A DNA stretch of 64,000 nt from Lachnospiraceae oral taxon 107 str. F0167 (GTDB taxonomy: Bacteria; Bacillota; Clostridia; Lachnospirales; Lachnospiraceae), in NCBI GenBank assembly GCA_000209465.1, contig GL890584.1, positions 186,001 to 250,000 on the forward strand, read 5' to 3'. Positions 1 to 64,000 of the stretch are shown piece after piece. The notes below the pieces were generated by a model. That model saw only the letters and a program-made list of their open reading frames with translations. It was not told where the DNA came from and did no database searches. The position numbers were made by a program, and so were the translations under genes. The first letter of the stretch is position 1; every line of letters begins with the position of its first letter.

Positions 1-141
1 GATATCTTACATAGAAAAAAGTATACATCAAATGAGCTTTTATGTCTATTCCAAGTTGGCACTGAGTCGCCCGGAATGTCGACTTGATAAAACACTTTTT
101 CTATATTGTATTATTCATTTACCATAAAAATGTAGGTTTTC

Positions 142-369
142 ATGAATACAATAAAAGAATTCCAAAGAATTATGGCCACACAGACTGAACTTGCTTTAGC
201 AACTATAGGAACAGACGGCACTCCAAATTTCAAAATAGTCAACTATTATTTAATTCTAAGAATAATGTCATATACTTTGCGACATTTAAAGATATTGAAA
301 AAGTACATGTCATTTGTTAATTTTATGGTTCAGGTAAATTATTGTTCACTATATATGCTGTTACTCTAA
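142..369 (+). pseudogene. Decayed duplicate of the PNPOx-like gene at 1384
   Basis: The first 33 or so codons are nearly identical in DNA and protein to the intact gene at 1384-1803, and the similarity extends upstream into the leader (ttattcattta...aggttttcatg). Near 250 one base is missing relative to the intact copy, which shifts the frame; recognisable DNA similarity continues out of frame to about 308. A large internal piece is then missing, and similarity to the 3' end of the intact gene resumes at about 331-367 (caggtaaattattgtt, tgttactcta). The ribosome site is also damaged (TGTAGG instead of TGGAGG). This is therefore a frameshifted, internally deleted relic. Its last codons overlap the 3' end of the opposite-strand lipoprotein gene. 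Confidence 0.8.
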
Positions 370-1185
370 TGTAGTAACATCTTTACCGAACCATTTCTCA
401 GAAATACTCTTTAATGTACCGTCTGCCTTCATCTCTTCAAGTGCCGTCTGCACCTCATCCCTCAATATTGTATTTCCAAGTTTAAATCCTACCGCATATT
501 CTTCACTTGAAAGTGGCTTATCCAAAACCTTGAAACCTTCTCCACCTCTTTTTGTGATCTGATAATTTGCCACTACGCTGTTCATAGCCAAAGCATCCAC
601 ACCACCCATTTCAAGATCCATAAAACCTGTGTTAAAATCAGCCACAGTTTGCAATTTACCGAATGTACCTGACAGTTCCGTATTTTCTTTTAATACCGCT
701 TCGGCTGACGAATCCGTCTGAACCTCCACTGTTTTTCCTGCTAAATCCTCAAATGAATTGATATCAGAATCAGATCTTACTACAAATACCTGATCGTTTT
801 TCATATATGGCTTTGTCCATGTATATTTATCTTCTCTGTTCTGTGTGCTGAAGCCGTTCCAAATACAGTCAATATTACCGGATGTAAGTTCCATATCTTT
901 TGCATCCCAGGCTATAGGCTGATACTTTATCTCTTTGCCCAATCGCTTTGCCACCTCTGCTGCCAGATCTAAATCAAATCCGGTAAATTCCCCGTCATCT
1001 CCAACAAACCCCATAGGTGGAAAATCCTGATCAAATCCCACCGTAAAAGTTGTATTAGTGTCTGTGCCTGCAATAGAAGTCTCATCTGTCAACTTACTTT
1101 CTGCTATACTTGTATCCGTTGATGCTGATGAACAGCCTGCCAACATAATTGTTGCTAAAACTCCAAGTAAATAAATTTTTTTCAT
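361..1185 (-). CDS. Amino-acid ABC transporter substrate-binding lipoprotein (SBP_bac_3 family)
   Basis: This 274-residue protein starts with a lipoprotein signal peptide (MKKIYLLGVLATIMLAGC, lipobox LAGC, so Cys18 is the likely lipidated residue), followed by a Ser/Thr-rich linker of about 30 residues. The rest is a periplasmic-binding-protein type 2 fold of the polar amino-acid family: FPPMGF and GEFTGFDLDLAAEVAKRLG near the start, a W.G dip region (IWNGFS) and KADGTLKSISEKWFG at the end. It should sit on the outer face of the membrane and hand an amino acid to an ABC permease. No permease or ATPase lies beside it, so it is an orphan subunit here and the ligand cannot be read from context. 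A strong promoter with an overlapping inverted repeat lies upstream. The ribosome site is AGGTG at 1191-1196. Confidence 0.88.
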   Translation of the reverse strand: MKKIYLLGVLATIMLAGCSSASTDTSIAESKLTDETSIAGTDTNTTFTVGFDQDFPPMGFVGDDGEFTGFDLDLAAEVAKRLGKEIKYQPIAWDAKDMELTSGNIDCIWNGFSTQNREDKYTWTKPYMKNDQVFVVRSDSDINSFEDLAGKTVEVQTDSSAEAVLKENTELSGTFGKLQTVADFNTGFMDLEMGGVDALAMNSVVANYQITKRGGEGFKVLDKPLSSEEYAVGFKLGNTILRDEVQTALEEMKADGTLKSISEKWFGKDVTTLE

Positions 1186-1232
1186 AAATACACCTCATAA
1201 CTTTCTTTACTGCTTTGCCTTAACACTTTCTT

Positions 1233-1261
1233 ATAGTAGCATGCTAAAGTATAACTGTCAA
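1233..1261 (-). promoter_or_regulatory. Sigma-A promoter of the amino-acid-binding lipoprotein gene
   Basis: On the minus strand TTGACA (1256-1261) and TACTAT (1233-1238) are separated by 17 bases. The spacer and the -10 box are covered by an imperfect inverted repeat centred on AGCATGCT with TATA-type flanks, which suggests repressor binding (inference). Confidence 0.75.
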
Positions 1262-1274
1262 CACTTTATTTCTC

Positions 1275-1284
1275 TACTATAGTA
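1275..1284. promoter_or_regulatory. Palindrome TACTATAGTA, candidate operator
   Basis: This perfect 10-base palindrome lies just upstream of the -35 box of the lipoprotein gene. The same 10 bases recur over the -10 box of the methionine synthase operon (12868-12877), and the core ACTATAGT occurs at 34626-34633 ahead of the zinc-ribbon/ABC operon. Shared regulation is an inference. Confidence 0.35.
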
Positions 1285-1383
1285 AAGTATAAAAATATTG
1301 TGTACTCATATAAAAAATCTGTTATACTAATCATATTTAAATACATATTTTATTATTCATTTATCATAAAAATGGAGGTTTTC

Positions 1384-1803
1384 ATGGATACAATAAAAGA
1401 ATTCCAAAGAATTATGGACACACAGGCTGACCTTGCTTTAGCAACTATCGGAACAGACGGCATTCCAAATGTTAGAATAGTCAACTATTATTTTAATCCT
1501 AAAAATAATGTCATATATTTTGCAACATTTAAAGATAATGAAAAAGTACAAGAAATAGAGCAAAATCGAAACGTAGCCTTTACAACAATCCCCAAAAAAG
1601 GCAATGAACATATAAAGGCAAGAGGAATTGCCATAAGAAGCGAACAAACTGTTTTTGATTTGGCAGATTGCTTTTGTAACAAGATACCCGATTACAAAAA
1701 TACAATAGAACATGCAGGAAATTTATTGTTATTATATGAAATACACTTTAAAACAGCTACTGTTACTTTAGATCTGTCTGATATTCAGACTATTAAGTTA
1801 TAA
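1384..1803 (+). CDS. Pyridoxamine 5'-phosphate oxidase-like flavin-binding protein
   Basis: This 139-residue protein belongs to the PNPOx-like split-barrel superfamily: an N-terminal helix (TIKEFQRIMDTQ), the first strands LALATIGTDGIPNVRIVNYYF, then YFATFKDNEKVQEIEQNRNVAFTTIP and GIAIRSEQ. Such small proteins usually bind FMN or F420-like cofactors and include reductases of unknown substrate; the substrate cannot be told here. ATG at 1384 is chosen over an upstream in-frame start because GGAGG (1374-1378) stands five bases before it and the decayed paralogue aligns from the same codon. A TATACT box at 1323-1328 is a likely -10 element. A perfect palindrome follows the stop. The gene has a broken duplicate at 142. 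Confidence 0.85.
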   Translation: MDTIKEFQRIMDTQADLALATIGTDGIPNVRIVNYYFNPKNNVIYFATFKDNEKVQEIEQNRNVAFTTIPKKGNEHIKARGIAIRSEQTVFDLADCFCNKIPDYKNTIEHAGNLLLLYEIHFKTATVTLDLSDIQTIKL

Positions 1804-1833
1804 ATGAGGGCTGACAATTGTCAGCCCTCATTT
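1802..1833. terminator. Perfect 32-base palindrome downstream of the PNPOx-like gene
   Basis: The 32 bases from the last base of the stop codon region are an exact palindrome (arms AAATGAGGGCTGACAA), able to form a 14-16 base-pair hairpin. The T run after it is short (TTTATACT), so termination is likely but the site is not a textbook terminator. Confidence 0.65.
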
Positions 1834-1973
1834 ATACTATTCTACATAATTGCTTATATAATTCAACCCATAATATATTTATAATTATTCCCATTTGCAA
1901 TTTTTCGTAAGATTTGTGTATTATAATCCTGTATTTTATATATTAATTGTATCCGTATTAAGCAATAATTCAG

Positions 1974-2002
1974 TTGATTTAATCGGCATATTTAGGTATA
2001 CT
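1974..2002 (+). promoter_or_regulatory. Promoter of tRNA-Ser(CGA)
   Basis: TTGATT (1974-1979) and TATACT (1997-2002) are spaced by exactly 17 bases. The expected start point, about seven bases after the -10 box, falls on or next to the first base of the mature tRNA at 2010, so the 5' leader would be very short or absent. Confidence 0.7.
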
Positions 2003-2009
2003 TAAGCAT

Positions 2010-2098
2010 GGAGGTGTATCGAAGTGGTCATAACGAGCCTGACTCGAAATCAGGTTGTCACTTTTTGTGGCACGAGAGTTCGAATCTCTTCGCCTCCG
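2010..2098 (+). tRNA. tRNA-Ser, anticodon CGA
   Basis: The acceptor stem pairs GGAGGTG (2010-2016) with CGCCTCC (2091-2097), followed by discriminator G. The anticodon arm CCTGA-CTCGAAA-TCAGG shows anticodon CGA, which reads UCG. A long variable arm (ttgtcac...gtggcac) makes it a class II tRNA, as expected for serine. The T arm contains GTTCGAATC. The 3' CCA is not encoded and must be added. A bidirectional terminator hairpin follows at once, so this is a single-gene transcript. Confidence 0.95.
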
Positions 2099-2106
2099 GT
2101 TATAAA

Positions 2107-2135
2107 AATGCTCCCTGACTTGGGAGCATTTTTTT
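2107..2135. terminator. Bidirectional intrinsic terminator
   Basis: Arms AATGCTCCC (2107-2115) and GGGAGCATT (2122-2130) enclose a six-base loop and are followed by a T run on the plus strand and by TTTTTAT on the minus strand. It ends both the tRNA transcript and the minus-strand mnmA/membrane-protein transcript, whose stop codon lies inside the T run. Confidence 0.88.
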
Positions 2136-3414
2136 ACTTTAATTCTATTTTCCTCCCCATATACTGGGTGGCTATTCTGTTTTCCGGATGAACATCAATC
2201 ATATAAATCACCATCAAGAATATCCATTCCAAAGGCTTCATCATAATATATATAATATCCGCAATCCATTTACTCTTTATAAGCCTTGCAACAGGAAAGC
2301 CGTATCTGTCATATATTCCCCTGACAAGTTTGTGAAAGCGTGGTGTTTTTTCTTCTAAGATCTGTTCAAAGGCATTTGCCACACAGAGCTGCCTGTTTAC
2401 AATTACCTCATGTCCGTGGCGTACCCCTTTTCTTAAGGGCTTTACAATCTTTTTATGCCCGCCTGCCGCTACCGTACATAGATAGTGTTCATCATAATAG
2501 ATATTTTGAGGTGCTTCCTTCATTGACAATCTCCAGTCGGCAGTCTCCGTCCAAGCCTTTATAACAGAATCCGGTGCCTGGCCGAAAAGTAATAATATAC
2601 CTATAATGATTCCAAGCAAAGGCAGCATAAGAATAAGGGCATATACAGGCCAATGTTCGGATTTTGACAATATTTTATTAAAAAAGCTTAAACAAGAGTT
2701 TTTTTCTATTTTTTCTTTTTCCATCTCAAGTTCATGCCACTCACGAACCTTGCAAAGCACTGTCCTTATTATAATAAAAGAAATACAAATAGGATAAGTC
2801 AAAAGGTATGTATCAAGAGTACTTTCTATCATAGATTCACCACCGTAAACCTGTACGGTAAAAACAATTATTCCTATCAACCAAAGATACATGGCGGATA
2901 TTGAAAATACTGCCATAAGCGGCGGCATTTTCTTAAGCGGACAAAATCTTAAATAAAAATACCCTATAACACCTATCAAAAATATTACAATAACCGTAAG
3001 TAGGGAGCCTGAGTAAATCGGTGTATGTTTTTCTAAATTATGCAACTGCTCATACCAGTCGGAACCCGTAGTATATTTTGCCTGTGTAATATATAAAAAT
3101 TCTAAAATAAGCCCATACCATATTACAATCTGGTCAAAACCCACCCCTGTTTTTGTCATCGTTTTATCTGTTTCAAGGATGAGCATCGCCAGTTGATATG
3201 CTGCCAACACTATAGGATATACAAATAAGGCGCCTACAAATCCTCCCCATAATGGAATGGCTACAACCCCGACAGCTATATCCTTAAATTCTCCATATTC
3301 TCCAATGGAAGATATTGCGGCAATCATAGTCCATCCTATAACTAAAAATAATCCTATTACATAGCTTATAATAATACTGTTCAGTATGGAAATTCTAAAT
3401 ATATATTTTTTCAT
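2134..3414 (-). CDS. Multi-pass membrane protein, probably DUF6688 family
   Basis: The protein of about 426 residues has five to seven hydrophobic segments in its first 300 residues, then a soluble region with the run YLCTVAAGGHKKIVKPLR, the motif VNRQLCVANAFEQ and EEKTPRFHKLVRGIYDRYG, and a final hydrophobic stretch. That C-terminal signature resembles the uncharacterised DUF6688 family of Firmicutes (recognised from memory, so moderate certainty); no function is known to me. The ATG at 3414 is chosen because GGAGAAG precedes it; an in-frame start 33 bases upstream lacks such a site. It lies 39 bases after mnmA and is probably cotranscribed with it. Confidence 0.7.
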   Translation of the reverse strand: MKKYIFRISILNSIIISYVIGLFLVIGWTMIAAISSIGEYGEFKDIAVGVVAIPLWGGFVGALFVYPIVLAAYQLAMLILETDKTMTKTGVGFDQIVIWYGLILEFLYITQAKYTTGSDWYEQLHNLEKHTPIYSGSLLTVIVIFLIGVIGYFYLRFCPLKKMPPLMAVFSISAMYLWLIGIIVFTVQVYGGESMIESTLDTYLLTYPICISFIIIRTVLCKVREWHELEMEKEKIEKNSCLSFFNKILSKSEHWPVYALILMLPLLGIIIGILLLFGQAPDSVIKAWTETADWRLSMKEAPQNIYYDEHYLCTVAAGGHKKIVKPLRKGVRHGHEVIVNRQLCVANAFEQILEEKTPRFHKLVRGIYDRYGFPVARLIKSKWIADIIYIMMKPLEWIFLMVIYMIDVHPENRIATQYMGRKIELK

Positions 3415-3453
3415 ATTCTTCTCCGTACAACCCTTTATACAGTGCAAATCAGT

Positions 3454-4545
3454 TTAATCACATCTTTTTATAATAGTTCCGCCACCAAGTACAAGTCCGC
3501 TCTCATCATATAAAACAACTGCCTGCCCCGGCGTAATGGCTCTTACCTTTTTATCAAAATCAATCCTTATTCTGTCTTCTCCAAGTACCTTAATGGTGCA
3601 GTGTTCGCCCTTATGTGAATATCTTATCTTTCCGACAGCTCTCATACCGTCAAAAAAGCTTTCCACCGCCATTGCATTAAGATTATTTGCTTCCAGACTG
3701 TATCCGAACACATCTTCATTTTCACCTATTACGACCTCATTTGTGTCAGGCCTTATCTCTGTCACAAAGATGGGATGCCCCAGTGCAATGCCAAGTCCTT
3801 TTCTCTGTCCTATGGTATAGTGAAGTATACCCTTATGTTTCCCCAGTATCTCCCCGTCAGCTGTCACAAAGTTTCCCACAGGCATCTTTTTTCCTATTTC
3901 ACTCTCTACAAATGAAGCATAGTCATTATCTGAAACAAAGCAAATCTCCTGACTGTCGGGCTTATTTGCCACTCTGAGATTAAACTTTTTTGCAATTTCT
4001 CTTATCTCATCCTTTTCATAATCTCCTACAGGCATCAATGTTTTTGAGAGCTGATCCTGAGTAAGATTATAAAGTGCATAGGTCTGATCTTTTGCACTTG
4101 TTTTTGACATTCTAAGTGCAAACCTTCCGTTTTCAAGCTTTTCTATTCTGGCATAATGACCTGTTGCAATATAATCAGCTCCAAGCATCATACTTCTCTC
4201 CAAAAGGGATTCCCATTTTACATATCTGTTGCAGGCAATACATGGATTTGGTGTCCTTGCCTGTACATATTCATTTACAAAATAATCTATTACCTTATCT
4301 TTAAATTCATCTCTAAAATTCATTACATAATAAGGTATGCCGATATCTCTTGCCACTCTTCTGGCATCATCTACAGCAGACAGACCACAGCATCCTCCGC
4401 TGCCTGACATATCTTCTTCATCTTCACTTTGCCATATCTGCATAGTCACACCTGTGACATCATATCCGGCCTCTTTTAAAAGATAGGCTGCCACTGAGGA
4501 GTCCACTCCACCCGACATACCTACCACTACTTTTTTCTTTTCCAT
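3454..4545 (-). CDS. mnmA: tRNA-specific 2-thiouridylase MnmA
   Basis: MnmA puts sulfur on uridine 34 of tRNA-Lys, -Glu and -Gln, using ATP to adenylate the base and a persulfide carried on cysteine. The 363-residue length is usual. Visible features are the PP-loop SGGVDSS (residues 11-17), the catalytic pair Cys102 (TPNPC) and Cys202 (DSQEICF), and the C-terminal beta-barrel ending [12 protein letters not shown]. Sulfur in Firmicutes comes from a cysteine desulfurase; one is encoded nearby at 6786 on the other strand, separated by three unrelated genes. A CC pair at 52-53 in a Gly/Ser-rich loop is common in clostridial members (from memory). The upstream gap of 59 bases is AT-rich and may hold a promoter. 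Confidence 0.97.
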
Positions 4546-4604
4546 ATATTCTCCAAAATTAAAATCTATGCTTGATAGTATATCATATACTTGTATTAAT
4601 TATA

Positions 4605-5087
4605 CTATAAAGTCTTCGGATCAAGACCATACCAATTCCCAAGCCATATTTCTTTTTCATATATCCTGTCAATATCTTCTTTTGTATATAAATAATCTGC
4701 TGCACCGGCGAAAATATCATCCGGAAACAGTTTGAAATACTCATGCAAAAAATTCAAATACATAAAGGCTCTGTCTCCGTACCCTTCAATATATATGTAT
4801 CTGTAGTAATCTGTCTTTTGTCCGGAAGAATCTTCTACCGTACAGCGATACAAATACTCCCTTTTTATTATATCAATATACATAACTGCCCATGAAGAGG
4901 CGTCATCCAAATACCATCTGAAATCATCATCGTAATCCGGTTTATTTACGGAAAACATATAATAATCACCATGGTCACTCAAAAATTCATTGGTAAATCC
5001 TCGTGACATCAATATGTTTACAATAGCTTTTATATCCCTACAGCTATTATCATCTTTTCTTCTTAAAATTTCTACATCTCCTGCCAT
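4605..5087 (-). CDS. Unrecognised protein, third gene of a paralogous cluster
   Basis: I do not recognise this 160-residue protein. It is clearly related to the product of 6112-6612: both begin with a (V)xILRxxxx...DIKxI(V/I)NI(F/L)MSRG(F/Y)TN block, continue with YYxxS(V/I)NKP and share FMxLNF(L/F)HEYFKL(F/V)P(D/E)D and YTKxDIDRIYxKxxW near the C-terminus. The last block is shared more distantly with both halves of the protein between them. It is acidic, rich in Tyr and Asp, and has no signal peptide or membrane segment, so it should be cytoplasmic. It is the last gene of a tightly packed operon. An immunity-type role is possible, since such families often occur as tandem paralogues, but no toxin is present. 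Confidence 0.75.
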   Translation of the reverse strand: MAGDVEILRRKDDNSCRDIKAIVNILMSRGFTNEFLSDHGDYYMFSVNKPDYDDDFRWYLDDASSWAVMYIDIIKREYLYRCTVEDSSGQKTDYYRYIYIEGYGDRAFMYLNFLHEYFKLFPDDIFAGAADYLYTKEDIDRIYEKEIWLGNWYGLDPKTL

Positions 5088-5095
5088 TCTACCGA

Positions 5096-6103
5096 CTAAA
5101 AAGTGCTCCTCTCTCTTTCTTTAAATATCCATTTTTCATTCTTATCCTTATTGTTAAATATTTCATCAATCTGTGATTTTGTAAAGAAACAACCATTGTC
5201 AATATAAAAAATATCCTCAGGGAATTTCTTGAAATAGTTATGTACTATTTCAAGCACCTGCATTTCTTTTCCGATAAGATCGGTAATCCTAAAATACGTT
5301 TCAAAACCCATCTGCATTATTTCATCTGTAGGGATATCTATCATCTGTGTATTACAGTATATTTCAATCACCTTGTCCTCATTATAAAAGTAATCATCCT
5401 TATTGAATTTTACATAGACTATATTATAGCTTTCTCTTTTTATATTAACAATTTTTCTATTATTCATTGTGCTCAATGTATGTATCATTCTGTGAGGAAG
5501 CCCCTGCTTTGAGTTAAGTCTTTTGCCAATTATTCTTCCTTCGTATCTAAGTTCTACACCTTCAATAATATTTTTAGAGTACAATGTTTTTAGCATACCG
5601 CTTGTAAAAGCTGCTAATGTAGTAATGCATCTATCTATATAATAGTCTATGCTTTTTATACTGTATGAAGATCTATATATCCAGTTTTTATCAGGTTTAC
5701 CATTATAAATACTGTCAATCATCGCTTTATTATAATATCTCCCATTATCCACATAAAAGATATCATTTGTATGCTCTTGTAAATATCTATGTAACAGCTC
5801 CAAAATAATCAGTTCTTTCCCGAATATATTTGAAAAACGATAATATGTTTCAAGCCCAAGTTCATTTGCCCTTTCAGTAGGTATCTCCATATTTCTTTGA
5901 TAGGAGTACACCTCTATCATATGCTCTGCATCCTCAAAGAATAAAATATCATTCTCTTCTTTCATATATGATATACTATACTCTTCCTTGGAAATAGAAA
6001 ATCTCATACTATGTCCCATATCTATAAGAATATGAACTAATATATATGCTGCCTCCATCTTATTGACACCGGCTTTACCCAGTATTCTACCTTCGTATCT
6101 CAT
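5096..6103 (-). CDS. Unrecognised protein made of two copies of the cluster domain
   Basis: This 335-residue protein has two homologous halves, residues about 1-140 and 185-330. Each starts (L/M)RYEGRI(L/I)GK, then shows (Y)SI.Y or YNIVYV, EVYSYQxxMEIPT / EIYCNTxMIDIPT, G(L/F)ETY(Y/F)R, GKE, and DIFY(V/I)DNGxxxxKxxIDxI(Y/F)N...W(I)(Y/F). The final block matches the C-terminal blocks of both neighbours, so the operon holds four related units. No signal peptide or membrane helix is seen. ATG at 6103 is preferred to GTG at 6109 because AGGGG precedes it at a good distance; this ribosome site overlaps the stop of the upstream gene, which implies translational coupling. Function unknown. Confidence 0.75.
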   Translation of the reverse strand: MRYEGRILGKAGVNKMEAAYILVHILIDMGHSMRFSISKEEYSISYMKEENDILFFEDAEHMIEVYSYQRNMEIPTERANELGLETYYRFSNIFGKELIILELLHRYLQEHTNDIFYVDNGRYYNKAMIDSIYNGKPDKNWIYRSSYSIKSIDYYIDRCITTLAAFTSGMLKTLYSKNIIEGVELRYEGRIIGKRLNSKQGLPHRMIHTLSTMNNRKIVNIKRESYNIVYVKFNKDDYFYNEDKVIEIYCNTQMIDIPTDEIMQMGFETYFRITDLIGKEMQVLEIVHNYFKKFPEDIFYIDNGCFFTKSQIDEIFNNKDKNEKWIFKERERSTF

Positions 6104-6111
6104 AATCACCC

Positions 6112-6612
6112 CTATATCAAACGCTCATCCGGATCGGTATATATCCACTCGGCAGTCCACTCTTTTTTATTATAAATCCTGTCTATATCAGCTTTTGTAT
6201 AAAAATGTTTATCCTTTGAATAGCAATTCCAAAGTACATCTTCCGGTACAAGTTTAAAATATTCATGAAAAAAATTTAACAGCATAAATGATCTACCCGA
6301 TATTTTTTCAAAGTCAAAATAATCTTTATAACCTTTAAACTTTTCAGGAAAATCCTTTATCCTCACATTAGACCACCAGTCATCTGATGGTATTAAATCT
6401 ACATTTGCAAGAATACTGTCCGATTTATCCTGCAAATAATATGGTAGTTCATCATCAAACATGGGTTTATTTATTGAAAGACTATAATAACTTCTATTAT
6501 CATATGCTCCACAGTTCGTATAGCCTCTTGACATAAATATATTTATTATATTTTTTATATCCTGAATATTTCCTTCTCCGTTTTTCCTTAAAATATCAAC
6601 GCTCCAGCCCAT
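6112..6612 (-). CDS. Unrecognised protein, first gene of a paralogous cluster
   Basis: The 166-residue product is a paralogue of the one encoded at 4605-5087 (see the shared MSRGYTN, SINKP, FHEYFKLVPED and FYTKADIDRIYNKK blocks). It is soluble, Tyr/Asp/Lys-rich and without a signal peptide. It opens the three-gene minus-strand operon: ribosome site AGGTG before ATG, candidate promoter TTGACA-18-TATAAA at 6641-6670. The cluster lies between mnmA and the divergent cysteine desulfurase, two genes that work together and are often neighbours, so the cluster may have been inserted between them (inference). Function unknown. Confidence 0.75.
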   Translation of the reverse strand: MGWSVDILRKNGEGNIQDIKNIINIFMSRGYTNCGAYDNRSYYSLSINKPMFDDELPYYLQDKSDSILANVDLIPSDDWWSNVRIKDFPEKFKGYKDYFDFEKISGRSFMLLNFFHEYFKLVPEDVLWNCYSKDKHFYTKADIDRIYNKKEWTAEWIYTDPDERLI

Positions 6613-6640
6613 ATATCACCTCTATTTAAATTATAGATTT

Positions 6641-6670
6641 TTTATACAATACTCATATTGTACTTGTCAA
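6641..6670 (-). promoter_or_regulatory. Promoter of the paralogous cluster
   Basis: On the minus strand TTGACA (6665-6670) and TATAAA (6641-6646) are separated by 18 bases. Its -35 box overlaps the -35 box of the divergent cysteine desulfurase promoter. Confidence 0.6.
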
Positions 6671-6692
6671 TTCAAATTCAATCATTTACTAT
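6664..6692 (+). promoter_or_regulatory. Promoter of the cysteine desulfurase gene
   Basis: TTGTCA (6664-6669) and TACTAT (6687-6692) are spaced by 17 bases. The leader to the start codon is then about 90 bases. Confidence 0.6.
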
Positions 6693-6785
6693 TTTATTGT
6701 TAATACTATTTATACTGTATGATGCGGATATAACCTGTTTAATAAAGGATTACGTGCCATACTTTTACAAAAAGATTGGAGTACT

Positions 6786-7919
6786 ATGATATATATGGAC
6801 AATGCCTCCACCACCAAGGTGGATCCTGAGGCTTTTGATATAGCAAAAAAATATTTATTGGAAAACTATGCAAATCCTTCATCAAGCTATTCTATGGCAA
6901 ATGATGTAAAGGCTGATATACAAGATGCAAGAGAGATGATAGCGGATATCCTCGGTGCAAGATATAATGAGATTTATTTTACCTCAGGCGGCAGTGAAGC
7001 AAATAACTGGGCAATACTAAAGGCTTGTGAACTTATGGAAAATAAGGGGAAACATATCATCAGTTCAAAGATTGAGCATCACTCTGTGCTACATACACTC
7101 TCATACCTTGAAAAAAGAGGATATGAGGTTACTTATCTAAATACTGATGAAAAAGGTATTATTGATATAAATGAACTTAAAGACGCTATAAGAGAGGATA
7201 CTATTCTTATCAGTATAATGTTTGCAAACAATGAAATAGGAACGATACAACCTGTTAAAGAGATTGGAAAACTTGCCCATGAATACAATATTTTATTCCA
7301 CACTGATGCGGTACAGGCTGTGGGACATCTGTCAATAGATGTAAATGAGCTTAATATAGATTTACTCAGTGCAAGCGGACATAAATTTCACTCTCCTAAG
7401 GGAGTAGGCTTCTTATACATACGAAGCGGTATTAAGCTTACCTCTCTAATACATGGCGGCAGTCAGGAAAGAAATCGAAGAGCCGGTACTGAAAATACTT
7501 TCGGTATAATTGCTATGGCAAATGCTTTGAAAAACTGCTATGAGTCCTTAGAAAAAGACAGCTTATATGTAAAATCTCTCAGAGATAAGTTGCTTTCTCT
7601 AATACTTGAAAATATCGAAGGCTCTCATATAAACGGTGATATAAATAACCGACTTTTTAATAACATAAATATCTACTTTGAAAATATAAGCGGTGAACTG
7701 CTCCTAATTTTATTAAATCAAAACGGTATCTGTGCCTCTCTTGGCTCAGCCTGCACCACAGGAAGTATAGATCCCTCACATGTAATAATGGCTATTTCAA
7801 ATGATAAAAAAAGAGCCTCATCCTCCCTTAGACTCACACTTAGTAAGTACAATACGGAAGATGAGGTCAATAAAACCTTTGAGATATTAAAATTATGTGT
7901 CAATAAACTTAGAGCCTGA
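6786..7919 (+). CDS. Cysteine desulfurase (NifS/IscS type)
   Basis: The enzyme moves sulfur from L-cysteine to its own active-site cysteine as a persulfide, giving alanine; the sulfur goes to Fe-S clusters and tRNA thiolation. At 377 residues it has the usual length for class I/II short members. Visible: N-terminal YMDNASTT, TSGGSEANNWA (64-75), HTDAVQA (172-178), the PLP lysine at 200 in SASGHKFH, RAGTEN, and catalytic Cys323 in SLGSACTTGSIDPSH. It has a TTGGAG ribosome site. It is monocistronic, between a divergent promoter and a strong terminator. With mnmA nearby it may be the sulfur donor for tRNA 2-thiolation, though a general Fe-S role is equally possible; nifS or iscS cannot be decided from sequence alone. 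Confidence 0.93.
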   Translation: MIYMDNASTTKVDPEAFDIAKKYLLENYANPSSSYSMANDVKADIQDAREMIADILGARYNEIYFTSGGSEANNWAILKACELMENKGKHIISSKIEHHSVLHTLSYLEKRGYEVTYLNTDEKGIIDINELKDAIREDTILISIMFANNEIGTIQPVKEIGKLAHEYNILFHTDAVQAVGHLSIDVNELNIDLLSASGHKFHSPKGVGFLYIRSGIKLTSLIHGGSQERNRRAGTENTFGIIAMANALKNCYESLEKDSLYVKSLRDKLLSLILENIEGSHINGDINNRLFNNINIYFENISGELLLILLNQNGICASLGSACTTGSIDPSHVIMAISNDKKRASSSLRLTLSKYNTEDEVNKTFEILKLCVNKLRA

Positions 7920-7920
7920 G

Positions 7921-7970
7921 TTATAATATAATCCTGTGATTTGAACTCAACTCACAGGATTATATTATAA
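7921..7970. terminator. Bidirectional terminator hairpin
   Basis: A perfect 19-base stem (7921-7939 with 7952-7970, arms ending ATCCTGTGA/TCACAGGAT) and a 12-base loop lie between the convergent desulfurase and MTHFR-fusion genes. The AT-rich stem base supplies the U tract in both directions. Confidence 0.85.
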
Positions 7971-8011
7971 CATTTATGCCGGCTCACTCTATGAAGTCGA
8001 ATTTTTAAATA

Positions 8012-9784
8012 TTATCGGTTTTCACAAACCTCTTTTACTGTTTTTATAAGCTTTTCCATCAGACTCACCCTGTTTAAAACGGTGATAAGATAATATCCGT
8101 CCACCAGATCATAGATTTCATTTGCTATCTCTTTTGACATAGAGAGGGCAATTTCTTCAGCCTCTTCTCTTTCCTTGCCGATATACTTTTCTACAATATC
8201 ATCTGTAATATATATGCCGTTTACTTCACTTTGCATATATCTGGCATTTCTTTCACTGACAATCGGAATGATTCCTCCCATTATCTTAATATCAAGATTT
8301 TCTCTGGCTGTTTTTAAGTTTTCAACAGCTCTCTTTGTCAAAACAGGCTGTGTAAAGAGTACCTCTACACCGTTTTCCTGCTTTCTTTTCGCTTTCTTAA
8401 GTTCCGCACTGAAATTCCTTGAATTTACATTTAAAGCCGCACATATATTCATAGGGCTTTCAAATACCTCATCATTTAAAGATTTGATAAAGTTTGCAAA
8501 TTTCACTGAATTAAACTCAAATACCGATCTGATCTCATCTCTTTGAGCATTCGGTATCGGATCTCCTGTAATTACAAGTACATTGTCAACTCCAAAAGCA
8601 CTTGCACCAAGTAATAATCCCTTGGCTGCATTAACATTCCTGTCTCTGCAAGTCATATGAGGAAGTACATCAAAATCAAGCTCATTTCTCACCTTACATG
8701 CAAGCAAACAGCTGTCCATTCTTGCTCTGGCTATAGGATTATCCGCAATGGTTACAATATCCGCACCGGCAAGCTTCAGCTTCTTTGTATTCTCCATAAA
8801 CTTGGCTACATTTGTATCTATCGGAGAATCCAGTTCCACAGCTATTGCCTTTTGCCCCAATTCAAGCTTGTTTTTAAATCTGTTTAATCTGATATTTTGT
8901 GTTATGCCCTTTTCCTGCTTTATAGCTCTTCTGGGCTTTATGAGTTTTCCGCTCATACTCTTTTTAAGCAGTTCTATATGCTTTGGAGTGGTTCCGCAAC
9001 AGCCTCCCACTATATTTACACCCATATCAAGTATATCCTCAATCTGAGTCGCAAAATAATTTGCCAGTGAACCGTAATATATTCTGTTATCCCTTACTAT
9101 CGGATAGCCTGCATTCGGCATTGCTACAAGGTATAAGCCCTCTGTATTTACATCCTTTAAAAGCTTTGCCATATGATTGGCTCCGGTCATACAGTTTAAT
9201 CCCACAGCATCAAAAAAACCCGATTCACAAATCTCCTTAAACATAGTCTTATAATAATATCCCTCACTTGAATATCCGTCTGGCATAACTGCAAATGAAA
9301 CTATTATAAATGAATCCGGCGATTTTTCCTTGATATATTCACCTATTGACTTTAAACCTATAGTACTGTTTCTTGTTTCAAAAAAGAAATTTTTTATTCC
9401 TTTTTCAAGAAATATATCAGCTATAATCTTGTATTCTTCAAATGCCGCATTATTGCTGTCCGCACTTAAAGAGCCCATATCGGCAAAAACATAAGCCTCT
9501 TCCTTAGCGGCTTCAATTGCTATATCAATACCTGCATTTATCACCTTTTTTTGTAAATCTCTGTCACCAAGAAATGCATCTATGCCTGTGGCAAATGTGT
9601 TTGTAAGTATAGCCTTTGCACCTGCTTCTATATATTCCTTATGAATTCCCCTTATAAGCTCGGAGTTTTTGATATTCGCAAGTTCACATCCGATACCGTC
9701 ATCTGTCAGTTCATCATAATATGTTCCCATTGCCCCGTCAAAGAGCAATACATTATTCTTTAAATATTCTCTAATATTTTCCAT
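8012..9784 (-). CDS. Bifunctional homocysteine S-methyltransferase / methylenetetrahydrofolate reductase (YitJ-like)
   Basis: The 590-residue protein joins two domains. Residues about 1-290 are a homocysteine S-methyltransferase barrel with FDGAMGTYYDE at the start and the zinc ligands in GLNCMTG and GGCCGTTP. Residues about 305-585 are a methylenetetrahydrofolate reductase (VELDSP, MTCRDRN, LGASAFGVDNVLVITGDP, FTQPVLT). The reductase half makes 5-methyl-THF, the methyl donor for MetH encoded just upstream, six bases away. The first half resembles MetH's homocysteine domain and may allow methyl transfer from another donor. This fusion is known from Bacillus YitJ and many Clostridia. It is the last gene of the three-gene methionine operon. 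Confidence 0.9.
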   Translation of the reverse strand: MENIREYLKNNVLLFDGAMGTYYDELTDDGIGCELANIKNSELIRGIHKEYIEAGAKAILTNTFATGIDAFLGDRDLQKKVINAGIDIAIEAAKEEAYVFADMGSLSADSNNAAFEEYKIIADIFLEKGIKNFFFETRNSTIGLKSIGEYIKEKSPDSFIIVSFAVMPDGYSSEGYYYKTMFKEICESGFFDAVGLNCMTGANHMAKLLKDVNTEGLYLVAMPNAGYPIVRDNRIYYGSLANYFATQIEDILDMGVNIVGGCCGTTPKHIELLKKSMSGKLIKPRRAIKQEKGITQNIRLNRFKNKLELGQKAIAVELDSPIDTNVAKFMENTKKLKLAGADIVTIADNPIARARMDSCLLACKVRNELDFDVLPHMTCRDRNVNAAKGLLLGASAFGVDNVLVITGDPIPNAQRDEIRSVFEFNSVKFANFIKSLNDEVFESPMNICAALNVNSRNFSAELKKAKRKQENGVEVLFTQPVLTKRAVENLKTARENLDIKIMGGIIPIVSERNARYMQSEVNGIYITDDIVEKYIGKEREEAEEIALSMSKEIANEIYDLVDGYYLITVLNRVSLMEKLIKTVKEVCENR

Positions 9785-9790
9785 AATTTA

Positions 9791-12157
9791 TCATCCTAAA
9801 ACTGTCTTTGCAATATCTACCGAGCTTCTGGCATCAGGTGCGTAAAAATCCGCTCCCATCTCATCCGCATACTCCTTGGTAAGCACCGCACCGCCTACCC
9901 ATATCTTGCAGTCATTTGATACCTTTCTTATCTCCTCGATAGTGCTCTTCATCGCAGGCAATGTTGTAGTCATAAGTGCCGAAAGCCCTACAAGCTTTAC
10001 ATCCTCTCTGATTACTGTGTCCACAACCCTTTGAATATCCACATCTCTTCCAAGGTCTATCATTCTGTAACCATAGTTTTCTAAGATTACCTTGACTATA
10101 TTTTTACCGATATCATGTATATCTCCCTTTACGGTACATACCACTATCTTTCCCTTACTTACATTCTTATCGCCCTTTTTAGCTATCTCCTCTTTAATAA
10201 GCTCAAAGGCACTGCTTGCGGCATTAGCTGCATTTATAAGCTGTGGTAAAAATATAATCTGCTTTTCATACAAATCACCTACCTTATCCAGTGCAGGTAT
10301 CAGATACTCATTTATTATCTCCAGTTCACTGTGGCTCTCTAAAAGTTTTTTTGCATTATTATAGGTTTCTTCCTTTAGCCCCTTTAATATTGCATCCTGT
10401 ACCACTTCCTTTGTAACTTCCCCTGTAGCCGATACCTGTATAATCTTGGTCTCGGCTTTTACAGCTGCAAATCTGTCGATATATTTCGCAGAATCCTTAT
10501 CCTCACCTGAAAGCACCTTAAATGAATAAATTGCATCCATAATGCCTTCAATATTCGGATTTACAATGGGCAGATCAAGTCCTGCATACATTGCCTGTAT
10601 CAAGAAGTTCTCCGTGATATGACTTCTTGCCGGAAGACCGAAGGAAATATTGCTGACACCCAGAGTTGTATGAAGTCCAAGCTCCCTTGTCACTCTTCTT
10701 ACTGCCTCAAGTGTTTCTTTTGCCTGATCCTGCTGCGCGGAAACTGTAAGTGTAAGGCAGTCTATGATCACATCCTCTTTCTTTAACCCATGTTCAATTG
10801 CCTTATCAAGTATATGTTTTGCATTATCAAATCTTTCCTGCGCTGTAGTAGGTATGCCGTTCTCATTTAGTGCAAGTCCTATAACCGCCGCACCGTATTT
10901 TTTAACAATTGGCAGTATCAGGTCAAGTCTTTCATCCTCCGCATTTACAGAGTTTACAATTGCTCTACCGTTGTATACACGAAGTCCCGCCTCTATCGCC
11001 TCAGGATTTGATGAGTCTATCTGCAAGGGAATATTAACTACAGATTGTACCGCCTTTACGGCTTCTATCATCAGTGCAACTTCATCACCGCCCGGAACAC
11101 CCACATTTATATCCAGTATATCGGCTCCCGATTCCTCTTCCTCTATTGCAACCTTACATATATACTCCATCTCATGGTTTAAAAGTGCTTCCTGAAATCT
11201 TTTCTTACCTGTAGGGTTTAATCTCTCTCCTACAACCCTTACACCGTTTAACTCAACCATTTCATTTCCGGAGCATATACCGGTTTTTACTTTTATGGGC
11301 TTTATCTTGGAGAACTTTCTATTTTCAAACTCTTTTTTTAACTCACTGATAAATTCAGGTGAGGTACCGCAGCATCCTCCCGCATATTCTATTCCTATTT
11401 CGCCAAAATCAGCCATCAACTTTGCAAAATCGCTTGCAAGCAGATCATATTCGCCTGTTGACGGATTGGGAAGTCCTGCATTCGGCTTTATTATAATGGG
11501 CAGATTGGTCCATTCCTTAAGTTTTTTTGCAAGCGGCAGTATTTCCTTAGGTCCGAGAGAACAGTTAAATCCTACAGCATCCACTCCCAGTCCTTCAAGT
11601 GTAACAGCCATTGACTCTATCTTTGTTCCGGTAAAGGTTCTTCCGGTTGTTTCATAGGTCATAGTCACCCATACAGGAAGGTTCGTATTTTCCTTTGCGG
11701 CAAGTACACCTGCTCTTACATCATAAAGGTCGGTGAAGGTCTCAAATATAATAATATCTGCACCGTATTTCTCTCCTGCTACCACCATTTCCTTATATAT
11801 TTCATATGCATCTTCAAATCTAAGTACTCCAAGCGGCTCCAAAAGCTCTCCTATAGGTCCGATATCAAGTGCCACTTTTACTTGCTCTTTACTCTCTGCC
11901 ACAGCTTCCTTGGCTGATTTTATAGCTGTTGCTATGGCAGTATCCACATCTATCTTACATCCTTCAAGTTTATGTGCATTTGCACCGAAGGTATTTGTAT
12001 ATATTACATTACTGCCTGATTCTATATATTTTAAATGTATATTTTTTACTATATCCGGATTGTCAAATCCGAAGACCTCAGGATGCTCTCCCGCCTTCAT
12101 TCCGGCTGCCTGGAGCATTGTACCCATTGCCCCGTCAAGTATCAACAAATTATGCAT
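9791..12157 (-). CDS. metH: Cobalamin-dependent methionine synthase MetH, lacking the activation domain
   Basis: The enzyme moves a methyl group from 5-methyl-THF through cobalamin to homocysteine. Domains in order over 788 residues: homocysteine-binding zinc barrel (about 1-295; FDGAMGTMLQ-like start, GFNCSLGP, GGCCGTSPE), pterin-binding barrel (about 310-570; GERLNPTGKKRF, DINVGVPGGDE), helical cap (about 590-665), and B12 domain (about 668-788) with the cobalt-ligand motif GDIHDIGKN (His681). The C-terminal AdoMet-dependent reactivation domain of E. coli-type MetH (about 1200 residues) is missing; it is encoded separately just upstream, overlapping by eight bases. This split layout is common in Clostridia. 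Confidence 0.95.
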   Translation of the reverse strand: MHNLLILDGAMGTMLQAAGMKAGEHPEVFGFDNPDIVKNIHLKYIESGSNVIYTNTFGANAHKLEGCKIDVDTAIATAIKSAKEAVAESKEQVKVALDIGPIGELLEPLGVLRFEDAYEIYKEMVVAGEKYGADIIIFETFTDLYDVRAGVLAAKENTNLPVWVTMTYETTGRTFTGTKIESMAVTLEGLGVDAVGFNCSLGPKEILPLAKKLKEWTNLPIIIKPNAGLPNPSTGEYDLLASDFAKLMADFGEIGIEYAGGCCGTSPEFISELKKEFENRKFSKIKPIKVKTGICSGNEMVELNGVRVVGERLNPTGKKRFQEALLNHEMEYICKVAIEEEESGADILDINVGVPGGDEVALMIEAVKAVQSVVNIPLQIDSSNPEAIEAGLRVYNGRAIVNSVNAEDERLDLILPIVKKYGAAVIGLALNENGIPTTAQERFDNAKHILDKAIEHGLKKEDVIIDCLTLTVSAQQDQAKETLEAVRRVTRELGLHTTLGVSNISFGLPARSHITENFLIQAMYAGLDLPIVNPNIEGIMDAIYSFKVLSGEDKDSAKYIDRFAAVKAETKIIQVSATGEVTKEVVQDAILKGLKEETYNNAKKLLESHSELEIINEYLIPALDKVGDLYEKQIIFLPQLINAANAASSAFELIKEEIAKKGDKNVSKGKIVVCTVKGDIHDIGKNIVKVILENYGYRMIDLGRDVDIQRVVDTVIREDVKLVGLSALMTTTLPAMKSTIEEIRKVSNDCKIWVGGAVLTKEYADEMGADFYAPDARSSVDIAKTVLG

Positions 12158-12848
12158 AGCATCTGACTCCTATTTTTCTGTACCTGCAAGATTTCAAAAG
12201 ATTGCATCCTGCACAACTCTTTTTTAATGTTTCAAGCTTTTTGTCACTGACTCCTATTATTGCTGTTACCGATTTTCTTGGTAACATTATACCGCTGTCA
12301 CTGACATTTACACCTATCCTCCTTGTGGCATTTACCACATTTACAAACTGCCTTTGTATGGTTATAGGCAAATCACCATAGCCAGGTGAGAATCTGAATG
12401 TCAAATATTTATTTTCCTTTAAATATTGCTCTCTAAATCCTGCTTCTATACTGTCACATACAGCCTCAATAAGCGTTGAGCCGCAGGAATCCATAATAAG
12501 CGCATTTGCCACATTTTTTAATTCTTCTTTTCTTATTGCATTGTCAACGCCTACACCTATGGTGGCAGCCATCAAAATCAGCTTATGGCAATCCTTTATA
12601 TGTTTTTTTATGCTTTCTCCCACAAAAAAGTCCAGCTCAGCCGGAAACTCTCCCTTATTCTCAAGTTCCCATTCTCTGAAAACAAAATTAGGCTTTGCTA
12701 CGGCATTTATTTTTTCCATACATTCGAGCACCTGTGTATGCAGTTTTTCATCTATATCTTTGCTGTTATGTTGGAGATACCTAAGCACCTCCGACTCATC
12801 ATCCTTTGTAAGTTTTATATCTATATTGAACATTTCTCTTCTTTCCAT
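12150..12848 (-). CDS. Stand-alone methionine synthase activation protein with C-terminal four-cysteine motif
   Basis: The 232-residue protein matches the reactivation domain of MetH, which uses AdoMet and an electron to rescue oxidised cobalamin; the AdoMet-site motif RFSPGYGDLP is clear at about residues 152-161. It is the first gene of the methionine operon and overlaps metH, so it should repair MetH in trans. After the domain there is a tail with CAGCNLLKSCRYRKIGVRC, four cysteines spaced C-x2-C-x4-C-x8-C; this looks like a metal or Fe-S site and could bring the electron (inference). The start is uncertain: ATG at 12848 or the in-frame ATG at 12833. Its promoter carries the TACTATAGTA palindrome. 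Confidence 0.88.
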   Translation of the reverse strand: MERREMFNIDIKLTKDDESEVLRYLQHNSKDIDEKLHTQVLECMEKINAVAKPNFVFREWELENKGEFPAELDFFVGESIKKHIKDCHKLILMAATIGVGVDNAIRKEELKNVANALIMDSCGSTLIEAVCDSIEAGFREQYLKENKYLTFRFSPGYGDLPITIQRQFVNVVNATRRIGVNVSDSGIMLPRKSVTAIIGVSDKKLETLKKSCAGCNLLKSCRYRKIGVRCYA

Positions 12849-12866
12849 CTTATAACTCTTTTCGTT

Positions 12867-12900
12867 TTACTATAGTAAGATAATTTATACTAAAAGTAAA
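12867..12900 (-). promoter_or_regulatory. Promoter and candidate operator of the methionine operon
   Basis: Minus-strand TTTACT (12895-12900) and TACTAT (12872-12877) are spaced by 17 bases. The -10 box lies inside the perfect 12-base palindrome TTACTATAGTAA (12867-12878), whose inner ten bases also occur before the amino-acid-binding lipoprotein gene. No S-box or T-box riboswitch features are visible in this leader, which is short. Confidence 0.55.
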
Positions 12901-12957
12901 GTTTTACATTATACATATAGCCTATAACCGGTTATTTATGATGTAAGAAAATTTTAA

Positions 12958-12986
12958 TTGGTATTTTTCTTTTTATATGCTAGAAT
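12958..12986 (+). promoter_or_regulatory. Promoter of ssrA (tmRNA)
   Basis: TTGGTA (12958-12963) and TAGAAT (12981-12986) are spaced by 17 bases, with a TGC extended -10 element. The predicted start leaves a leader of roughly 25 bases to be trimmed from the tmRNA 5' end. Confidence 0.65.
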
Positions 12987-13018
12987 ATCGAGTGTAAACG
13001 CTGTATTTACATTTATTT

Positions 13019-13353
13019 GGGGATGTACCGGTTTCGACAGGGAACATGCAGCTGGTGAAGCTATTCGTATGCAATGCGTTAAATGGCAAAATTAAATATA
13101 AACGCTGAAGATAATTTAGCATACGCTGCCTAAGGCAGTTGCAGACCTGTAAGCACTCACACTTACAGAATCTGTATCGACTTATGTGAGAAACCTTATA
13201 TACAAAGCTTTGAGTATATAGATGTATTATGAAGCTACTCTTTTCTGCAGTTTGTTGTTTGACTGTTTTAAAGGGGAATTTTAACAAGCAACTATAATAG
13301 TAGAAGAACAGGGAATTGTTTTTTGGACACGGGTTCAACTCCCGTCATCTCCA
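13019..13353 (+). ncRNA. ssrA: tmRNA (ssrA), tag AKLNINAEDNLAYAA
   Basis: tmRNA rescues stalled ribosomes by acting as tRNA-Ala and as a short message. The 5' end GGGGATG pairs with CATCTCC at the 3' end, with one G-U pair; GGTTTCGACAGG and the T arm GGGTTCAACTCCC complete the tRNA-like part. The reading frame starts at GCA (13086) and ends at TAA (13131-13133), giving a 15-residue degradation tag ending in the hydrophobic run LAYAA. The CCA end is not encoded. A promoter lies upstream and a terminator hairpin follows at 13361. Confidence 0.97.
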
Positions 13354-13360
13354 CTTTTAA

Positions 13361-13385
13361 AAGTCTTGATTTCAAGGCTTTTTTT
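13361..13385 (+). terminator. Terminator of tmRNA
   Basis: Stem AAGTCTTG (13361-13368) with CAAGGCTT (13373-13380), one G-U pair, four-base loop, then a run of seven T. Confidence 0.85.
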
Positions 13386-13427
13386 ATTTCATTAAATTAT
13401 TTTTATCTTATTATATTCCTATATTCT

Positions 13428-13467
13428 CGAACTTTTGTTTGCTTTTAACTCGAACATATGTTAGGAT
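13428..13467 (+). promoter_or_regulatory. lexA promoter with two SOS boxes
   Basis: CGAACTTTTGTTTG (13428-13441) matches the Gram-positive LexA/DinR consensus CGAAC-N4-GTTYG, and CGAACATATGTTAG (13451-13464) matches it with one change. They are 23 bases apart and surround a likely promoter, TTGCTT (13439-13444) and TAGGAT (13462-13467) with a 17-base spacer, so LexA would repress its own gene. Confidence 0.85.
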
Positions 13468-13501
13468 ATATGTAAATATACCAATATATAAAGGAGATTC
13501 G

Positions 13502-14110
13502 ATGGATACACTGACTGATAAGCAAAAAGAAATATTTAATGTTATTAAGGATTCCATCTTAAACAAGGGATATCCGCCATCTGTTCGTGAAATAGGTGAA
13601 CTTGTCGGACTTAAGTCCACTTCTTCCGTACATGCTCATCTAAACAGCCTTGAAAAGAAAGGATATATCAGAAAGGATCCTACCAAGCCAAGGACTATAG
13701 AGATTACCGATGACAGTTTTAACCTCACCAGGAGAGAGGTCGTTAATGTACCTATGGTCGGTACTGTCGCTGCAGGTATGCCGATACTCGCATCTGAAAA
13801 TATCACAGACTATTTTCCTATTCCAAGCGAGTTATTGCCTAATACAGATATATTTATGCTCAAGGTAAAGGGAGATTCCATGATAAATGTAGGCATACAT
13901 GATGGTGATCAAATTATTGTATCTAAGCAAAACACCGCCAAAAACGGTGATATTATCGTTGCTTTGGTGGAAGACTCAGCCACTGTAAAGACATTTTATA
14001 AAGAAAATAACTTCTATCGACTCCAGCCCGAGAATGATTTTATGGAACCTATTTTGGTAAAAGAAGTCTCTATTCTCGGAAAGGTTATCGGATTATTCAG
14101 ATTTATGTAA
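13502..14110 (+). CDS. lexA: SOS repressor LexA
   Basis: LexA represses DNA-damage genes and cuts itself when RecA filaments form. The 202-residue protein has the N-terminal winged helix (LTDKQKEIFNVIKDSIL, GYPPSVREIGELVGLKSTSSVHAHLNSLEKKG in two stretches) and the C-terminal S24 peptidase domain. The self-cleavage bond is Ala91-Gly92 (VAAGMP), the nucleophile Ser126 (KGDSM) and the general base Lys163 (ATVKTFY). ATG at 13502 is chosen over an in-frame start 63 bases upstream, because AAGGAG (13491-13496) precedes it and the upstream start would lie inside the operator region. It is monocistronic with its own terminator. Confidence 0.97.
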   Translation: MDTLTDKQKEIFNVIKDSILNKGYPPSVREIGELVGLKSTSSVHAHLNSLEKKGYIRKDPTKPRTIEITDDSFNLTRREVVNVPMVGTVAAGMPILASENITDYFPIPSELLPNTDIFMLKVKGDSMINVGIHDGDQIIVSKQNTAKNGDIIVALVEDSATVKTFYKENNFYRLQPENDFMEPILVKEVSILGKVIGLFRFM

Positions 14111-14113
14111 AAA

Positions 14114-14137
14114 AGGCTGCTACATATGTAGCAGCCT
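14114..14137. terminator. Palindromic terminator between lexA and rplS
   Basis: The 24 bases AGGCTGCTACAT plus its exact reverse complement form a hairpin directly after the lexA stop and before the convergent rplS stop. It is flanked by A runs on the left and a mixed A/T stretch on the right, so it is a better terminator for rplS than for lexA. Confidence 0.75.
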
Positions 14138-14154
14138 AAAATATTAAGTTCAGA

Positions 14155-14505
14155 TTATCTTACGCCTGCCTCTTTAACCTTAGCAGCCTTGCCGACTCTG
14201 TCACGAAGATAATATAATTTCGCTCTTCTAACTTTACCTTTTCTTACAACTTCTACTCTGTCAACAGATGGAGAATGTAATGGCCATGTCTTCTCAACAC
14301 CGATACCGTTAGAGTTCTTTCTAACTGTGAAAGTCTCTCTTGCACCGCCGTTTTGTCTCTTGATAACTGTACCCTCAAAAATCTGGATTCTCTCTCTGTT
14401 ACCCTCACGGATCTTGTTGTGTACTCTTACTGTATCACCTACACTAAAATCATCAACACTTGCCTTAAGTTGCTCTGCCTCAATACTTCTTATTAAATCA
14501 TTCAT
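14155..14505 (-). CDS. rplS: 50S ribosomal protein L19
   Basis: L19 sits at the interface of the two ribosomal subunits. The 116-residue length and blocks [42 protein letters not shown] and [18 protein letters not shown] are diagnostic. It has an AGGAGG site eight bases before ATG. In many Firmicutes it follows rpsP-rimM-trmD; here it is alone with its own promoter and terminator. Confidence 0.98.
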
Positions 14506-14577
14506 GTGAAACCTCCTATTATTTTGATGTTCTTAAAATTTCTTCCAGAGGACCATCGCCTTATTCACAACTACAGT

Positions 14578-14606
14578 ATTTTAACATATGAGCTATTACA
14601 AAGCAA
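14578..14606 (-). promoter_or_regulatory. Promoter of rplS
   Basis: Minus-strand TTGCTT (14601-14606) and TAAAAT (14578-14583) are spaced by 17 bases. The leader of about 65 bases contains GGCGATGGTCCTCTGG; an L19-leader type element is possible, since such leaders are known in Firmicutes, but I cannot confirm the fold by eye. Confidence 0.7.
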
Positions 14607-14642
14607 TAGTTAATCCATTTATAAGAGATATTTTTACGGCAA

Positions 14643-15095
14643 TTATGACTTCTTAAGTCTTTCATTGATTTCTTCCACATGCTTTTTATTTATAAGCATA
14701 AATATAAGCCAGATTATAAAATATATTGAAATATATATTATTGTAAATGAAAGCAAACTTGCGATACTAAATGAATACCAACCTGCAAGTATTGCAAGAG
14801 GAATAAAAATCACATAATTTATAATACAATGCGAAACAGTCATTTTACTTATACTGAATTCAGTATCTGTAAATATAAGGCTTGTGACCGAGAACAATGT
14901 ACCTATCGCTGCCCATATAAAAACAGATACAAGCATTGCCATGATCTCATTTGGAAATGCTCCCAAAAATTTATTCGGCGCCGGCTGATAGGCTCCGCTG
15001 CCTGATAAGTATGAAAACAGCATAGATATAAATAAGCCTATATCAATTCCTATAAATATTCCAACTATTACTCTATTTATAATTTTATTTTTCAT
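14643..15095 (-). CDS. DUF3021 membrane protein, partner of the LytTR regulator
   Basis: The 150-residue protein has four hydrophobic segments (about 8-30, 45-70, 82-105, 112-136) and short charged ends, as in the DUF3021 family. Such proteins are typically encoded right after a small LytTR DNA-binding protein and in streptococcal LytTR systems the membrane partner holds the regulator inactive (family knowledge). Here it overlaps the regulator gene by 11 bases, which fits translational coupling and such a role. No clear terminator follows. Confidence 0.82.
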   Translation of the reverse strand: MKNKIINRVIVGIFIGIDIGLFISMLFSYLSGSGAYQPAPNKFLGAFPNEIMAMLVSVFIWAAIGTLFSVTSLIFTDTEFSISKMTVSHCIINYVIFIPLAILAGWYSFSIASLLSFTIIYISIYFIIWLIFMLINKKHVEEINERLKKS

Positions 15096-15525
15096 GATAT
15101 AAAATCTCCTTTATTTTTTTTAGATATCTTCTTGATGAGCTGGTCATTGTACCGTTTTTGAACTCAATATTTATAATCCCTCCCACACTCATTGAAAAAT
15201 GTGAGACATAATCAAGATTTATGATTTCGGAATTTGATACTCTGACAAACTGTACAGGCAAGATTTCTTCAAGCTCATACAGCCTTTTTGAAATATGATA
15301 CTCTTCTTTTTCAGTCTGTGCATATACAAGCTTTGCCCCCGAATAAAATCTTATAAACTTATTGATAGCAATTTGATAAAGATGATCATCTTTTTTTACA
15401 TTCAGCTTATTATTATAAGCCCTTACATATTCTAAAAGTTTTTCTAAATCTTCAAATTTACTATGCGTTTTTATCAGTGCACTGTCCGAGTCAATACTGT
15501 CATCATTTTGATAGATTACATTCAT
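15085..15525 (-). CDS. LytTR-domain DNA-binding regulator
   Basis: The 146-residue protein has a variable N-terminal half and a C-terminal LytTR domain (about 45-143): NKFIRFYSGAKLVYAQTEKEEY, RLYELEEILPVQFVRVSNSEIINLDYVSHF and TMTSSSRRYLKKIKEIL are typical. There is no receiver domain, so it is the stand-alone type that is controlled by an adjacent membrane protein, here DUF3021. Likely targets are its own operon and perhaps the divergent DUF4234/DUF2752 pair at 15819, but no clear LytTR repeat pair could be picked out in the intergenic region. Ribosome site GGGAGGTG. Confidence 0.88.
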   Translation of the reverse strand: MNVIYQNDDSIDSDSALIKTHSKFEDLEKLLEYVRAYNNKLNVKKDDHLYQIAINKFIRFYSGAKLVYAQTEKEEYHISKRLYELEEILPVQFVRVSNSEIINLDYVSHFSMSVGGIINIEFKNGTMTSSSRRYLKKIKEILYHEK

Positions 15526-15569
15526 ATAGCACCTCCCTTAATAAAATACAAATATATTTGTTTAGATTA

Positions 15570-15598
15570 AGCATAGTGAAATAAGTAAACTTTGTCTA
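15570..15598 (-). promoter_or_regulatory. Promoter of the LytTR-DUF3021 operon
   Basis: Minus-strand TAGACA (15593-15598) and TATGCT (15570-15575) are spaced by 17 bases. The rest of the 293-base gap up to 15818 is AT-rich and shows no gene; a TTGATA at about 15728 may belong to a plus-strand promoter, with a weak -10 box. Confidence 0.5.
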
Positions 15599-15818
15599 TA
15601 GAATATGGATATATGGCAATTTATTAAATACAAGTGGACTATAAATCGAACTTCTCATAGCATTATTACATTATTCTTTATAAAATATTACAATTACATT
15701 TATACTATTTACTAGATTATGTTTTTTTGATAGACTTCTCTAGGATTTATTAGGATGGTGTATGTATGTTTTCCTTAATATTCAGCATACTTACCATTAG
15801 CTTGAAAGGAGTATTTTT

Positions 15819-16199
15819 ATGAATTCTTTAGAGAGTAAAAATATTGTCACATGTGTAATCTTATCTATTGTTACATGTGGCATCTATGGTATCTATTGGC
15901 TGTATTGCCTGATTAATGATATCAATACTATCTCAGGAGATCCTGATGCTATGTCACCGGTTCTCGTTATAGTATTAAGCTTTGTTACCTGTGGAATATA
16001 TTTCATTTACTGGGCTTACAAGGCAGGAACTCTTTTAGATCAAAAGTCTATAGAAGCAGGCAGAGCGGCAGAGAGTCGTCCGGTTCTTTATGTTGTGCTT
16101 TCAATCTTCGGTCTTGCAATCGTTACATATGCTCTTATGCAGGACAGCATAAATAAACTTGCAGATTCTCAGAATAATATTAATAAAACTACATTTTAA
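15819..16199 (+). CDS. DUF4234 membrane protein
   Basis: The 126-residue protein has three hydrophobic hairpin segments with the repeated signature VTCGIYGIYWLYCLINDIN and VTCGIYFIYWAYKAG, characteristic of DUF4234; the third segment is at about 88-108. Function is not known. The ribosome site is AAAGGAG. It is followed after five bases by a DUF2752 gene, and it is divergent from the LytTR-DUF3021 operon, which may regulate it (inference from position). Confidence 0.85.
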   Translation: MNSLESKNIVTCVILSIVTCGIYGIYWLYCLINDINTISGDPDAMSPVLVIVLSFVTCGIYFIYWAYKAGTLLDQKSIEAGRAAESRPVLYVVLSIFGLAIVTYALMQDSINKLADSQNNINKTTF

Positions 16200-16204
16200 T
16201 TAAT

Positions 16205-16594
16205 ATGCCGAATCGAATCAAAAGGACAATAAAAGATACCATTGCAATTATTTGCCTTGGTATCTTTTTATATATACTATATTCAATACATATACGAATC
16301 CCCTGTATGTTTAAAACAATAACTCATCTGGACTGTCCGAGTTGCGGAGTAAGCAGGATGTGTGTCTCGCTCTCACATGGAGATATCAGGTCGGCATTTT
16401 TCTATAATCAAATACTTGTTTTCCTTTTTCCTATCATAGCTCTTTACTATGCTTTTTATCAGATAAGATATATATTAACAGGTCAAAGAAAAACAACTGC
16501 TGTAGAAAATATTATCATGATAATTTTAATAGTTATATTGATACTATATGGCATTATAAGAAATATGCCCTTTTATCCATATAAACTGCCATAA
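16205..16594 (+). CDS. DUF2752 membrane protein
   Basis: The 129-residue protein has an N-terminal hydrophobic segment (about 11-31), then CMFKTITHLDCPSCGVSRM, the DUF2752 hallmark with CPxCG, then LSHGDIRSAFFYNQ and two more membrane segments (about 71-90 and 104-120). The family is widespread and uncharacterised; the cysteine pair facing the membrane surface may bind metal. It lies five bases after the DUF4234 gene, with which DUF2752 genes are often paired (from memory), and ahead of a terminator. Confidence 0.87.
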   Translation: MPNRIKRTIKDTIAIICLGIFLYILYSIHIRIPCMFKTITHLDCPSCGVSRMCVSLSHGDIRSAFFYNQILVFLFPIIALYYAFYQIRYILTGQRKTTAVENIIMIILIVILILYGIIRNMPFYPYKLP

Positions 16595-16619
16595 AAAAGT
16601 CGGGTTTCCCCGACTTTTT
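16593..16619. terminator. Bidirectional terminator
   Basis: Stem AAAAAAGTCGGG (16593-16604) with CCCGACTTTTTA (16609-16620) and loop TTTC, between convergent DUF2752 and nudC genes; T runs on both strands. The nudC stop codon lies at its edge. Confidence 0.88.
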
Positions 16620-17472
16620 ATATTTCCCCGTCTCTGAATTTTTGAATAAGTTCATGCCCCACACTTATGTGGAAAGGCAGAACAGGTACATCTTCTCTTT
16701 CAAACCATCTTGCCTCAGATAATTCCTCCTCCTGTAAGGTAATCTTATCATCTCCGTCAAGGTCTGCAATAAATGCCAGCATTATGGTATCGGAAAAAGA
16801 CCAAGGCTGTGATTTATAAGGCTGTATGTTTTTTACCTTTAAACCCACTTCTTCCCTTACTTCTCTGGCTACCGCATCTTCAAGAGTCTCTCCGACTTCT
16901 ACAAAACCTGCCACCAATGCATAGTAATTATATACACCCTTTGCATTCTTTGTCAGTAACAGCCTGTTACCGTTTCTGATTGCCACTATGACGGCAGGAG
17001 ATATCTTAGGATATTCTATATACTTACATTTCGGACATATCAATGCTCTTTCCGTAAGAGATTTTTCAGTCTTTGTTCCGCAATATCCGCAATATTTTCT
17101 GCTTTGCAACCATCTGTACACCTGTGAGGCGCTTACACTTGCAAAAGCCTGATATCTTGGCTCAAACTCACGCAAAGCATGTATACCTTCCAGATAAAAT
17201 CCCCCAAACTCCGGCAAACTCATATCCTCCACCAGATAAAATTCTTCATCATCCACAGAGTTTACATAATAGGATTTTTCATATATATTTTCATCCTCAT
17301 CTTCCAGATTTTCAAATCTCGGAATACTTATCTGACCTGTCAAAGCATCCTTTATAAGCATTATTTTATTGTATTCAAAATGTAAAACAAATGACTTTTT
17401 ATTATTTTCCTTGGTGGCTTTCTTTCTCCTGTATTCAGGATAAAATACTTTCGGATATATTTCCTGTATCAT
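16618..17472 (-). CDS. nudC: NADH pyrophosphatase (NAD-capped RNA/NADH diphosphatase) NudC
   Basis: NudC splits NAD(H) into NMN(H) and AMP and removes NAD caps from RNA. In 284 residues there is an N-terminal domain, a zinc ribbon with Cys128, Cys131, Cys146 and Cys149, the Nudix box GFVEVGETLEDAVAREVREE in 189-208, and SQPWSF (221-226), the motif that marks the NADH-specific subfamily. It follows pncB after 26 bases, so NAD salvage and NAD turnover are probably cotranscribed. Confidence 0.94.
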   Translation of the reverse strand: MIQEIYPKVFYPEYRRKKATKENNKKSFVLHFEYNKIMLIKDALTGQISIPRFENLEDEDENIYEKSYYVNSVDDEEFYLVEDMSLPEFGGFYLEGIHALREFEPRYQAFASVSASQVYRWLQSRKYCGYCGTKTEKSLTERALICPKCKYIEYPKISPAVIVAIRNGNRLLLTKNAKGVYNYYALVAGFVEVGETLEDAVAREVREEVGLKVKNIQPYKSQPWSFSDTIMLAFIADLDGDDKITLQEEELSEARWFEREDVPVLPFHISVGHELIQKFRDGEI

Positions 17473-17498
17473 AATATTCTTTCTTTTACTGCTTAAAA

Positions 17499-18962
17499 CT
17501 ATAACTCCTGATAATTATACTTTTGTAATAGCTCATATCTCATATCCCATAATTTCTGTGAAAGGTCCACATAGGTCTCATGAGGATATGCAAGTCTCTT
17601 TGACTCATCCCAAAGGGTGTCAAGCTCTTTTTTACAAAACTCTCTTATCTCCATAACAGATGGAGACTTGTATACACATTCTCCATTTTTAAATATAGGC
17701 ACCAACAGCTCCTTTGTTTCAAATGAGCCGGCGCTTAACTTTGTTCTTTTCCATGTTTCCACAGGATCAAAAAGCATCAGTGATTCTTCTGTGGACAGAT
17801 TCTCCTCTTCCAAGCATATATAATCAGCTATTATCTTTCCTGTTTTCTTATTATAGATCCTGTATATTTTTTTATTTCCCGGATTTGTAATCTTTTCCGC
17901 ATTCTCAGACAGCTTTATCTTAGGTATAAACTCACCTGTATCTTCATTCATAACCGCAGCCAATTTATATACACCTCCAAATGCAGGGCAATCCTTTGAT
18001 GTAATAAGATTAGTTCCAACACCCCATTTATTGATGGTTGCACCCTGTAATTTTAAAGAAGAGATGATATTTTCATCCAGATCATTTGAGGCTGAAATAA
18101 TAGCATCATTAAATCCGGCTTCATCAAGCATCTCCTTGGCTCTCTTTGAAAGGTATGCAAGATCTCCGCTGTCAAGTCTTATACCGTAATTTTTAAGCGG
18201 TATTCCGGCTTCTCTCATTTCTTTAAATACTGTAATAGCATTCGGTACGCCCGATTTTAATGTATCATAAGTATCCACAAGAAGTGTACATGCTGTAGGG
18301 AAGGTCTTTGCATAGGTTCTGAATGCGGACAATTCATCCGGAAAGCTCATTATCCAGCTATGTGCATGTGTTCCAAGTATGGGAACATCAAACATTCTTC
18401 CGCAAAGAACATTGCTGGTACCTACACAACCTCCTATAACAGCGGCTCTTGCACCATAAACACCTGCATCAGGTCCCTGTGCTCTTCTAAGTCCGAACTC
18501 CATTACACCGTCGCCATCCGCCGCCAAAACCACTCTCGCCGCTTTTGTAGCAATAAGTGATTGATGATTTATAATATTTAACAATGCTGTTTCTATAAGC
18601 TGTGCCTGCATTATCGGAGCAATCACCTTTACAAGCGGCTCTCTCGGGAATATTACACTTCCCTCAGGTATAGCATAGATATCACCTGTAAACTTAAAAT
18701 CTCTCAAATAATCCAAAAAATCTTCTCTAAATAATTTTACTTTTCTCAGGTACTCTATATCCTCATCATCAAAATGCAGATTTTTAATATAATCTATTAC
18801 CTGATCAAGTCCGGCACAGATTGCATATCCGTTTTTATTCGGATTTGATCTGTAAAACATATCAAAGATCACTGTTTCATTTGCATTGTTCTCCAAATGA
18901 TAACCCTGCATCATTGTAAGTTCATATAAGTCAGTCAATAATGTCAAATTTCTTTTATCCAT
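17499..18962 (-). CDS. pncB: Nicotinate phosphoribosyltransferase
   Basis: PncB joins nicotinate to PRPP to give nicotinate mononucleotide in NAD salvage. The 487-residue length fits the long Gram-positive form. Visible: LLTDLYELTMMQGY at the start, FDMFYRSNPNKNGYAICAGL, FGLRRAQGPDAG, the phosphohistidine region GTHAHSWIMSF and VDTYDTL, RLDSGDLAYLS and the phosphate-binding WGVGTNLITS. It has its own promoter and is followed by nudC. nadE at 54540 would finish NAD synthesis. Confidence 0.96.
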   Translation of the reverse strand: MDKRNLTLLTDLYELTMMQGYHLENNANETVIFDMFYRSNPNKNGYAICAGLDQVIDYIKNLHFDDEDIEYLRKVKLFREDFLDYLRDFKFTGDIYAIPEGSVIFPREPLVKVIAPIMQAQLIETALLNIINHQSLIATKAARVVLAADGDGVMEFGLRRAQGPDAGVYGARAAVIGGCVGTSNVLCGRMFDVPILGTHAHSWIMSFPDELSAFRTYAKTFPTACTLLVDTYDTLKSGVPNAITVFKEMREAGIPLKNYGIRLDSGDLAYLSKRAKEMLDEAGFNDAIISASNDLDENIISSLKLQGATINKWGVGTNLITSKDCPAFGGVYKLAAVMNEDTGEFIPKIKLSENAEKITNPGNKKIYRIYNKKTGKIIADYICLEEENLSTEESLMLFDPVETWKRTKLSAGSFETKELLVPIFKNGECVYKSPSVMEIREFCKKELDTLWDESKRLAYPHETYVDLSQKLWDMRYELLQKYNYQEL

Positions 18963-19006
18963 TTTTTCCCATCCTTTTTAAAGTAACTACTTAAGCTTTG
19001 TATACC

Positions 19007-19035
19007 AATCTATGCCTTATTTATGATATTGTCAA
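19007..19035 (-). promoter_or_regulatory. Promoter of pncB-nudC
   Basis: Minus-strand TTGACA (19030-19035) and TAGATT (19007-19012) are spaced by 17 bases. Confidence 0.65.
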
Positions 19036-19081
19036 GTGAATTAAGCTTAAAATAATATAAATCATTTATAATCATTGTTAT

Positions 19082-19308
19082 AGTTCAGGTGCCATATGTT
19101 TTGAGGCTTTTAATTTTACAATCCTTGTAGCGTTTAACTCTTTCGCAAAACAAGGCAGGATTAAGCTGTCGAGGACTTGTTTGAGTGTAGTTCGCTGCTC
19201 CCCAAGCGAACAAACGAGTTCCGCAGACTGCGTAAAATCCTGCGAAGTTTTAAGAAAGAGTTGCGATTAGGATTGTAAAACAAAAGCTCTAAAGGGTATA
19301 CCTGAACT
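19082..19308. repeat. Dispersed structured repeat, full copy with long inverted ends
   Basis: This element fills most of the 350-base gap between the pncB promoter and the peptidase gene. It begins AGTTCAGGT and ends ACCTGAACT; the two outer arms, about 75 bases each, are imperfect inverted repeats (ATTTTACAATCCT...CTCTTT against AAAGAG...AGGATTGTAAAA). The roughly 80-base centre has its own hairpin: ACTTGTTTG (19175-19183) with CAAACGAGT (19211-19219) around GTTCGCT/AGCGAAC (19190-19211), then CGCAGACTGCG. A second, truncated copy lies at 52250-52424 with the same orientation. No protein is encoded. A MITE-like mobile repeat, a terminator or a structured RNA are all possible. Confidence 0.85.
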
Positions 19309-19312
19309 GTAA

Positions 19313-19912
19313 CTAATCATTAAACAATATCAGTCCACCTTTTCTTTTATGCCCGGTATTCCACAACTCTCTAAAATCAAACCATCTATAGCTGCCATAG
19401 CTTACCACTTTTACCATAAATTTTTCATTGTTTTCTTCATATCCCGTAAGCAAAAACCAATGCCATACAAAATCTTTGAATTTAGGATTTTTATGCATCA
19501 ACACAAGCATCGGTACAGGCATCTTTTTATCTATTTGATATTTTACCACATTTATGGCATCTTCTATATCATTATCTCCCGAGTATTCTTCCAAATTTAT
19601 GCCATATTCTCCGATATCTTTTAAAAAGTCGCTTATACCGTCCACATATATCTCCAACCTGTCTATGCCTGTCCATCTCGGTCTGAGATAAGGTTTTACA
19701 TTATTTGAAAAATCCACATAATCAAGTGCATTTAAGTTTTCTTTATCGTATGGATATAGATTATCTTTTCCAAGATATTTACTCATATATACAAAGCTGT
19801 CACAAGCTGTTACACAGGCACAACCGCCTTTATTCATCCAGAGATTTTTAAAATCCTCTTGATTCCAGCCATATTTTCCGTCAATTAAAAAATAATTCAA
19901 TTCTTTTTTCAT
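19313..19912 (-). CDS. C39-like (papain-fold) cysteine peptidase, cytoplasmic form
   Basis: The 199-residue protein looks like a peptidase C39-type papain fold: a cysteine-rich helix start NKGGCACVTACDSFVYMS (Cys31, Cys33, Cys37 in this numbering), and VWHWFLLTGYEE with the candidate catalytic His151, followed by KFMVKVVSYGSYRWFDFRELW, where conserved Asp/Tyr residues fit the third catalytic position. No signal peptide or transporter domain is seen, unlike bacteriocin-processing C39 exporters, and no bacteriocin is nearby. ATG at 19912 (site AGAGAG) is preferred over TTG at 19936, which sits inside a terminator-like hairpin. Only four bases separate its stop from the repeat element. Substrate unknown. 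Confidence 0.65.
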   Translation of the reverse strand: MKKELNYFLIDGKYGWNQEDFKNLWMNKGGCACVTACDSFVYMSKYLGKDNLYPYDKENLNALDYVDFSNNVKPYLRPRWTGIDRLEIYVDGISDFLKDIGEYGINLEEYSGDNDIEDAINVVKYQIDKKMPVPMLVLMHKNPKFKDFVWHWFLLTGYEENNEKFMVKVVSYGSYRWFDFRELWNTGHKRKGGLILFND

Positions 19913-19927
19913 ATTCTCTCTAAAATT

Positions 19928-19967
19928 TTGGAGCAATATAATACTTTAAAGTACCACATTGCTCCAA
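19928..19967 (-). terminator. Hairpin after the DUF1292 gene
   Basis: TTGGAGCAAT (19928-19937) pairs perfectly with ATTGCTCCAA (19958-19967) around a 20-base loop. It lies just after the DUF1292 stop and would end the long translation operon; the U tract is weak, so some read-through into the peptidase gene is possible. Confidence 0.5.
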
Positions 19968-19975
19968 TCAAAAAA

Positions 19976-20299
19976 TTATAAATCTTCATCACCAAGCAAA
20001 TCTTCAAACTCTTCTTCATCAAGAAGCTCGTCAAAAGCATCTGCCACTATTTCATATTCCTCATCCGTCTCTATATTTGTAAGCTCAGGCTGTCCGTCCG
20101 CTGTCTCTGAATATCTGTAAAGATATACCGTTCCTTCATCATTATCATCCTCAGGCATTACAGCAATATACTCTCTCTCACCTGCACTGAAAATATTCAG
20201 TACAACACATTCAAGTACAGTATCATCCTCAAGTGTTATAGAAACCGATACATTACCTTCCTCAACAATGCCGTTTTCAAATAAATCCTTATCTTCCAT
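19976..20299 (-). CDS. DUF1292 protein (YrzB-like)
   Basis: This 107-residue, strongly acidic protein carries the DUF1292 core: SVSITLEDDTVLECVVLNIFS, EREYIAVMPEDDNDEGTVYLYRY and EYEIVADAFDELLDEEEF. The family is common in Firmicutes, often near alaS/yrrK, and its function is unknown. Here it follows ribF by 26 bases and may be the last gene of the rimP operon. Ribosome site GGAAGGTG. Confidence 0.9.
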   Translation of the reverse strand: MEDKDLFENGIVEEGNVSVSITLEDDTVLECVVLNIFSAGEREYIAVMPEDDNDEGTVYLYRYSETADGQPELTNIETDEEYEIVADAFDELLDEEEFEDLLGDEDL

Positions 20300-20325
20300 A
20301 GCTCACCTTCCTTTAAAATACAAAT

Positions 20326-21276
20326 TTATTTTGCCTGACTGTTTAAAAAGTTTAAAACCTCTATTTTATCCTTGCTTATCTGACTTTTTAACTCATCCAG
20401 ACTTTGAAACTTAATCTCCTGCCTTATATACTTGTAAAGAAATACCTCAATCTCTCTACCATAAAGGCTCGCATCAAAATTATAAAGATATGTTTCCACT
20501 CTGTAAATATGATTTCTCTTATCGTTTTCAATACTTGGGTTTGAACCTACATTTGTAAGCCCCAAATACATGGTATCATCATCACCGATTCTTACTCTGG
20601 AAGCATAAACTCCCGGCTTTGGAAGATGCTTTTCCTTTGGTGGGAAAATGTTTAATGTAGGAAAGCCTATTTTGGCACCTATTTTATTTCCTTCTTCCAC
20701 TGTTCCGGTGATGGAATATACACTCCCCAGTAATTTATTGGCTTCTTCCATATCTCCTTCATCAAGCTTTGACCTGATAAGAGTGGAGCTTATATCATTT
20801 TGGAAATCGTCTTTTTCCTTTGTAATTATCCTTAAATCAAAGCCTAAGCTCTTTGATAATTTATTTAACAGCTCGATATTTCCACTCTTTTTATAACCGA
20901 AGGCGGCATCATCCCCTGCAACTATTTCCGCCATTCCAAGCTTACCTATCAGAATATCCACCAAAAACTCTTCACCTGTCAGTCTGGCAATATTCATATC
21001 AAAGGGATATTCTATATAATAGTCAATCCCCAGTTCTTCCAGTTTTCTTCTTCTTTCCACATTTGTAAAAATCTGTGTGGTATTTTTATTTCTTACGATA
21101 TTTGACGGCAATGTTCTGAATGAAAAGACCACGGTTTTTAAACCTTTTTTATTCGCCTCTTCCTTTAGAGTTCTGAACAGCTTTCTATGTCCTCTATGTT
21201 CACCGTCAAACTTCCCTATAACAACAGCAGTTTTCTCTGTTATATTTATATCAGTAGTATTTATAAATGTAATCAC
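20326..21276 (-). CDS. ribF: Bifunctional riboflavin kinase / FAD synthetase
   Basis: RibF phosphorylates riboflavin to FMN and adenylates FMN to FAD. In 316 residues the N-terminal adenylyltransferase has GKFDGEHRGHRKL (a variant of the usual GxFDGxHxGH) and SSTLIRSKL; the C-terminal kinase domain has GNKIGAKIGFPTLNI, LPKPGVYASRV and the region with NVGSNPSI and VETYLYNFDASLYG. It is 12 bases after truB, the usual order at the end of the nusA-infB operon. Confidence 0.96.
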   Translation of the reverse strand: MITFINTTDINITEKTAVVIGKFDGEHRGHRKLFRTLKEEANKKGLKTVVFSFRTLPSNIVRNKNTTQIFTNVERRRKLEELGIDYYIEYPFDMNIARLTGEEFLVDILIGKLGMAEIVAGDDAAFGYKKSGNIELLNKLSKSLGFDLRIITKEKDDFQNDISSTLIRSKLDEGDMEEANKLLGSVYSITGTVEEGNKIGAKIGFPTLNIFPPKEKHLPKPGVYASRVRIGDDDTMYLGLTNVGSNPSIENDKRNHIYRVETYLYNFDASLYGREIEVFLYKYIRQEIKFQSLDELKSQISKDKIEVLNFLNSQAK

Positions 21277-21288
21277 ATTATCACCTGT

Positions 21289-22173
21289 CTATAAAAACAT
21301 CTTAAATGGCTTTAGCTCCTTAGATTCCTTTTTATATATTGCAATAAATATGTCATTAGAATCATAGACTCTGTATAAGTCACTTTCACTATACTTTTCT
21401 TCAAATTTTAATTTATTGCCATTATGCAGATATTTATCAAATTCAAGGGATGTATTTATTTTGGGCAGGAAGGAAAAATACTCCTCCACACTCATTATTC
21501 TTTTATCTATATTATATCTCTCTGCTTCAACTTGATTCAGAGTGATTGCTTCATCTACATCAAATCTATCCACTCTTTTTCTGATAAGCGACTCCATACA
21601 TCCCCCTACCAAAAGTTTTTCTCCTATATCATGACATAAAGTTCTGATATAAGTCCCCTTTGATACTTTAGCCCTGTATCTGACTCTTGGCAAGTCCATT
21701 TCTATTATTTCAATATCAAAAATATAGACTTTTCTCGGCTCTCTTTTAACTTCCTTGCCCTCTCTTGCCAGATCTACAAGCTTTTTTCCACCTACTTTTA
21801 AAGCTGAATACATAGGTGGAAGTTGCATATATTCCCCAAGGAATGAATTTATCGCTTCTTTGACCTTTTCCTTTGTCAAAGAAGAAATATCACTCTCTTT
21901 GAGTTTATTTCCGGTTGAATCTTGAGTATCCGTAGAAACGCCCAAAAGAAGTACCGCTTCATATTCCTTTGACTTATCCGTCAACATATCGGACAGTACG
22001 GTAGCATTGCCTAACAATACCGGAAGTACACCTGTCGCATCCGGATCCAATGTGCCCGAATGACCGATCTTTTTTTGCTTTAAAATACCCCTCATCTTAG
22101 CAACAACATCATGTGAGGTATATCCTTTTTCCTTGAAAATATTTATTATTCCGTTATAAGTATTCTTAGCCAT
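21289..22173 (-). CDS. truB: tRNA pseudouridine-55 synthase TruB
   Basis: TruB makes the pseudouridine of the T loop of tRNAs. The 294-residue protein has the catalytic Asp43 in GHSGTLDPDATG, then YEAVLLLGVSTDTQD, QLPPMYSALKVGGKKLVDLAREG and YIRTLCHDIGEKL. Its start overlaps the stop of nrnA by eight bases. The C-terminal region (SVEEYFSFLPKI onward) is a variable PUA-like tail. Confidence 0.96.
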   Translation of the reverse strand: MAKNTYNGIINIFKEKGYTSHDVVAKMRGILKQKKIGHSGTLDPDATGVLPVLLGNATVLSDMLTDKSKEYEAVLLLGVSTDTQDSTGNKLKESDISSLTKEKVKEAINSFLGEYMQLPPMYSALKVGGKKLVDLAREGKEVKREPRKVYIFDIEIIEMDLPRVRYRAKVSKGTYIRTLCHDIGEKLLVGGCMESLIRKRVDRFDVDEAITLNQVEAERYNIDKRIMSVEEYFSFLPKINTSLEFDKYLHNGNKLKFEEKYSESDLYRVYDSNDIFIAIYKKESKELKPFKMFL

Positions 22174-23113
22174 TTAATTCTTTCTCAATCATGGGCAATA
22201 TTTTGTCTTTTAAAATTTCATCGGCATTTCCGTAAACTGTAGCACCTGCTGCTCTTATATGCCCACCGCCGCCAAGTGCGGCTGCGATAGTGCTGACATT
22301 TTTATTTATGGAACGAAGGCTTACTTTATATTCATTTTTTTCAGTCTCATACATAAATAATGCTATTTCCACACCATTGATATTTCTAAGATTGTCTATG
22401 ATTCCATCCATTTTTTTCTTATCTGAAATATACTTACTCCATGTATCAAAGTCCAAAACACCATAACAGCATTTGCCTTCAAATTCAAGTTTTGCATTTG
22501 TAAGTACCAGACCGAGAAGCTTGCTTGCATTAAAATCCTTCTTAAAATAAGTATCATCTATTATTTTAGTAAAGTCAAAGCCTTTTGCTATCAATTCACC
22601 GGCAATATCCATCGTTTCTTTTGTGGTGGATTGATATTTAAAAACTCCGGAATCATGTACTATACCTGTGTAAAGGCAGATTGCGGTATTTACACTTACC
22701 TTTTCTTTTTCAAGTAATGTATATAAAAGCTCACATGTAGAACTTCTAAAATCTTCGACTATATTGAATTTTGCAAAATCGGTATTTGTAATATGATGGT
22801 CTATGCATAGGCTTTCCTTTGCAATATCAAGCAGTACCCCTCTGCTTCCAAGCCTTTCTCTATCTGATGCATCCAAAGATACCACTAAATCAGCCTCCAT
22901 AAACGGGTTCTCACTTATCAGTTCAAACCCGTTCATATATGAAAATTTCATTGATGGCTTTTCAAGGCATACTCTTACCTGTTTATCCTTATAATTTTCT
23001 GTTATATAATTATACAGACCGAGTGTAGATCCTGTACAATCCCCATCCGGACTTACATGTCCGGTAATGGCTATATTTTTTGATTTCTCAATAAGCTCTA
23101 TCAGTTTATTCAT
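22166..23113 (-). CDS. nrnA: DHH-family phosphoesterase NrnA (nanoRNase / pAp phosphatase)
   Basis: NrnA degrades RNA dinucleotides and removes 3'-phosphate from pAp. The protein of about 315 residues shows the DHH metal motifs GHVSPDGDCTGSTLGL, VVSLDASDRERLG, CIDHHITN and VHDSGVF, and the DHHA1 motif GGGGHIRAAGATV. ATG at 23113 is chosen for the GAAGGG before it; an in-frame ATG 12 bases upstream is an alternative. It overlaps both rbfA and truB slightly, so the three are translationally coupled. Confidence 0.93.
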   Translation of the reverse strand: MNKLIELIEKSKNIAITGHVSPDGDCTGSTLGLYNYITENYKDKQVRVCLEKPSMKFSYMNGFELISENPFMEADLVVSLDASDRERLGSRGVLLDIAKESLCIDHHITNTDFAKFNIVEDFRSSTCELLYTLLEKEKVSVNTAICLYTGIVHDSGVFKYQSTTKETMDIAGELIAKGFDFTKIIDDTYFKKDFNASKLLGLVLTNAKLEFEGKCCYGVLDFDTWSKYISDKKKMDGIIDNLRNINGVEIALFMYETEKNEYKVSLRSINKNVSTIAAALGGGGHIRAAGATVYGNADEILKDKILPMIEKELNG

Positions 23114-23477
23114 TGCCCTTCTCATCTTTTTTTATTACTTCATCTATTAACTTATCCATTTTCATACCATAAGCCAATGATTCGTCTAAAACAAATTTTA
23201 ATTCAGGAGTGTTTCTAAGGTTTAATCTTCTTGCAAGTTCCTTTCTTATAAAGCCTGAAGAAGATTTTAAACCTGCCAATGTCTTCTTTGATTGCTCATC
23301 ATCTCCCAATACACTCACATATATTGTAGCATATTTAAGATCTGTGGTAACTTCCGCATCTGTAACACTTGTCATAGGAGCAACCCTCGGGTCTTTTACC
23401 TCTCCTCTCATGATTTCCGATACAGCCTTCATCACTTCTGAGTTTATCATAGTAGACTTTAAACTATTCTTTCTCAT
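23106..23477 (-). CDS. rbfA: 30S ribosome-binding factor RbfA
   Basis: RbfA helps the 30S subunit mature and matters in the cold. At 123 residues, the KH-like fold is shown by EIMRGEVKDPRVAPMTSVTDAEVTTDLKYATIYVSVLGD and GFIRKELARRLNLRNTPELKFVLDESLAYGMKMDKLI across several stretches. It starts 13 bases after infB, the normal order. Confidence 0.97.
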   Translation of the reverse strand: MRKNSLKSTMINSEVMKAVSEIMRGEVKDPRVAPMTSVTDAEVTTDLKYATIYVSVLGDDEQSKKTLAGLKSSSGFIRKELARRLNLRNTPELKFVLDESLAYGMKMDKLIDEVIKKDEKGNE

Positions 23478-23490
23478 ACATTCCTTTCTG

Positions 23491-26391
23491 TCAGCTTCTT
23501 GGAACCTCTACCATAGCATAAGCCTCTACCTGGTCAAATTCCTGTATATCATTAAATTTCTCGAATACAAGACCGCATTCATAGCCTGTAGCAACTTCCT
23601 TAACATCATCTTTAAATCTCTTAAGTGATGCCAGATTTCCGTCAAAGATCTGCTCTCCGTCTCTTGTGATTCTAACCTTACAGCCTCTTACAAACTTACC
23701 GTCAAGTATATAGCTTCCTGCAATATTTCCGACACCTGATGCTTTAAAGATCTGTCTGATCTCCGCATGTCCGATAACTTTCTCCTCATAGATAGGCTCA
23801 AGCATACCGGTCATAGCGCTCTCTATATCCTCTATCGCCTGATAGATAACCTTATAAAGTCTGAGATCCACATTTTCTCTTTCGGCGGTAGCCTTTGCCA
23901 TGAGATCGGGTTTTACATTAAATCCTATTATAATTGCATTACTTGCCGCTGCAAGTACCACATCACTTTCATTTATGGCACCTACACCGCCGTGGATAAC
24001 CTTAACCGCAACCTCATCATTTGAAAGCTTGGTAAGGGATTGCTTTACAGCTTCTACAGAACCTTGAACATCGGCTTTTACCACTATCGGAAGTTCCTTA
24101 ACATTTCCTGCCTTAATCTGGCTGAAAAGATCATCCAGTGAAAGCTTTGCCTTTGTATCCTCGATAAGCTTATTCTTGCTCTCTGAGATAAATGTAGCGG
24201 CAAATGCCTTTGCTTCCTTGTCATTTTCTGTAGCTACAAATACTTCACCTGCATTCGGTACACTGTCAAGTCCAAGGATCTCAACAGGTGTGGAAGGTGT
24301 AGCCTCCTTAACCTTTATACCTCTGTCATTCATCATGGCACGAACCTTACCCGAGCATGATCCTGCCGCAATAAAGTCTCCTACATGAAGAGTTCCCTTT
24401 TGTACAAGTATTCTTGCAACCGAACCCTTACCCTTATCAAGCTCAGCCTCTATTACAAGACCTCTTGCCCTTCTGTTAGGATTTGCCTTAAGCTCCTTTA
24501 CCTCTGCCGTAAGTATTACCATCTCCAAAAGATTTGATATACCCTCTCCGGTCTTTGCGGATACAGGTACAAATATGGTTGAACCGCCCCAATCCTCAGG
24601 TATAAGCTCATGCTCTGAAAGCTCCTGCTTTACTTTATCAATATTTGCCGCAGGTCTGTCTATCTTATTGATAGCAACAATTATCTCAACCCCCGCCGCC
24701 TTGGCATGGTTGATAGCTTCTACAGTCTGAGGCATCACACCGTCATCCGCAGCTACCACCAGTATTGCAATATCTGTAGCCTGAGCACCACGCATACGCA
24801 TTGCCGTAAACGCCTCATGTCCCGGAGTATCAAGGAAAGTAATAGGCTCTCCATTGATTTTTACCATATATGCACCGATATGCTGTGTGATACCGCCCGC
24901 CTCTCTGCTTGTAACATTTGTTTTTCTTATAGCATCAAGTAAGGATGTTTTACCATGATCGACATGTCCCATTACAACCACTACAGGAGGTCTTGGAACC
25001 AATGTGCTCTCCGGATCTTCCTCTTCTGCAAGAAGCTCTCCTATAACATCCACCTTCTCCTCCATAGTACAGATAACATCATACTCAAGTGCTATTTCCT
25101 CAGCCTGCTCAAATGTAAGCTCTGTATTTATTGTAACTATCTGACCTTTGAGGAAAAGCTTTTTAACAATTGTTGAAGGCTGAAGCTTAAGCTTTGAAGC
25201 AAAGTCCTTTAATGTAATTGTCTCAGGAATAATAATCTCTTTAATATCATCCTGTACCTCTTCAACCTTTTGCTTTGTAGGCATTATAAACGGATGCTTA
25301 CTTATCTTGCCCTTTGCCGGTCCGTCCTCGGTTCTGTGCTTTTTATCATTCTTATTGTTTTTAAAGTTGTTTTTATTAACTCTGTTTGTAGTCTTCTTGC
25401 CTAAGCCGTCAAGTACAGCTACATTGCCCGATGATTCGTTTTTCTTAAATCCCTGCTGCTTATTGCCGAAACTTCTGCTGTTGTTTTCATCCTTTGCATA
25501 GTCTTTGCTTCTGTCATTTCTGCTGTTCTTATCATTTGAACCTGCAAAGCCCTTACCGTCTTTTCCTGCAAAGTTTCTGTTTCTGTCTGTATTTCTGTCT
25601 CCGTCTTTGCCCCTTGTGTTTCTGTCATTCTTAAAATTGCCCCTTTGGTCCTTATCTTTATTGAAAGTCTTTTTATCCTTGTTTTGAGGACGGGCATCCT
25701 TGCCTCTTGCCTTATCTCTTTCTTCTCTTTCCTTAAAGATATTTCTGATAGGCTTGGCATTTTCCTTTGCCTTCTTTGCAGCTTCCATCTCAGCATAGAC
25801 ATTTCTTGGCTTTGAAGCTTCCGCAACTGTTTCAGGCTGTTTTTCCTTTTCAACTTCCTGTTTTAAAGTTTCTAAAACCTCCTGCTTTACAGACTCTTTT
25901 GATGTAACCACTTCTTGTGTATTTGTCACTTGTGCTATCTTCTCTTCTTTCTTTATCTCTTTATCCTTTGGCATATCAGACTTGTTTTTTTCTTCATTTA
26001 CATTCTTCTTAACAAGCTGCTTTTGCTCATCGGCTTCGGCATTTTTCTTTGTGTTCTTCTTTGCTGCCGGAGCTGATTTTGAGCCTGATTTTTTTGTAGG
26101 CATCTGCTGTGCATTCTGTGGTCTGAATACAACAACCTTTTTCTTTGGAGTTTCCTCCTTCTTTGTTTCTGATACTTCCTTCTTGGTCTCTACCGTTCTA
26201 TCGTTTTCCATATTTTCTTTGTTACTCACCGCTTTATTTCCATCTATTTTATCAAATTTTTCTCTAAGCATTTTTTCTTCATCAGCTGTAATATTTGACA
26301 TGGCAACTTTTGATATGCCCTTTTCCTTCAAATATCCTATCAACTCAGTATTATTTTTGCCTATTTCTTTTGCCAGATCGTTTACTCTCAA
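23491..26391 (-). CDS. infB: Translation initiation factor IF-2
   Basis: IF-2 brings fMet-tRNA to the ribosome and hydrolyses GTP. The 966-residue protein is long: residues 1-50 are an IF2-N subdomain ([14 protein letters not shown]), about 55-365 are a low-complexity linker rich in Lys, Glu, Asn, Arg and Gly, about 385-440 a second IF2-N subdomain, and the G domain starts with GHVDHGKT (475-482), followed by DTPGHEAF and NKIDR. Domains II to IV follow, with the fMet-tRNA-binding C-terminus ending in [17 protein letters not shown]. The Arg/Asn/Gly-rich part of the linker (about 225-315) resembles an RNA-binding, disordered segment. Confidence 0.98.
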
Positions 26392-26394
26392 TTA

Positions 26395-26700
26395 TCATTC
26401 CTCCGTGATTTTTAATATTGCATTCTTAAATCCGTCCTCAGTCAATGTCATTGATGATCTAAGCCCCTTGCCCAAAGCAATTCCCAAATCTTCCTTTGTG
26501 GAATATATCAATATCGGAACATTATAAAATTTACATTTATCTTCAAATTTCTTTTTAGTGTTTTCAGACGCATCCGCTGCTACTATTACCAATTTTGCCT
26601 TACCAGATTTTATGCATTTTTCAACTGAAAACTCTCCTGACACCACTTTTCCTGCCTTCATAGCAAGACCTATCAGTCTTAATACCTTATCCTTTGTCAA
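26395..26700 (-). CDS. ylxQ: L7Ae-family ribosomal protein-like factor YlxQ
   Basis: This is a small (about 101 residues) L7Ae/L30e-type RNA-binding protein: VLRLIGLAMKAGKVVSGEF, KLVIVAADASENTKKKFEDKC and YSTKEDLGIALGK are the family blocks. B. subtilis YlxQ sits in the same place and binds kink-turn RNA. TTG at 26700 is chosen because GGAGATGG lies at a usable distance upstream; GTG at 26718 is an in-frame alternative. The start overlaps ylxR, and infB follows after three bases. Confidence 0.88.
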   Translation of the reverse strand: MTKDKVLRLIGLAMKAGKVVSGEFSVEKCIKSGKAKLVIVAADASENTKKKFEDKCKFYNVPILIYSTKEDLGIALGKGLRSSMTLTEDGFKNAILKITEE

Positions 26701-26971
26701 GCTCTGCCATCTCCTCACTAAGCTTTACTAAAACATCCGTATCTACATTCATCTTAAATGCTCTGTTTAAACCCTTTGTTTTTACAGCCTTTTGTAAACA
26801 TTCAAGATTATTACAAATATAAGCTCCTCTACCGTTTGCTCTTCCCGTACTGTCTAAAAGTATTTCATCCTCAGGTGTCTTCACTATTCTAATCAATTCT
26901 TTTTTAGGCTTTGACTCATTGCATCCAATGCATTTTCTTTGAGGTGTTTTATTCTTCAATGTCGTTGTCAT
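26687..26971 (-). CDS. ylxR: YlxR family (DUF448) RNA-binding protein
   Basis: The 94-residue product has the family signature PQRKCIGCNESKPKKELIRIV and GRANGRGAYICNNLECLQKAVK. YlxR/RnpM-type proteins bind RNA and, in B. subtilis, have been linked to RNase P. The ATG at 26971 is preferred to upstream in-frame codons because the family starts within ten residues of the RKCxxC motif; it overlaps the end of nusA by about 23 bases. It lies in the conserved nusA-ylxR-ylxQ-infB order. Confidence 0.92.
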   Translation of the reverse strand: MTTTLKNKTPQRKCIGCNESKPKKELIRIVKTPEDEILLDSTGRANGRGAYICNNLECLQKAVKTKGLNRAFKMNVDTDVLVKLSEEMAELDKG

Positions 26972-28136
26972 CTTCGCTTTCTGCCCCAACATCCAATCCT
27001 TCATTATCCTCTGTATACTCCTCATCAACAGGCATATCATCAGATATATCGTCACTACCGTCTAAAGAATCAAATACTCCCAGTTCTCTTGCCTGGCTCT
27101 CACTCTTTATATCTATCTTATATCCTGTAAGTCTGGCTGCAAGTCTTGCATTCTGTCCTTCCTTACCTATTGCAAGTGAAAGCTGATAATCCGGAACTAT
27201 TACATCCGCCTCTTTTGTCTCCTCATCCGCAACTACGGCTATTACCTTTGCCGGTGAAAGAGCATTCTCAATCAAGTAACCCGGATTATCATCCCAGTTT
27301 ACTATATCAACCTTTTCACCTCTTAACTCTTCAACCACCGCATTTACTCTGACTCCGTCCACACCTACACAGGCACCGACAGGATCAATATCCGCCTCAT
27401 GGCTGAATACGGCAATCTTTGTTCTGGAGCCTGCCTCTCTGGATATGGACTTTATCTCTACCACACCGTCTCTGATTTCAGGTACTTCCGACTCAAAGAG
27501 TCTTTTTACAAATTCGGGATGTGTTCTTGATACGGATATTCTGGGTCCCTTCGGATTGTCCTTAACCTCAAGCACAAATACCTTTAATCTGTCTCCAAGC
27601 TTTAACTCCTCTGATTTTACCTGCTCGCTCTCAGCTAACACCGCATCTATTCTTCCAAGGTTTATAGCAATATTCTTACCCATAAATCTTGTAACCGCAC
27701 CGCTTACTATATCTCTTTCCTTCATATAGTAATCGTTAAATATTACTTTTCTTTCTTCTTCTCTTATCTTTTGCAAAATAACATTCTTTGCAACTCCGGC
27801 AGCTATTCTTCCGAATTCCTTTGAAATAACAGGTACAAGTACGGTATCACCTACACTTAAATTAGGATTTTTCATCCTTGCCTCGGCAAGTGATATCTTG
27901 GTAGCCTTATCCTCGATGGTAGGCTTATTTCCCAATGTCTCCACCACTTCCTTTGCCTGTATTATGGAATAGTCACAGGTATCCGGATTTACACTTACCT
28001 TTACATTGTCCGCTGTGCCGAAATTATTTTTACATGCAGAAATCAAAGAATTCTCAATCGCTTCTAAAATTGCCGCCTTACTTATATTTTTTTCTTTTTC
28101 CAAGAGATCAAGTGCCTCCAGTAATTCCTTATTCAT
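26949..28136 (-). CDS. nusA: Transcription termination/antitermination factor NusA
   Basis: NusA binds RNA polymerase and RNA, aiding pausing, termination and antitermination. The 395-residue Firmicute-type form has the N-terminal polymerase-binding domain (about 1-125), an S1 domain (about 130-200; DIVSGAVTRFMGKNIAINLG), and two KH domains (about 200-345; PVGACVGVDGVRVNAVVEELRGEKVD and LAIGKEGQNARLAARLTGYKI split over two stretches). It ends in an acidic tail of about 45 residues, longer than in Bacillus. An attenuator-like hairpin stands in the operon leader, which fits the known self-regulation of NusA in B. subtilis. Confidence 0.97.
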   Translation of the reverse strand: MNKELLEALDLLEKEKNISKAAILEAIENSLISACKNNFGTADNVKVSVNPDTCDYSIIQAKEVVETLGNKPTIEDKATKISLAEARMKNPNLSVGDTVLVPVISKEFGRIAAGVAKNVILQKIREEERKVIFNDYYMKERDIVSGAVTRFMGKNIAINLGRIDAVLAESEQVKSEELKLGDRLKVFVLEVKDNPKGPRISVSRTHPEFVKRLFESEVPEIRDGVVEIKSISREAGSRTKIAVFSHEADIDPVGACVGVDGVRVNAVVEELRGEKVDIVNWDDNPGYLIENALSPAKVIAVVADEETKEADVIVPDYQLSLAIGKEGQNARLAARLTGYKIDIKSESQARELGVFDSLDGSDDISDDMPVDEEYTEDNEGLDVGAESEDDNDIEE

Positions 28137-28154
28137 CCTTTGTATTATCCTCCA

Positions 28155-28619
28155 TCAAAAATCTATCTTTAATCTGATATTTGCAATTTCTTTTTTTGTA
28201 AAGACTTCATCTTTATTTTCTATTTCTACGGTGATATTATCACCGTCAAATGACTTAAGTACTCCCTCGAAATCCTTTACACCTTCTCTCGCTTTGTAGA
28301 GCTTAAGCTCAACCTCTTTTCCGAGCTCTCTTAGAAAATCTTTATCCTTTTTTAAAGTCCTGCCAAGCCCGGGGGAAGAAACCTCTAAAATATACCCCTC
28401 GTCAATAAAATCATTCTCATCCAGCCAATCGCTGAGATGTCTTGAAATATCTGCACAGTCCTCTATTCCTATGCCGCCGGTCTTGTCACAGTATGCACGC
28501 AGGTAGTGTTCTCCCGCTTCCTTGACAAATTCAACATCTACTACCTCAAAATCCAATTCACTGCTAAGTTTTTCCAAGAACTCTTCCGTTCTTTTTACAT
28601 AAGTTTCGCTTTTGCTCAT
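28155..28619 (-). CDS. rimP: Ribosome maturation factor RimP
   Basis: RimP is needed for 30S assembly. The 154-residue protein has the family blocks ELDFEVVDVEFVKEAGEHYLRAYCDKTGGIGIEDCADISRHLSDWLDE (in parts), YILEVSSPGLGRTL and a C-terminal SH3-like domain ending FTKKEIANIRLKIDF. ATG at 28619 is preferred to ATG at 28625 because AAGGATGG lies at the right distance. First gene of the operon that runs to ribF and probably DUF1292. Confidence 0.96.
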   Translation of the reverse strand: MSKSETYVKRTEEFLEKLSSELDFEVVDVEFVKEAGEHYLRAYCDKTGGIGIEDCADISRHLSDWLDENDFIDEGYILEVSSPGLGRTLKKDKDFLRELGKEVELKLYKAREGVKDFEGVLKSFDGDNITVEIENKDEVFTKKEIANIRLKIDF

Positions 28620-28640
28620 TTCCATCCTTTCATAATATGC

Positions 28641-28671
28641 ATAAAAAAGTGGACCCCTCGGCCCACTTTCC
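28641..28671 (-). terminator. Attenuator-like terminator in the rimP-nusA leader
   Basis: On the minus strand AAAGTGG and CCACTTT form a stem around GGCCGAGGGGT-type loop bases, followed by TTTTTTAT. It lies between the promoter (28691-28719) and the rimP start, so most transcripts would end before rimP unless the hairpin is bypassed. A NusA-stimulated attenuator at this place is reported for B. subtilis. Confidence 0.75.
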
Positions 28672-28690
28672 TGTCGAACATATTTTATTT

Positions 28691-28719
28691 ACTATACCAC
28701 ACTTTTCGTTTAAATGCAA
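28691..28719 (-). promoter_or_regulatory. Promoter of the rimP-nusA-infB operon
   Basis: Minus-strand TTGCAT (28714-28719) and TATAGT (28691-28696) are spaced by 17 bases. The leader to rimP is then about 60 bases and is mostly the attenuator hairpin. Confidence 0.75.
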
Positions 28720-28797
28720 GGACTAAATAGCCTTACTCAGCTTTTATTATCGCCTTATCCGGCGCTTTCACCACTTAAAAATACATCTACACAAGTA

Positions 28798-28845
28798 TTA
28801 CGCCCAATTCACCAATTTAATATCCGGTACCCTTTCAAATTCTCC
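28798..28845 (-). pseudogene. Remnant of a VapC toxin gene (C-terminal end only)
   Basis: Overlapping the 3' end of vapB in another frame, the minus strand reads GEFERVPDIKLVNWA and then a stop at 28798-28800. This matches the usual C-terminus of VapC PIN-domain ribonucleases ([EF]-ER-[IV]-P-x-[IL]-K-[LI]-x-x-W). The rest of the roughly 130-codon toxin, including all PIN catalytic acids, is absent: the tail directly abuts vapB. A single deletion from near the vapB 3' end to near the vapC 3' end explains this. Confidence 0.75.
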
Positions 28846-29035
28846 TATCGTCCATAAAATCGTCTGAGAACATATCTATAGCTGCTGCAAAAGAATCCCA
28901 ATTGCTGCTTTTTGGCAATAATATCACTATATCACCTATCTTATTTACCAAAACCTCATCTGATGAAAATCTGCATTCCTTTGGCAATCTTACTGTCTGG
29001 CTTCGCCCATTTTCAAAAATTTTTGCTGTCAACAT
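28835..29035 (-). CDS. vapB: Orphan VapB-type antitoxin (AbrB/MazE fold)
   Basis: The 66-residue protein has the N-terminal swapped-hairpin DNA-binding fold of VapB: TAKIFENGRSQTVRLPKECRF, then DEVLVNKIGDIVILLPK and a toxin-binding tail WDSFAAAIDMFSDDFM. It is slightly shorter than usual, because the deletion that removed vapC also replaced its last residues. It normally neutralises the VapC RNase and represses its own operon. Without its toxin it may still bind its operator or cross-react with another VapC. Ribosome site GGCGGTG; promoter with an overlapping inverted repeat upstream. Confidence 0.85.
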   Translation of the reverse strand: MLTAKIFENGRSQTVRLPKECRFSSDEVLVNKIGDIVILLPKSSNWDSFAAAIDMFSDDFMDDRRI

Positions 29036-29058
29036 AAAATCACCGCCCTTTTTTATTC

Positions 29059-29087
29059 AGTATATATCTTGATATATATTAAGTCAA
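29059..29087 (-). promoter_or_regulatory. vapB promoter with inverted-repeat operator
   Basis: Minus-strand TTGACT (29082-29087) and TATACT (29059-29064) are spaced by 17 bases. The spacer and -10 box form an inverted repeat, TATATAT-CTTG-ATATATA on the plus strand, a likely binding site for VapB. Confidence 0.7.
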
Positions 29088-29108
29088 TATTCAAAGACTA
29101 ATACATTG

Positions 29109-29897
29109 CTATTTTATATACCCCTTCTCCTTTTCATAGGCTACTATAAAATCTCTGTTCTTAACTTCAATCTCACTTAATACAGTATCACTGAAATTTG
29201 CTGCCGGTATACTTCCCTGATACCAGCTGCATGACTCAAAATAACTTTGTAAAGCGGCATCATCAAACATTCGTCCATGTCTGGCATAGAGCTCATTTCT
29301 TGCCAGGCGACACTGCTCTGCACTTAGATTTTCGAGGTCTTTTCTCTCCAATAATCTTGTACTGCTCTCCGGCAAAATATACTCATTATTTACCGGCTCG
29401 GTAACAGCTTCACTTGACATACTCTCTGTTTGCCTTTCACTTATTTTTGTACTTTCAGCAATAGCCTTCTCATTTTTATCGCTACCGGCTGATTTTTTAT
29501 CCTGATTCTGACTACTCTTATCATCTTCAGTTTTCCCGTCTTTTGCGATTTCAGATTTTTTATCGGTATCAAAAACTCTTTCTTTAGTTTTATTATCCAC
29601 AACAGCTACACTTATAATTCCCGCTTTAACTAAAGCTGTAGCTGCTGTTAAAACAGCCAATAATAAAGCAAGAATAATGACAATAATCATCTTAAGCCGT
29701 CTTTTTTTCTCCTGCTTATTCCTCTTAGGATTATTCGCCGCTGCACTGCTGTAATTTCCCCGAGGCGGCAAATCACCGGACTTATTTAAGTCAACTTTCA
29801 TACCGGCTCCCGAAGCATTGCCGCCTATAGCCGCTCCGCAGTTTGCGCAGAACTTAGAGCCGTCCATCACCTTTTCACCACATTTTGAACAGAACAT
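29109..29897 (-). CDS. Zinc-ribbon membrane protein with C-terminal YARHG domain
   Basis: The 262-residue protein begins with a zinc ribbon, FCSKCGEKVMDGSKFCANCG, then a Gly/Ser/Asn linker and a basic stretch (KRNKQEKKRRLK), one membrane helix (about 68-95), a charged Ser/Lys/Glu-rich linker (about 105-180), and a YARHG domain with LARNELYARHGRMFDDAALQSYFESCSWYQG. Topology should be zinc ribbon inside, YARHG outside. YARHG domains occur in extracytoplasmic proteins of unknown role. ATG at 29897 has GGAGGG before it. It is the last gene of the operon with an ABC-2 exporter and a second zinc-ribbon protein. Confidence 0.85.
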   Translation of the reverse strand: MFCSKCGEKVMDGSKFCANCGAAIGGNASGAGMKVDLNKSGDLPPRGNYSSAAANNPKRNKQEKKRRLKMIIVIILALLLAVLTAATALVKAGIISVAVVDNKTKERVFDTDKKSEIAKDGKTEDDKSSQNQDKKSAGSDKNEKAIAESTKISERQTESMSSEAVTEPVNNEYILPESSTRLLERKDLENLSAEQCRLARNELYARHGRMFDDAALQSYFESCSWYQGSIPAANFSDTVLSEIEVKNRDFIVAYEKEKGYIK

Positions 29898-29909
29898 CAA
29901 TACCCTCCT

Positions 29910-31034
29910 TTATTCATTTTTACATTTGATTTTAGAAAATATAATATCTAAAATAAAAATCACTAAAATAAATACAGCAAATTCAAAAAAAACTTCTCTG
30001 TCATTAATCAGATTCAGATAATAATATATAGGATTAAGCCTGTATATATACGCTACTCCAAACATCCTTATATCAAATATTATCGGAGCAAAAACAATTA
30101 AAAATAAAACAGAAGGCAAAATCACAGCTTCAAGTATATGAAGGTCAAAGCTTTGTTTAAGAATATCCGCCAAAATGATAAATGCAGTTAAAAGCATTAC
30201 TATTCCTATTAACTCCCTGAAAATGTCTCCTGACTGCTTTGTTAAAATCAATGTAACGAGCATCACTACAGCCATATTCACCGAAATACCCACACTATAA
30301 ACCGGTGCCACAACTCTTTTTAATTGCTTATCCATCATTGAAAAGAGTCCTTTTTTTTCATCAGCAAGAAAATATATATTTGCCGTCATCACTCCTACAA
30401 ACAGCCATATACACATAAAGCCTCTTATCGGATATGTCAGATAATTAAGTTTATCATAGGTGTTTTCACTGTCCGGACCTTCAAATTTTATAAAATCACC
30501 ATCTATACTTATATTTTTAAAGTACTTATCCAAGATATCCTTTTCATATACATTGATTTTATTCATATATTTTATATACTCCGAATACGCAATGTAGGGA
30601 TATAATGCCGAATACAGTTTTTCTCTTGCTATATTTTTTAAGGTACTGTTATCTGTCTGATAAATTTTTATGCTACCATTATCTATACTTTCTAAGGAAT
30701 ATGGAAGTACCCATATAGCATCAAGTTTTCCCTTAAGTATTTCCTCTTTTGCAAGCTCCTCTTCTTCGTATATGGAAAAATCAATTACACTCTCACCCTC
30801 CATTAAAGTATGTGCAACTCTCTTCACTTCATTATCCGAGCCTTTTTCCACCACGATACCTATATCAAGCAGACCTTTTTTCCTTGATGAAACCGCCATC
30901 ATACCAAGCACAAGTATCGGGAGTATTAAAAGCATTACTATAAACTCAAATCTTCTTAAAAGTCTTTTATTTAATGTTATATACCATTTTATTGCTGTAT
31001 GTATATTATTTTTTACATCGTAAAACATATACAC
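29910..31034 (-). CDS. ABC-2 type transporter permease
   Basis: The 374-residue protein has a hydrophobic segment at about 29-49, a long extracytoplasmic domain (about 55-205) and five further membrane helices (about 210-365), the ABC-2 permease plan. The outer domain carries KKGLLDIGIVVEKGSDNEVKRVAHTLMEGES, as in YhgE/Pip- and NatB-like exporters. Its start overlaps the end of the second permease gene by 29 bases. The two permeases probably form a heterodimer driven by the ATPase at 32200. Confidence 0.85.
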   Translation of the reverse strand: MYMFYDVKNNIHTAIKWYITLNKRLLRRFEFIVMLLILPILVLGMMAVSSRKKGLLDIGIVVEKGSDNEVKRVAHTLMEGESVIDFSIYEEEELAKEEILKGKLDAIWVLPYSLESIDNGSIKIYQTDNSTLKNIAREKLYSALYPYIAYSEYIKYMNKINVYEKDILDKYFKNISIDGDFIKFEGPDSENTYDKLNYLTYPIRGFMCIWLFVGVMTANIYFLADEKKGLFSMMDKQLKRVVAPVYSVGISVNMAVVMLVTLILTKQSGDIFRELIGIVMLLTAFIILADILKQSFDLHILEAVILPSVLFLIVFAPIIFDIRMFGVAYIYRLNPIYYYLNLINDREVFFEFAVFILVIFILDIIFSKIKCKNE

Positions 31035-32199
31035 CTCCCATAAACAATACAGTATATAAAAAGACCACTGCTAATGAGAACAAGTCAAGCCTATATCCCA
31101 ATCCACTGATTAAAATATTCTTTCCGGCAGTTGAAGGCAAAAATACCGATATTTTTTGTATAATATCCGGGAAAAAGCTTAAAGGATATATACAGCCACC
31201 TATATAGCACAGTGATATCCCAAGTATTATCTCCATAAGTACAGCCGTCACTCTTTGATATATAAGCTCATATATAAATAAATGCATCGAAGCAAACATA
31301 ATTGAAACTGCAAATATATTGCAAAAAAACTCAAAATAATCAGGGCTTATAAAGCTTTCATCCTGTAAAAAATTTATAGCAAGAAGAAAAATACCAAATC
31401 CGAAGATAATCAAAATCAGAATATAAAGAGTTACTGTAATCAGTTCACAAATAATGGAAGATATATATGAAAGCCCTCTTGATTTTAAAACTTCCTGCAA
31501 TGTATCCTTCTTTCCGGATAAAAGACTGCCAAGTCCCACTCCCGATAATGCCGTTAAGATAATTATCATAGCACAGATATAATTATCTTTAACCGATACC
31601 TCCCCTGTTAAAGCCTTCGTTTCTATATTGTAGATTTTTCCTCTTGTAAATACATTTTTTAAAAGACTCATATTTAATTCAGTATTGGCGGTTTCTCTGT
31701 CATATACATTTTTATGCTCGCTTAAATATTCATCCACCGCATAAATCACCCTTTCAGAATTAACTATAAGTACTGAAAATACCGATGCTACTTCCTTTGA
31801 CAATTCATTCATCAATCCTCCGGATGAGCTTACATATATTACAGGTCTGTTTTCACCATTTTCCAATCCTTCGATAAAATCTTTATCTATTTTAAAATAT
31901 CCTGCTATCCTGCCCTCTCTTAATGCCTTTTTGGCATTCTCCTCATCCAGGCTTTCAAACTTTACAGAAAGTCTTGAAGCATCCATATTATTGAGCATTT
32001 CAACTCCAAGCTTCATATATTTATTTTCTATATTGCCGACCACTCCTACGCCTATTCTTTTTTCTCCGCGGCTTTGTATAACTATAGTAAAAACAAATAT
32101 TGCACATATTCCTAAAATCATTATGAAATTAAAGAGTACCGCCATAGGAAGTACTCTCAATAATCTCTTTATTTGAACTTTCAGATAAGCTCTAAACAT
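31006..32199 (-). CDS. ABC-2 type transporter permease
   Basis: The 397-residue protein is laid out like its neighbour: first helix at about 17-38, extracytoplasmic domain of about 160 residues (GVGVVGNIENKYMKLGVEMLNN, GRIAGYFKIDKDFIEGL, YVSSSGGLMNELSKEVASVFS), then about six helices from residue 205 with VLKSRGLSYISSIICEL as a cytoplasmic coupling helix. The ATPase gene ends immediately before it. Substrate unknown; the pair lacks features of known antibiotic or bacteriocin exporters. Confidence 0.85.
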   Translation of the reverse strand: MFRAYLKVQIKRLLRVLPMAVLFNFIMILGICAIFVFTIVIQSRGEKRIGVGVVGNIENKYMKLGVEMLNNMDASRLSVKFESLDEENAKKALREGRIAGYFKIDKDFIEGLENGENRPVIYVSSSGGLMNELSKEVASVFSVLIVNSERVIYAVDEYLSEHKNVYDRETANTELNMSLLKNVFTRGKIYNIETKALTGEVSVKDNYICAMIIILTALSGVGLGSLLSGKKDTLQEVLKSRGLSYISSIICELITVTLYILILIIFGFGIFLLAINFLQDESFISPDYFEFFCNIFAVSIMFASMHLFIYELIYQRVTAVLMEIILGISLCYIGGCIYPLSFFPDIIQKISVFLPSTAGKNILISGLGYRLDLFSLAVVFLYTVLFMGGVYVLRCKK

Positions 32200-32895
32200 T
32201 TAATCACCCATCATATCGGCAAGATTTTTAATATCTCCGTCAAAATTATATTCTGAAACCATTCCATCTCTTAGAATATAATGTTTATCACATAACTTAA
32301 GTTCTCCCTCATCATGTGTTACCAGAATCACTATACCGCCCTCTGAAACAAAATCCCTTATATAATTATATATTACATTCTTTGCGGCTATATCAAGTGC
32401 CGCACTCGGTTCGTCCATAAGCAATATTTTAGAATGTCTGTATACAGCACAGGCTATTGACAGTCTTTTTTTCATACCTTCACTAAGTTCACCAACTCTT
32501 TTTTTTAAAAAGTTTGTAACACCCAGTTTTTTTACCATACCTGTGCCTATAGCTGTATCCAGATAAGCCTTATCATGCCATAGTCTAAGATTATCATAGC
32601 ATGTCAATTCTTCTATAAGCGGATTTTTTTGCGGTATAATACCTACCAGAAATCTTCTCCTGCCCACATCTTTTAAAAGGTCAAAACCCTCGCAGTAAAA
32701 TGCTCCCGCATCAGCATCTGTTATACCTGCCAATATGGAGAGAAGAGTGGTCTTTCCACTGCCGTTCCCCCCAAGAATCCCTATACAGCTTGAAAAAGGA
32801 ATTGTAAGATTTACATCCTTTAACACCTCTTTCTTTCCGTATTTTTTCTTTATGCCGACTATATTTATCTTACTTTCCACAGAATCAGCCTTCAT
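32200..32895 (-). CDS. ABC transporter ATP-binding protein
   Basis: The 231-residue ATPase has Walker A GGNGSGKTT, a Q-loop region (GIIPQKNPLIEEL), signature LSEGMKKRLS, Walker B ILLMDEPSAALD and the switch histidine in THDEGE. It resembles the ATPases of ABC-2 exporters (CcmA/NatA type). It is followed without a gap by the two permease genes and preceded after 20 bases by the zinc-ribbon protein gene. Confidence 0.95.
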   Translation of the reverse strand: MKADSVESKINIVGIKKKYGKKEVLKDVNLTIPFSSCIGILGGNGSGKTTLLSILAGITDADAGAFYCEGFDLLKDVGRRRFLVGIIPQKNPLIEELTCYDNLRLWHDKAYLDTAIGTGMVKKLGVTNFLKKRVGELSEGMKKRLSIACAVYRHSKILLMDEPSAALDIAAKNVIYNYIRDFVSEGGIVILVTHDEGELKLCDKHYILRDGMVSEYNFDGDIKNLADMMGD

Positions 32896-32915
32896 AATAT
32901 CTCTGTACTCTATAT

Positions 32916-34574
32916 CTATGGAAGCTGACTTTCAAGTATATCCACATATTCCTTAGGAATATCCGTCTTTCTAAGTTTCTCAATAAATTTATCGGATTTG
33001 ATGCCTGCCATATATGCCATTATATCCGCATAGCTGTCCGAACTGAGTTTCTTGCCGTCAAGTTCATCTATTCCTGTCATTTTTGCCAGCTCTTCATAAC
33101 TTTCAATCTTTACAAGACTTTGTCCCTTTTTCTTTAAATCAACGGTAATTGTTTTCTTCTTGCTGTCACCTGAGAGTTTAACAAATAAACTGTAATCTCC
33201 GTATTCCTCATCTGCTGAGGTAGACAGCTCCACTTCTATATCAGTCTTATCTTCTTCCAATTTTTTCAGGTCGAATTTATTTGATTTTATATAAACAGTT
33301 TTACCGCCTGCTTCCAAAACAAAATCACCCTCTATATTAGAGCCGTTGATTTTGCCCTTTCCGCTGAATTTTATATCACTGCTATCTTCCATAGCAGTAA
33401 ACTCAACACCTATATCCGAACCTTTCCTAGGTGTTTTTAAAAGCATTACTTTTTTATCATCAACAAGCAATTCTCTTGCCATTATCTTTTTTCCGGATCC
33501 GATCCATACACTGTATTTAATATCATGTAAGGTATCGTATTCAACAAACTCAAGCTCGGATTTGATTTCATCTATGAACTCACCGTATATATCGCTGTCA
33601 CCGTATTTAAGCGCTTTGCCCGGCATGTTTTCATATACTTCCTGATATCCTGTAAGTATTTCCTTTATATCTTCATCTGCAATCAGTTGATTTAAAACCT
33701 CAATCTTTAAATCCCTTGCCTCTTCACCTGATATATTTGCTGTAAGCTTTGTTGCTTTTACATTTATGCCTTCGACACTTACACTGTCAGATGTTCTCTC
33801 CACATCCTTTATGCCTTTTAATATAATATCGGTATACTTTGCTGTTATCTTGTTTATCCTTTTTGAATCCGGAGTAGCATTCATAAGAGCAATATTCTTA
33901 CCCATTACATCAAATAAACTAACAGAACTTCCATATCCGAACTCGCTTGACAAAGAGCCTGCATCAGCAGTTATTACATCATCTGAAAGATCAGGTAACT
34001 TTACCTGTAACTCCTTATTATCAAGGTATAGATTTGCATCCATAAATTCCTTGTCGTTTATCAAGGTATTTAAATCAAAATTAACTGCGCTTTCCGACAT
34101 ATTACCCTGATAGTTTATTGTAAAATTATCAAGCCAGCTTATTTCACTCATATAGTATGGAAATTCGGATTCCAGTGCAGACTTTCCCTCAGGTGAAACT
34201 TCCAAACTGACTCTGCCTGTTGTTCCAATCCCTTCTTTATACAATTTATATTTTTCCTTTGTCGTATCTATAACATTTCCTAAAAAAGATACCGATGAAT
34301 CTATGTCACTCCTTACAGCCTTTTTAAACTGATCTTTAGGAGAAATAAATATTCCGCTTACTACATTTATTCCGGCAAATGCCACACCGGCTACCGCCAA
34401 TGCCGCGGCAACACCAATAGCTATTTTTGCCACACCCTTTTTCTTCTTTCCACCATTGTCATAGGAAGAAAATGCACTAGTGCCATCCTCTTTAAAATCA
34501 GGATTTTTCTCCCCACAATTCGCACAAAACATCTCATTTTGTTCTACAGGTGAATCACATTTTTTACAATTCAC
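32916..34574 (-). CDS. Zinc-ribbon membrane protein with large extracytoplasmic domain
   Basis: The 552-residue protein starts with a zinc ribbon NCKKCDSPVEQNEMFCANCG, a linker ending in KKKKG, and one membrane helix (about 47-72). The remaining 475 residues should be outside; they contain repeated beta-rich stretches such as SLEVSPEGKSAL, NLDNKELQVKLPDLS-like runs, KVMLLKTPRKGSDIGVEF and KGKINGSNIEGDFVLEAGGKTVYIKSNKFDLK, suggesting a large antiparallel beta structure like that of zinc-ribbon/DUF-type surface proteins of Clostridia. Start is GTG, with GGAGGG eight bases before it. It opens an operon with the ABC-2 exporter and the YARHG protein; function unknown. Confidence 0.8.
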   Translation of the reverse strand: MNCKKCDSPVEQNEMFCANCGEKNPDFKEDGTSAFSSYDNGGKKKKGVAKIAIGVAAALAVAGVAFAGINVVSGIFISPKDQFKKAVRSDIDSSVSFLGNVIDTTKEKYKLYKEGIGTTGRVSLEVSPEGKSALESEFPYYMSEISWLDNFTINYQGNMSESAVNFDLNTLINDKEFMDANLYLDNKELQVKLPDLSDDVITADAGSLSSEFGYGSSVSLFDVMGKNIALMNATPDSKRINKITAKYTDIILKGIKDVERTSDSVSVEGINVKATKLTANISGEEARDLKIEVLNQLIADEDIKEILTGYQEVYENMPGKALKYGDSDIYGEFIDEIKSELEFVEYDTLHDIKYSVWIGSGKKIMARELLVDDKKVMLLKTPRKGSDIGVEFTAMEDSSDIKFSGKGKINGSNIEGDFVLEAGGKTVYIKSNKFDLKKLEEDKTDIEVELSTSADEEYGDYSLFVKLSGDSKKKTITVDLKKKGQSLVKIESYEELAKMTGIDELDGKKLSSDSYADIMAYMAGIKSDKFIEKLRKTDIPKEYVDILESQLP

Positions 34575-34691
34575 AATATGCCCTCCAATTTTCCTTATAT
34601 TTTACTATATTTGTATATTTATTTTACTATAGTTCTTGGTATTTTGCACTTATTTATTTTTTATTGCACCTAAAAGATCTTAAACTGTATT

Positions 34692-34724
34692 AAAAAGACT
34701 CCGAAGCTAAACCCCGAAGTCTTT
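34692..34724 (-). terminator. Terminator of metQ
   Basis: On the minus strand AAAGACT pairs with AGTCTTT around a 17-base loop containing two copies of TTCGG, followed by TTTTTAA. It lies about 50 bases beyond the metQ stop. Confidence 0.75.
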
Positions 34725-34772
34725 AGTATCATATATTTATCCTGAATTATAGCCATCTTTTATTGCAAAAGA

Positions 34773-35651
34773 TTAGAACATCGGTACAACCGCACCATTG
34801 TACTTGCTTTCTATAAATTTCTTTACAGCATCGCTTTCAAGAGCCTTTATAAGTGCAAGTATTGCATCTGATTTCTCATCTCCGGCTCTTACAGCTATGA
34901 TATTTGCATAAGTTGTAGCTGCAAGTGATTTTGAATCCTCTATTGCAAGTGCATCGCCTACCTTTAAACCTGCCTCTATTGCATAGTTTCCGTTAACTAC
35001 CGCAACATCCACATCCTGAAGTGTTCTTGCTACCTGAGCAGCCTCGATTTCCTGTATATCAAGATTCTTTGGATTTTCTACAATATCCTGCTTTGTAGCA
35101 TTGATACCTACACCCTCTTTTAACTTGATAAGACCGTTAGCCTCAAGTAAAAGAAGGGCTCTTGCCTCATTTGTAGCATCATTCGGTACTGAAATCTTTG
35201 CACCGTCTGCAAGTGCGTCAAGTGAAGCTGTCTTTCCTGCATAGATACCGAACGGCTCATAGTGAATTGCTCCTGCTGAAACAAGTGTTGTATTATGCTC
35301 CTTGTTAAAGTTCTCAAGATATGGATAATGCTGGAAATAGTTTGCATCCAATTCCTTTGTATCAAGTGCTACATTCGGCTGAATATAGTCATTGTACTCA
35401 ACTATCTTTAAATCATATCCCTCTTCCTGTAAAACCGGTTTTGCAGCCTCTAAAATCTCTGCATGTGGTGCCGGTGTTGCTCCTATTACAATAGTCTTTA
35501 ATTCCTTGCTTGCGCTTGCACTTTCGCTTGCAGACTCACTTACCGATTCTGTTGCGCTCTCGCTTGAAGGGGTATCTGCCGCCTTCTTTGTACATCCTGC
35601 CAAAGCAAGAAGTGATACTAAACCTAATGCCAATAAAATTCTTTTTTTCAT
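34773..35651 (-). CDS. metQ: Methionine-binding lipoprotein MetQ
   Basis: MetQ delivers D/L-methionine to the MetNI permease. The 292-residue protein has a lipoprotein signal (MKKRILLALGLVSLLALAGC), a Ser/Glu/Ala-rich spacer with SES repeats, and the NlpA fold: VIGATPAPHAEILE, YIQPNVAL, KELDANYFQHYPYLE, VPNDATNEARALLLLE, VVNGNYAIEAGL. ATG at 35651 is used because GGAGGAG precedes it. It is separated from metI by 115 bases and has its own strong promoter, so it can be made in excess of the permease. Confidence 0.95.
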   Translation of the reverse strand: MKKRILLALGLVSLLALAGCTKKAADTPSSESATESVSESASESASASKELKTIVIGATPAPHAEILEAAKPVLQEEGYDLKIVEYNDYIQPNVALDTKELDANYFQHYPYLENFNKEHNTTLVSAGAIHYEPFGIYAGKTASLDALADGAKISVPNDATNEARALLLLEANGLIKLKEGVGINATKQDIVENPKNLDIQEIEAAQVARTLQDVDVAVVNGNYAIEAGLKVGDALAIEDSKSLAATTYANIIAVRAGDEKSDAILALIKALESDAVKKFIESKYNGAVVPMF

Positions 35652-35681
35652 TTTTTTCTCCTCCATGTTTTTCTTATACAA

Positions 35682-35710
35682 TATATAGACCATACAATAT
35701 ATTATGTCAA
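35682..35710 (-). promoter_or_regulatory. Promoter of metQ
   Basis: Minus-strand TTGACA (35705-35710) and TATATA (35682-35687) are spaced by 17 bases. No SAM-riboswitch signature was recognised in the short leader. Confidence 0.65.
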
Positions 35711-35766
35711 TAATTTATAACAAGCATGTTTATAGTCTTTTTTTATAGCTGGTTACAAAAAAGCTT

Positions 35767-36414
35767 TTATCTGATTCTCTTATCGGAGCGTTTTGAGCTT
35801 CTCATAAATATTTCCTGTATTATTTGCACAAGAATAACCAAAATAGCCACTGTTATAAGCATTATATCTGTCTGATATCTGTAGTATCCATAGTTAATGG
35901 CAATAGTTCCAAGACCGCCTCCGCCTGTAAATCCCGCCATAGCCGAATATCCGAGGATTGTGGTCACAGATATCGCGGCACCTACTAAAAGTGACGGCTT
36001 TGACTCAGGTAAAAGCACCTTAAATATTATCTGAGCATTGCTTGCTCCCATTGATTTGGCAGCCTCTATTACCCCTGCATCCACCTCTTTTAATGATGAT
36101 TCCACCATTCTGGCTATATATGGTGATGCCGCTATTACAAGTGGCGGAATAACCGCTACAGGCCCTATGGATGTACGAACCAGAAATCTTGTAAAAGGTA
36201 TTACCATAATAAGCAAAATCATAAAAGGAACCGATCTTATCAGATTTATAATCATCCCCAAAACACCGTTTAGCTTCGGCATGGGCTTTATACCTGTATT
36301 GTCGGTAACTACAAGAATAACACCCAGAGGAATACCCAGTAGATATGAAAATAATGAAGAAGCGACAGTCATAAGTAAGGTTTCATACAGACCTTTTAAA
36401 ATCATTGCCGTCAT
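35767..36414 (-). CDS. metI: Methionine ABC transporter permease MetI
   Basis: MetI forms the membrane channel of the methionine importer. The 215-residue protein has five membrane helices and the coupling motif EAAKSMGASNAQIIFKVLLPES. ATG at 36414 is chosen: AAGGAGG lies inside the end of metN and the metN stop is one base away; a longer in-frame start would overlap metN deeply. Confidence 0.95.
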   Translation of the reverse strand: MTAMILKGLYETLLMTVASSLFSYLLGIPLGVILVVTDNTGIKPMPKLNGVLGMIINLIRSVPFMILLIMVIPFTRFLVRTSIGPVAVIPPLVIAASPYIARMVESSLKEVDAGVIEAAKSMGASNAQIIFKVLLPESKPSLLVGAAISVTTILGYSAMAGFTGGGGLGTIAINYGYYRYQTDIMLITVAILVILVQIIQEIFMRSSKRSDKRIR

Positions 36415-36415
36415 A

Positions 36416-37438
36416 CTATTCAATCTCCTCCTTTTCCTCCGCAAATTCCACTTCATGATAAATCATGCCGATACTGTCCATATATCTTTTTACTTTTAGA
36501 GCCTCTTCTTCACCTGATATCTGTATAATCATATGTCCGACTGCCGCACCGCCTATATCCTTGGTCTTTGCATATAAAATATTTACAGGAATACCGCATG
36601 AAAGTATCATATTTGAAAGTACAGGCTCAAAGGAGCTTCTTCCGTCAAACTCTATTCGAAGCTTCACTCCTGAAACGATTTCCTTACTTTGGAACGCATC
36701 TCCTAATATAAGTTTTTTACCTATATCCGACTTAGGATTTGAAAAGATATCCTCCACTTTCCCCATCTCGGCTATTTTACTGTTTTCAATAATTGCAACT
36801 CTGTCACATATACTCTCAATAACCTTCATCTCATGGGTAATTACTATTACGGTAATACCCATATTTTTATTTATATCCTTTACAAGTTCCAAAATCTGCT
36901 TGGTAGTCTTAGGATCCAGTGCAGATGTAGCCTCATCACATAAAAGTAATTTAGGATTTGTGGCAATAGCCCTTGCGATTGCCACTCTCTGCTTTTGACC
37001 TCCTGAAAGCTGTGCAGGATAAGCCTTCTCCCTGTCGGAGAGTCCTACAAGCTTTAAAAGTTCTCTTGCTCTTTTTATAGCTTCCGCCTTTCCTACTCCG
37101 CTGATTTCAAGAGGAAAGCATACATTCTTTAATATATTTCTCTGTGAGAGCAGGTTAAACTGCTGGAATATCATTCCCATATTCCTTCTGACATCCCTTA
37201 TCTGCGCCTCGGTCATTGTCTTTAAACCTTTTCCTTCAAAGAATACATCACCCTCTGTAGGTATCTCAAGATAGTTTATGCATCTGACCAAGGTGGACTT
37301 GCCTGCACCGGATAGACCTATTATTCCGAAGATCTCACCTTTTTTTATATCAAGATTTATATCATCCAGAGCCTTTACATCCCCATTTTTTGTATGAAAA
37401 ACCTTGCCCATGGATTTTAAACTTACAATAGAATCCAT
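36416..37438 (-). CDS. metN: Methionine ABC transporter ATP-binding protein MetN
   Basis: MetN powers methionine uptake. The 340-residue protein has Walker A GLSGAGKST, signature LSGGQKQRVAIARA, Walker B LLLCDEATSALDP, and a C-terminal NIL domain (about 265-340; RIEFDGRSSFEPVLSNMI) that binds methionine and inhibits transport. ATG at 37438, preceded by AGGGGGAG, is preferred to an upstream GTG. It starts eight bases after pepV. Confidence 0.96.
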   Translation of the reverse strand: MDSIVSLKSMGKVFHTKNGDVKALDDINLDIKKGEIFGIIGLSGAGKSTLVRCINYLEIPTEGDVFFEGKGLKTMTEAQIRDVRRNMGMIFQQFNLLSQRNILKNVCFPLEISGVGKAEAIKRARELLKLVGLSDREKAYPAQLSGGQKQRVAIARAIATNPKLLLCDEATSALDPKTTKQILELVKDINKNMGITVIVITHEMKVIESICDRVAIIENSKIAEMGKVEDIFSNPKSDIGKKLILGDAFQSKEIVSGVKLRIEFDGRSSFEPVLSNMILSCGIPVNILYAKTKDIGGAAVGHMIIQISGEEEALKVKRYMDSIGMIYHEVEFAEEKEEIE

Positions 37439-37446
37439 ACTCCCCC

Positions 37447-38850
37447 TTAACTGCACAGCTCCACTATGGATTGTGCAAATATCTTTGCCGCCGCCAACAG
37501 CTCATCTATTACCACAAACTCGTCGGCACCATGCATTTTTGTATCGGTTCCAGGGAAAACCGCCCCGAATGCCACACCGTTTTCAATATTATGCACATAG
37601 GTTCCTCCACCCATTGCAACACATTCTCCCTTAAGTCCTGTATAGTCCTCATATATTGAGAGTAATGTTTTTACAAAAGGAGAATTTCCGTCAACCTCAT
37701 GAGGCTTTACCACAGAGTTATTTAAAAACTCTATATCAATATCCTTAAACTTCTGACTTACAGTCTTTAATATCTTATCACCATCACCGCTTACAGGTAT
37801 TCTGCTGTCAAAGAAACCGTGAAGTATATTATTCTTTAAGCTTAGCATTGAAAATACAAGTGTAAGTGCACCGCTTCTATCATCCTCCACATCAATGCCC
37901 ATAGTCTTTCCCTTTGTATCTCCATGAGGCATAAGGGCATATAATTTTTTAATAGTATCTATTTTCTTTGAAGGTGAAAAATCAAGTCTGCAAAGCAATT
38001 CCAAAAGTCCTGTAATAGCATTGTTTCCATTGTCCGGAGTGGATGCATGTGCATTGGCTCCAAGTGCCGTTATTTCAAAAACCGGTACCAAATCATAGGT
38101 GAATTTAATACCTGTTTTCTCAGTCACTTCCTTAGCCTTTTCTTCAACTTCATCAATGCTAAAGCCCTCTATAACAGCCTTTGCCTTTGGAGGTACCACA
38201 TTTACCTTCGTTCCGGCGCTTATGCTGACAAGCCTTTTTTCACCGTCACCCTCAAGTGCTGCCGAAAACTCTCCCTGAAGCTGTCCTTTCTCGATATTTA
38301 CCACCGGAAATTCTCCATCGGGTGAGAATGTCATAGGTGCTTCTTTTTCCTTTGTATAATAATATTTTATACAACTGCTTCCACATTCTTCATCAGTACC
38401 AAGCACCAGTCTTGTATTCTTTTTTACAGGGATATTTAATTCCTTTACCGCACGAAGTGCAAAAAGTGCGGCAACAGCAGGTCCCTTATCATCAGAAGTT
38501 CCTCTTCCATAGATTTTTCCGTCCACTTCCTTCGGATCAAAAGGTGCCGTAACACTCCATCCCTCACCCTCAGGTACCACATCCAGATGCGCAAGTATAT
38601 CCAGTCCCTTTTCCTTATCATTCAGATCTATTGCACCTGCATAATTATCATAATTTGTAATATCAAATCCGTATTTTTCAGCCATTGAAAGTGCCAAAGC
38701 CAATGCTTTTCTCGGACCGTCACCAAATGGAGCACCCTCCACATATTCACTTTTCTGGCTGTTTATAGAACATAATCTGATAATATCAGCCACCATCTCA
38801 TCTCTATGCTCATCAATAAATTTCTCTATTTCCTGTCTGTATTTTCTCAT
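37447..38850 (-). CDS. pepV: Dipeptidase PepV-like (M20 family)
   Basis: The 467-residue zinc peptidase resembles PepV/Sapep, which cuts dipeptides with broad specificity. Metal-site motifs: LAHLDVVPEG, GRGTSDDKGPA, GTDEECGSS and the C-terminal MHGADEF; the lid-domain region is about 185-385. It sits between prfC and metN in one tight operon, so it may supply or recycle amino acids such as methionine from peptides (inference). Confidence 0.9.
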   Translation of the reverse strand: MRKYRQEIEKFIDEHRDEMVADIIRLCSINSQKSEYVEGAPFGDGPRKALALALSMAEKYGFDITNYDNYAGAIDLNDKEKGLDILAHLDVVPEGEGWSVTAPFDPKEVDGKIYGRGTSDDKGPAVAALFALRAVKELNIPVKKNTRLVLGTDEECGSSCIKYYYTKEKEAPMTFSPDGEFPVVNIEKGQLQGEFSAALEGDGEKRLVSISAGTKVNVVPPKAKAVIEGFSIDEVEEKAKEVTEKTGIKFTYDLVPVFEITALGANAHASTPDNGNNAITGLLELLCRLDFSPSKKIDTIKKLYALMPHGDTKGKTMGIDVEDDRSGALTLVFSMLSLKNNILHGFFDSRIPVSGDGDKILKTVSQKFKDIDIEFLNNSVVKPHEVDGNSPFVKTLLSIYEDYTGLKGECVAMGGGTYVHNIENGVAFGAVFPGTDTKMHGADEFVVIDELLAAAKIFAQSIVELCS

Positions 38851-38862
38851 AAAATTCCTTTC

Positions 38863-40452
38863 CTAGTTCTTTCCGAACTCACTAAGAACCAATCCTTCAT
38901 TTCTCTCCTCCACCATTCTTACACTCCATGGATGTGTAAAAATAAGAAGCGGACGATCCTTTAAATCTTTGATCTTTTTCATATCACTTGTTCCCTGTAT
39001 CTTATCTATATCTACAGTGGAAGTTTCATCAATCCATCTTATATGCTCATAAGGCAGTTTATCAAGCTTTACATCTACATTATATTCATTTTTCAGTCTG
39101 TAGAGTAAAACTTCAAACTGAAGCACACCTACAACACCTACTATTATCTCTTCCATACCGGTGTTGTACTCCTGAAAGATCTGTATTGCACCTTCCTGTG
39201 CTATCTGGTACACACCCTTTAGAAATTGCTTTCTCTTCATGGTATCCACCTGTCTTACTCTTGCAAAATGCTCAGGTGCAAAGGTTGGAATACCCTCAAA
39301 CTCCACATTATTTGCAGTAGTGAGAGTATCACCTATACCGAATATACCCGGATCAAAGACTCCGATAATATCTCCGGCATACGCTTTTTCAACTATCTTT
39401 CTCTCATCAGCCATCATCTGAGTGGACTGATTGAGCTTTATTTTTTTATTGTTTCCCTGCACATGGAAAACATCCATTCCGGCATCATATTCACCCGAAC
39501 ATATTCTCATAAAGGCGATTCTGTCTCTATGTGCCTTATTCATATTTGCCTGTATTTTAAATACAAATGCAGAGAAAAACTCATCCCTCATAGGATCTAC
39601 CATACCTTCATGTGTCTTTCTCTTAAGCGGTGAAGTAGTCATTTTCAAAAAATGCTCAAGGAAGGTTTCCACACCGAAATTGGTAAGAGCGGAACCGAAA
39701 AACACCGGGCTTAACTCTCCCACAGACACCTTTGACATATCAAGATCATCACTGGCACCGTCCAGAAGTTCTATATCCCCTCTAAGTATATCCGCATAAT
39801 CAAATCCTATATAATCATCAAGCTTACTGTCTTCAAGATCGATAATCTGTGTATCGACCTCCTTCATTCCCGCATGTGTAGGTGTAAATTTATTTATATG
39901 CTTTGTCTGTCTGTCATATACACCCTTAAAGTTTTTACCTGAACCTATAGGCCAGTTTACAGGGCAGGTTCTGATTCCAAGCACATTTTCTATCTCATCC
40001 ATAAGCTCAAAAGGATCTCTCGCCTCTCTGTCCAGCTTATTTACAAATGTAAATATCGGTATTTTTCTCATAACACAGACCTTAAAAAGCTTGATTGTCT
40101 GTGCCTCAACACCCTTGCTTGCATCTATTACCATCACAGCGGAATCTGCCGCCATAAGTGTTCTGTATGTATCCTCTGAGAAATCCTGATGTCCCGGAGT
40201 ATCAAGGATATTTATACAAAATCCGTCATAGTTAAACTGCATTACAGATGATGTTACGGAAATACCTCTTTCCTTTTCTATTTCCATCCAGTCACTTACC
40301 GCATATTTGGCTGTCTTTTTTCCCTTTACACTTCCTGCTAAATTTATAGCACCTCCGTATAGCAAAAATTTCTCGGTCAATGTAGTTTTTCCGGCATCCG
40401 GGTGCGATATTATGGCAAATGTTCTTCTCTTACTTATCTCTCCAAAGTTCAC
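38863..40452 (-). CDS. prfC: Peptide chain release factor 3
   Basis: RF3 is a GTPase that removes RF1/RF2 after peptide release. The 529-residue protein has G1 SHPDAGKTTLTEKFLLYGG, G2/G3 with ERGISVTSSVMQF and DTPGHQDFSEDTYRTL, and G4 NKLDREARDP; the C-terminal domains show FAPEHFARVRQVD and GVVGVLQFEV. Start is GTG, overlapping the coaBC stop by one base. PepV follows after 12 bases. Confidence 0.97.
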   Translation of the reverse strand: MNFGEISKRRTFAIISHPDAGKTTLTEKFLLYGGAINLAGSVKGKKTAKYAVSDWMEIEKERGISVTSSVMQFNYDGFCINILDTPGHQDFSEDTYRTLMAADSAVMVIDASKGVEAQTIKLFKVCVMRKIPIFTFVNKLDREARDPFELMDEIENVLGIRTCPVNWPIGSGKNFKGVYDRQTKHINKFTPTHAGMKEVDTQIIDLEDSKLDDYIGFDYADILRGDIELLDGASDDLDMSKVSVGELSPVFFGSALTNFGVETFLEHFLKMTTSPLKRKTHEGMVDPMRDEFFSAFVFKIQANMNKAHRDRIAFMRICSGEYDAGMDVFHVQGNNKKIKLNQSTQMMADERKIVEKAYAGDIIGVFDPGIFGIGDTLTTANNVEFEGIPTFAPEHFARVRQVDTMKRKQFLKGVYQIAQEGAIQIFQEYNTGMEEIIVGVVGVLQFEVLLYRLKNEYNVDVKLDKLPYEHIRWIDETSTVDIDKIQGTSDMKKIKDLKDRPLLIFTHPWSVRMVEERNEGLVLSEFGKN

Positions 40453-41651
40453 TAAAAATTCCTCACTATCTCATCAAATATCTTTTCTGCCACCTCAAGT
40501 TTTGACAGCTTATCAAGTATTACTTCCTGATCTTTTGTAAATATGCTAACCACATTTGTATCGGTACCAAAGCCCGCACCTTCCACCTTTAAATTGTTTG
40601 CAACTATCATATCCACATTTTTGCTTACAAGTTTTTTTCTGGAATTTTCCTCCATATTCTCTGTTTCCATAGAAAATCCGCAGATAAATTGTCTTTTGGG
40701 ATTGTTATTTTTCCTCTCACCAAGTTCCTTTAATATATCCTTGGTTCTTGAAAGTTCTATAGTCAGATCTCCCTCTTTTTTCTTTATCTTCTCACTGCTG
40801 TAGTTTGCCGGCGTATAATCAGCTACAGCTGCAGCCTTTATAATTATATCCTGTGCATCCGATATCTTTATTATCTCTTCATACATATCCTCTGCCGATT
40901 TTATATCTATTCTGTTTATAAAATCAGGCACAAATACATTTGAAGGTCCAAGTACCAGACTTACTTTAGCTCCTCTGTAAGCCGCCATCTTTGCTATTTC
41001 CACTCCCATCTTACCTGTGGAATTATTGGAAATATATCTTACAGGATCTATAGCCTCTCTTGTAGGTCCTGCACTTACACATACCTTTTTACCTGCCAGA
41101 TCCTTTTTCTTATATACAGCTCTCTTTATATACTCCATAAGAAGCTCAGGCTCCGGCATCTTTCCGGCTCCTGTATCTCCGCAGGCAAGAGCTCCGCTTA
41201 CGGGAAGTATGATTTCCATACCGTTTGTTCTAAGCTTCATAATATTATGTTTTACCGCCCTGTTTTCATACATTGCGGTATTCATTGCAGGCGCCACCAC
41301 TAAAGGGCATCTCATAGCAAGTGCGGTAGTCGTAAGCATATCATCCGCAATACCGTTTGCCAACTTGGCTATTACATTTGCAGTAGCCGGAGCAATCAAA
41401 AATACATCCGCCCATTTTCCAAGCTCTATATGATCTACCTTAAACTCAAAATCTCTATCAAATGTATCTGTATATACCTTCTGCGCAGTCAATGTTTCAA
41501 ATGTCATCGATGTTATAAACTGACAGGCATTCTTTGTCATAATAACCCTTACATTTGCTTTTTGCTTTTTTAGCATACTTGCAAGGTTTGCAATCTTATA
41601 TGCCGCTATTCCACCGGTCACACCAAGTAATATATTTTTATTTTCCAGCAT
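40452..41651 (-). CDS. coaBC: Bifunctional phosphopantothenoylcysteine decarboxylase / synthetase CoaBC
   Basis: CoaBC couples phosphopantothenate to cysteine and decarboxylates the product on the way to CoA. In 399 residues, the N-terminal flavoprotein half (CoaC, about 1-180) has GVTGGIAAYK, the catalytic HIELGKWAD, APAMNTAMYEN and GALACGDTGAGKMPE; the C-terminal half (CoaB) has SAGPTREAIDPVRYISNNSTGKMG (in parts) and AAAVADYTP. It faces coaX, the first enzyme of the same pathway, across a shared promoter region. Confidence 0.96.
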   Translation of the reverse strand: MLENKNILLGVTGGIAAYKIANLASMLKKQKANVRVIMTKNACQFITSMTFETLTAQKVYTDTFDRDFEFKVDHIELGKWADVFLIAPATANVIAKLANGIADDMLTTTALAMRCPLVVAPAMNTAMYENRAVKHNIMKLRTNGMEIILPVSGALACGDTGAGKMPEPELLMEYIKRAVYKKKDLAGKKVCVSAGPTREAIDPVRYISNNSTGKMGVEIAKMAAYRGAKVSLVLGPSNVFVPDFINRIDIKSAEDMYEEIIKISDAQDIIIKAAAVADYTPANYSSEKIKKKEGDLTIELSRTKDILKELGERKNNNPKRQFICGFSMETENMEENSRKKLVSKNVDMIVANNLKVEGAGFGTDTNVVSIFTKDQEVILDKLSKLEVAEKIFDEIVRNF

Positions 41652-41699
41652 AAAGCCTCCATAAATCTTAATTTTTATTTTAGATATAATGCTTAAAAG

Positions 41700-41728
41700 A
41701 TTATACGCTATTTTATTATTGCAAGCAA
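41700..41728 (-). promoter_or_regulatory. Promoter of the coaBC-prfC-pepV-metNI operon
   Basis: Minus-strand TTGCTT (41723-41728) and a perfect TATAAT (41700-41705) are spaced by 17 bases. The -35 box overlaps that of the divergent coaX promoter by two bases. Confidence 0.72.
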
Positions 41729-41747
41729 GGATAGAGATTAGTATACT
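41719..41747 (+). promoter_or_regulatory. Promoter of coaX
   Basis: TTGCAA (41719-41724) and TATACT (41742-41747) are spaced by 17 bases. The leader of about 85 bases shows no recognised element. Confidence 0.72.
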
Positions 41748-41839
41748 TTATATAAATATGAAGCTTTTAATTTAAACCGCATAAAATATCTTATATGTTT
41801 TAAAAGCTTTAAATCTACTTGTTTAAGAAGGATAATTTT

Positions 41840-42604
41840 ATGATATTAGCAATTGATATGGGTAACACAAATATTGTTATAGGCGGTATCGACAATACAA
41901 AAACATATTTTCTTGAAAGAATCACCACCTACACCACCAGAACGGACCTTGAATATTCCATGTATATCAAGGGAATACTTGATATTTACGGTGTAACCCC
42001 CTTAGATATAGAAGGCGCCATACTTTCAAGTGTTGTACCTCCACTAAATGAAACCATTAAAAAAGCCGTCAAAAAAATAATAGGCATAGATTGTATGCTT
42101 GTCGAATCCGGTATGAAAACGGGCTTAAATATAATTATGGACAATCCCAAATCCGTAGGTTCCGATATGATAGTTGATGCTGTGGCTGCTATGGATGAAT
42201 ATCCGCTTCCGCTGGCTGTTGTTGATATGGGTACGGCTACCACCATATCAGTTGTAGATAGTAAAGGGAACTATATAGGCGGTATCATACATCCGGGGCT
42301 TCGTATATCGCTTGATACTCTAAGTTCAAAGACCGCCCAGCTTCCACAGGTCAATCTGGATATTCCAAAAAAGGTAATAGCCAAAAATACTATTGACAGT
42401 ATGCGAAGCGGTATACTCTTCGGGCATGCAGGTATGATGGACGGTATTATCTCCCGTATGGAAGAAGAGCTTGGTGAGAAATTAAATGTAGTCGCCACAG
42501 GCGGTCTTGCGCCCTTTGTAGCACCGCTTTGTACACATAGTATTGTAGTGGATGACAGCCTGCTCCTTAAAGGACTTTTAAAATTATATATGAAAAATCA
42601 ATAA
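41840..42604 (+). CDS. coaX: Type III pantothenate kinase
   Basis: CoaX phosphorylates pantothenate, the first step to CoA, and is not inhibited by CoA. The 254-residue protein shows the ASKHA fold: LAIDMGNTNIVIGG, ILSSVVPPLN, GSDMIVDAVAAMDEY, VVDMGTATTISVVD, GGIIHPGL and VVATGGLAPFV. ATG at 41840 is used; the upstream in-frame TTG would precede the conserved start by seven residues and lacks a good site. Divergent from coaBC; ended by a strong hairpin. Confidence 0.96.
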   Translation: MILAIDMGNTNIVIGGIDNTKTYFLERITTYTTRTDLEYSMYIKGILDIYGVTPLDIEGAILSSVVPPLNETIKKAVKKIIGIDCMLVESGMKTGLNIIMDNPKSVGSDMIVDAVAAMDEYPLPLAVVDMGTATTISVVDSKGNYIGGIIHPGLRISLDTLSSKTAQLPQVNLDIPKKVIAKNTIDSMRSGILFGHAGMMDGIISRMEEELGEKLNVVATGGLAPFVAPLCTHSIVVDDSLLLKGLLKLYMKNQ

Positions 42605-42615
42605 AAACAAAGCTT

Positions 42616-42650
42616 AGGGAGGGTATGACCGTTTCAGTCACACCCTCCCT
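42616..42650. terminator. Bidirectional terminator between coaX and ftsZ
   Basis: AGGGAGGGTATGAC (42616-42629) pairs with GTCACACCCTCCCT (42637-42650), with one mismatch, around CGTTTCA. It lies between convergent transcripts. Confidence 0.8.
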
Positions 42651-42682
42651 TTATTGAAGCGTCTAGGTAGAGCCGTCCCCAT

Positions 42683-44101
42683 TTATTTTTTTCTCTTTAA
42701 GAAATCAGGCACATTTATTTTTGCCTCACCATAAGGTCTTACCGGCTTTATAGTTGGAGACTGTCCATATGTGTAATTTCCATTATAGTTTTGATTATTC
42801 ATCCCATGATTGTTAGGATTTTGATTAGCTGAGCTTTGTCCGTTTAATCCTTGAATGCCTGTTGGAACTCCCGGATTTATATTATTCTGATTGTTTAAAT
42901 CATTTTGGTACTGAGAATAATTTCCGGTATAAACTCCGGTATAAGTATCGGAATAATTCTCACCAGTATAGCTTCCTGTATTATTCATATAATTATTTTG
43001 TTCAGGCTGGCTTGGTACAGGTCTTTCGATACCTACTTTATTCATATTATTTATATTCTGTGAATACAAATCATTTCTTTTTTGAATACCGTCATTTTGA
43101 TGCTTGCTGTTAACATCTCTTATCAAATCTCCTACCGGAGTATCATTTATTGAAGTGGTCACTCCTGTAGCAATCACGGTAATCTTTACTGTATCCGGCT
43201 CATTATCATTACATGAAGCACCGAATATGATATTAGCCTCTTCACTTACAAGCTCACGCACATAGTCGGTCGCCTCATAAGCCTCAATAAGGCTGACATC
43301 TCCCGATACGGATATAAGCACATGAGTTGCATTATCAATGCTGGTTTCAAGAAGAGGTGATGATACGGCAGCTTTTACAGCATCCAATGCCTTATTATCA
43401 CCTGCTCCATATCCTATTCCGATATGTGCAAGTCCCTTGCCTGTCATTACTGTTTGTACATCTGCAAAGTCAAGATTAATTATAGCGGTCTCACTGATAA
43501 GGTCTGTAATACCCTGTACACTTTGCTGTAACACCTCATCCGCTTTTTTAAGAGCATCAGGCATTGTGGTCTTTCTATCCACTATCTGAAGTAATTTCTC
43601 ATTAGGTATTACTATCAAGGTATCCACATACTGCTTCAGATTATCAATACCCTCAAGAGCATTCTTCATTCTTTGTTTGCCCTCAAAAGGGAAAGGCTTT
43701 GTTACAACACCTACTGTAAGAATTCCAAGCTCTCTTGAAGCTCTTGCAATAACCGGTGATGCACCTGTTCCGGTACCGCCACCCATTCCGCAGGTAACAA
43801 AAACCATATCTGCATTTTTTAATTTATTTGTAATATCCTCGATATTTTCTTCCGCCGCCTTTTCACCTACTTCGGGCTTTGCACCTGCACCAAGTCCCTT
43901 TGTAAGCTTCTCTCCTATCTGTATGATGGTACCCGCTTTGCAGTTCACCAATGCCTGCTTATCGGTATTTACCCCGATAAACTCCACACCTTCCACATTT
44001 TCATCAATCATTCTGTTAACGGCATTATTTCCGGCACCTCCGACACCAACCACGATAATCTTCGCTGCATTCTCATTAACCGGCTTATTTATTTCTAACA
44101 C
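42683..44101 (-). CDS. ftsZ: Cell division protein FtsZ
   Basis: FtsZ is the tubulin-like GTPase of the division ring. The 472-residue protein has [18 protein letters not shown], the tubulin signature [11 protein letters not shown], and the GTPase and C-terminal domains to about residue 320. It then has an Asn/Gln/Tyr/Gly-rich linker of about 130 residues, longer than usual, and the conserved end [11 protein letters not shown] that binds partners such as FtsA or SepF. GTG at 44101 is preferred to TTG at 44137 because AGGAGG stands eight bases before it. It is the last gene of the dcw cluster, 146 bases after ftsQ; that gap is AT-rich and may hold its own promoter. Confidence 0.97.
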
Positions 44102-44247
44102 AGATATATTCCTCCTGTTACCCCTACGCTTAAGCAAACTCTCATCTTATCATAAAGGTTTTTTATATAAATATCAACTTATTTTTCTTTAAAGTAAATT
44201 GTAATATTGAAATAAAATAAAAAGAATATTTTTATTATAGCATATAC

Positions 44248-44945
44248 TTACCTTTTCTTAAAAGTATATGTCGTATTCTCATTTAGAGGATTATAATTAT
44301 CCAGATAAAGTATACCTGATAAACCTTTTATTTTTTCCCACATATCTCTCAACTCACCTATTTTCCCGTTCAATTCTTTGGAATCTCCCAAATAAACTTC
44401 TATATCACCTATATATAATGTAATATTATTATCTGACGATATCGTAATTTTATCAACAGTTATGTCATTGCCCACCAAAACCTGAGTTATATCAAGCATC
44501 TGATCAAAAACATTTTCATTGGATATAGGTAATTTTTCATAAAGTACAACTCTTCCAAAGTCCAATCCGTCTATCAGAGGAATGCCCTCCAAAAAATTAT
44601 TTGAACTCTCCACTACAATGCCGTCCTTATCAAAGTACATATATGAGCTCATATATTTTACACAGCCCACCACACTTTTTTCATATACTATGATATCGGC
44701 ACTGTTTATTCCTGTTATATATATATCCACATCTTGAATGAAGGGTATATTATAATTTTTTTTACTTTACTTCGAATCAGATTATATACCGTTATTTTTG
44801 ACAGTTCATTCGGAAAAAGCATTTTTTCCATTTCTTCATCGCTATATCTTGTATTTCCTCCAAAGTTGAGATTTGTTAATCTCATGGAGTAAATACTTGC
44901 AAGTATAATAGCAAAGCTGAATAAAACAATATAAAACTTCTTCAT
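44248..44945 (-). pseudogene. ftsQ: ftsQ/divIB, frameshifted at an A8 tract
   Basis: FtsQ/DivIB is a bitopic divisome protein. The first frame (44945 to about 44715) codes for MKKFYIVLFSFAIILASIYS (membrane helix), then the start of the POTRA-type domain with NLNFGGNTRYSDEEMEKMLFP. The second frame (to 44248) continues the same protein: IQDVDIYITGINSADIIVYEKSVVGCV is the usual end of the POTRA domain. The switch point is a run of eight A (T at 44756-44763 on the plus strand); adding one A restores a single frame of about 232 residues (VKKNYNIPFIQDV). Gene position, between ftsW and ftsZ, is right for ftsQ. It may be a sequencing error, a phase-variable tract, or be read by slippage, since a true loss would hit a division gene. 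Confidence 0.8.
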
Positions 44946-44949
44946 ATTA

Positions 44950-46332
44950 TCATTCCATCTTTATCGTTCTGGCGACACTGAGAACAATGCCCATTTCAGC
45001 AAGTAATATCAAAATAGAACTTCCTCCAAAGCTTATAAATGGAAGTGAAACTCCCGTATTTGGCAATACTCCTGTAACTACCGCTATATTCAGTATAACC
45101 TGTAATGAAAGATGTATCAAAACACCTACCACCAGATAAACCCCCTCAGGCTCTTTAACCGAGAATGTTATTATTAACATCCTGTATATCATAAAGGCAA
45201 ATATTGCCATTACAAGTCCGGCACCGAAAAGCCCCATTTCTTCCACTATTATAGCAAAAATCATATCATTTTGTGACTCCGGAAGGAAAAACTTTTGCAT
45301 ACCGAGACCAAGTCCCTTACCTAATATTTTTCCCGAGCCTATGGCATAAAGTCCCTGCATTACCTGATAGCCGCCATCCCTGCTGAACTTCTCAGGCTCC
45401 GCCCAAACAAGAAATCTTGTAAGATGGTAATCTCTGATACCCCTGTCATATATAAACTTCACCAGGGGTTTAGCTGTAAATAAAGCAACACCCATAGCCA
45501 GAGCACCTGCCAAATGAAGTCTTTTATTTACTGTTCCCATAAAACTCATACAAAAAGCTATAAGAAAAATGATTATGGCGGTACTCAGATTCTCTTTCAT
45601 TACCAAAAGAGTAGGAACGGATACTATTGCAAATAAAATCCAAAGTTTTTTCTCTACAACTTTCCTGTCGTCCGAATGAAGTTCATCCTTATACTTCACC
45701 AGATAATAAGCCAAAAATATAATAATTGCCACCTTTACAGTCTCTGAAGGCTGAAAGTTTATAGGTCCTATTTTTAGCCATCTCTTTGCACCGTTTACAT
45801 CCTTTCCTATAATCAAAACCAATAAGGCAAGGAATGTCGTCACGGCATAAATAAACTTTGAGAGCTTTATCCATAAAGTATAGGGAATCCTTGACACACC
45901 CATCATAAGTATACAGCCAAAAACCACATAGCCTAATTGTTTTTTTACAAAAAAAGCTGAGCTTTTAAACTTTAACTCTGCAGTATATGAGCTTGCCGAA
46001 AAAATCATTATCAGACCGAAAACCAGCAAAAACAAAATAGCAAAGATAAAGCTGTAGTCATAATACTCTTTGACTTTCTTTTTATTGTCATTTTTTGATA
46101 TATCCGCTTTCGTTTTTTCGATTTTAATCTTTTTTATATTATCTTTATTTTCTTCATCAGCTTCCGTTTTTGTAATTTCAGCCTTTGTTTTCCCGTTTTT
46201 TTCAACTTTTATTTTTCTTTTTTGCAAACTTTTTATAAAACCTTTTTTTTCAGGAGTTTTCTTATCCTGCTCTTTGGTTTTCTTTTCCTGCTCTTTTTTT
46301 GCGGCTTTTTTATTTTTTATATCATCAGCCAT
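44950..46332 (-). CDS. ftsW: Peptidoglycan glycosyltransferase FtsW with a lysine-rich N-terminal extension
   Basis: FtsW polymerises glycan strands at the division site with its partner class B PBP (48673). Residues about 1-90 are a very basic, Lys/Glu-rich low-complexity tail (for example KKEQEKKTKEQDKKTPEKKG), not seen in most FtsW; about 92-460 are the SEDS ten-helix core with DVNGAKRWLKIGPINFQPSE, LTRFLVWAEPEKFSRDGGYQV and PNTGVSLPFISFGGSS. It follows murD by one base. Confidence 0.94.
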   Translation of the reverse strand: MADDIKNKKAAKKEQEKKTKEQDKKTPEKKGFIKSLQKRKIKVEKNGKTKAEITKTEADEENKDNIKKIKIEKTKADISKNDNKKKVKEYYDYSFIFAILFLLVFGLIMIFSASSYTAELKFKSSAFFVKKQLGYVVFGCILMMGVSRIPYTLWIKLSKFIYAVTTFLALLVLIIGKDVNGAKRWLKIGPINFQPSETVKVAIIIFLAYYLVKYKDELHSDDRKVVEKKLWILFAIVSVPTLLVMKENLSTAIIIFLIAFCMSFMGTVNKRLHLAGALAMGVALFTAKPLVKFIYDRGIRDYHLTRFLVWAEPEKFSRDGGYQVMQGLYAIGSGKILGKGLGLGMQKFFLPESQNDMIFAIIVEEMGLFGAGLVMAIFAFMIYRMLIITFSVKEPEGVYLVVGVLIHLSLQVILNIAVVTGVLPNTGVSLPFISFGGSSILILLAEMGIVLSVARTIKME

Positions 46333-46333
46333 A

Positions 46334-47680
46334 TTATCTTAATTCCTTGACACAGTCCTTAAATATTCTTCCACGCTCTTCATAGTTTTTAAACATGCCC
46401 CAACTGGCACATGCAGGTGAAAGTAGTACATATTCTCCGGACTTTGCCTCTCTTGCACATATATTCACAGCTTCTTCCATGCTGTTTACCATATCTATAT
46501 CTTTAAAGCCGTGTCTGTTTGCACAATCCGCTATATTCTTGGCTGTAGCTCCCATAAGTATAAGTTTTTTTACCTTACCCCCAAAGCTCTCTATCCATTC
46601 ATCATACTCCGAACCCTTATCATAGCCTCCGGCAATTATATAAGTAAATGAAGGCATAGCAAGCACCGCCTGTATTGCGGCATCGGGATTTGTTCCCTTG
46701 GAGTCATTATAATATTTTACCCCGTTTACTTCTTTAACAAACTCGATTCTATGCTCAACAGCATGAAAATCATAGCAGCTTTTTACAATATTTTCCATAG
46801 GAACACCGTATGACTCCGCTATAGCTATGGCAGCCATAACATTCTCATAATTATGTCTTCCCAAAATATTTAACTTATTTGTGTCCAATATCTTGCTTAC
46901 TTTACCGTTCTCAGCTTTAACAATAATATCATTATCCAAATAAAAGCCTTTGTCAAGCTTAGTCTTACTTGAAAAAAATACCACCTTTGCCTTTACATTT
47001 TTTGCAAATTCTCTGAGAATAACATCCTCATAATTCAATATACAAAAATTATTTTCATCCTGATTTTTGCTGATATCCTCTTTTACTTTTATATAATTTT
47101 CCATAGTATGATGTCTGTTTAAATGGTCCGGAGTTATATTAAGTATGGCTGATATCTTCGGTTTAAAATCAATAATTGTTTCAAGCTGGAATGAGGAAGT
47201 CTCAAGCACTGTTACCGAATTTTCATCAGTCTTATCCGCAATATCGGTATATGGTATACCGATATTACCCACTGTAAAACTTTTTTCAAAAAAATCCGAC
47301 ATTATCTCTCCTACAAGTGATGTAGTGGTTGTCTTGCCGTTTGTACCTGTTATGGCTATCAGCCCTCCCTTTGAATACTTATATCCAAGCTCCACCTCAC
47401 TCCATATAGGAATGGAATTTTTCTTTAAGGTTTGAACAAAATCAACTTCCAAATCTATTCCCGGACTTATAACACAATATGACATATCCTTTAAATCGCT
47501 CGCCTTTAAATCTCCGAGAATTATTTTGATTTTATCATGATATCTTTTATCAAATTTTTTAAGCAATTCATCTTTATCAAGTTCTTTATTGCTGTCAAAA
47601 AGTATAATCTCATTATTATTTTTTAGAAGTAGGTTGGCGGCAGATATACCGCTTTTCCCCAAGCCCGCAATTCCAATCAT
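46334..47680 (-). CDS. murD: UDP-N-acetylmuramoylalanine-D-glutamate ligase
   Basis: MurD adds D-Glu to UDP-MurNAc-L-Ala in the cytoplasm. The 448-residue protein has the N-terminal Rossmann part GIAGLGKSGISAA, the ATP motif ITGTNGKTTTTSLVG, ILNITPDHLNRH, and EFVKEVNGVKYYNDSKGTNPDAA in two stretches. It lies eight bases after mraY, as in many dcw clusters. Confidence 0.96.
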   Translation of the reverse strand: MIGIAGLGKSGISAANLLLKNNNEIILFDSNKELDKDELLKKFDKRYHDKIKIILGDLKASDLKDMSYCVISPGIDLEVDFVQTLKKNSIPIWSEVELGYKYSKGGLIAITGTNGKTTTTSLVGEIMSDFFEKSFTVGNIGIPYTDIADKTDENSVTVLETSSFQLETIIDFKPKISAILNITPDHLNRHHTMENYIKVKEDISKNQDENNFCILNYEDVILREFAKNVKAKVVFFSSKTKLDKGFYLDNDIIVKAENGKVSKILDTNKLNILGRHNYENVMAAIAIAESYGVPMENIVKSCYDFHAVEHRIEFVKEVNGVKYYNDSKGTNPDAAIQAVLAMPSFTYIIAGGYDKGSEYDEWIESFGGKVKKLILMGATAKNIADCANRHGFKDIDMVNSMEEAVNICAREAKSGEYVLLSPACASWGMFKNYEERGRIFKDCVKELR

Positions 47681-47688
47681 ATTGCCTC

Positions 47689-48657
47689 CTACATAAATAT
47701 ATATACCAGAATACCCGATATTATTGTGACTATACTAAAAACCGTTACAGTCCTTGTTTCAGACCAGCCGCAAAGTTCAAAATGATGATGTATCGGTGCC
47801 ATCTTAAAAAATCTTTTACCATTGGTGGCTTTAAAATATCCCACCTGAATCATCACCGAGATAACCTCAATCATATATATAAAGCCTATAATCGCAATGA
47901 AAACAGGTATTTTGCACATAAGAGCATAGGAGGCAACAAAACCTCCAAGGGCAAGTGAACCCGTATCTCCCATAAATACCTTTGCCGGATAAGAATTAAA
48001 CAATAAAAAGCCCATAAGACTTCCTATGACCGCACCTGTAACAGGTGTTACACTGAAATTCCCCTTTAATCCTATTATCATAAAAAATAAGGAAACAATT
48101 ATAGTAACAGTCGAGCACAGACCGTCAAGTCCGTCAGTAAAATTCACTCCGTTATCTGTTCCAAGTATAACAAAGAGTGCAAAAGGTATCCATATTATAC
48201 CAAGCTTCAGTATTATGCCGTTTTCAAATGAACCGGTAAAAGGAATAAGAATCCCATAGTCAAAGCCGTATATCTTATAAAGATATACTATAAAAACAAT
48301 ACTTACTATCAGTTGAAGCAAGAACTTTTGTGAGGATTTTAACCCTTCAGACTTCTTTTTCTTTATTTTTAGTATGTCATCTAAAAGTCCTATTATACCA
48401 TATGATATAGTAAATAAAAATACTACAATAACATCTTTATACTTTGGAATCAAAAAAACACTTGCAGCCAATATTCCTATAAGGAATGATACTCCACCCA
48501 TAGTAGGGGTTCCGGTCTTTTTTAAATGTTCCTTAGGTCCGTCATCCCTGACCATCTGTCCGAACTTAAATCTATGTAAAATCGGTATAAAAAAAGGACA
48601 GACTATCGCAGTAACAACAAAAGCTATCAATAATGCAATCAATGTATCTTTTAACAT
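47689..48657 (-). CDS. mraY: Phospho-N-acetylmuramoyl-pentapeptide transferase
   Basis: MraY makes lipid I on the inner face of the membrane. At 322 residues with about ten helices, it has GPKEHLKKTGTPTMGG, the catalytic DD region GLLDDILKI, NGVNFTDGLDGLC and MAPIHHHFELCGWSE, all diagnostic. Confidence 0.97.
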   Translation of the reverse strand: MLKDTLIALLIAFVVTAIVCPFFIPILHRFKFGQMVRDDGPKEHLKKTGTPTMGGVSFLIGILAASVFLIPKYKDVIVVFLFTISYGIIGLLDDILKIKKKKSEGLKSSQKFLLQLIVSIVFIVYLYKIYGFDYGILIPFTGSFENGIILKLGIIWIPFALFVILGTDNGVNFTDGLDGLCSTVTIIVSLFFMIIGLKGNFSVTPVTGAVIGSLMGFLLFNSYPAKVFMGDTGSLALGGFVASYALMCKIPVFIAIIGFIYMIEVISVMIQVGYFKATNGKRFFKMAPIHHHFELCGWSETRTVTVFSIVTIISGILVYIFM

Positions 48658-48672
48658 AATATCTCCAATTTT

Positions 48673-50706
48673 TTATTCTTCTCCCTCTCCCGCAGGTACT
48701 CCCGGCAAATTGTTTCCTCCGTCATCCGGTATTACCTCTTCTGTGGAGTAGCTCTTTGTCTCAGGTGCTGTGGCTGTATTGGCATCTGTAATACCCTCGG
48801 CTGAAGGAAGTGCACTCACATCTATACCCTCATCCACATTTGAATATATATTCATATATGGCAATACCTCAGTCATTATCCTTGAAAACAATGCACTTGC
48901 GTATGCGGATCTTGCCTGATCCGCCACATGAGGAGTATCTATAAGCACATAACATACCACCTCCGGACTTTGTGCAGGTACACTTCCTATAAAAGATACC
49001 AGATAATTTCCGTTTCCTCTGGGGTATTTCTCAGCCGTACCTGTTTTTCCTCCGACATCATATCCTGCTACAGCTGCGGCACTACCTGTACCCTCGGCTA
49101 CAGTTCTTCTAAGTGCCTCATTTATAAAAGTTGTGGTATGTGCAGATACCGTCTCCCTTACAAGTTCAGGCTCAATATTCTCTATTATAGCACCGTCCGC
49201 ATTTAAAATCTGCCTCACGACATGAGGTTTATAATATGAACCTCCGTTTACCACTGAGGAATATGCCGCCGCAAGCTGAATCATAGTAGTATTAAAGTTT
49301 TGTCCGAAGGAATTGGTAGCCAAATCGGTTGCTCCGGCATTGTCTGCGGTATGTATAAGTCCGCTTGTATCCGCTTCTCCCGGTAAATCTATTGCGGTTT
49401 TTGTTCCGAAACCGAATACTTTTTGATATTCATAGAACTTTTTGCCTCCCTCAGCTCTTGAAATATCCATCATTGCCACATTGCATGACTCCATAAGAGC
49501 CTCTGTGACATTGATATGACCATGTCCGTTTCTATTGGCACATCTTATCTTCCAGCCGCCTATTTCCTCAAAACCGCCGCAATTATAAGTTTCATTTCCT
49601 GTTATCACACCCTCTTCCATGGCTGATGACACCGTAAATACCTTTGCGGGAGAACCCGGTTCATAAGTATCGCTTACGGTATAATTTCTCCACAAACTGC
49701 TTAATGCATCCACCTTTGCTTTATCATCCATATTCGCCTGATCCTCAGGAGAAATATAATTGTTTAAATCTCTGGGATTGTTAAGATCAAAGGTTCTGCT
49801 GGTAGCCATAGCCAGTATTTCACCATTGTTCGGGTTCATAACTATAGCTGCGGTAATATTGGAGCCTGTAGAGTTTTGCCATTCCGCAATATGTTTTTCC
49901 ACAATCTTTTGTATATTCAAATCTATGGTGGATACCACCTTATTTCCGTCAGTAGGAGCTTTAATAACTCTCTCAAGTGAGGATTCCGCATTTAAGTATC
50001 CGTATTCCCTGCCTGATATTCCCACCAGAGTATCATTATAATACTGCTCTATTCCGCCATTTCCTCCAATATCATCATTACCTGCAAATCCCAATACATT
50101 GCAGGCGGTTGATCCATATGGATATTTTCTTAAATAACTTTCCTCAAACCAGATACCATATACTCTTTCCGAGCTTTTATGTTCCTTATACCATTTATTC
50201 CATTCTTCTTTTTTCTCTTCAAAGGCTATTTTTTGCTCATAGCTGATATCCTTATCATACTTTAAATATGAGCTGTCCGATTTATCCGCAATAGCATTTC
50301 TTAAATCATCTTCACTATATCCGAATACCTCTGCAAGTATGGAAACTGTGGGTTTTAAATAATCATCCTGATCTGTATTTATCTGCCTCGGATCCAAAAT
50401 CAAATTATAGACCTTTTCACTTGTCGCCATATATGTTCCGTTCCTATCAAGGATATCTCCTCTTTTATATGGTATCTCTCTGGAATCATATTTTTGCTGT
50501 GAAAGTATCTTTTGATTGTATTCCTCGGAATTATTCCTCTGTAACATTATAATCTTAAAAAACAATGCAGCGAAAGCCAGTATAATCATAATCAGTATGA
50601 TCACAAGCCTTCCCTGCAAAATATCTAAAGGATTAGAAGTATTTCCATCCTTGCTATTTTTATTATTTCCCTTTTTATTGGGGGATATCTTCAAATTGTC
50701 TGACAT
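48673..50706 (-). CDS. Class B penicillin-binding protein (FtsI/PBP2-type transpeptidase)
   Basis: This divisome transpeptidase cross-links peptidoglycan with FtsW. Counted from an upstream in-frame GTG (50712), the 679-residue frame has a cytoplasmic tail, one helix (about 35-57), a dimerisation/pedestal domain (ILDRNGTYMATS at 87-98), and the transpeptidase domain with SPAK (Ser354, Lys357), SCN (409-411) and KTGT (556-559). No PASTA domain is present, unlike SpoVD; the end is a Glu/Gly-rich tail. ATG at 50706, with GGAAAG before it, is the likely start. It overlaps ftsL by 32 bases. Confidence 0.95.
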   Translation of the reverse strand: MSDNLKISPNKKGNNKNSKDGNTSNPLDILQGRLVIILIMIILAFAALFFKIIMLQRNNSEEYNQKILSQQKYDSREIPYKRGDILDRNGTYMATSEKVYNLILDPRQINTDQDDYLKPTVSILAEVFGYSEDDLRNAIADKSDSSYLKYDKDISYEQKIAFEEKKEEWNKWYKEHKSSERVYGIWFEESYLRKYPYGSTACNVLGFAGNDDIGGNGGIEQYYNDTLVGISGREYGYLNAESSLERVIKAPTDGNKVVSTIDLNIQKIVEKHIAEWQNSTGSNITAAIVMNPNNGEILAMATSRTFDLNNPRDLNNYISPEDQANMDDKAKVDALSSLWRNYTVSDTYEPGSPAKVFTVSSAMEEGVITGNETYNCGGFEEIGGWKIRCANRNGHGHINVTEALMESCNVAMMDISRAEGGKKFYEYQKVFGFGTKTAIDLPGEADTSGLIHTADNAGATDLATNSFGQNFNTTMIQLAAAYSSVVNGGSYYKPHVVRQILNADGAIIENIEPELVRETVSAHTTTFINEALRRTVAEGTGSAAAVAGYDVGGKTGTAEKYPRGNGNYLVSFIGSVPAQSPEVVCYVLIDTPHVADQARSAYASALFSRIMTEVLPYMNIYSNVDEGIDVSALPSAEGITDANTATAPETKSYSTEEVIPDDGGNNLPGVPAGEGEE

Positions 50707-51175
50707 ATTCACTTTCCGTTTTTTCGTATGTTATAACCTGATTTTTCCTTGCATAAATCATACCTAACTTATTTGTAGCTACATCATGTATATAATCAAG
50801 GTCAACATAAGTCGCAATCATATTTTCCATTGAATCATTTTCATTTTTCAATTTTTCAAGTTTAGACTCATTTTTTTGTGTCTGCTTTATGGTAGAAGTC
50901 AAACGAGATTGCATTGAAATATAGTTCGCACACAGAACCAATACCGCTACCATAGCTACAGACAACATAACAAGATAGGGCAAATTCATAGATAATGCTC
51001 TTTCCCTATTCTTTCTTATCATCCTATTGGTTTTTGAAACTTCGGCTTCTCTGCCGCCTGTATCTTTTCTTGGAATAACGGGCTCAAGCTTTCTTACGGC
51101 GCTACCCTCTACATAATATTCCATTTCTTCATTAGCTTTTCTTTTTATTTCCTGCCTTTTTCTCTTTTCTTCCAT
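50675..51175 (-). CDS. ftsL: FtsL/DivIC-like cell division protein
   Basis: The 166-residue protein has a basic cytoplasmic region of about 70 residues, one membrane helix (about 72-93; NLPYLVMLSVAMVAVLVLC), and a coiled coil (MQSRLTSTIKQTQKNESKLEKLKNEND in parts) ending with DYIHDVATNKLGMIYA, the septum-formation-initiator signature. It would bind FtsQ/DivIB and FtsB. ATG at 51175 follows AAGGGAG and starts right after the rsmH stop. Position between rsmH and the PBP gene is that of ftsL. Confidence 0.85.
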   Translation of the reverse strand: MEEKRKRQEIKRKANEEMEYYVEGSAVRKLEPVIPRKDTGGREAEVSKTNRMIRKNRERALSMNLPYLVMLSVAMVAVLVLCANYISMQSRLTSTIKQTQKNESKLEKLKNENDSMENMIATYVDLDYIHDVATNKLGMIYARKNQVITYEKTESEYVRQFEDIPQ

Positions 51176-51176
51176 A

Positions 51177-52112
51177 TTAAACTCCCTTTTCAAATACCCT
51201 CAGTTTAGCACTTTTGGCTCTGGAATTTTCCTCCAGCTCCTCTTCTCCCGGCAATATAGCCTTTCTTGTAATAACTCTTCCCTTTGATTTATTTCCGCAA
51301 ACACATACCGGAAATTTCTTCGGGCAGACACATGGAGATTCAGCCTTTTTAAATGCCTGTTTTACTATTCTGTCTTCCAAAGAATGGAAAGTGATAACAG
51401 ATAATCTGCCACCCGGTTTTAACAAATCAATCATAACATTTATGGAATCGGTCAATACTTCAAGCTCTTTATTTAATTCAATTCTTATAGCTTGAAATGT
51501 TCTTTTTGCAGGATGTCCTCCTGTCACCTGTATTTTCATAGGAATAGAGGCTTTTATAATATCCACCAGTTCAAAAGTTGTCTCAATCCTCTTTTTATTC
51601 CTATACTCTACTATATGTTTTGCAATATTCTTTGCAAATCTGTCCTCTCCATAATCTCTGATAATATGAAAAAGTTCGCTCTCCGAATACTCATTTACAA
51701 TATCCGATGCCTTAAGTTCATTCCTGTCATCCATTCTCATATCAAGCGGTGCATCAAATCTGTATGTAAAACCTCTCTCTGCGTTATCCAGCTGGTAGGA
51801 GGATACGCCAAGGTCAATATATATACCGTCAACTTTTTCTATATTTTCTTTTTTTAATATATTTTCTATATTGACATAATTGTCTCTTATAATAATAACA
51901 CTTTTACTGTAATCAATCAATCTTTGAGTAGCGGCATTTATAGCATCCATATCCTGGTCAATACCTATCAGTTTGCCGGTCTTTAATCTTTTGACTACTT
52001 CAAGGGCATGTCCTCCCCCTCCCAAAGTACCGTCAACATAGTACCCGTCAGCCTTTATATTCAAAGATTCTATCACTTCATCTAAAAGAACCGATTTGTG
52101 ATTGAAAGTCAT
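51177..52112 (-). CDS. rsmH: 16S rRNA m4C1402 methyltransferase RsmH
   Basis: RsmH methylates C1402 of 16S rRNA with SAM. The 311-residue protein has [29 protein letters not shown] (SAM site), [47 protein letters not shown] and [17 protein letters not shown] at 52112 is chosen over ATG at 52124 on ribosome-site spacing (GGGATGGA). First gene of the dcw cluster here; mraZ, which usually precedes it, is absent. Confidence 0.96.
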
Positions 52113-52176
52113 AATAAATTCCATCCCTATATTCTATGCAGAATCTTTGAATAAATATGATTCCGACACTATAAGA

Positions 52177-52205
52177 ATATTAGACTACTCCGGTAAAAAA
52201 ATCAA
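52177..52205 (-). promoter_or_regulatory. Promoter of the dcw cluster
   Basis: Minus-strand TTGATT (52200-52205) and TAATAT (52177-52182) are spaced by 17 bases. No MraZ-type TGGGN direct repeats are seen in the leader. Confidence 0.65.
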
Positions 52206-52249
52206 GATTTTATATTCTTAAGATTAAAAAACACTTGAAAATAAAATTA

Positions 52250-52424
52250 CAGTTCAGGTACTATATATTTTGAGACTTTTAATTTTACAATCCTTGTAGC
52301 GTTTAACTCTTTCGTAAAAACGAGACAGGATTAAGCAGTCGAGTACTTGTTTGAGTGCAGTTCGCTGCTCCCCAAGCGAACAAACGAGTTACGCAGACTG
52401 CGTAAAATCCTGCGAAGTTTTAAT
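52250..52424. repeat. Dispersed structured repeat, truncated second copy
   Basis: From ACAGTTCAGGT to CGAAGTTTTAA this is highly similar to the copy at 19082-19308, including a 38-base identical run in the left arm (52276-52313) and the central hairpin with GTTCGCTGCTCCCCAAGCGAAC spelled out in two parts. The outer part of the right arm is missing, so it cannot fold end to end. As with the first copy, it lies a few bases beyond the stop of a minus-strand gene (52432) and in the same orientation. Confidence 0.85.
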
Positions 52425-52431
52425 TTTACTT

Positions 52432-52719
52432 TTATATATTCAAAAATCCTATAGTTGACATCAAAAGCATAAATAAAAACATCAGAAACATAAATACCGC
52501 TCTTATAAAACCATACTTTAAACGCTCTTCATTCTTAAAATATTTTATTGCATCCAGCAGACAATTTATGGAAAACAATAAAAAAATCAGAGGGAAAAAT
52601 ATTGCATATTTGCTTGGAGATAAAAAAGCGAATACCACCATTATAATAATCACTATCGCCAGAATTATATGCAAAACATCCCTGACTAAAAGAAACCCCT
52701 GCTTTCTTCTACCTGTCAT
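52432..52719 (-). CDS. Small three-helix membrane protein
   Basis: I cannot name a family with confidence. The 95-residue protein has three hydrophobic segments (about 10-30, 36-56, 70-93) separated by short charged turns; it begins [16 protein letters not shown] and a link [17 protein letters not shown] lies between helices two and three. Its start overlaps the end of argF by 11 bases, so it is translated with argF. The repeat element begins seven bases after its stop. Confidence 0.7.
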
Positions 52720-53656
52720 CTTCCTTACCCAATGTAGCTACCATCACTGCCTTAATCGTATGCATACGATTCTCAGCCTCATCAAATACAACCGAATTTG
52801 CACTTTCAAATACATCCTCAGTTACCTCATATCCTTTTACGGCAGGCAGGCAGTGCATAAATATTGTACTTTCCTTTCCTATTTTTTCCATCAAACTCTT
52901 ATTTACCTGATAAGGTTTTAAAAGCTCTATTCTCTCCTTCGCCTTATCCTCTTCCCCCATAGAAGCCCATACATCTGTATATATTACATCCGCTCCGCTC
53001 ACAGAATTTATATCATCTGTAACAAGAAGCTTTGTATCTGACTCATTGGCATAACTCTCACATAAATTTATTAAATCCTCGGATGGAAAAAGTGACTTCG
53101 GTGCCAGCACCGTCATATTTACCCCAAGTTTTGTCATTCCTATCATAAGGGAATTTGCCATATTGTTTCTGCCGTCACCCACATAGACAAATTCCAATCC
53201 GCAAAGCTTTCCAAAATGCTCCTTCATTGTGAGCATATCCGCAAGAATCTGTGTAGGATGATACTCATCTGTAAGCCCGTTCCACACCGGCACTCCGGCA
53301 AACTTTGCCAGTTCCTCCACTGTGGAATGTTTAAAGCCTCTGAATTCTATTCCGTCAAACATTCTGCCAAGAACTCTTGCCGTATCCGCAACACTCTCCT
53401 TATGTCCAAGCTGGATATCATCCTTTCCCAGATACTCGGGAAAAGCCCCCTCATCCCTTGCACCTACAACAAAGGCACATCTTGTTCTTGTTGAAGGTTT
53501 TTCAAATAAAAGAGCAATATTTTTCCCTTTTAATCTGTTACCTGTGATTCCCTTTTTCTTTTCTTCCTTAAGCTTTGCCGCCAAATCAAGTAAATACTCT
53601 ATCTCTTCTCTTGTAAAATCTTTTAATGTAAGAAAATGTCTTCCAAATAAATTCAT
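52709..53656 (-). CDS. argF: Ornithine carbamoyltransferase
   Basis: The enzyme makes citrulline from ornithine and carbamoyl phosphate, for arginine synthesis or, in reverse, arginine breakdown. The 315-residue protein has the carbamoyl-phosphate site STRTR (55-59), then [23 protein letters not shown] in two stretches, the ornithine loop [10 protein letters not shown] and [22 protein letters not shown]. No other arginine gene is near, so the direction cannot be fixed by context; inverted repeats like ARG boxes at the promoter suggest ArgR control. It carries a small membrane protein downstream. Confidence 0.95.
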
Positions 53657-53683
53657 AAATATGCTCCTCTCTTATTTTCTATA

Positions 53684-53725
53684 AGAATAACATATAAATA
53701 TGAATTTGTCTGTATAAAAATTCAT
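53684..53725 (-). promoter_or_regulatory. argF promoter with possible ARG box
   Basis: Minus-strand CAGACA (53707-53712) and TATTCT (53684-53689) are spaced by 17 bases. Around the -35 box lies an inverted repeat ATGAATTT (53700-53707) / AAATTCAT (53718-53725), similar to ArgR half-sites (TGAAT...ATTCA). Confidence 0.45.
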
Positions 53726-53731
53726 AATATT

Positions 53732-54517
53732 TTATTTTCTTCTCTGCCTTGCAGCCTCATACATCAAAATACTGCCTGCAACAGCCGCATTTAAAGATTC
53801 CACCTCTCCAAGCATCGGAATTTTTACCTTGTTTTTTACCGCATCAAGTACATCCTTTGATATACCTGCCGCCTCATTGCCTATTATAAATGCAATACTG
53901 CCCCTATAATCCGGAGCATCATATTCTGTCGCACCTTCAAGACTGCTTGCATAAATATCAATTTTTCTTGCATATAGCTCTTCTATAATATCCTTTAAAT
54001 CCTTCACATATATAAAAGGCACTCTAAAAACGGAGCCCATTGTGGAGCGTATTACTTTCGGATTATATATATCCACAGTACTTTCATTCATTATAATGCC
54101 TGTAATACCGGCACCTTCTCCGGCTCTTACAAGAGTTCCCAGATTTCCCGGATCTTGCAGGCTGTCCAAAATAAGTAAATTATGTGGGAATTCTCCTCTT
54201 ACCGTCAGTATATTTTCAAGAGTATATTCTTTTCTTTTTACAACAACCATCACTCCCTGAGGAGTTTTGGTATCTGATACAGATTCAAATATTTTATCGC
54301 TTACCACTTCGTATCCGGGATATATTTCAGATATAAGCTTTTTATTTAGGGCGTCAAAGCTCTCACTTACAAATACATCCAGTATCTCATCTTTTTTCAG
54401 CTCTCTAAACATTCTGATGCCCTCAATAATATAGGCATTTTGTTTTTTTCTGGCACTGCTTTTTTTAATCAATGCCATAAGCTCCTTTATTTTTTTATTT
54501 CCCGATGAAGTAATCAT
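53732..54517 (-). CDS. TrmH/SpoU-family RNA 2'-O-methyltransferase
   Basis: This SPOUT methyltransferase of 261 residues has an N-terminal substrate-binding domain (about 1-95; ARKKQNAYIIEGIRMFREL) and the trefoil-knot domain with LILDSLQDPGNLGTLVRAGEGAG, the SAM motif IVGNEAAGIS-like FIIGNEAAGIS and IPMLGEVESLNAAVAGSILMYE. It modifies ribose in rRNA or tRNA; the target cannot be told. ATG at 54517 is chosen over TTG at 54529 because TTGGAG gives the ribosome site. Confidence 0.92.
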   Translation of the reverse strand: MITSSGNKKIKELMALIKKSSARKKQNAYIIEGIRMFRELKKDEILDVFVSESFDALNKKLISEIYPGYEVVSDKIFESVSDTKTPQGVMVVVKRKEYTLENILTVRGEFPHNLLILDSLQDPGNLGTLVRAGEGAGITGIIMNESTVDIYNPKVIRSTMGSVFRVPFIYVKDLKDIIEELYARKIDIYASSLEGATEYDAPDYRGSIAFIIGNEAAGISKDVLDAVKNKVKIPMLGEVESLNAAVAGSILMYEAARQRRK

Positions 54518-54539
54518 TATTTTCTCCAATATACTCCCA

Positions 54540-56456
54540 TTAAACCTTTATCCGCTCCAAATCTTCCATCCATAAAGTTTTGGATGCATCACTTGGCATC
54601 CTTAAATCTCCTCTCGGAGAAATTGCAATACTTCCAACTTTCGGTCCGTCAGGCAGTGCGGACCTTTTAAATTGCTGTGAGAAAAATCTTGAATAAAATA
54701 CCTTTAGCCATTTAAGTATTACTTCACTTTCATATTCACCGGCAAATGCTTTCTTTGCCATTCTGTATATCTTTGAAGGAATAAATCCGAAGCGTAGGGC
54801 ATTGTATAAGAAAAAGTCATGCAATTCATAAGGTCCTACCAAATCCTCGGTCTTTTGAGCTATCTTACCGTTCTCAGGCGGCAAAAGCTCAGGCGATACA
54901 GGAGTATCCAAAATATCATATAATATATTCGCTATTTTCTTATCATCGGTGGTATCCGCATAGTAGTTTACCAGATGCCTTACCAATGTCTTAGGTATGG
55001 ATGCATTTACACCATACATTGACATATGATCACCATTATATGTTGCCCATCCAAGCACAAGCTCCGACAAATCTCCGGTTCCCACCACAAGTCCGTTATC
55101 TCTGTTTGCTATATCCATAAGGATTTGAGTTCTTTCCCTTGCCTGTGCATTTTCATAAGTAATATTTTTTATATTTATATCATGATTTATATCAAGGAAA
55201 TGCCTTTTTATAGACTCTACAATGGAAATCTCCTCCAATGTGGCACCAAAGCTTTCAGTCAGCTCACAGGCATTATTATATGTCCTGTCGGTTGTTCCAA
55301 ATCCCGGCATTGTAACAGCCCTTATACCGCTTTTATCAAATCCCAGCATATCAAAGGTCTTTGCACATACAAGAAGTGCCAAAGTTGAATCAAGTCCTCC
55401 CGATATTCCAAGAATTACATTTTTTGCACCGGTATGAAGCAATCTCTTCTTAAGTCCAAGAGCCTGTATGGTCAGTATCTCCTCACATCTTTCCTTTCTC
55501 TTTGACATATCATCAGGTACAAAGGGCTTTGAGTCGAAATTTCTTTTAAACTCAAGTTCCACCGGCTCAAGTTCAAACTCCGATTTAAAATAACCATCCT
55601 CATCACCCTGTTCAAAGGTGGTCTGTTTTCTTCTTTCCAGTACAAGTCTGTTTACATCTATTTCTATTCTCACCGCCTCGTTTTTAAAGCGTGTACTTTT
55701 TGCTAAAATCTTACCGTTTTCGGCAATAATTCCCTGTCCTCCAAAAACAAGATCCTGAGTGGACTCGCCCTCACCTGCATTGGCATAAATATATGCAGAT
55801 ATAAGCTTTTTTGAATGATTGCTTATCAAATTATCTCTATAAGACATTTTACCTACTATATCATTTGATGCCGAACAGTTCACTAAAACATTTGCACCGG
55901 CAAGTGCATGTTCCACACTTGGAGGATTCGGCACCCAAAGATCCTCACAGATTTCACCTGCGATAATCAGATTCGGCACATTGGAACATTCAAATAAAAT
56001 ATTTGTTCCCATAGGAATTACATCATCAAAAAAGTCCACCCACACCGGATCTTTAAAACCTCTGTTAAAATATCTCGCCTCATAAAACTCACCATAATTA
56101 GGCAGATTAAGCTTATTTATAAGTCCCAAAAGTATTCCGTTTGAGATAACCGCCGCCACATTATAAAGTTTTCCCTTAAAATCCCATGGAAGTCCTATAA
56201 ATATAATTGATTTATGACCGCTGCTAAACTCCACAATTTCCTTTAGTGCATGCTTCGCTTCTTTTATCAGTGTATCCTGAAAAAATAAATCATTACAGGT
56301 ATAAGAAGTCAGACATAGCTCAGGAAAAACTATTATACTACTCCCCTCATCCCATTCCTTTTTTATCGCATCTTTAATACTTTCCTTATTATACGCCACA
56401 TCACACACTCTGATATCAGGTGATACACTCGCCACTCTTATAAAACCGTCTTTCAT
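54540..56456 (-). CDS. nadE: Glutamine-dependent NAD+ synthetase
   Basis: NadE amidates nicotinate adenine dinucleotide to NAD. The 638-residue form has an N-terminal nitrilase-type glutaminase (about 1-285) with likely triad Glu46 (FPELCLTSY), Lys115 (NKLNLPNYGEF) and Cys170 (GEICEDLW), and a C-terminal synthetase with the PP-loop GISGGLDSTLALLV and GTGDLSELVLGWATYNGDHM. It works with PncB (17499) in salvage. Its start overlaps the stop of the HD hydrolase by four bases. Confidence 0.96.
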   Translation of the reverse strand: MKDGFIRVASVSPDIRVCDVAYNKESIKDAIKKEWDEGSSIIVFPELCLTSYTCNDLFFQDTLIKEAKHALKEIVEFSSGHKSIIFIGLPWDFKGKLYNVAAVISNGILLGLINKLNLPNYGEFYEARYFNRGFKDPVWVDFFDDVIPMGTNILFECSNVPNLIIAGEICEDLWVPNPPSVEHALAGANVLVNCSASNDIVGKMSYRDNLISNHSKKLISAYIYANAGEGESTQDLVFGGQGIIAENGKILAKSTRFKNEAVRIEIDVNRLVLERRKQTTFEQGDEDGYFKSEFELEPVELEFKRNFDSKPFVPDDMSKRKERCEEILTIQALGLKKRLLHTGAKNVILGISGGLDSTLALLVCAKTFDMLGFDKSGIRAVTMPGFGTTDRTYNNACELTESFGATLEEISIVESIKRHFLDINHDINIKNITYENAQARERTQILMDIANRDNGLVVGTGDLSELVLGWATYNGDHMSMYGVNASIPKTLVRHLVNYYADTTDDKKIANILYDILDTPVSPELLPPENGKIAQKTEDLVGPYELHDFFLYNALRFGFIPSKIYRMAKKAFAGEYESEVILKWLKVFYSRFFSQQFKRSALPDGPKVGSIAISPRGDLRMPSDASKTLWMEDLERIKV

Positions 56457-57001
56457 ATCTTCTCTTTCACATCTCCAAAAACAAAATTAACAAGCTTTTC
56501 ATATTCCTTATAAAATCCGCTGTTTTCCAAATCCTTTAAGGCTTCCAATAATCCAAAATAATATCTTCCCTGCCTCACCTTATCCTTTTCATTAAATCTT
56601 AATAAAAACTCATCCCCAAGGCTAAGATAATCTCTGGCTGAGGTTCTGATATTTGAAAGCTTATCTCCCAAAGCAATCATCTTCACCTCAATACTTTCAC
56701 TTTTTAAATGCTCTATTGTATGCATTTTTCTCTCAATCCATGATTTTGACTTATCCTCTGATTCCTTTCCTACAAGAGTTGCCACCTTAGCGCCAAATTC
56801 TTTTTCAATCTCCTCTATCGTTACAGCTGTATCCTCCACAGTATCATGTAATAGAGCCGCAATCCTTACATCCATATCCTCCGTCATAAGCGATACAATG
56901 GTGCATACTTCCAAAGGATGTATGATATATGGTATTGTACTTCCCTTTCTAAATTGACCTTCATGTGCCTTAATTGCAAATTTAACCGCTTTTTCTATCA
57001 T
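56453..57001 (-). CDS. HD-domain phosphohydrolase, SpoT/MESH1-like
   Basis: The 182-residue protein has an HD domain like that of small alarmone hydrolases: AHEGQFRKGSTIPYIIHPLEV, DMDVRIAALLHDTVEDTAVTIEEIEKEFG and ALGDKLSNIRTSARDY carry the metal-binding His, His-Asp and later Asp. The synthetase domain of RelA is absent. It may remove pyrophosphate from (p)ppGpp or a related nucleotide (inference). The gene starts a two-gene unit with nadE, an arrangement that might tie NAD making to nucleotide signalling. Confidence 0.82.
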   Translation of the reverse strand: MIEKAVKFAIKAHEGQFRKGSTIPYIIHPLEVCTIVSLMTEDMDVRIAALLHDTVEDTAVTIEEIEKEFGAKVATLVGKESEDKSKSWIERKMHTIEHLKSESIEVKMIALGDKLSNIRTSARDYLSLGDEFLLRFNEKDKVRQGRYYFGLLEALKDLENSGFYKEYEKLVNFVFGDVKEKI

Positions 57002-57037
57002 CTCAACTCCTTTATTTATTATAAATACAATTTTAAC

Positions 57038-57065
57038 TTGAAGTTTTTTTTAAGTCTGTTATTCT
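57038..57065 (+). promoter_or_regulatory. Promoter of the gene at 57106
   Basis: TTGAAG (57038-57043) and TATTCT (57060-57065) are separated by 16 bases in the divergent gap between the HD hydrolase gene and the anchored protein gene. Confidence 0.45.
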
Positions 57066-57105
57066 AATCAAAGATTGCTTGTACAAGTGAAAGTGAGGAA
57101 AGTCT

Positions 57106-57885
57106 ATGTCAGATGAAAGTAATGTAAAGGAAAAACCTAAAAAAAGGAAGTTTTCAAAACTCAAATATATAATAGCATTTATATTCATAAATGTAATCAT
57201 ATTTTTTGTTGTAACCTCACAGCCTGATTTTGAAATCTCTATAGTGCCGGATCCTGATGCTAAATCTGTAGAAATCAGAGTGACACAGAAAAGCTTTTTC
57301 CCATTACAAAGTTTTATTATGAGTCTTGATGATTCACCGCTATCATATACCAAAAACGGTAATACCTATGTGGCTACCGCCACACATAACGGTACCCTCG
57401 AGGTTGTTGCTACAAATCTTAACACTATGTCTCAGACTATGTATGAGAGAATAGACAGTATTGACTCTACATCACCGACCATATTTGCACAGCTGGTAAA
57501 AAAGGGCGTTCTTAATATAACCTTTGAGGACGGTCACTCGGATATTGACTATGACAGTATATATGCATTGGACAGTGATGATAAAATGTTGAAGCCTTCT
57601 AAGGTGGATGAGGGAGAAGGAAGAGCTACATTTGAGTTTAAAACCTATTCTATAAGGGCATTTGTATCAGATACGGCAGGCAACCAGGGTGAGGTCGAGT
57701 TTAACAACAGCGAAATAAATCAGACAAAGCTTGTTTCCGCTGAAGGTATGGAAGTAAATGATATTCCTGTGGACGAAAGAGAAAATACCGAAAAAGATCT
57801 TTCAAATGAAACCACCTTTGATGAGGGAAATTTAAACGAAAAACCTCCAAAGAAAAATGATGATTATTTATATGAAAAACATTAA
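57106..57885 (+). CDS. Unrecognised membrane-anchored extracytoplasmic protein
   Basis: The 259-residue protein has a basic cytoplasmic start (KEKPKKRKFSKLK), one helix (about 21-42; IAFIFINVIIFFVVTSQ), and an outer part. Residues about 45-200 are beta-rich, with EIRVTQKSFFPLQSF, YVATATHNGTLEVVATNLN, IDSTSPTIFAQLVKKGVLNITFEDGHSDID and IRAFVSDTAGNQGEVEF, the last resembling Ig-like or bacterial surface domain ends. The final 60 residues are acidic and Asn/Glu-rich, likely disordered. No family is recognised. It is the only plus-strand gene in the last 21 kb and has its own promoter and a shared terminator. Confidence 0.75.
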   Translation: MSDESNVKEKPKKRKFSKLKYIIAFIFINVIIFFVVTSQPDFEISIVPDPDAKSVEIRVTQKSFFPLQSFIMSLDDSPLSYTKNGNTYVATATHNGTLEVVATNLNTMSQTMYERIDSIDSTSPTIFAQLVKKGVLNITFEDGHSDIDYDSIYALDSDDKMLKPSKVDEGEGRATFEFKTYSIRAFVSDTAGNQGEVEFNNSEINQTKLVSAEGMEVNDIPVDERENTEKDLSNETTFDEGNLNEKPPKKNDDYLYEKH

Positions 57886-57890
57886 TAAAA

Positions 57891-57916
57891 AACTCCATGC
57901 CTAGCGGTGTGGAGTT
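57891..57916. terminator. Bidirectional terminator
   Basis: AACTCCA (57891-57897) pairs with TGGAGTT (57910-57916), with A and T runs on either side, between the convergent anchored-protein gene and trmL. Confidence 0.8.
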
Positions 57917-58431
57917 CTTTTATTTACTGTATTCTTTTTATATTGCAATCTGTGCAAATCACCTGTAAGCTTCATTTTTTCAAAGCCGTTTTGTGCCAAT
58001 GCCTCATATAATATAATTGCCACCGAGTTTGATAAATTAAGGCTTCTGATATCTCCCCACATAGGGATTCTGATACAGCCGTCCTCATTTTCGGAAAGAA
58101 TCTCCTCAGGTATACCGGCACTCTCCTTTCCGAACATTATATAATCATCCGGATTAAAGCTCACTTCCTTATATGTATGATGTGCCTTTGTGGTTGCAAA
58201 ATACATATGCTCCCTTGCAGCCGGATTTTTCTCATAAAAGTCATTTATATCCGAATAAACGGTGTAATCAAGCTTTTCCCAGTAGTCCATGGCGGCACGC
58301 TTTATATGCTTTTCACTGATTCTAAATCCCAGCGGCTCTATAAGATGGAGTCTTGTATTTGTTGCAACACAGCTTCTGGCTATATTTCCGGTATTTGCAG
58401 GTATCTCAGGCTCAAGCAGTACTATATTCAT
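57901..58431 (-). CDS. trmL: tRNA (cytidine/uridine-34-2'-O)-methyltransferase TrmL
   Basis: TrmL methylates the ribose of the wobble base in tRNA-Leu. The 176-residue SPOUT protein has LEPEIPANTGNIARSCVAT, RAAMDYWEKL, IMFGKESAGIPEEIL and IRIPMWGDIRSLNLSNSVAI. It overlaps the aminotransferase gene by four bases (ATGA) and ends the long minus-strand run. Confidence 0.93.
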   Translation of the reverse strand: MNIVLLEPEIPANTGNIARSCVATNTRLHLIEPLGFRISEKHIKRAAMDYWEKLDYTVYSDINDFYEKNPAAREHMYFATTKAHHTYKEVSFNPDDYIMFGKESAGIPEEILSENEDGCIRIPMWGDIRSLNLSNSVAIILYEALAQNGFEKMKLTGDLHRLQYKKNTVNKRTPHR

Positions 58432-59588
58432 GAAAGACTCCTTACAAACTTCTCAATTCTTGATATTGCTTCCTTAAGTCTATCCATAGAATAGGCATAG
58501 GATACTCTTACATATCCCTCACCGCATTCGCCAAAAGCCGTTCCCGGTACTATAGCAATCTTTTGTTCTTCCAAAAGTTTTGTCGCAAATTCCTCGGAAC
58601 TCATATTAAATCTTTTTATACTCGGGAAAACATAAAAAGCCCCTTGCGGTTCAAAGCAGGTCATCCCAAGTTCTGTGAATCTGTGCAGCAGATATCTTCT
58701 TCTTTGATTATATGACTCCCTCATATTTGCCACTTCCAAATCACCATGTGCAAGAGCTTCCACTGCTGCATATTGGCTTGTGGTAGGAGCACACATTATG
58801 GCATACTGATGAATCTTTGTCATCTGTGCAATTATTTCCTTTGGACCTGTAGCATATCCGAGTCTCCATCCGGTCATAGCATAGGATTTGGAAAAACCGT
58901 TTATCAATATGGTTCTTTCCTTCATCCCCTCTATCTGTACTATTGATGCATGTTCTCCCTCGTATGTGAGCTCACAATATATCTCATCCGAGATCACATA
59001 CAGATCCTTTTCTATACATACTCTTGCTATCTCTTTCAGCTCATCTATATTAAGTATTGAACCTGTAGGGTTGTTAGGAAAAGGCAGAATAAGAATCTTG
59101 GTCTTATCCGTTACTTTTTCAAGTATCTGACTTGCTTTAAGCTTAAAACCGTCCTCAGACTTAAGCTCTATTATCACAGGTCTGCCTCCTGCAAGTATGG
59201 TACATGGCTCATAAGAAACATAGGAAGGCTGCGGTATCAAGACCTCATCACCTACATCAAGCATTGCTCTGAGTGCAATATCAATACCCTCACTGCCTCC
59301 CACGGTTATAATCATTTCATTTTTCGGATCATACTCTACATCAATCTTTCTTATAAGGTATTTTCTGATTTCCTCTCTCAGCTCCATCAGACCTGAGTTT
59401 GAGGTATAGAATGTTTTCCCCTTTTCAAGAGAATATATACCCGCATCCCTTATAAAATACGGTGTATCAAAATCAGGCTCTCCCACACCCAAAGATATGG
59501 CATCCTCCATGGTATTTACTATATCAAAAAACTTTCTGATGCCTGAAGGCTTTATTGATTTTATTGTGTTTGATAACGGATCTCTCAT
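58428..59588 (-). CDS. Class I/II PLP-dependent aminotransferase
   Basis: The 386-residue enzyme has the fold type I pattern: ISLGVGEPDFDTP, FYTSNSGLMELREEI, GGSEGIDIALRAML, PSYVSYEP, LPFPNNPTGS, ISDEIYCELTYEG and the PLP lysine at 234 in NGFSKSYAMTGWRLGY, then RVSYAYSM. It resembles the PatA/AspC-like group; the amino acid used is not clear. It overlaps the Lrp-type regulator gene by four bases, which suggests that this regulator senses an amino acid it acts on (inference). Confidence 0.92.
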   Translation of the reverse strand: MRDPLSNTIKSIKPSGIRKFFDIVNTMEDAISLGVGEPDFDTPYFIRDAGIYSLEKGKTFYTSNSGLMELREEIRKYLIRKIDVEYDPKNEMIITVGGSEGIDIALRAMLDVGDEVLIPQPSYVSYEPCTILAGGRPVIIELKSEDGFKLKASQILEKVTDKTKILILPFPNNPTGSILNIDELKEIARVCIEKDLYVISDEIYCELTYEGEHASIVQIEGMKERTILINGFSKSYAMTGWRLGYATGPKEIIAQMTKIHQYAIMCAPTTSQYAAVEALAHGDLEVANMRESYNQRRRYLLHRFTELGMTCFEPQGAFYVFPSIKRFNMSSEEFATKLLEEQKIAIVPGTAFGECGEGYVRVSYAYSMDRLKEAISRIEKFVRSLS

Positions 59589-60070
59589 GGTGTAATAAGC
59601 TGCCTCTCATCTTTCTTCTTAGGAGATAATATGGTTCCGTGATCCTTATATTTTTTTAATACAAAATGTGTTGCGGTAGAAAGTACCGAATCCATAGGTG
59701 CAAGCTTATCCGAAACAAACTGTGCCACCTCTCTCATGGTTCTTCCCTCAATAAATACTGTAAAATCAAATGAACCGCTCATCAAATATATTGCACTGAC
59801 CTCTGAAAACTGATAGATTCTTTCCGCAATATTATCAAAGCCCATTCCCTTTTGCGGTGTAACTCTTACCTCAATAAGCGCATTCACCTTTTCATTTTTT
59901 GTTTTCTCCCAATTTATCAAGGTATGATAACCGCATATCACACCTTCTTTTTCCATATTTGCTATTTCATTTGCAAGAGCTGCCTCATCCTCTCCCAATA
60001 AAACAGCCAGCTCTCCAATATCAATTCTGGAATTTTTTTCAATTACCGACAGTATCTTCTCTCTCATCAT
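59585..60070 (-). CDS. Lrp/AsnC-family transcriptional regulator
   Basis: The 161-residue protein has an N-terminal winged helix-turn-helix (REKILSVIEKNSRIDIGELAVLLGEDEAALANEIANMEKEGVICGY in parts) and a C-terminal RAM/AsnC ligand domain (VNALIEVRVTPQKGMGFDNIAERIYQF, SGSFDFTVFIEGRTMREVAQFV). It lacks a long N-terminal tail, like short Lrp members. It is coupled to the aminotransferase gene and overlaps the upstream AIR-synthase-like gene by 32 bases. Confidence 0.9.
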   Translation of the reverse strand: MMREKILSVIEKNSRIDIGELAVLLGEDEAALANEIANMEKEGVICGYHTLINWEKTKNEKVNALIEVRVTPQKGMGFDNIAERIYQFSEVSAIYLMSGSFDFTVFIEGRTMREVAQFVSDKLAPMDSVLSTATHFVLKKYKDHGTILSPKKKDERQLITP

Positions 60071-60641
60071 TTATCACCTTAAAAATTTCATCCTGTACAG
60101 GTCTGTTTACAAATTCTATATTTTCTTTATCCATTATCAGCTTATCATAGTTCTGAGTTAAATTGCCTATTATCTGTGCAAACACTCCGTTTTTATTCAA
60201 ATAATTACAATCGGATATCGGATCTTCACTTATTATTATCTTTCCTTCACTTAAAAGTCTGTATATATTTATGCCGAAGTACTCACAAATTTCAATACAT
60301 ATCTGAATTGTACTTATTTTCTTTATTTCTATCTCAAAACCGCAGTTTCTTGATTTTGCATACATATATAATGCCTTTAAGACTCCTCCTTCTGCAACAT
60401 CCACCATTTCACCACTAAAGCCTGCAAATATATTGTTTATATTTACAGGCCTCTCATCCGCTCTGTCATTATATATGGGAGATAAATATCTCCCATAATA
60501 ACCACAATCTCCGATATGCTTTTTTATGCTCTCCAAATATATTTTGTTAAAATACCTGCAAAGATCATCATAATATCTTTCTGCAAGAATTAAAGAGCCT
60601 TTAAGTCCAGCATATCCGCAAAATATTATATATTTTTTCAT
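60039..60641 (-). CDS. AIR synthase-related C-terminal domain protein
   Basis: The 200-residue protein resembles the C-terminal half of the PurM/HypE/ThiL superfamily: CGYAGLKGSLILAERYYDDL, FSGEMVDVAEGGVLKALYMYAKSRNCGFEIEIKKI (in parts), EICEYFGINIYRLLSEGKIIIS. The N-terminal ATP-binding half is missing, and this is not a truncation by an obvious frameshift, since its start has a ribosome site and directly follows the VanW stop (TAATG). Related stand-alone proteins exist in Clostridia next to aminotransferase and Lrp genes (from memory). Function unknown; it may act as a regulatory or scaffold subunit. Confidence 0.7.
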   Translation of the reverse strand: MKKYIIFCGYAGLKGSLILAERYYDDLCRYFNKIYLESIKKHIGDCGYYGRYLSPIYNDRADERPVNINNIFAGFSGEMVDVAEGGVLKALYMYAKSRNCGFEIEIKKISTIQICIEICEYFGINIYRLLSEGKIIISEDPISDCNYLNKNGVFAQIIGNLTQNYDKLIMDKENIEFVNRPVQDEIFKVINDEREDTVGN

Positions 60642-62248
60642 TACTCTGCCGGATGAAGGTTCGGATCAAATGCAGGTCCAAGGCTCATATCAGGTGCCTG
60701 TGTATTATCAGCCGGCGGATCCTGTGTAGCTCCCGAATTGTCCTCCAATGGTGCTTCCGGAGTCTCTGCAGGAGGTGGCGGCGGTGCATCCTGTCTTGTA
60801 CCTCTGATATAGATATCATTAGCCATTCTGTAGGTATCGCTTGAAACAAGTTCTCTGCTTATTTCCACACCGTTTTCCTTTGTAACCTTCCAAAGTTTTG
60901 ACACTCTGCCCTTATGTCCGTCTGATTCCTTATGATAATATCCGACCGCTCTTGAAGCATCATCCACATAGGTCTTTCCCTTTGGAGTTTCATTTAGTAC
61001 CTCTGAAACAAATTCTATAGTTCTGTTTGAAGGTCTGTCTTCCTTACCCCAAATGGTAAATGTGACATTTCTTCCCGATGTAACAGCTTCTACATATATA
61101 GGAGTACTCCTGTTATTGGTCACCTTAATATCCTTATAATCACCCGCTATTGCCGCATCACCGCTTGGCTGTACATAGTTTACTATCATGGAGTGATTTT
61201 TTCTTTCCGTGATTTCAACTTCCGCTCTGAGTGCAGCCTGATACAATGTAGTAGCTATCTGGCAAGCACCTCCGCCCACACTGTCAACAACCAATCCGTT
61301 TTCATATGCTTTCGCCATCTTATAACCGTTGTTTATGGTAAAGGGATGCATTCTCTCATATCCTGAGATGGTCTCTCCCGGCATCAACAATACACCGTTC
61401 ATCTTCTCTGTTCCGACCGCAATATTTGTAGCTCTGTCAGATGATGATGATGAATAGTTTGTGGTAAATGTTCCTAAAATATCCTGTATATCTTTTAAAT
61501 CCTCGGCTTTAACGGTTGCAGCCTGCTTTGTCACCTCGGCATGTATAGTCTCTTCGCCATCCTTTAATATAGCCTCCTTCAGTTTTGCAACTGTTGATTC
61601 GGTGTCAATCGCATAACCGTCACTTTCAGGAGTTATCTCAAAAGCATTGTTTACTCTTTTTATACTTGCATTAACCGGCGCACTCGGATTTTTGGAGTTT
61701 GCCTTATTAAAAAATGCCTTTAAGGCTTCATCATTAAAAACTATATTCGGAGTTATGCTTTCAGGATTTTCAACCAGTGCATTACTCTTTGAAAATCTCT
61801 CAATCATATTTCCCGAAGAATACTTTTGAGCCTCTGATAATATATATTCAATATTCTCTATGCTTACACCAAGCTCTGAATAAGCGCCCTCTATCTGTTC
61901 GCCATTCACCTCTAAAATAAACGTCTTATTATTTATCCTATCCTGAAGATTTGCAAGTGCATTATTTAAGGTCTCCATAGTTCTTACACCGTCAATACCT
62001 ATTACACTAAAACCTTCCGGTAATCTTCTTTCAGCCTTTATCCCGTCTTGTTCGGGATTATTTGCCTCTTCCCCCTGTGCATCACTGCCTGTAGACATAG
62101 TCTCATTTTCCGGACTCTGTACTTCCGGATTTACTTCTGTCTGCGCTGCATTAATATCAAATCTTCCTACACTCGTACTTATGCCAAGTCCTGCAATTGC
62201 CATAAATATGGCTACAGCTACGGCTATATTTCCTATATTCTTATTCAA
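60641..62248 (-). CDS. VanW family protein with peptidoglycan-binding-like repeats
   Basis: The 535-residue protein has a signal anchor (about 6-26), an acidic linker (35-75), two YoaR-like putative peptidoglycan-binding domains (about 80-165 and 165-255), and the VanW domain (about 275-400) with ATNIAVGTEKMNGVLLMPGE, HPFTINNGYKMAKAYENG and VGGGACQIATTLYQAALRAE. It ends with a beta domain and a Pro/Ala/Glu-rich tail (PPPPPAETPEAP). It is likely a cell-surface protein; VanW itself belongs to vancomycin-resistance operons but family members are widespread and their role is unknown. Start is TTG with AGAGGG before it. Confidence 0.88.
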   Translation of the reverse strand: MNKNIGNIAVAVAIFMAIAGLGISTSVGRFDINAAQTEVNPEVQSPENETMSTGSDAQGEEANNPEQDGIKAERRLPEGFSVIGIDGVRTMETLNNALANLQDRINNKTFILEVNGEQIEGAYSELGVSIENIEYILSEAQKYSSGNMIERFSKSNALVENPESITPNIVFNDEALKAFFNKANSKNPSAPVNASIKRVNNAFEITPESDGYAIDTESTVAKLKEAILKDGEETIHAEVTKQAATVKAEDLKDIQDILGTFTTNYSSSSSDRATNIAVGTEKMNGVLLMPGETISGYERMHPFTINNGYKMAKAYENGLVVDSVGGGACQIATTLYQAALRAEVEITERKNHSMIVNYVQPSGDAAIAGDYKDIKVTNNRSTPIYVEAVTSGRNVTFTIWGKEDRPSNRTIEFVSEVLNETPKGKTYVDDASRAVGYYHKESDGHKGRVSKLWKVTKENGVEISRELVSSDTYRMANDIYIRGTRQDAPPPPPAETPEAPLEDNSGATQDPPADNTQAPDMSLGPAFDPNLHPAE

Positions 62249-62304
62249 CTTTCCCTCTGTCCTCTCTATAATACCCTATAAATACACTAGCTGCTCTGAT
62301 ATTT

Positions 62305-62403
62305 TTAAATCAATGCCGATACTACTACAGGTACTACCATAGCTAAGACTAAAATTGTAACTATAACTATTGAAATTATCTGTCTTTTTTTCTTGTTATC
62401 CAT
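62305..62403 (-). CDS. 32-residue single-helix membrane miniprotein
   Basis: A start ATG (62401-62403) with AGAGG nine bases upstream opens a 32-codon frame: a basic start MDNKKKRQ, then one hydrophobic helix (IISIVIVTILVLAMVVPVVVSALI in two stretches) and a TAA stop. The plan, basic tip plus one helix, resembles Prli42, the 31-residue stressosome-associated membrane miniprotein of Firmicutes; the match is only in size and layout. It lies 56 bases before the VanW gene and 81 bases after the exonuclease gene, and candidate promoter elements TTGAAA/TTTATC precede it. Confidence 0.6.
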   Translation of the reverse strand: MDNKKKRQIISIVIVTILVLAMVVPVVVSALI

Positions 62404-62484
62404 ATAAACCTCTTTTCTATAAAAGATAAACTATAATAGTGAAACTTTTTCAATCCACAGAAAGTAGATTGTAATACTTACGCT

Positions 62485-63192
62485 TTATAAAGCAAAACCC
62501 TTACTTCCGGACTTGATTTTATCCATCATTCTTTTAGCTTCAGATTCTGAAAGCAAATCAATATTTACCTTGTAACCAATTCTATGACAATTTAATAATT
62601 TCTGCAAGTCCTCTTTTGTTCTTTTTCTGATAGGAATAAATTTTTTCAACTTTACTTCCATATGTTCAGGACTGAAATTAAAATCAGGGAAATTCTCCAT
62701 AATCTTTTGAAACAAAAGATGAGTATAATACGCATCCGAAAATGCTCTGTGCGGATTTTTTCTCTCTATTCCAAAGTACCTGCATGCATCCGTCAGATTT
62801 TTCTTTATATCCGCCGGCAGTATCTTCTTGCATAATTTATATGTATCCAACCCTTTTTTATCAAAGACCAGCCCTGCCCTACTTGCCTCCCTTTTTATAA
62901 AGCTGTAGTCAAAAACCGTATTATGTCCAAGCAGATCATAATCCTCACAAAATTCGACTATATGCCCTATTACCTCATTTATACTTTCAGCATTATAAAG
63001 TTCTCTCTTCTTTATACCTGTGAGCCTCAGTATCTCTTCATTTATCTCTATCTCCGGGTTTATAAGACAGGAAAAGGTATCCGTTATATGCGAATCTTTT
63101 ATTTTTAAAAGTCCAACCTCTATTATCTTATCACTTCTTAGCTTTATACCGCTTGTTTCAAGGTCAATTGCAATATAATTTAAAGTACTCAT
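62485..63192 (-). CDS. DnaQ-like 3'-5' exonuclease
   Basis: The 235-residue protein has the DEDD exonuclease fold: YIAIDLETSG (first Asp and Glu), LLGHNTVFDYSFIKRE (second Asp) and HRAFSDAYYTHLLF (His and last Asp), that is the DEDDh type. Residues after about 175 form a small extra domain, FIPIRKRTKEDLQKLLNCHRIGYKVNIDLLSESEAKRMMDKI, seen in some clostridial exonucleases. It may proofread DNA or act on RNA. It overlaps nth by four bases, so DNA repair is a fair guess. Confidence 0.88.
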   Translation of the reverse strand: MSTLNYIAIDLETSGIKLRSDKIIEVGLLKIKDSHITDTFSCLINPEIEINEEILRLTGIKKRELYNAESINEVIGHIVEFCEDYDLLGHNTVFDYSFIKREASRAGLVFDKKGLDTYKLCKKILPADIKKNLTDACRYFGIERKNPHRAFSDAYYTHLLFQKIMENFPDFNFSPEHMEVKLKKFIPIRKRTKEDLQKLLNCHRIGYKVNIDLLSESEAKRMMDKIKSGSKGFAL

Positions 63193-63818
63193 ACTTTAGC
63201 ACTTGGGCAATCCTCTCTCAAAAAACAAATATCACATTTTTCTCTTCTTGCAATACATATAGTTCTGCCAAGAGTTATCAAATCTGTATTCCATACTATC
63301 CAATGATCCTTCGGCAATATCTCCATGAGTTCAAATTCTATCTTTACCGGATCATCGCTCTGCGTAAATCCCAGCTTTTTTGTAATTCTCTTTACATGTG
63401 TATCCACCACTATACTGGGCATATCAAATATATTGCCCCTGATAACATTTGCAGTCTTTCTTCCGACTCCCGGAAGTGTCAAAAGATCCTTTAGTTCACT
63501 TGGAACCTCACCTCCAAAGTCCGATAAAAGCTTCCTTGCACAGGCTATCAGATTCTTTGCCTTATTGTGATAAAAACCTATGGAATGTATATCCTTCTCC
63601 ATTTCCTCAAGTTTTGCGGAGGCAAATTTTTCCAGACTGTCATATTTTTTATACAGATCCCTTGTAACCATATTTACTCTGGCATCCGTACATTGTGCAC
63701 TCAGTATGGTGGCAAATAAAAGCTGCCATGGAGTATTATACTCCAAATATATAATTTTTTCTGTACCATATGTTTCATCAAGTTTAGCTAATATTCTTTC
63801 AAGTCTTTTATCCGTCAT
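63189..63818 (-). CDS. nth: Endonuclease III (DNA glycosylase/AP lyase)
   Basis: Nth removes oxidised pyrimidines from DNA. The 209-residue protein has the helix-hairpin-helix LPGVGRKTANVI with catalytic Lys121, the catalytic Asp139 (VDTHVKR) and a [4Fe-4S] loop with Cys188, Cys195, Cys198 and Cys204 (C-x6-C-x2-C-x5-C). It overlaps both neighbours by a few bases (ATGA). Confidence 0.97.
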   Translation of the reverse strand: MTDKRLERILAKLDETYGTEKIIYLEYNTPWQLLFATILSAQCTDARVNMVTRDLYKKYDSLEKFASAKLEEMEKDIHSIGFYHNKAKNLIACARKLLSDFGGEVPSELKDLLTLPGVGRKTANVIRGNIFDMPSIVVDTHVKRITKKLGFTQSDDPVKIEFELMEILPKDHWIVWNTDLITLGRTICIARREKCDICFLREDCPSAKV

Positions 63819-64000
63819 ACAATTATCTCTATTTTTCTTCCGCTTGGCTGATATTCATAATATCTTACACCTGCCGCATTTAACATTCTCTTACTTGCTC
63901 TTACCGAGGGACTGCTTGCATATTTGTCATCCTCATATATTATTGTTTTTATTCCCGCCTGTATAATAGCCTTTGCACATTCATTGCAGGGAAAGAGAGT
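63815..64000 (-). CDS. Deoxycytidylate deaminase (ComEB-like), C-terminal part
   Basis: The last 61 codons of a gene that enters from beyond the window. The frame reads LFPCNECAKAIIQAGIKTIIYEDDKY...AGVRYYEYQP, where PCxxC supplies two zinc ligands of the cytidine/dCMP deaminase fold and AKAIIQAGI is typical of dCMP deaminases. It would turn dCMP into dUMP for thymidylate synthesis. The stop overlaps the nth start (ATGA). Confidence 0.85.
   Translation of the reverse strand, partial: TLFPCNECAKAIIQAGIKTIIYEDDKYASSPSVRASKRMLNAAGVRYYEYQPSGRKIEIIV

Follow-up and report, generated by a model that had tools for sequence, protein, structure and literature searches.

The YPAL/RU-2 repeat of Yersinia, of about 168 bp, inserts in or next to sequences of dyad symmetry and has empty sites in a sister species, and it carries internal inverted repeats and makes duplications of 3-26 bp, according to the extracts of its description (PMC2229807). 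In Streptococcus pneumoniae, the RUP and BOX repeats combine terminal inverted repeats with duplications, BOX is modular and the elements nest, with 125 BOX and 110 RUP copies given in the extracts of PMC3049150. The ERIC/IRU/RU-1 element is a small structured repeat located in operons and able to make upstream transcripts more or less stable (extracts of PMC2229807 and PMC3049150), and the Correia/NEMIS element is a MITE with terminal repeats for which evidence of RNase III cutting once transcribed is mentioned (PMC3049150, in extract).

Against this background, we describe an element found in a window of 64,000 nucleotides, the whole stretch of DNA that was analysed, whose behaviour appears most like that of YPAL/RU-2, RUP and ERIC. 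With YPAL/RU-2, as described in the extracts, it shares a small, intergenic and structured nature; two of its five sites with an empty allele are loops of host hairpins, which recalls the dyad targets of YPAL but is no rule here; it differs in having terminal repeats and 8-bp duplications. As a Firmicute repeat with terminal inverted repeats and duplications, it is comparable to RUP and BOX, whereas their copies are far more numerous and their ends are described as 5'TA (PMC2229807, in extract). By the same extracts, it can be likened, as a small structured repeat, to ERIC/IRU/RU-1, which in contrast has 127 bp and TA ends and belongs to enterobacteria, and, as a MITE with terminal repeats, to Correia/NEMIS of Neisseria, which unlike it has TA ends and 24-bp terminal repeats and can supply promoters. 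The ends of the present element start with GTTAC or GTTAT, and the TA-dinucleotide ends of RUP, ERIC and Correia are absent. The family is undescribed, among the matches listed, in the literature searched on bacterial MITEs, on Lachnospiraceae and Lachnoanaerobaculum and on YPAL, and the extracts of PMC10969869, PMC3049150, PMC2267715 and PMC2229807 hold no description of this hairpin element family. It is ordinary in kind; what is unusual is that the two modules can be observed separately, and that the core occurs in reversed orientation at shared sites without losing its pairing.

The initial annotation had placed a repeat of 227 bases at 19082-19308. The repeat is real, with its hairpin fold, inverted ends and 8-bp duplications all confirmed, but its true ends lie 5 bases further out per side, at 19077 and 19313. 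The resulting 237-bp element has inverted ends GTTATAGTTCAGG/CCTGAACTGTAAC and stands between perfect direct repeats TAATCATT at 19069-19076 and 19314-19321 (8/8 identical), the target-site duplication that had been worth looking for. Its left terminal inverted repeat (GTTATAGTTCAGGTG, 19077-19091, plus strand) has 2 mismatches to the consensus GTTACAGTTCAGGTA, its right one (TACCTGAACTGTAAC, 19299-19313, minus strand) none. A left outer arm leads from the terminal repeat to the core (19092-19106, plus strand) and lies outside the part shared with sisters, whose matches start at query position 28-36, and a right outer arm, delimited from the sequence, follows at 19288-19298 (plus strand). The hairpin core common to sister species occupies 19107-19287 (plus strand), with a covariance-model match of 195.5 bits at 19114-19279. 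On both strands, positions 19060-19330 form one long hairpin with bulges (-104.5 kcal/mol, z -10.5, and -91 kcal/mol, z -8.8), and none of 200 shuffles is equally stable; one long bulged stem fits better than the internal double hairpin first proposed.

The longest ORF within the 237 bp encodes 42 aa, and so short an element has no transposase gene of its own. No Rfam family was found at the element by gathering score, and a Tetrahymena snoRNA model returned at a loose E-value, with 17.3 bits against a cut-off of 80, was taken as chance. Elsewhere in the window, Rfam models revealed a tmRNA gene (13019-13356, 142 bits) and a tRNA gene (2010-2098).

The site at 19077 is empty in all five sister genomes, where the two flank matches meet end to end or overlap, to within roughly a dozen bases, and because of this the element can be said to have transposed as a non-autonomous, MITE-like unit. 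A MITE-like character, one of the first suggestions, is borne out by this empty site together with the inverted ends, the 8-bp target duplication and the 19 places occupied in the genome. The insertion replaced the last codons of a minus-strand host gene without Pfam match (19313-19936), whose 207-aa product now terminates in ..LILFND, two residues shorter than in the five sisters (..LILFNENN in two, LILFNENK, LILFSKNT and LILFNKNA). A minus-strand stop codon had correctly been noted within ten bases of the repeat; the stop, at 19313-19315, even uses the last base of the element. On its other side, the element landed just upstream of a promoter-like TTGACA-17-TAGATT (19035-19007, minus strand) that precedes the nicotinate phosphoribosyltransferase gene (17499-18962, minus strand) and whose TTGACA is kept, by eye, in 5/5 sisters. 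A promoter scan detected 7 sites where 2.3 were expected; one is the likely promoter of this gene, and none of the seven was shown to belong to the element.

The second copy in the window, previously given as a truncated one with a near-identical core at 52250-52424, is indeed truncated, with corrected bounds of 52246 and 52423 (plus strand). It comprises the left end and the core up to query position 175, with 93% identity over query 1-175 of 235, the right arm being deleted. This copy sits in the loop of a host hairpin, the left half of which is left over beside it at 52222-52245 (plus strand) and which sisters keep whole; the other half of the hairpin was lost, together with the element's right arm and its right-hand duplication. 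The place is empty in 5/5 sisters and forms a strong hairpin in the three that were folded, G002, G003 and G004 (z -3.8 to -10.4, 200 mononucleotide shuffles). Its neighbours are an ORF with a weak DUF6637 match, below the family cut-off, and the MraW (rsmH) methylase gene. At the same site, sister G001 has a 2-kb insertion (L212:277-2284) that encodes a 591-aa DDE_Tnp_1 protein and is bordered on both sides by directly repeated host DNA of about 300 bp. IS1634-type elements make duplications of such length. This insertion was considered as a partner transposon and rejected, its ends TTTGACAGCTAA/TTAGCTGTCAAA differing by eye from those of the element.

A search of the own genome returned 24 matches, corresponding by our count to 19 places with full or partial copies after three palindromes re-read backwards were dropped and two split pairs merged, in agreement with the early expectation of many copies in the genome. 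Two of these places are old sites shared with other species (L005 at prmA, L016 at trp). When ends were sought in 15 of the 19 (L005, L010, L016 and L017 being left out), all 15 had at least one within 4 mismatches; L018 and L021 were at that limit, and L018 is doubtful as a copy. Both ends and an almost full core are found in just three copies (L001, L004 and L008), and in L014 an internal deletion has left 101 bp. According to a crude ORF call, all 19 places and the three end-only elements examined fall outside ORFs.

Relative to the facing gene 3' end, we read 6 of the 19 places as sense, 8 as antisense and 5 as unclassifiable, which rules out a consistent orientation: the copies at 19082 and 52250 do point the same way, as initially observed, but this does not hold as a rule. 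Mixed orientation also bears on the suggestion of a terminator that spreads. An intrinsic terminator of this sort (SPRITE-like) would account for the 10 of 19 places that lie, by our count, within 50 bases of a gene 3' end facing them, and for the two host hairpins at insertion sites; yet a simple scan of 18900-19500 for a stem followed by a T-run found no terminator-like site, and 237 bp with bulges is not the expected build. We consider this explanation extremely improbable.

The ends themselves argue for transposition. Among eight end-pairs, flank identity averages 0.70 at 8 bp against 0.33-0.52 at 4-7, 9 and 10 bp, and mismatched flank pairings, used as a control, gave a mean of 3.0/8 and a maximum of 6/8. 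The 8-bp duplication is perfect at two end-pairs, L001 and L036, and imperfect at the other six (6, 7, 4, 3, 5 and 4 of 8 matching); the pair of L018 has 4 mismatches in each end. The enzyme acting on these ends is probably of the DDE type. No autonomous partner with matching ends (at most 1 mismatch) at IS distance was detected in the five sisters or in the own assembly, whose 70 contigs leave gaps.

The distribution of the core is narrow. Its covariance model recognised 3 of 397 family genomes, all from one genus out of 334, in a scan whose stricter filters miss some weak matches, and 5 of the 6 genomes of that genus, the own one included. By DNA search, the core was present in 2 of 299 genomes, and the exact core pattern occurred in 9 stretches of named contigs in a collection of 84,980 species genomes, 9/9 of them Lachnoanaerobaculum. 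Phage and plasmid records yielded no blastn match to the element, and viral contigs no match to the exact core pattern. Relatives were thereby found in one genus only, which is probably Lachnoanaerobaculum and to which the window would also belong, and the element is a genuine, genus-limited and probably composite MITE.

Judging from the sequences compared, the element looks like a composite of two older parts, which sister species carry separately. The first part is the pair of ends. L036 is an end-only element of 44 bp with a perfect 8-bp duplication, CATCAAAG; L038 (44 bp) and L051 (48 bp) are more diverged at their ends, and their flanks match at only 5/8 and 4/8 positions. Sisters G003 and G004 share what seems to be a single place occupied by an end-only element (L064, L066) of about 70 bp whose interior is different; the right flank is the same in both, and the right end of L066 is degenerate. 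End-only elements thus measure 44-70 bp and are present in the own genome and two sisters, although those of 44 bp could also be deletion products or remnants of the composite. The second part is the core of about 180 bp, which 4 of 5 sisters carry in 1-3 copies each without those ends, at three shared sites: trpG-trpD, acpP-rnc and the region upstream of prmA (the gene families are those of Pfam, with acpP and the precise trp assignments read off sequence and order). G003 has no core by DNA or covariance searches. The core of the window element is closest to the acpP-rnc type (91-92%; the other types reach 84-87%), and we infer that a core entered an end-only element. Five sites have a recognised empty allele. 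Two of them, copy 2 and acpP-rnc, are loops of host hairpins (acpP-rnc by folds of the own genome and of G002); the prmA site is next to a host hairpin, and 19077 and trp show none.

By eye, no target duplication was recognised at the core-only copies. This point, the hairpin anatomy and a near-pure Watson-Crick pairing that suits a DNA hairpin would all fit a REP/REPIN-like element whose hairpin DNA is the substrate of a Y1 (HUH) transposase. The composite nevertheless has inverted ends and 8-bp duplications, which Y1 transposition is not known to make, and this leaves such an origin very unlikely.

At the shared sites, the core is found in both orientations. Between acpP and rnc, the G005 insert fits those of G001 and G004 when reversed (206/223 for both) and not as is (166/198 and 164/196). 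Upstream of prmA, the G002 and G005 inserts are reversed with respect to those of G001, G004 and the own genome (201-211 of 229-239 identical when reversed, 163-168 of 199-212 otherwise). At trp, the remnant in the own genome fits rather better reversed (120/143, score 113.5, against 123/152, score 88), a weak signal. The prmA inserts of G002 and G005 (L028, L034) are identical at 250 of 253 positions, which suggests exchange or recombination between these species, and the reversal at prmA may consequently be one event. Separate insertions are a possible source of the opposite orientations. Near the prmA site, a 2-kb insertion in G005 (C1, about 1548321-1550390) breaks the shared region, with about 25 bp repeated at its edges.

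Such persistence at three intergenic sites could indicate that the core is a structured RNA or hairpin with a host function at operon junctions (transcript processing, an RNase III site or an attenuator), captured later by the MITE. The covarying stem described below and the position of one site beside rnc, the RNase III gene, agree with this, as does the trpG-trpD core, with 0/167 differences in each of three species pairs while four-fold sites differ at 0.18-0.25. At prmA, the core shows 3, 10 and 11 of 167 differences (four-fold sites 0.15-0.37), and at acpP 2/167 against 0.13 in the one pair compared, the reversed G002 and G005 copies being left out. However, at all three sites, the intergenic DNA around the core is conserved to about the same degree (0-1/64 differences at trp, 6-29/385 at prmA and 8/371 at acpP), and core conservation was rejected as proof of host function, which weighs a little against this explanation and against the further reading given last. 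Moreover, 2 of 5 sisters lack the trp copy and one lacks any core, the orientation is not kept, and the less preserved copies lose their pairs to G-U and C-A in equal measure with no strand favoured. A host function of this kind is therefore judged unlikely.

The stem was analysed in an alignment of 16 nearly complete copies, 12 of which were counted after leaving out window copy 2, which misses an arm, and three near-duplicates. Fifteen of the 54 stem pairs changed on both sides and still pair (37 cells), against 6.9 and 12.1 in shuffles, and 0/500 shuffles reach either value; these shuffles ignore relatedness, and the tested structure was derived from the same sequences. Sliding the partner by 1-3 columns leaves just 1-5 pairs with two-sided change. 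The number of further pair types, 26 where shuffles give 27.5, is no point in favour of the structure, and the covariation term of RNAalifold is small (-1.82 of -49.69 kcal/mol). A conserved structure with covarying pairs, for which a check had been proposed at the outset, is supported by the two-sided changes. Copies in excess of two, covariation and the lack of an Rfam family are all contrary to the observations that had been named in advance as refuting the first interpretation.

The copies fall into two groups, which we set after seeing the data. In the eight better-preserved copies, 415 of 432 cells are Watson-Crick, 12 are G-U, 2 C-A and 3 other, and in the four decayed ones 169 are Watson-Crick, 16 G-U, 13 C-A and 15 other, with 3 gaps. 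Without one pair that is U-G in 10/12 copies, the counts become 14 G-U and 13 C-A in the decayed copies and 4 and 2 in the better ones. Since a G-U on either strand reads as C-A on its complement, their equal numbers in decayed copies imply that the RNA of neither strand is protected there. Among the 16 variable pairs of the better copies, 11 vary solely from Watson-Crick to Watson-Crick by two-sided changes; the other five show, among other things, single-sided changes and, in three prmA copies, a G-U at 27-147. We read this stem pattern as selection on the hairpin, perhaps that of DNA.

The same doubles may have another source, the copying of one arm onto the other by template switching in a near-palindrome, which would require no structural selection and is compatible with a MITE. 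The better copies differ mostly by Watson-Crick doubles with few wobble intermediates; the window and trp copies are separated by 9 double stem changes and no single one, and the 11 pairs just mentioned point in this direction too. Arm copying should nonetheless erase loops and bulges, yet 40 of the 59 unpaired columns are invariant among the eight better copies. We hold this origin of the paired changes to be possible but on balance doubtful.

Taken together, the element is likely a non-autonomous, transposase-dependent MITE of two modules, made as a composite in this species and then spread. The first module is the pair of inverted ends of about 15 bp, which a transposase would recognise, making the 8-bp duplications, and the second is the older, bulged hairpin core, observed without those ends at three intergenic sites of sister species. 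To come between the ends, the core would have been inserted into an end-only element or else captured. The composite then spread to the approximately 17 places where it is now observed, most copies being truncated or internally deleted. In the better copies, by our own grouping, core pairing persists through two-sided stem changes, while other copies decay symmetrically, and the reversals observed at shared sites could most simply result from recombination or cruciform resolution between the arms. If transcribed into mRNA, the element is predicted to form a very stable intergenic hairpin that may affect how stable the transcript is or how it is processed. Transposase ends and structured cargo, the two halves of a MITE, are seen apart in sisters and joined in one species, which makes the origin of the element traceable, and the shared sites allow the flipping, deletion and compensation of a long palindrome to be measured in nature.

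A further reading, rather unlikely in our opinion, gives the core a life of its own before this union. It would be selected for its form as a DNA hairpin or cruciform, with almost pure Watson-Crick pairing kept up by paired changes. Functional whichever way it lies, it would flip in place between species and insert into host hairpins; certain copies would have acquired a host function, and it would have been captured by transposon ends in one species and spread from there. One candidate for such a function is the acpP-rnc copy, as a long double-stranded leader that RNase III may cut to control its own gene. RNase III, the product of rnc, is an enzyme that cuts long hairpins, and this copy offers a direct test case for a hairpin insert turned into a control site for that enzyme. 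The core lies there, in three sisters, within an intergenic hairpin just before rnc (L136:2971-3203), and the own genome has the bare hairpin only. In G003, the loop of the host hairpin (L141) contains a short stretch that, by eye, looks like one of the outer arms of the insert found in other sisters and is perhaps the remnant of an excised copy.
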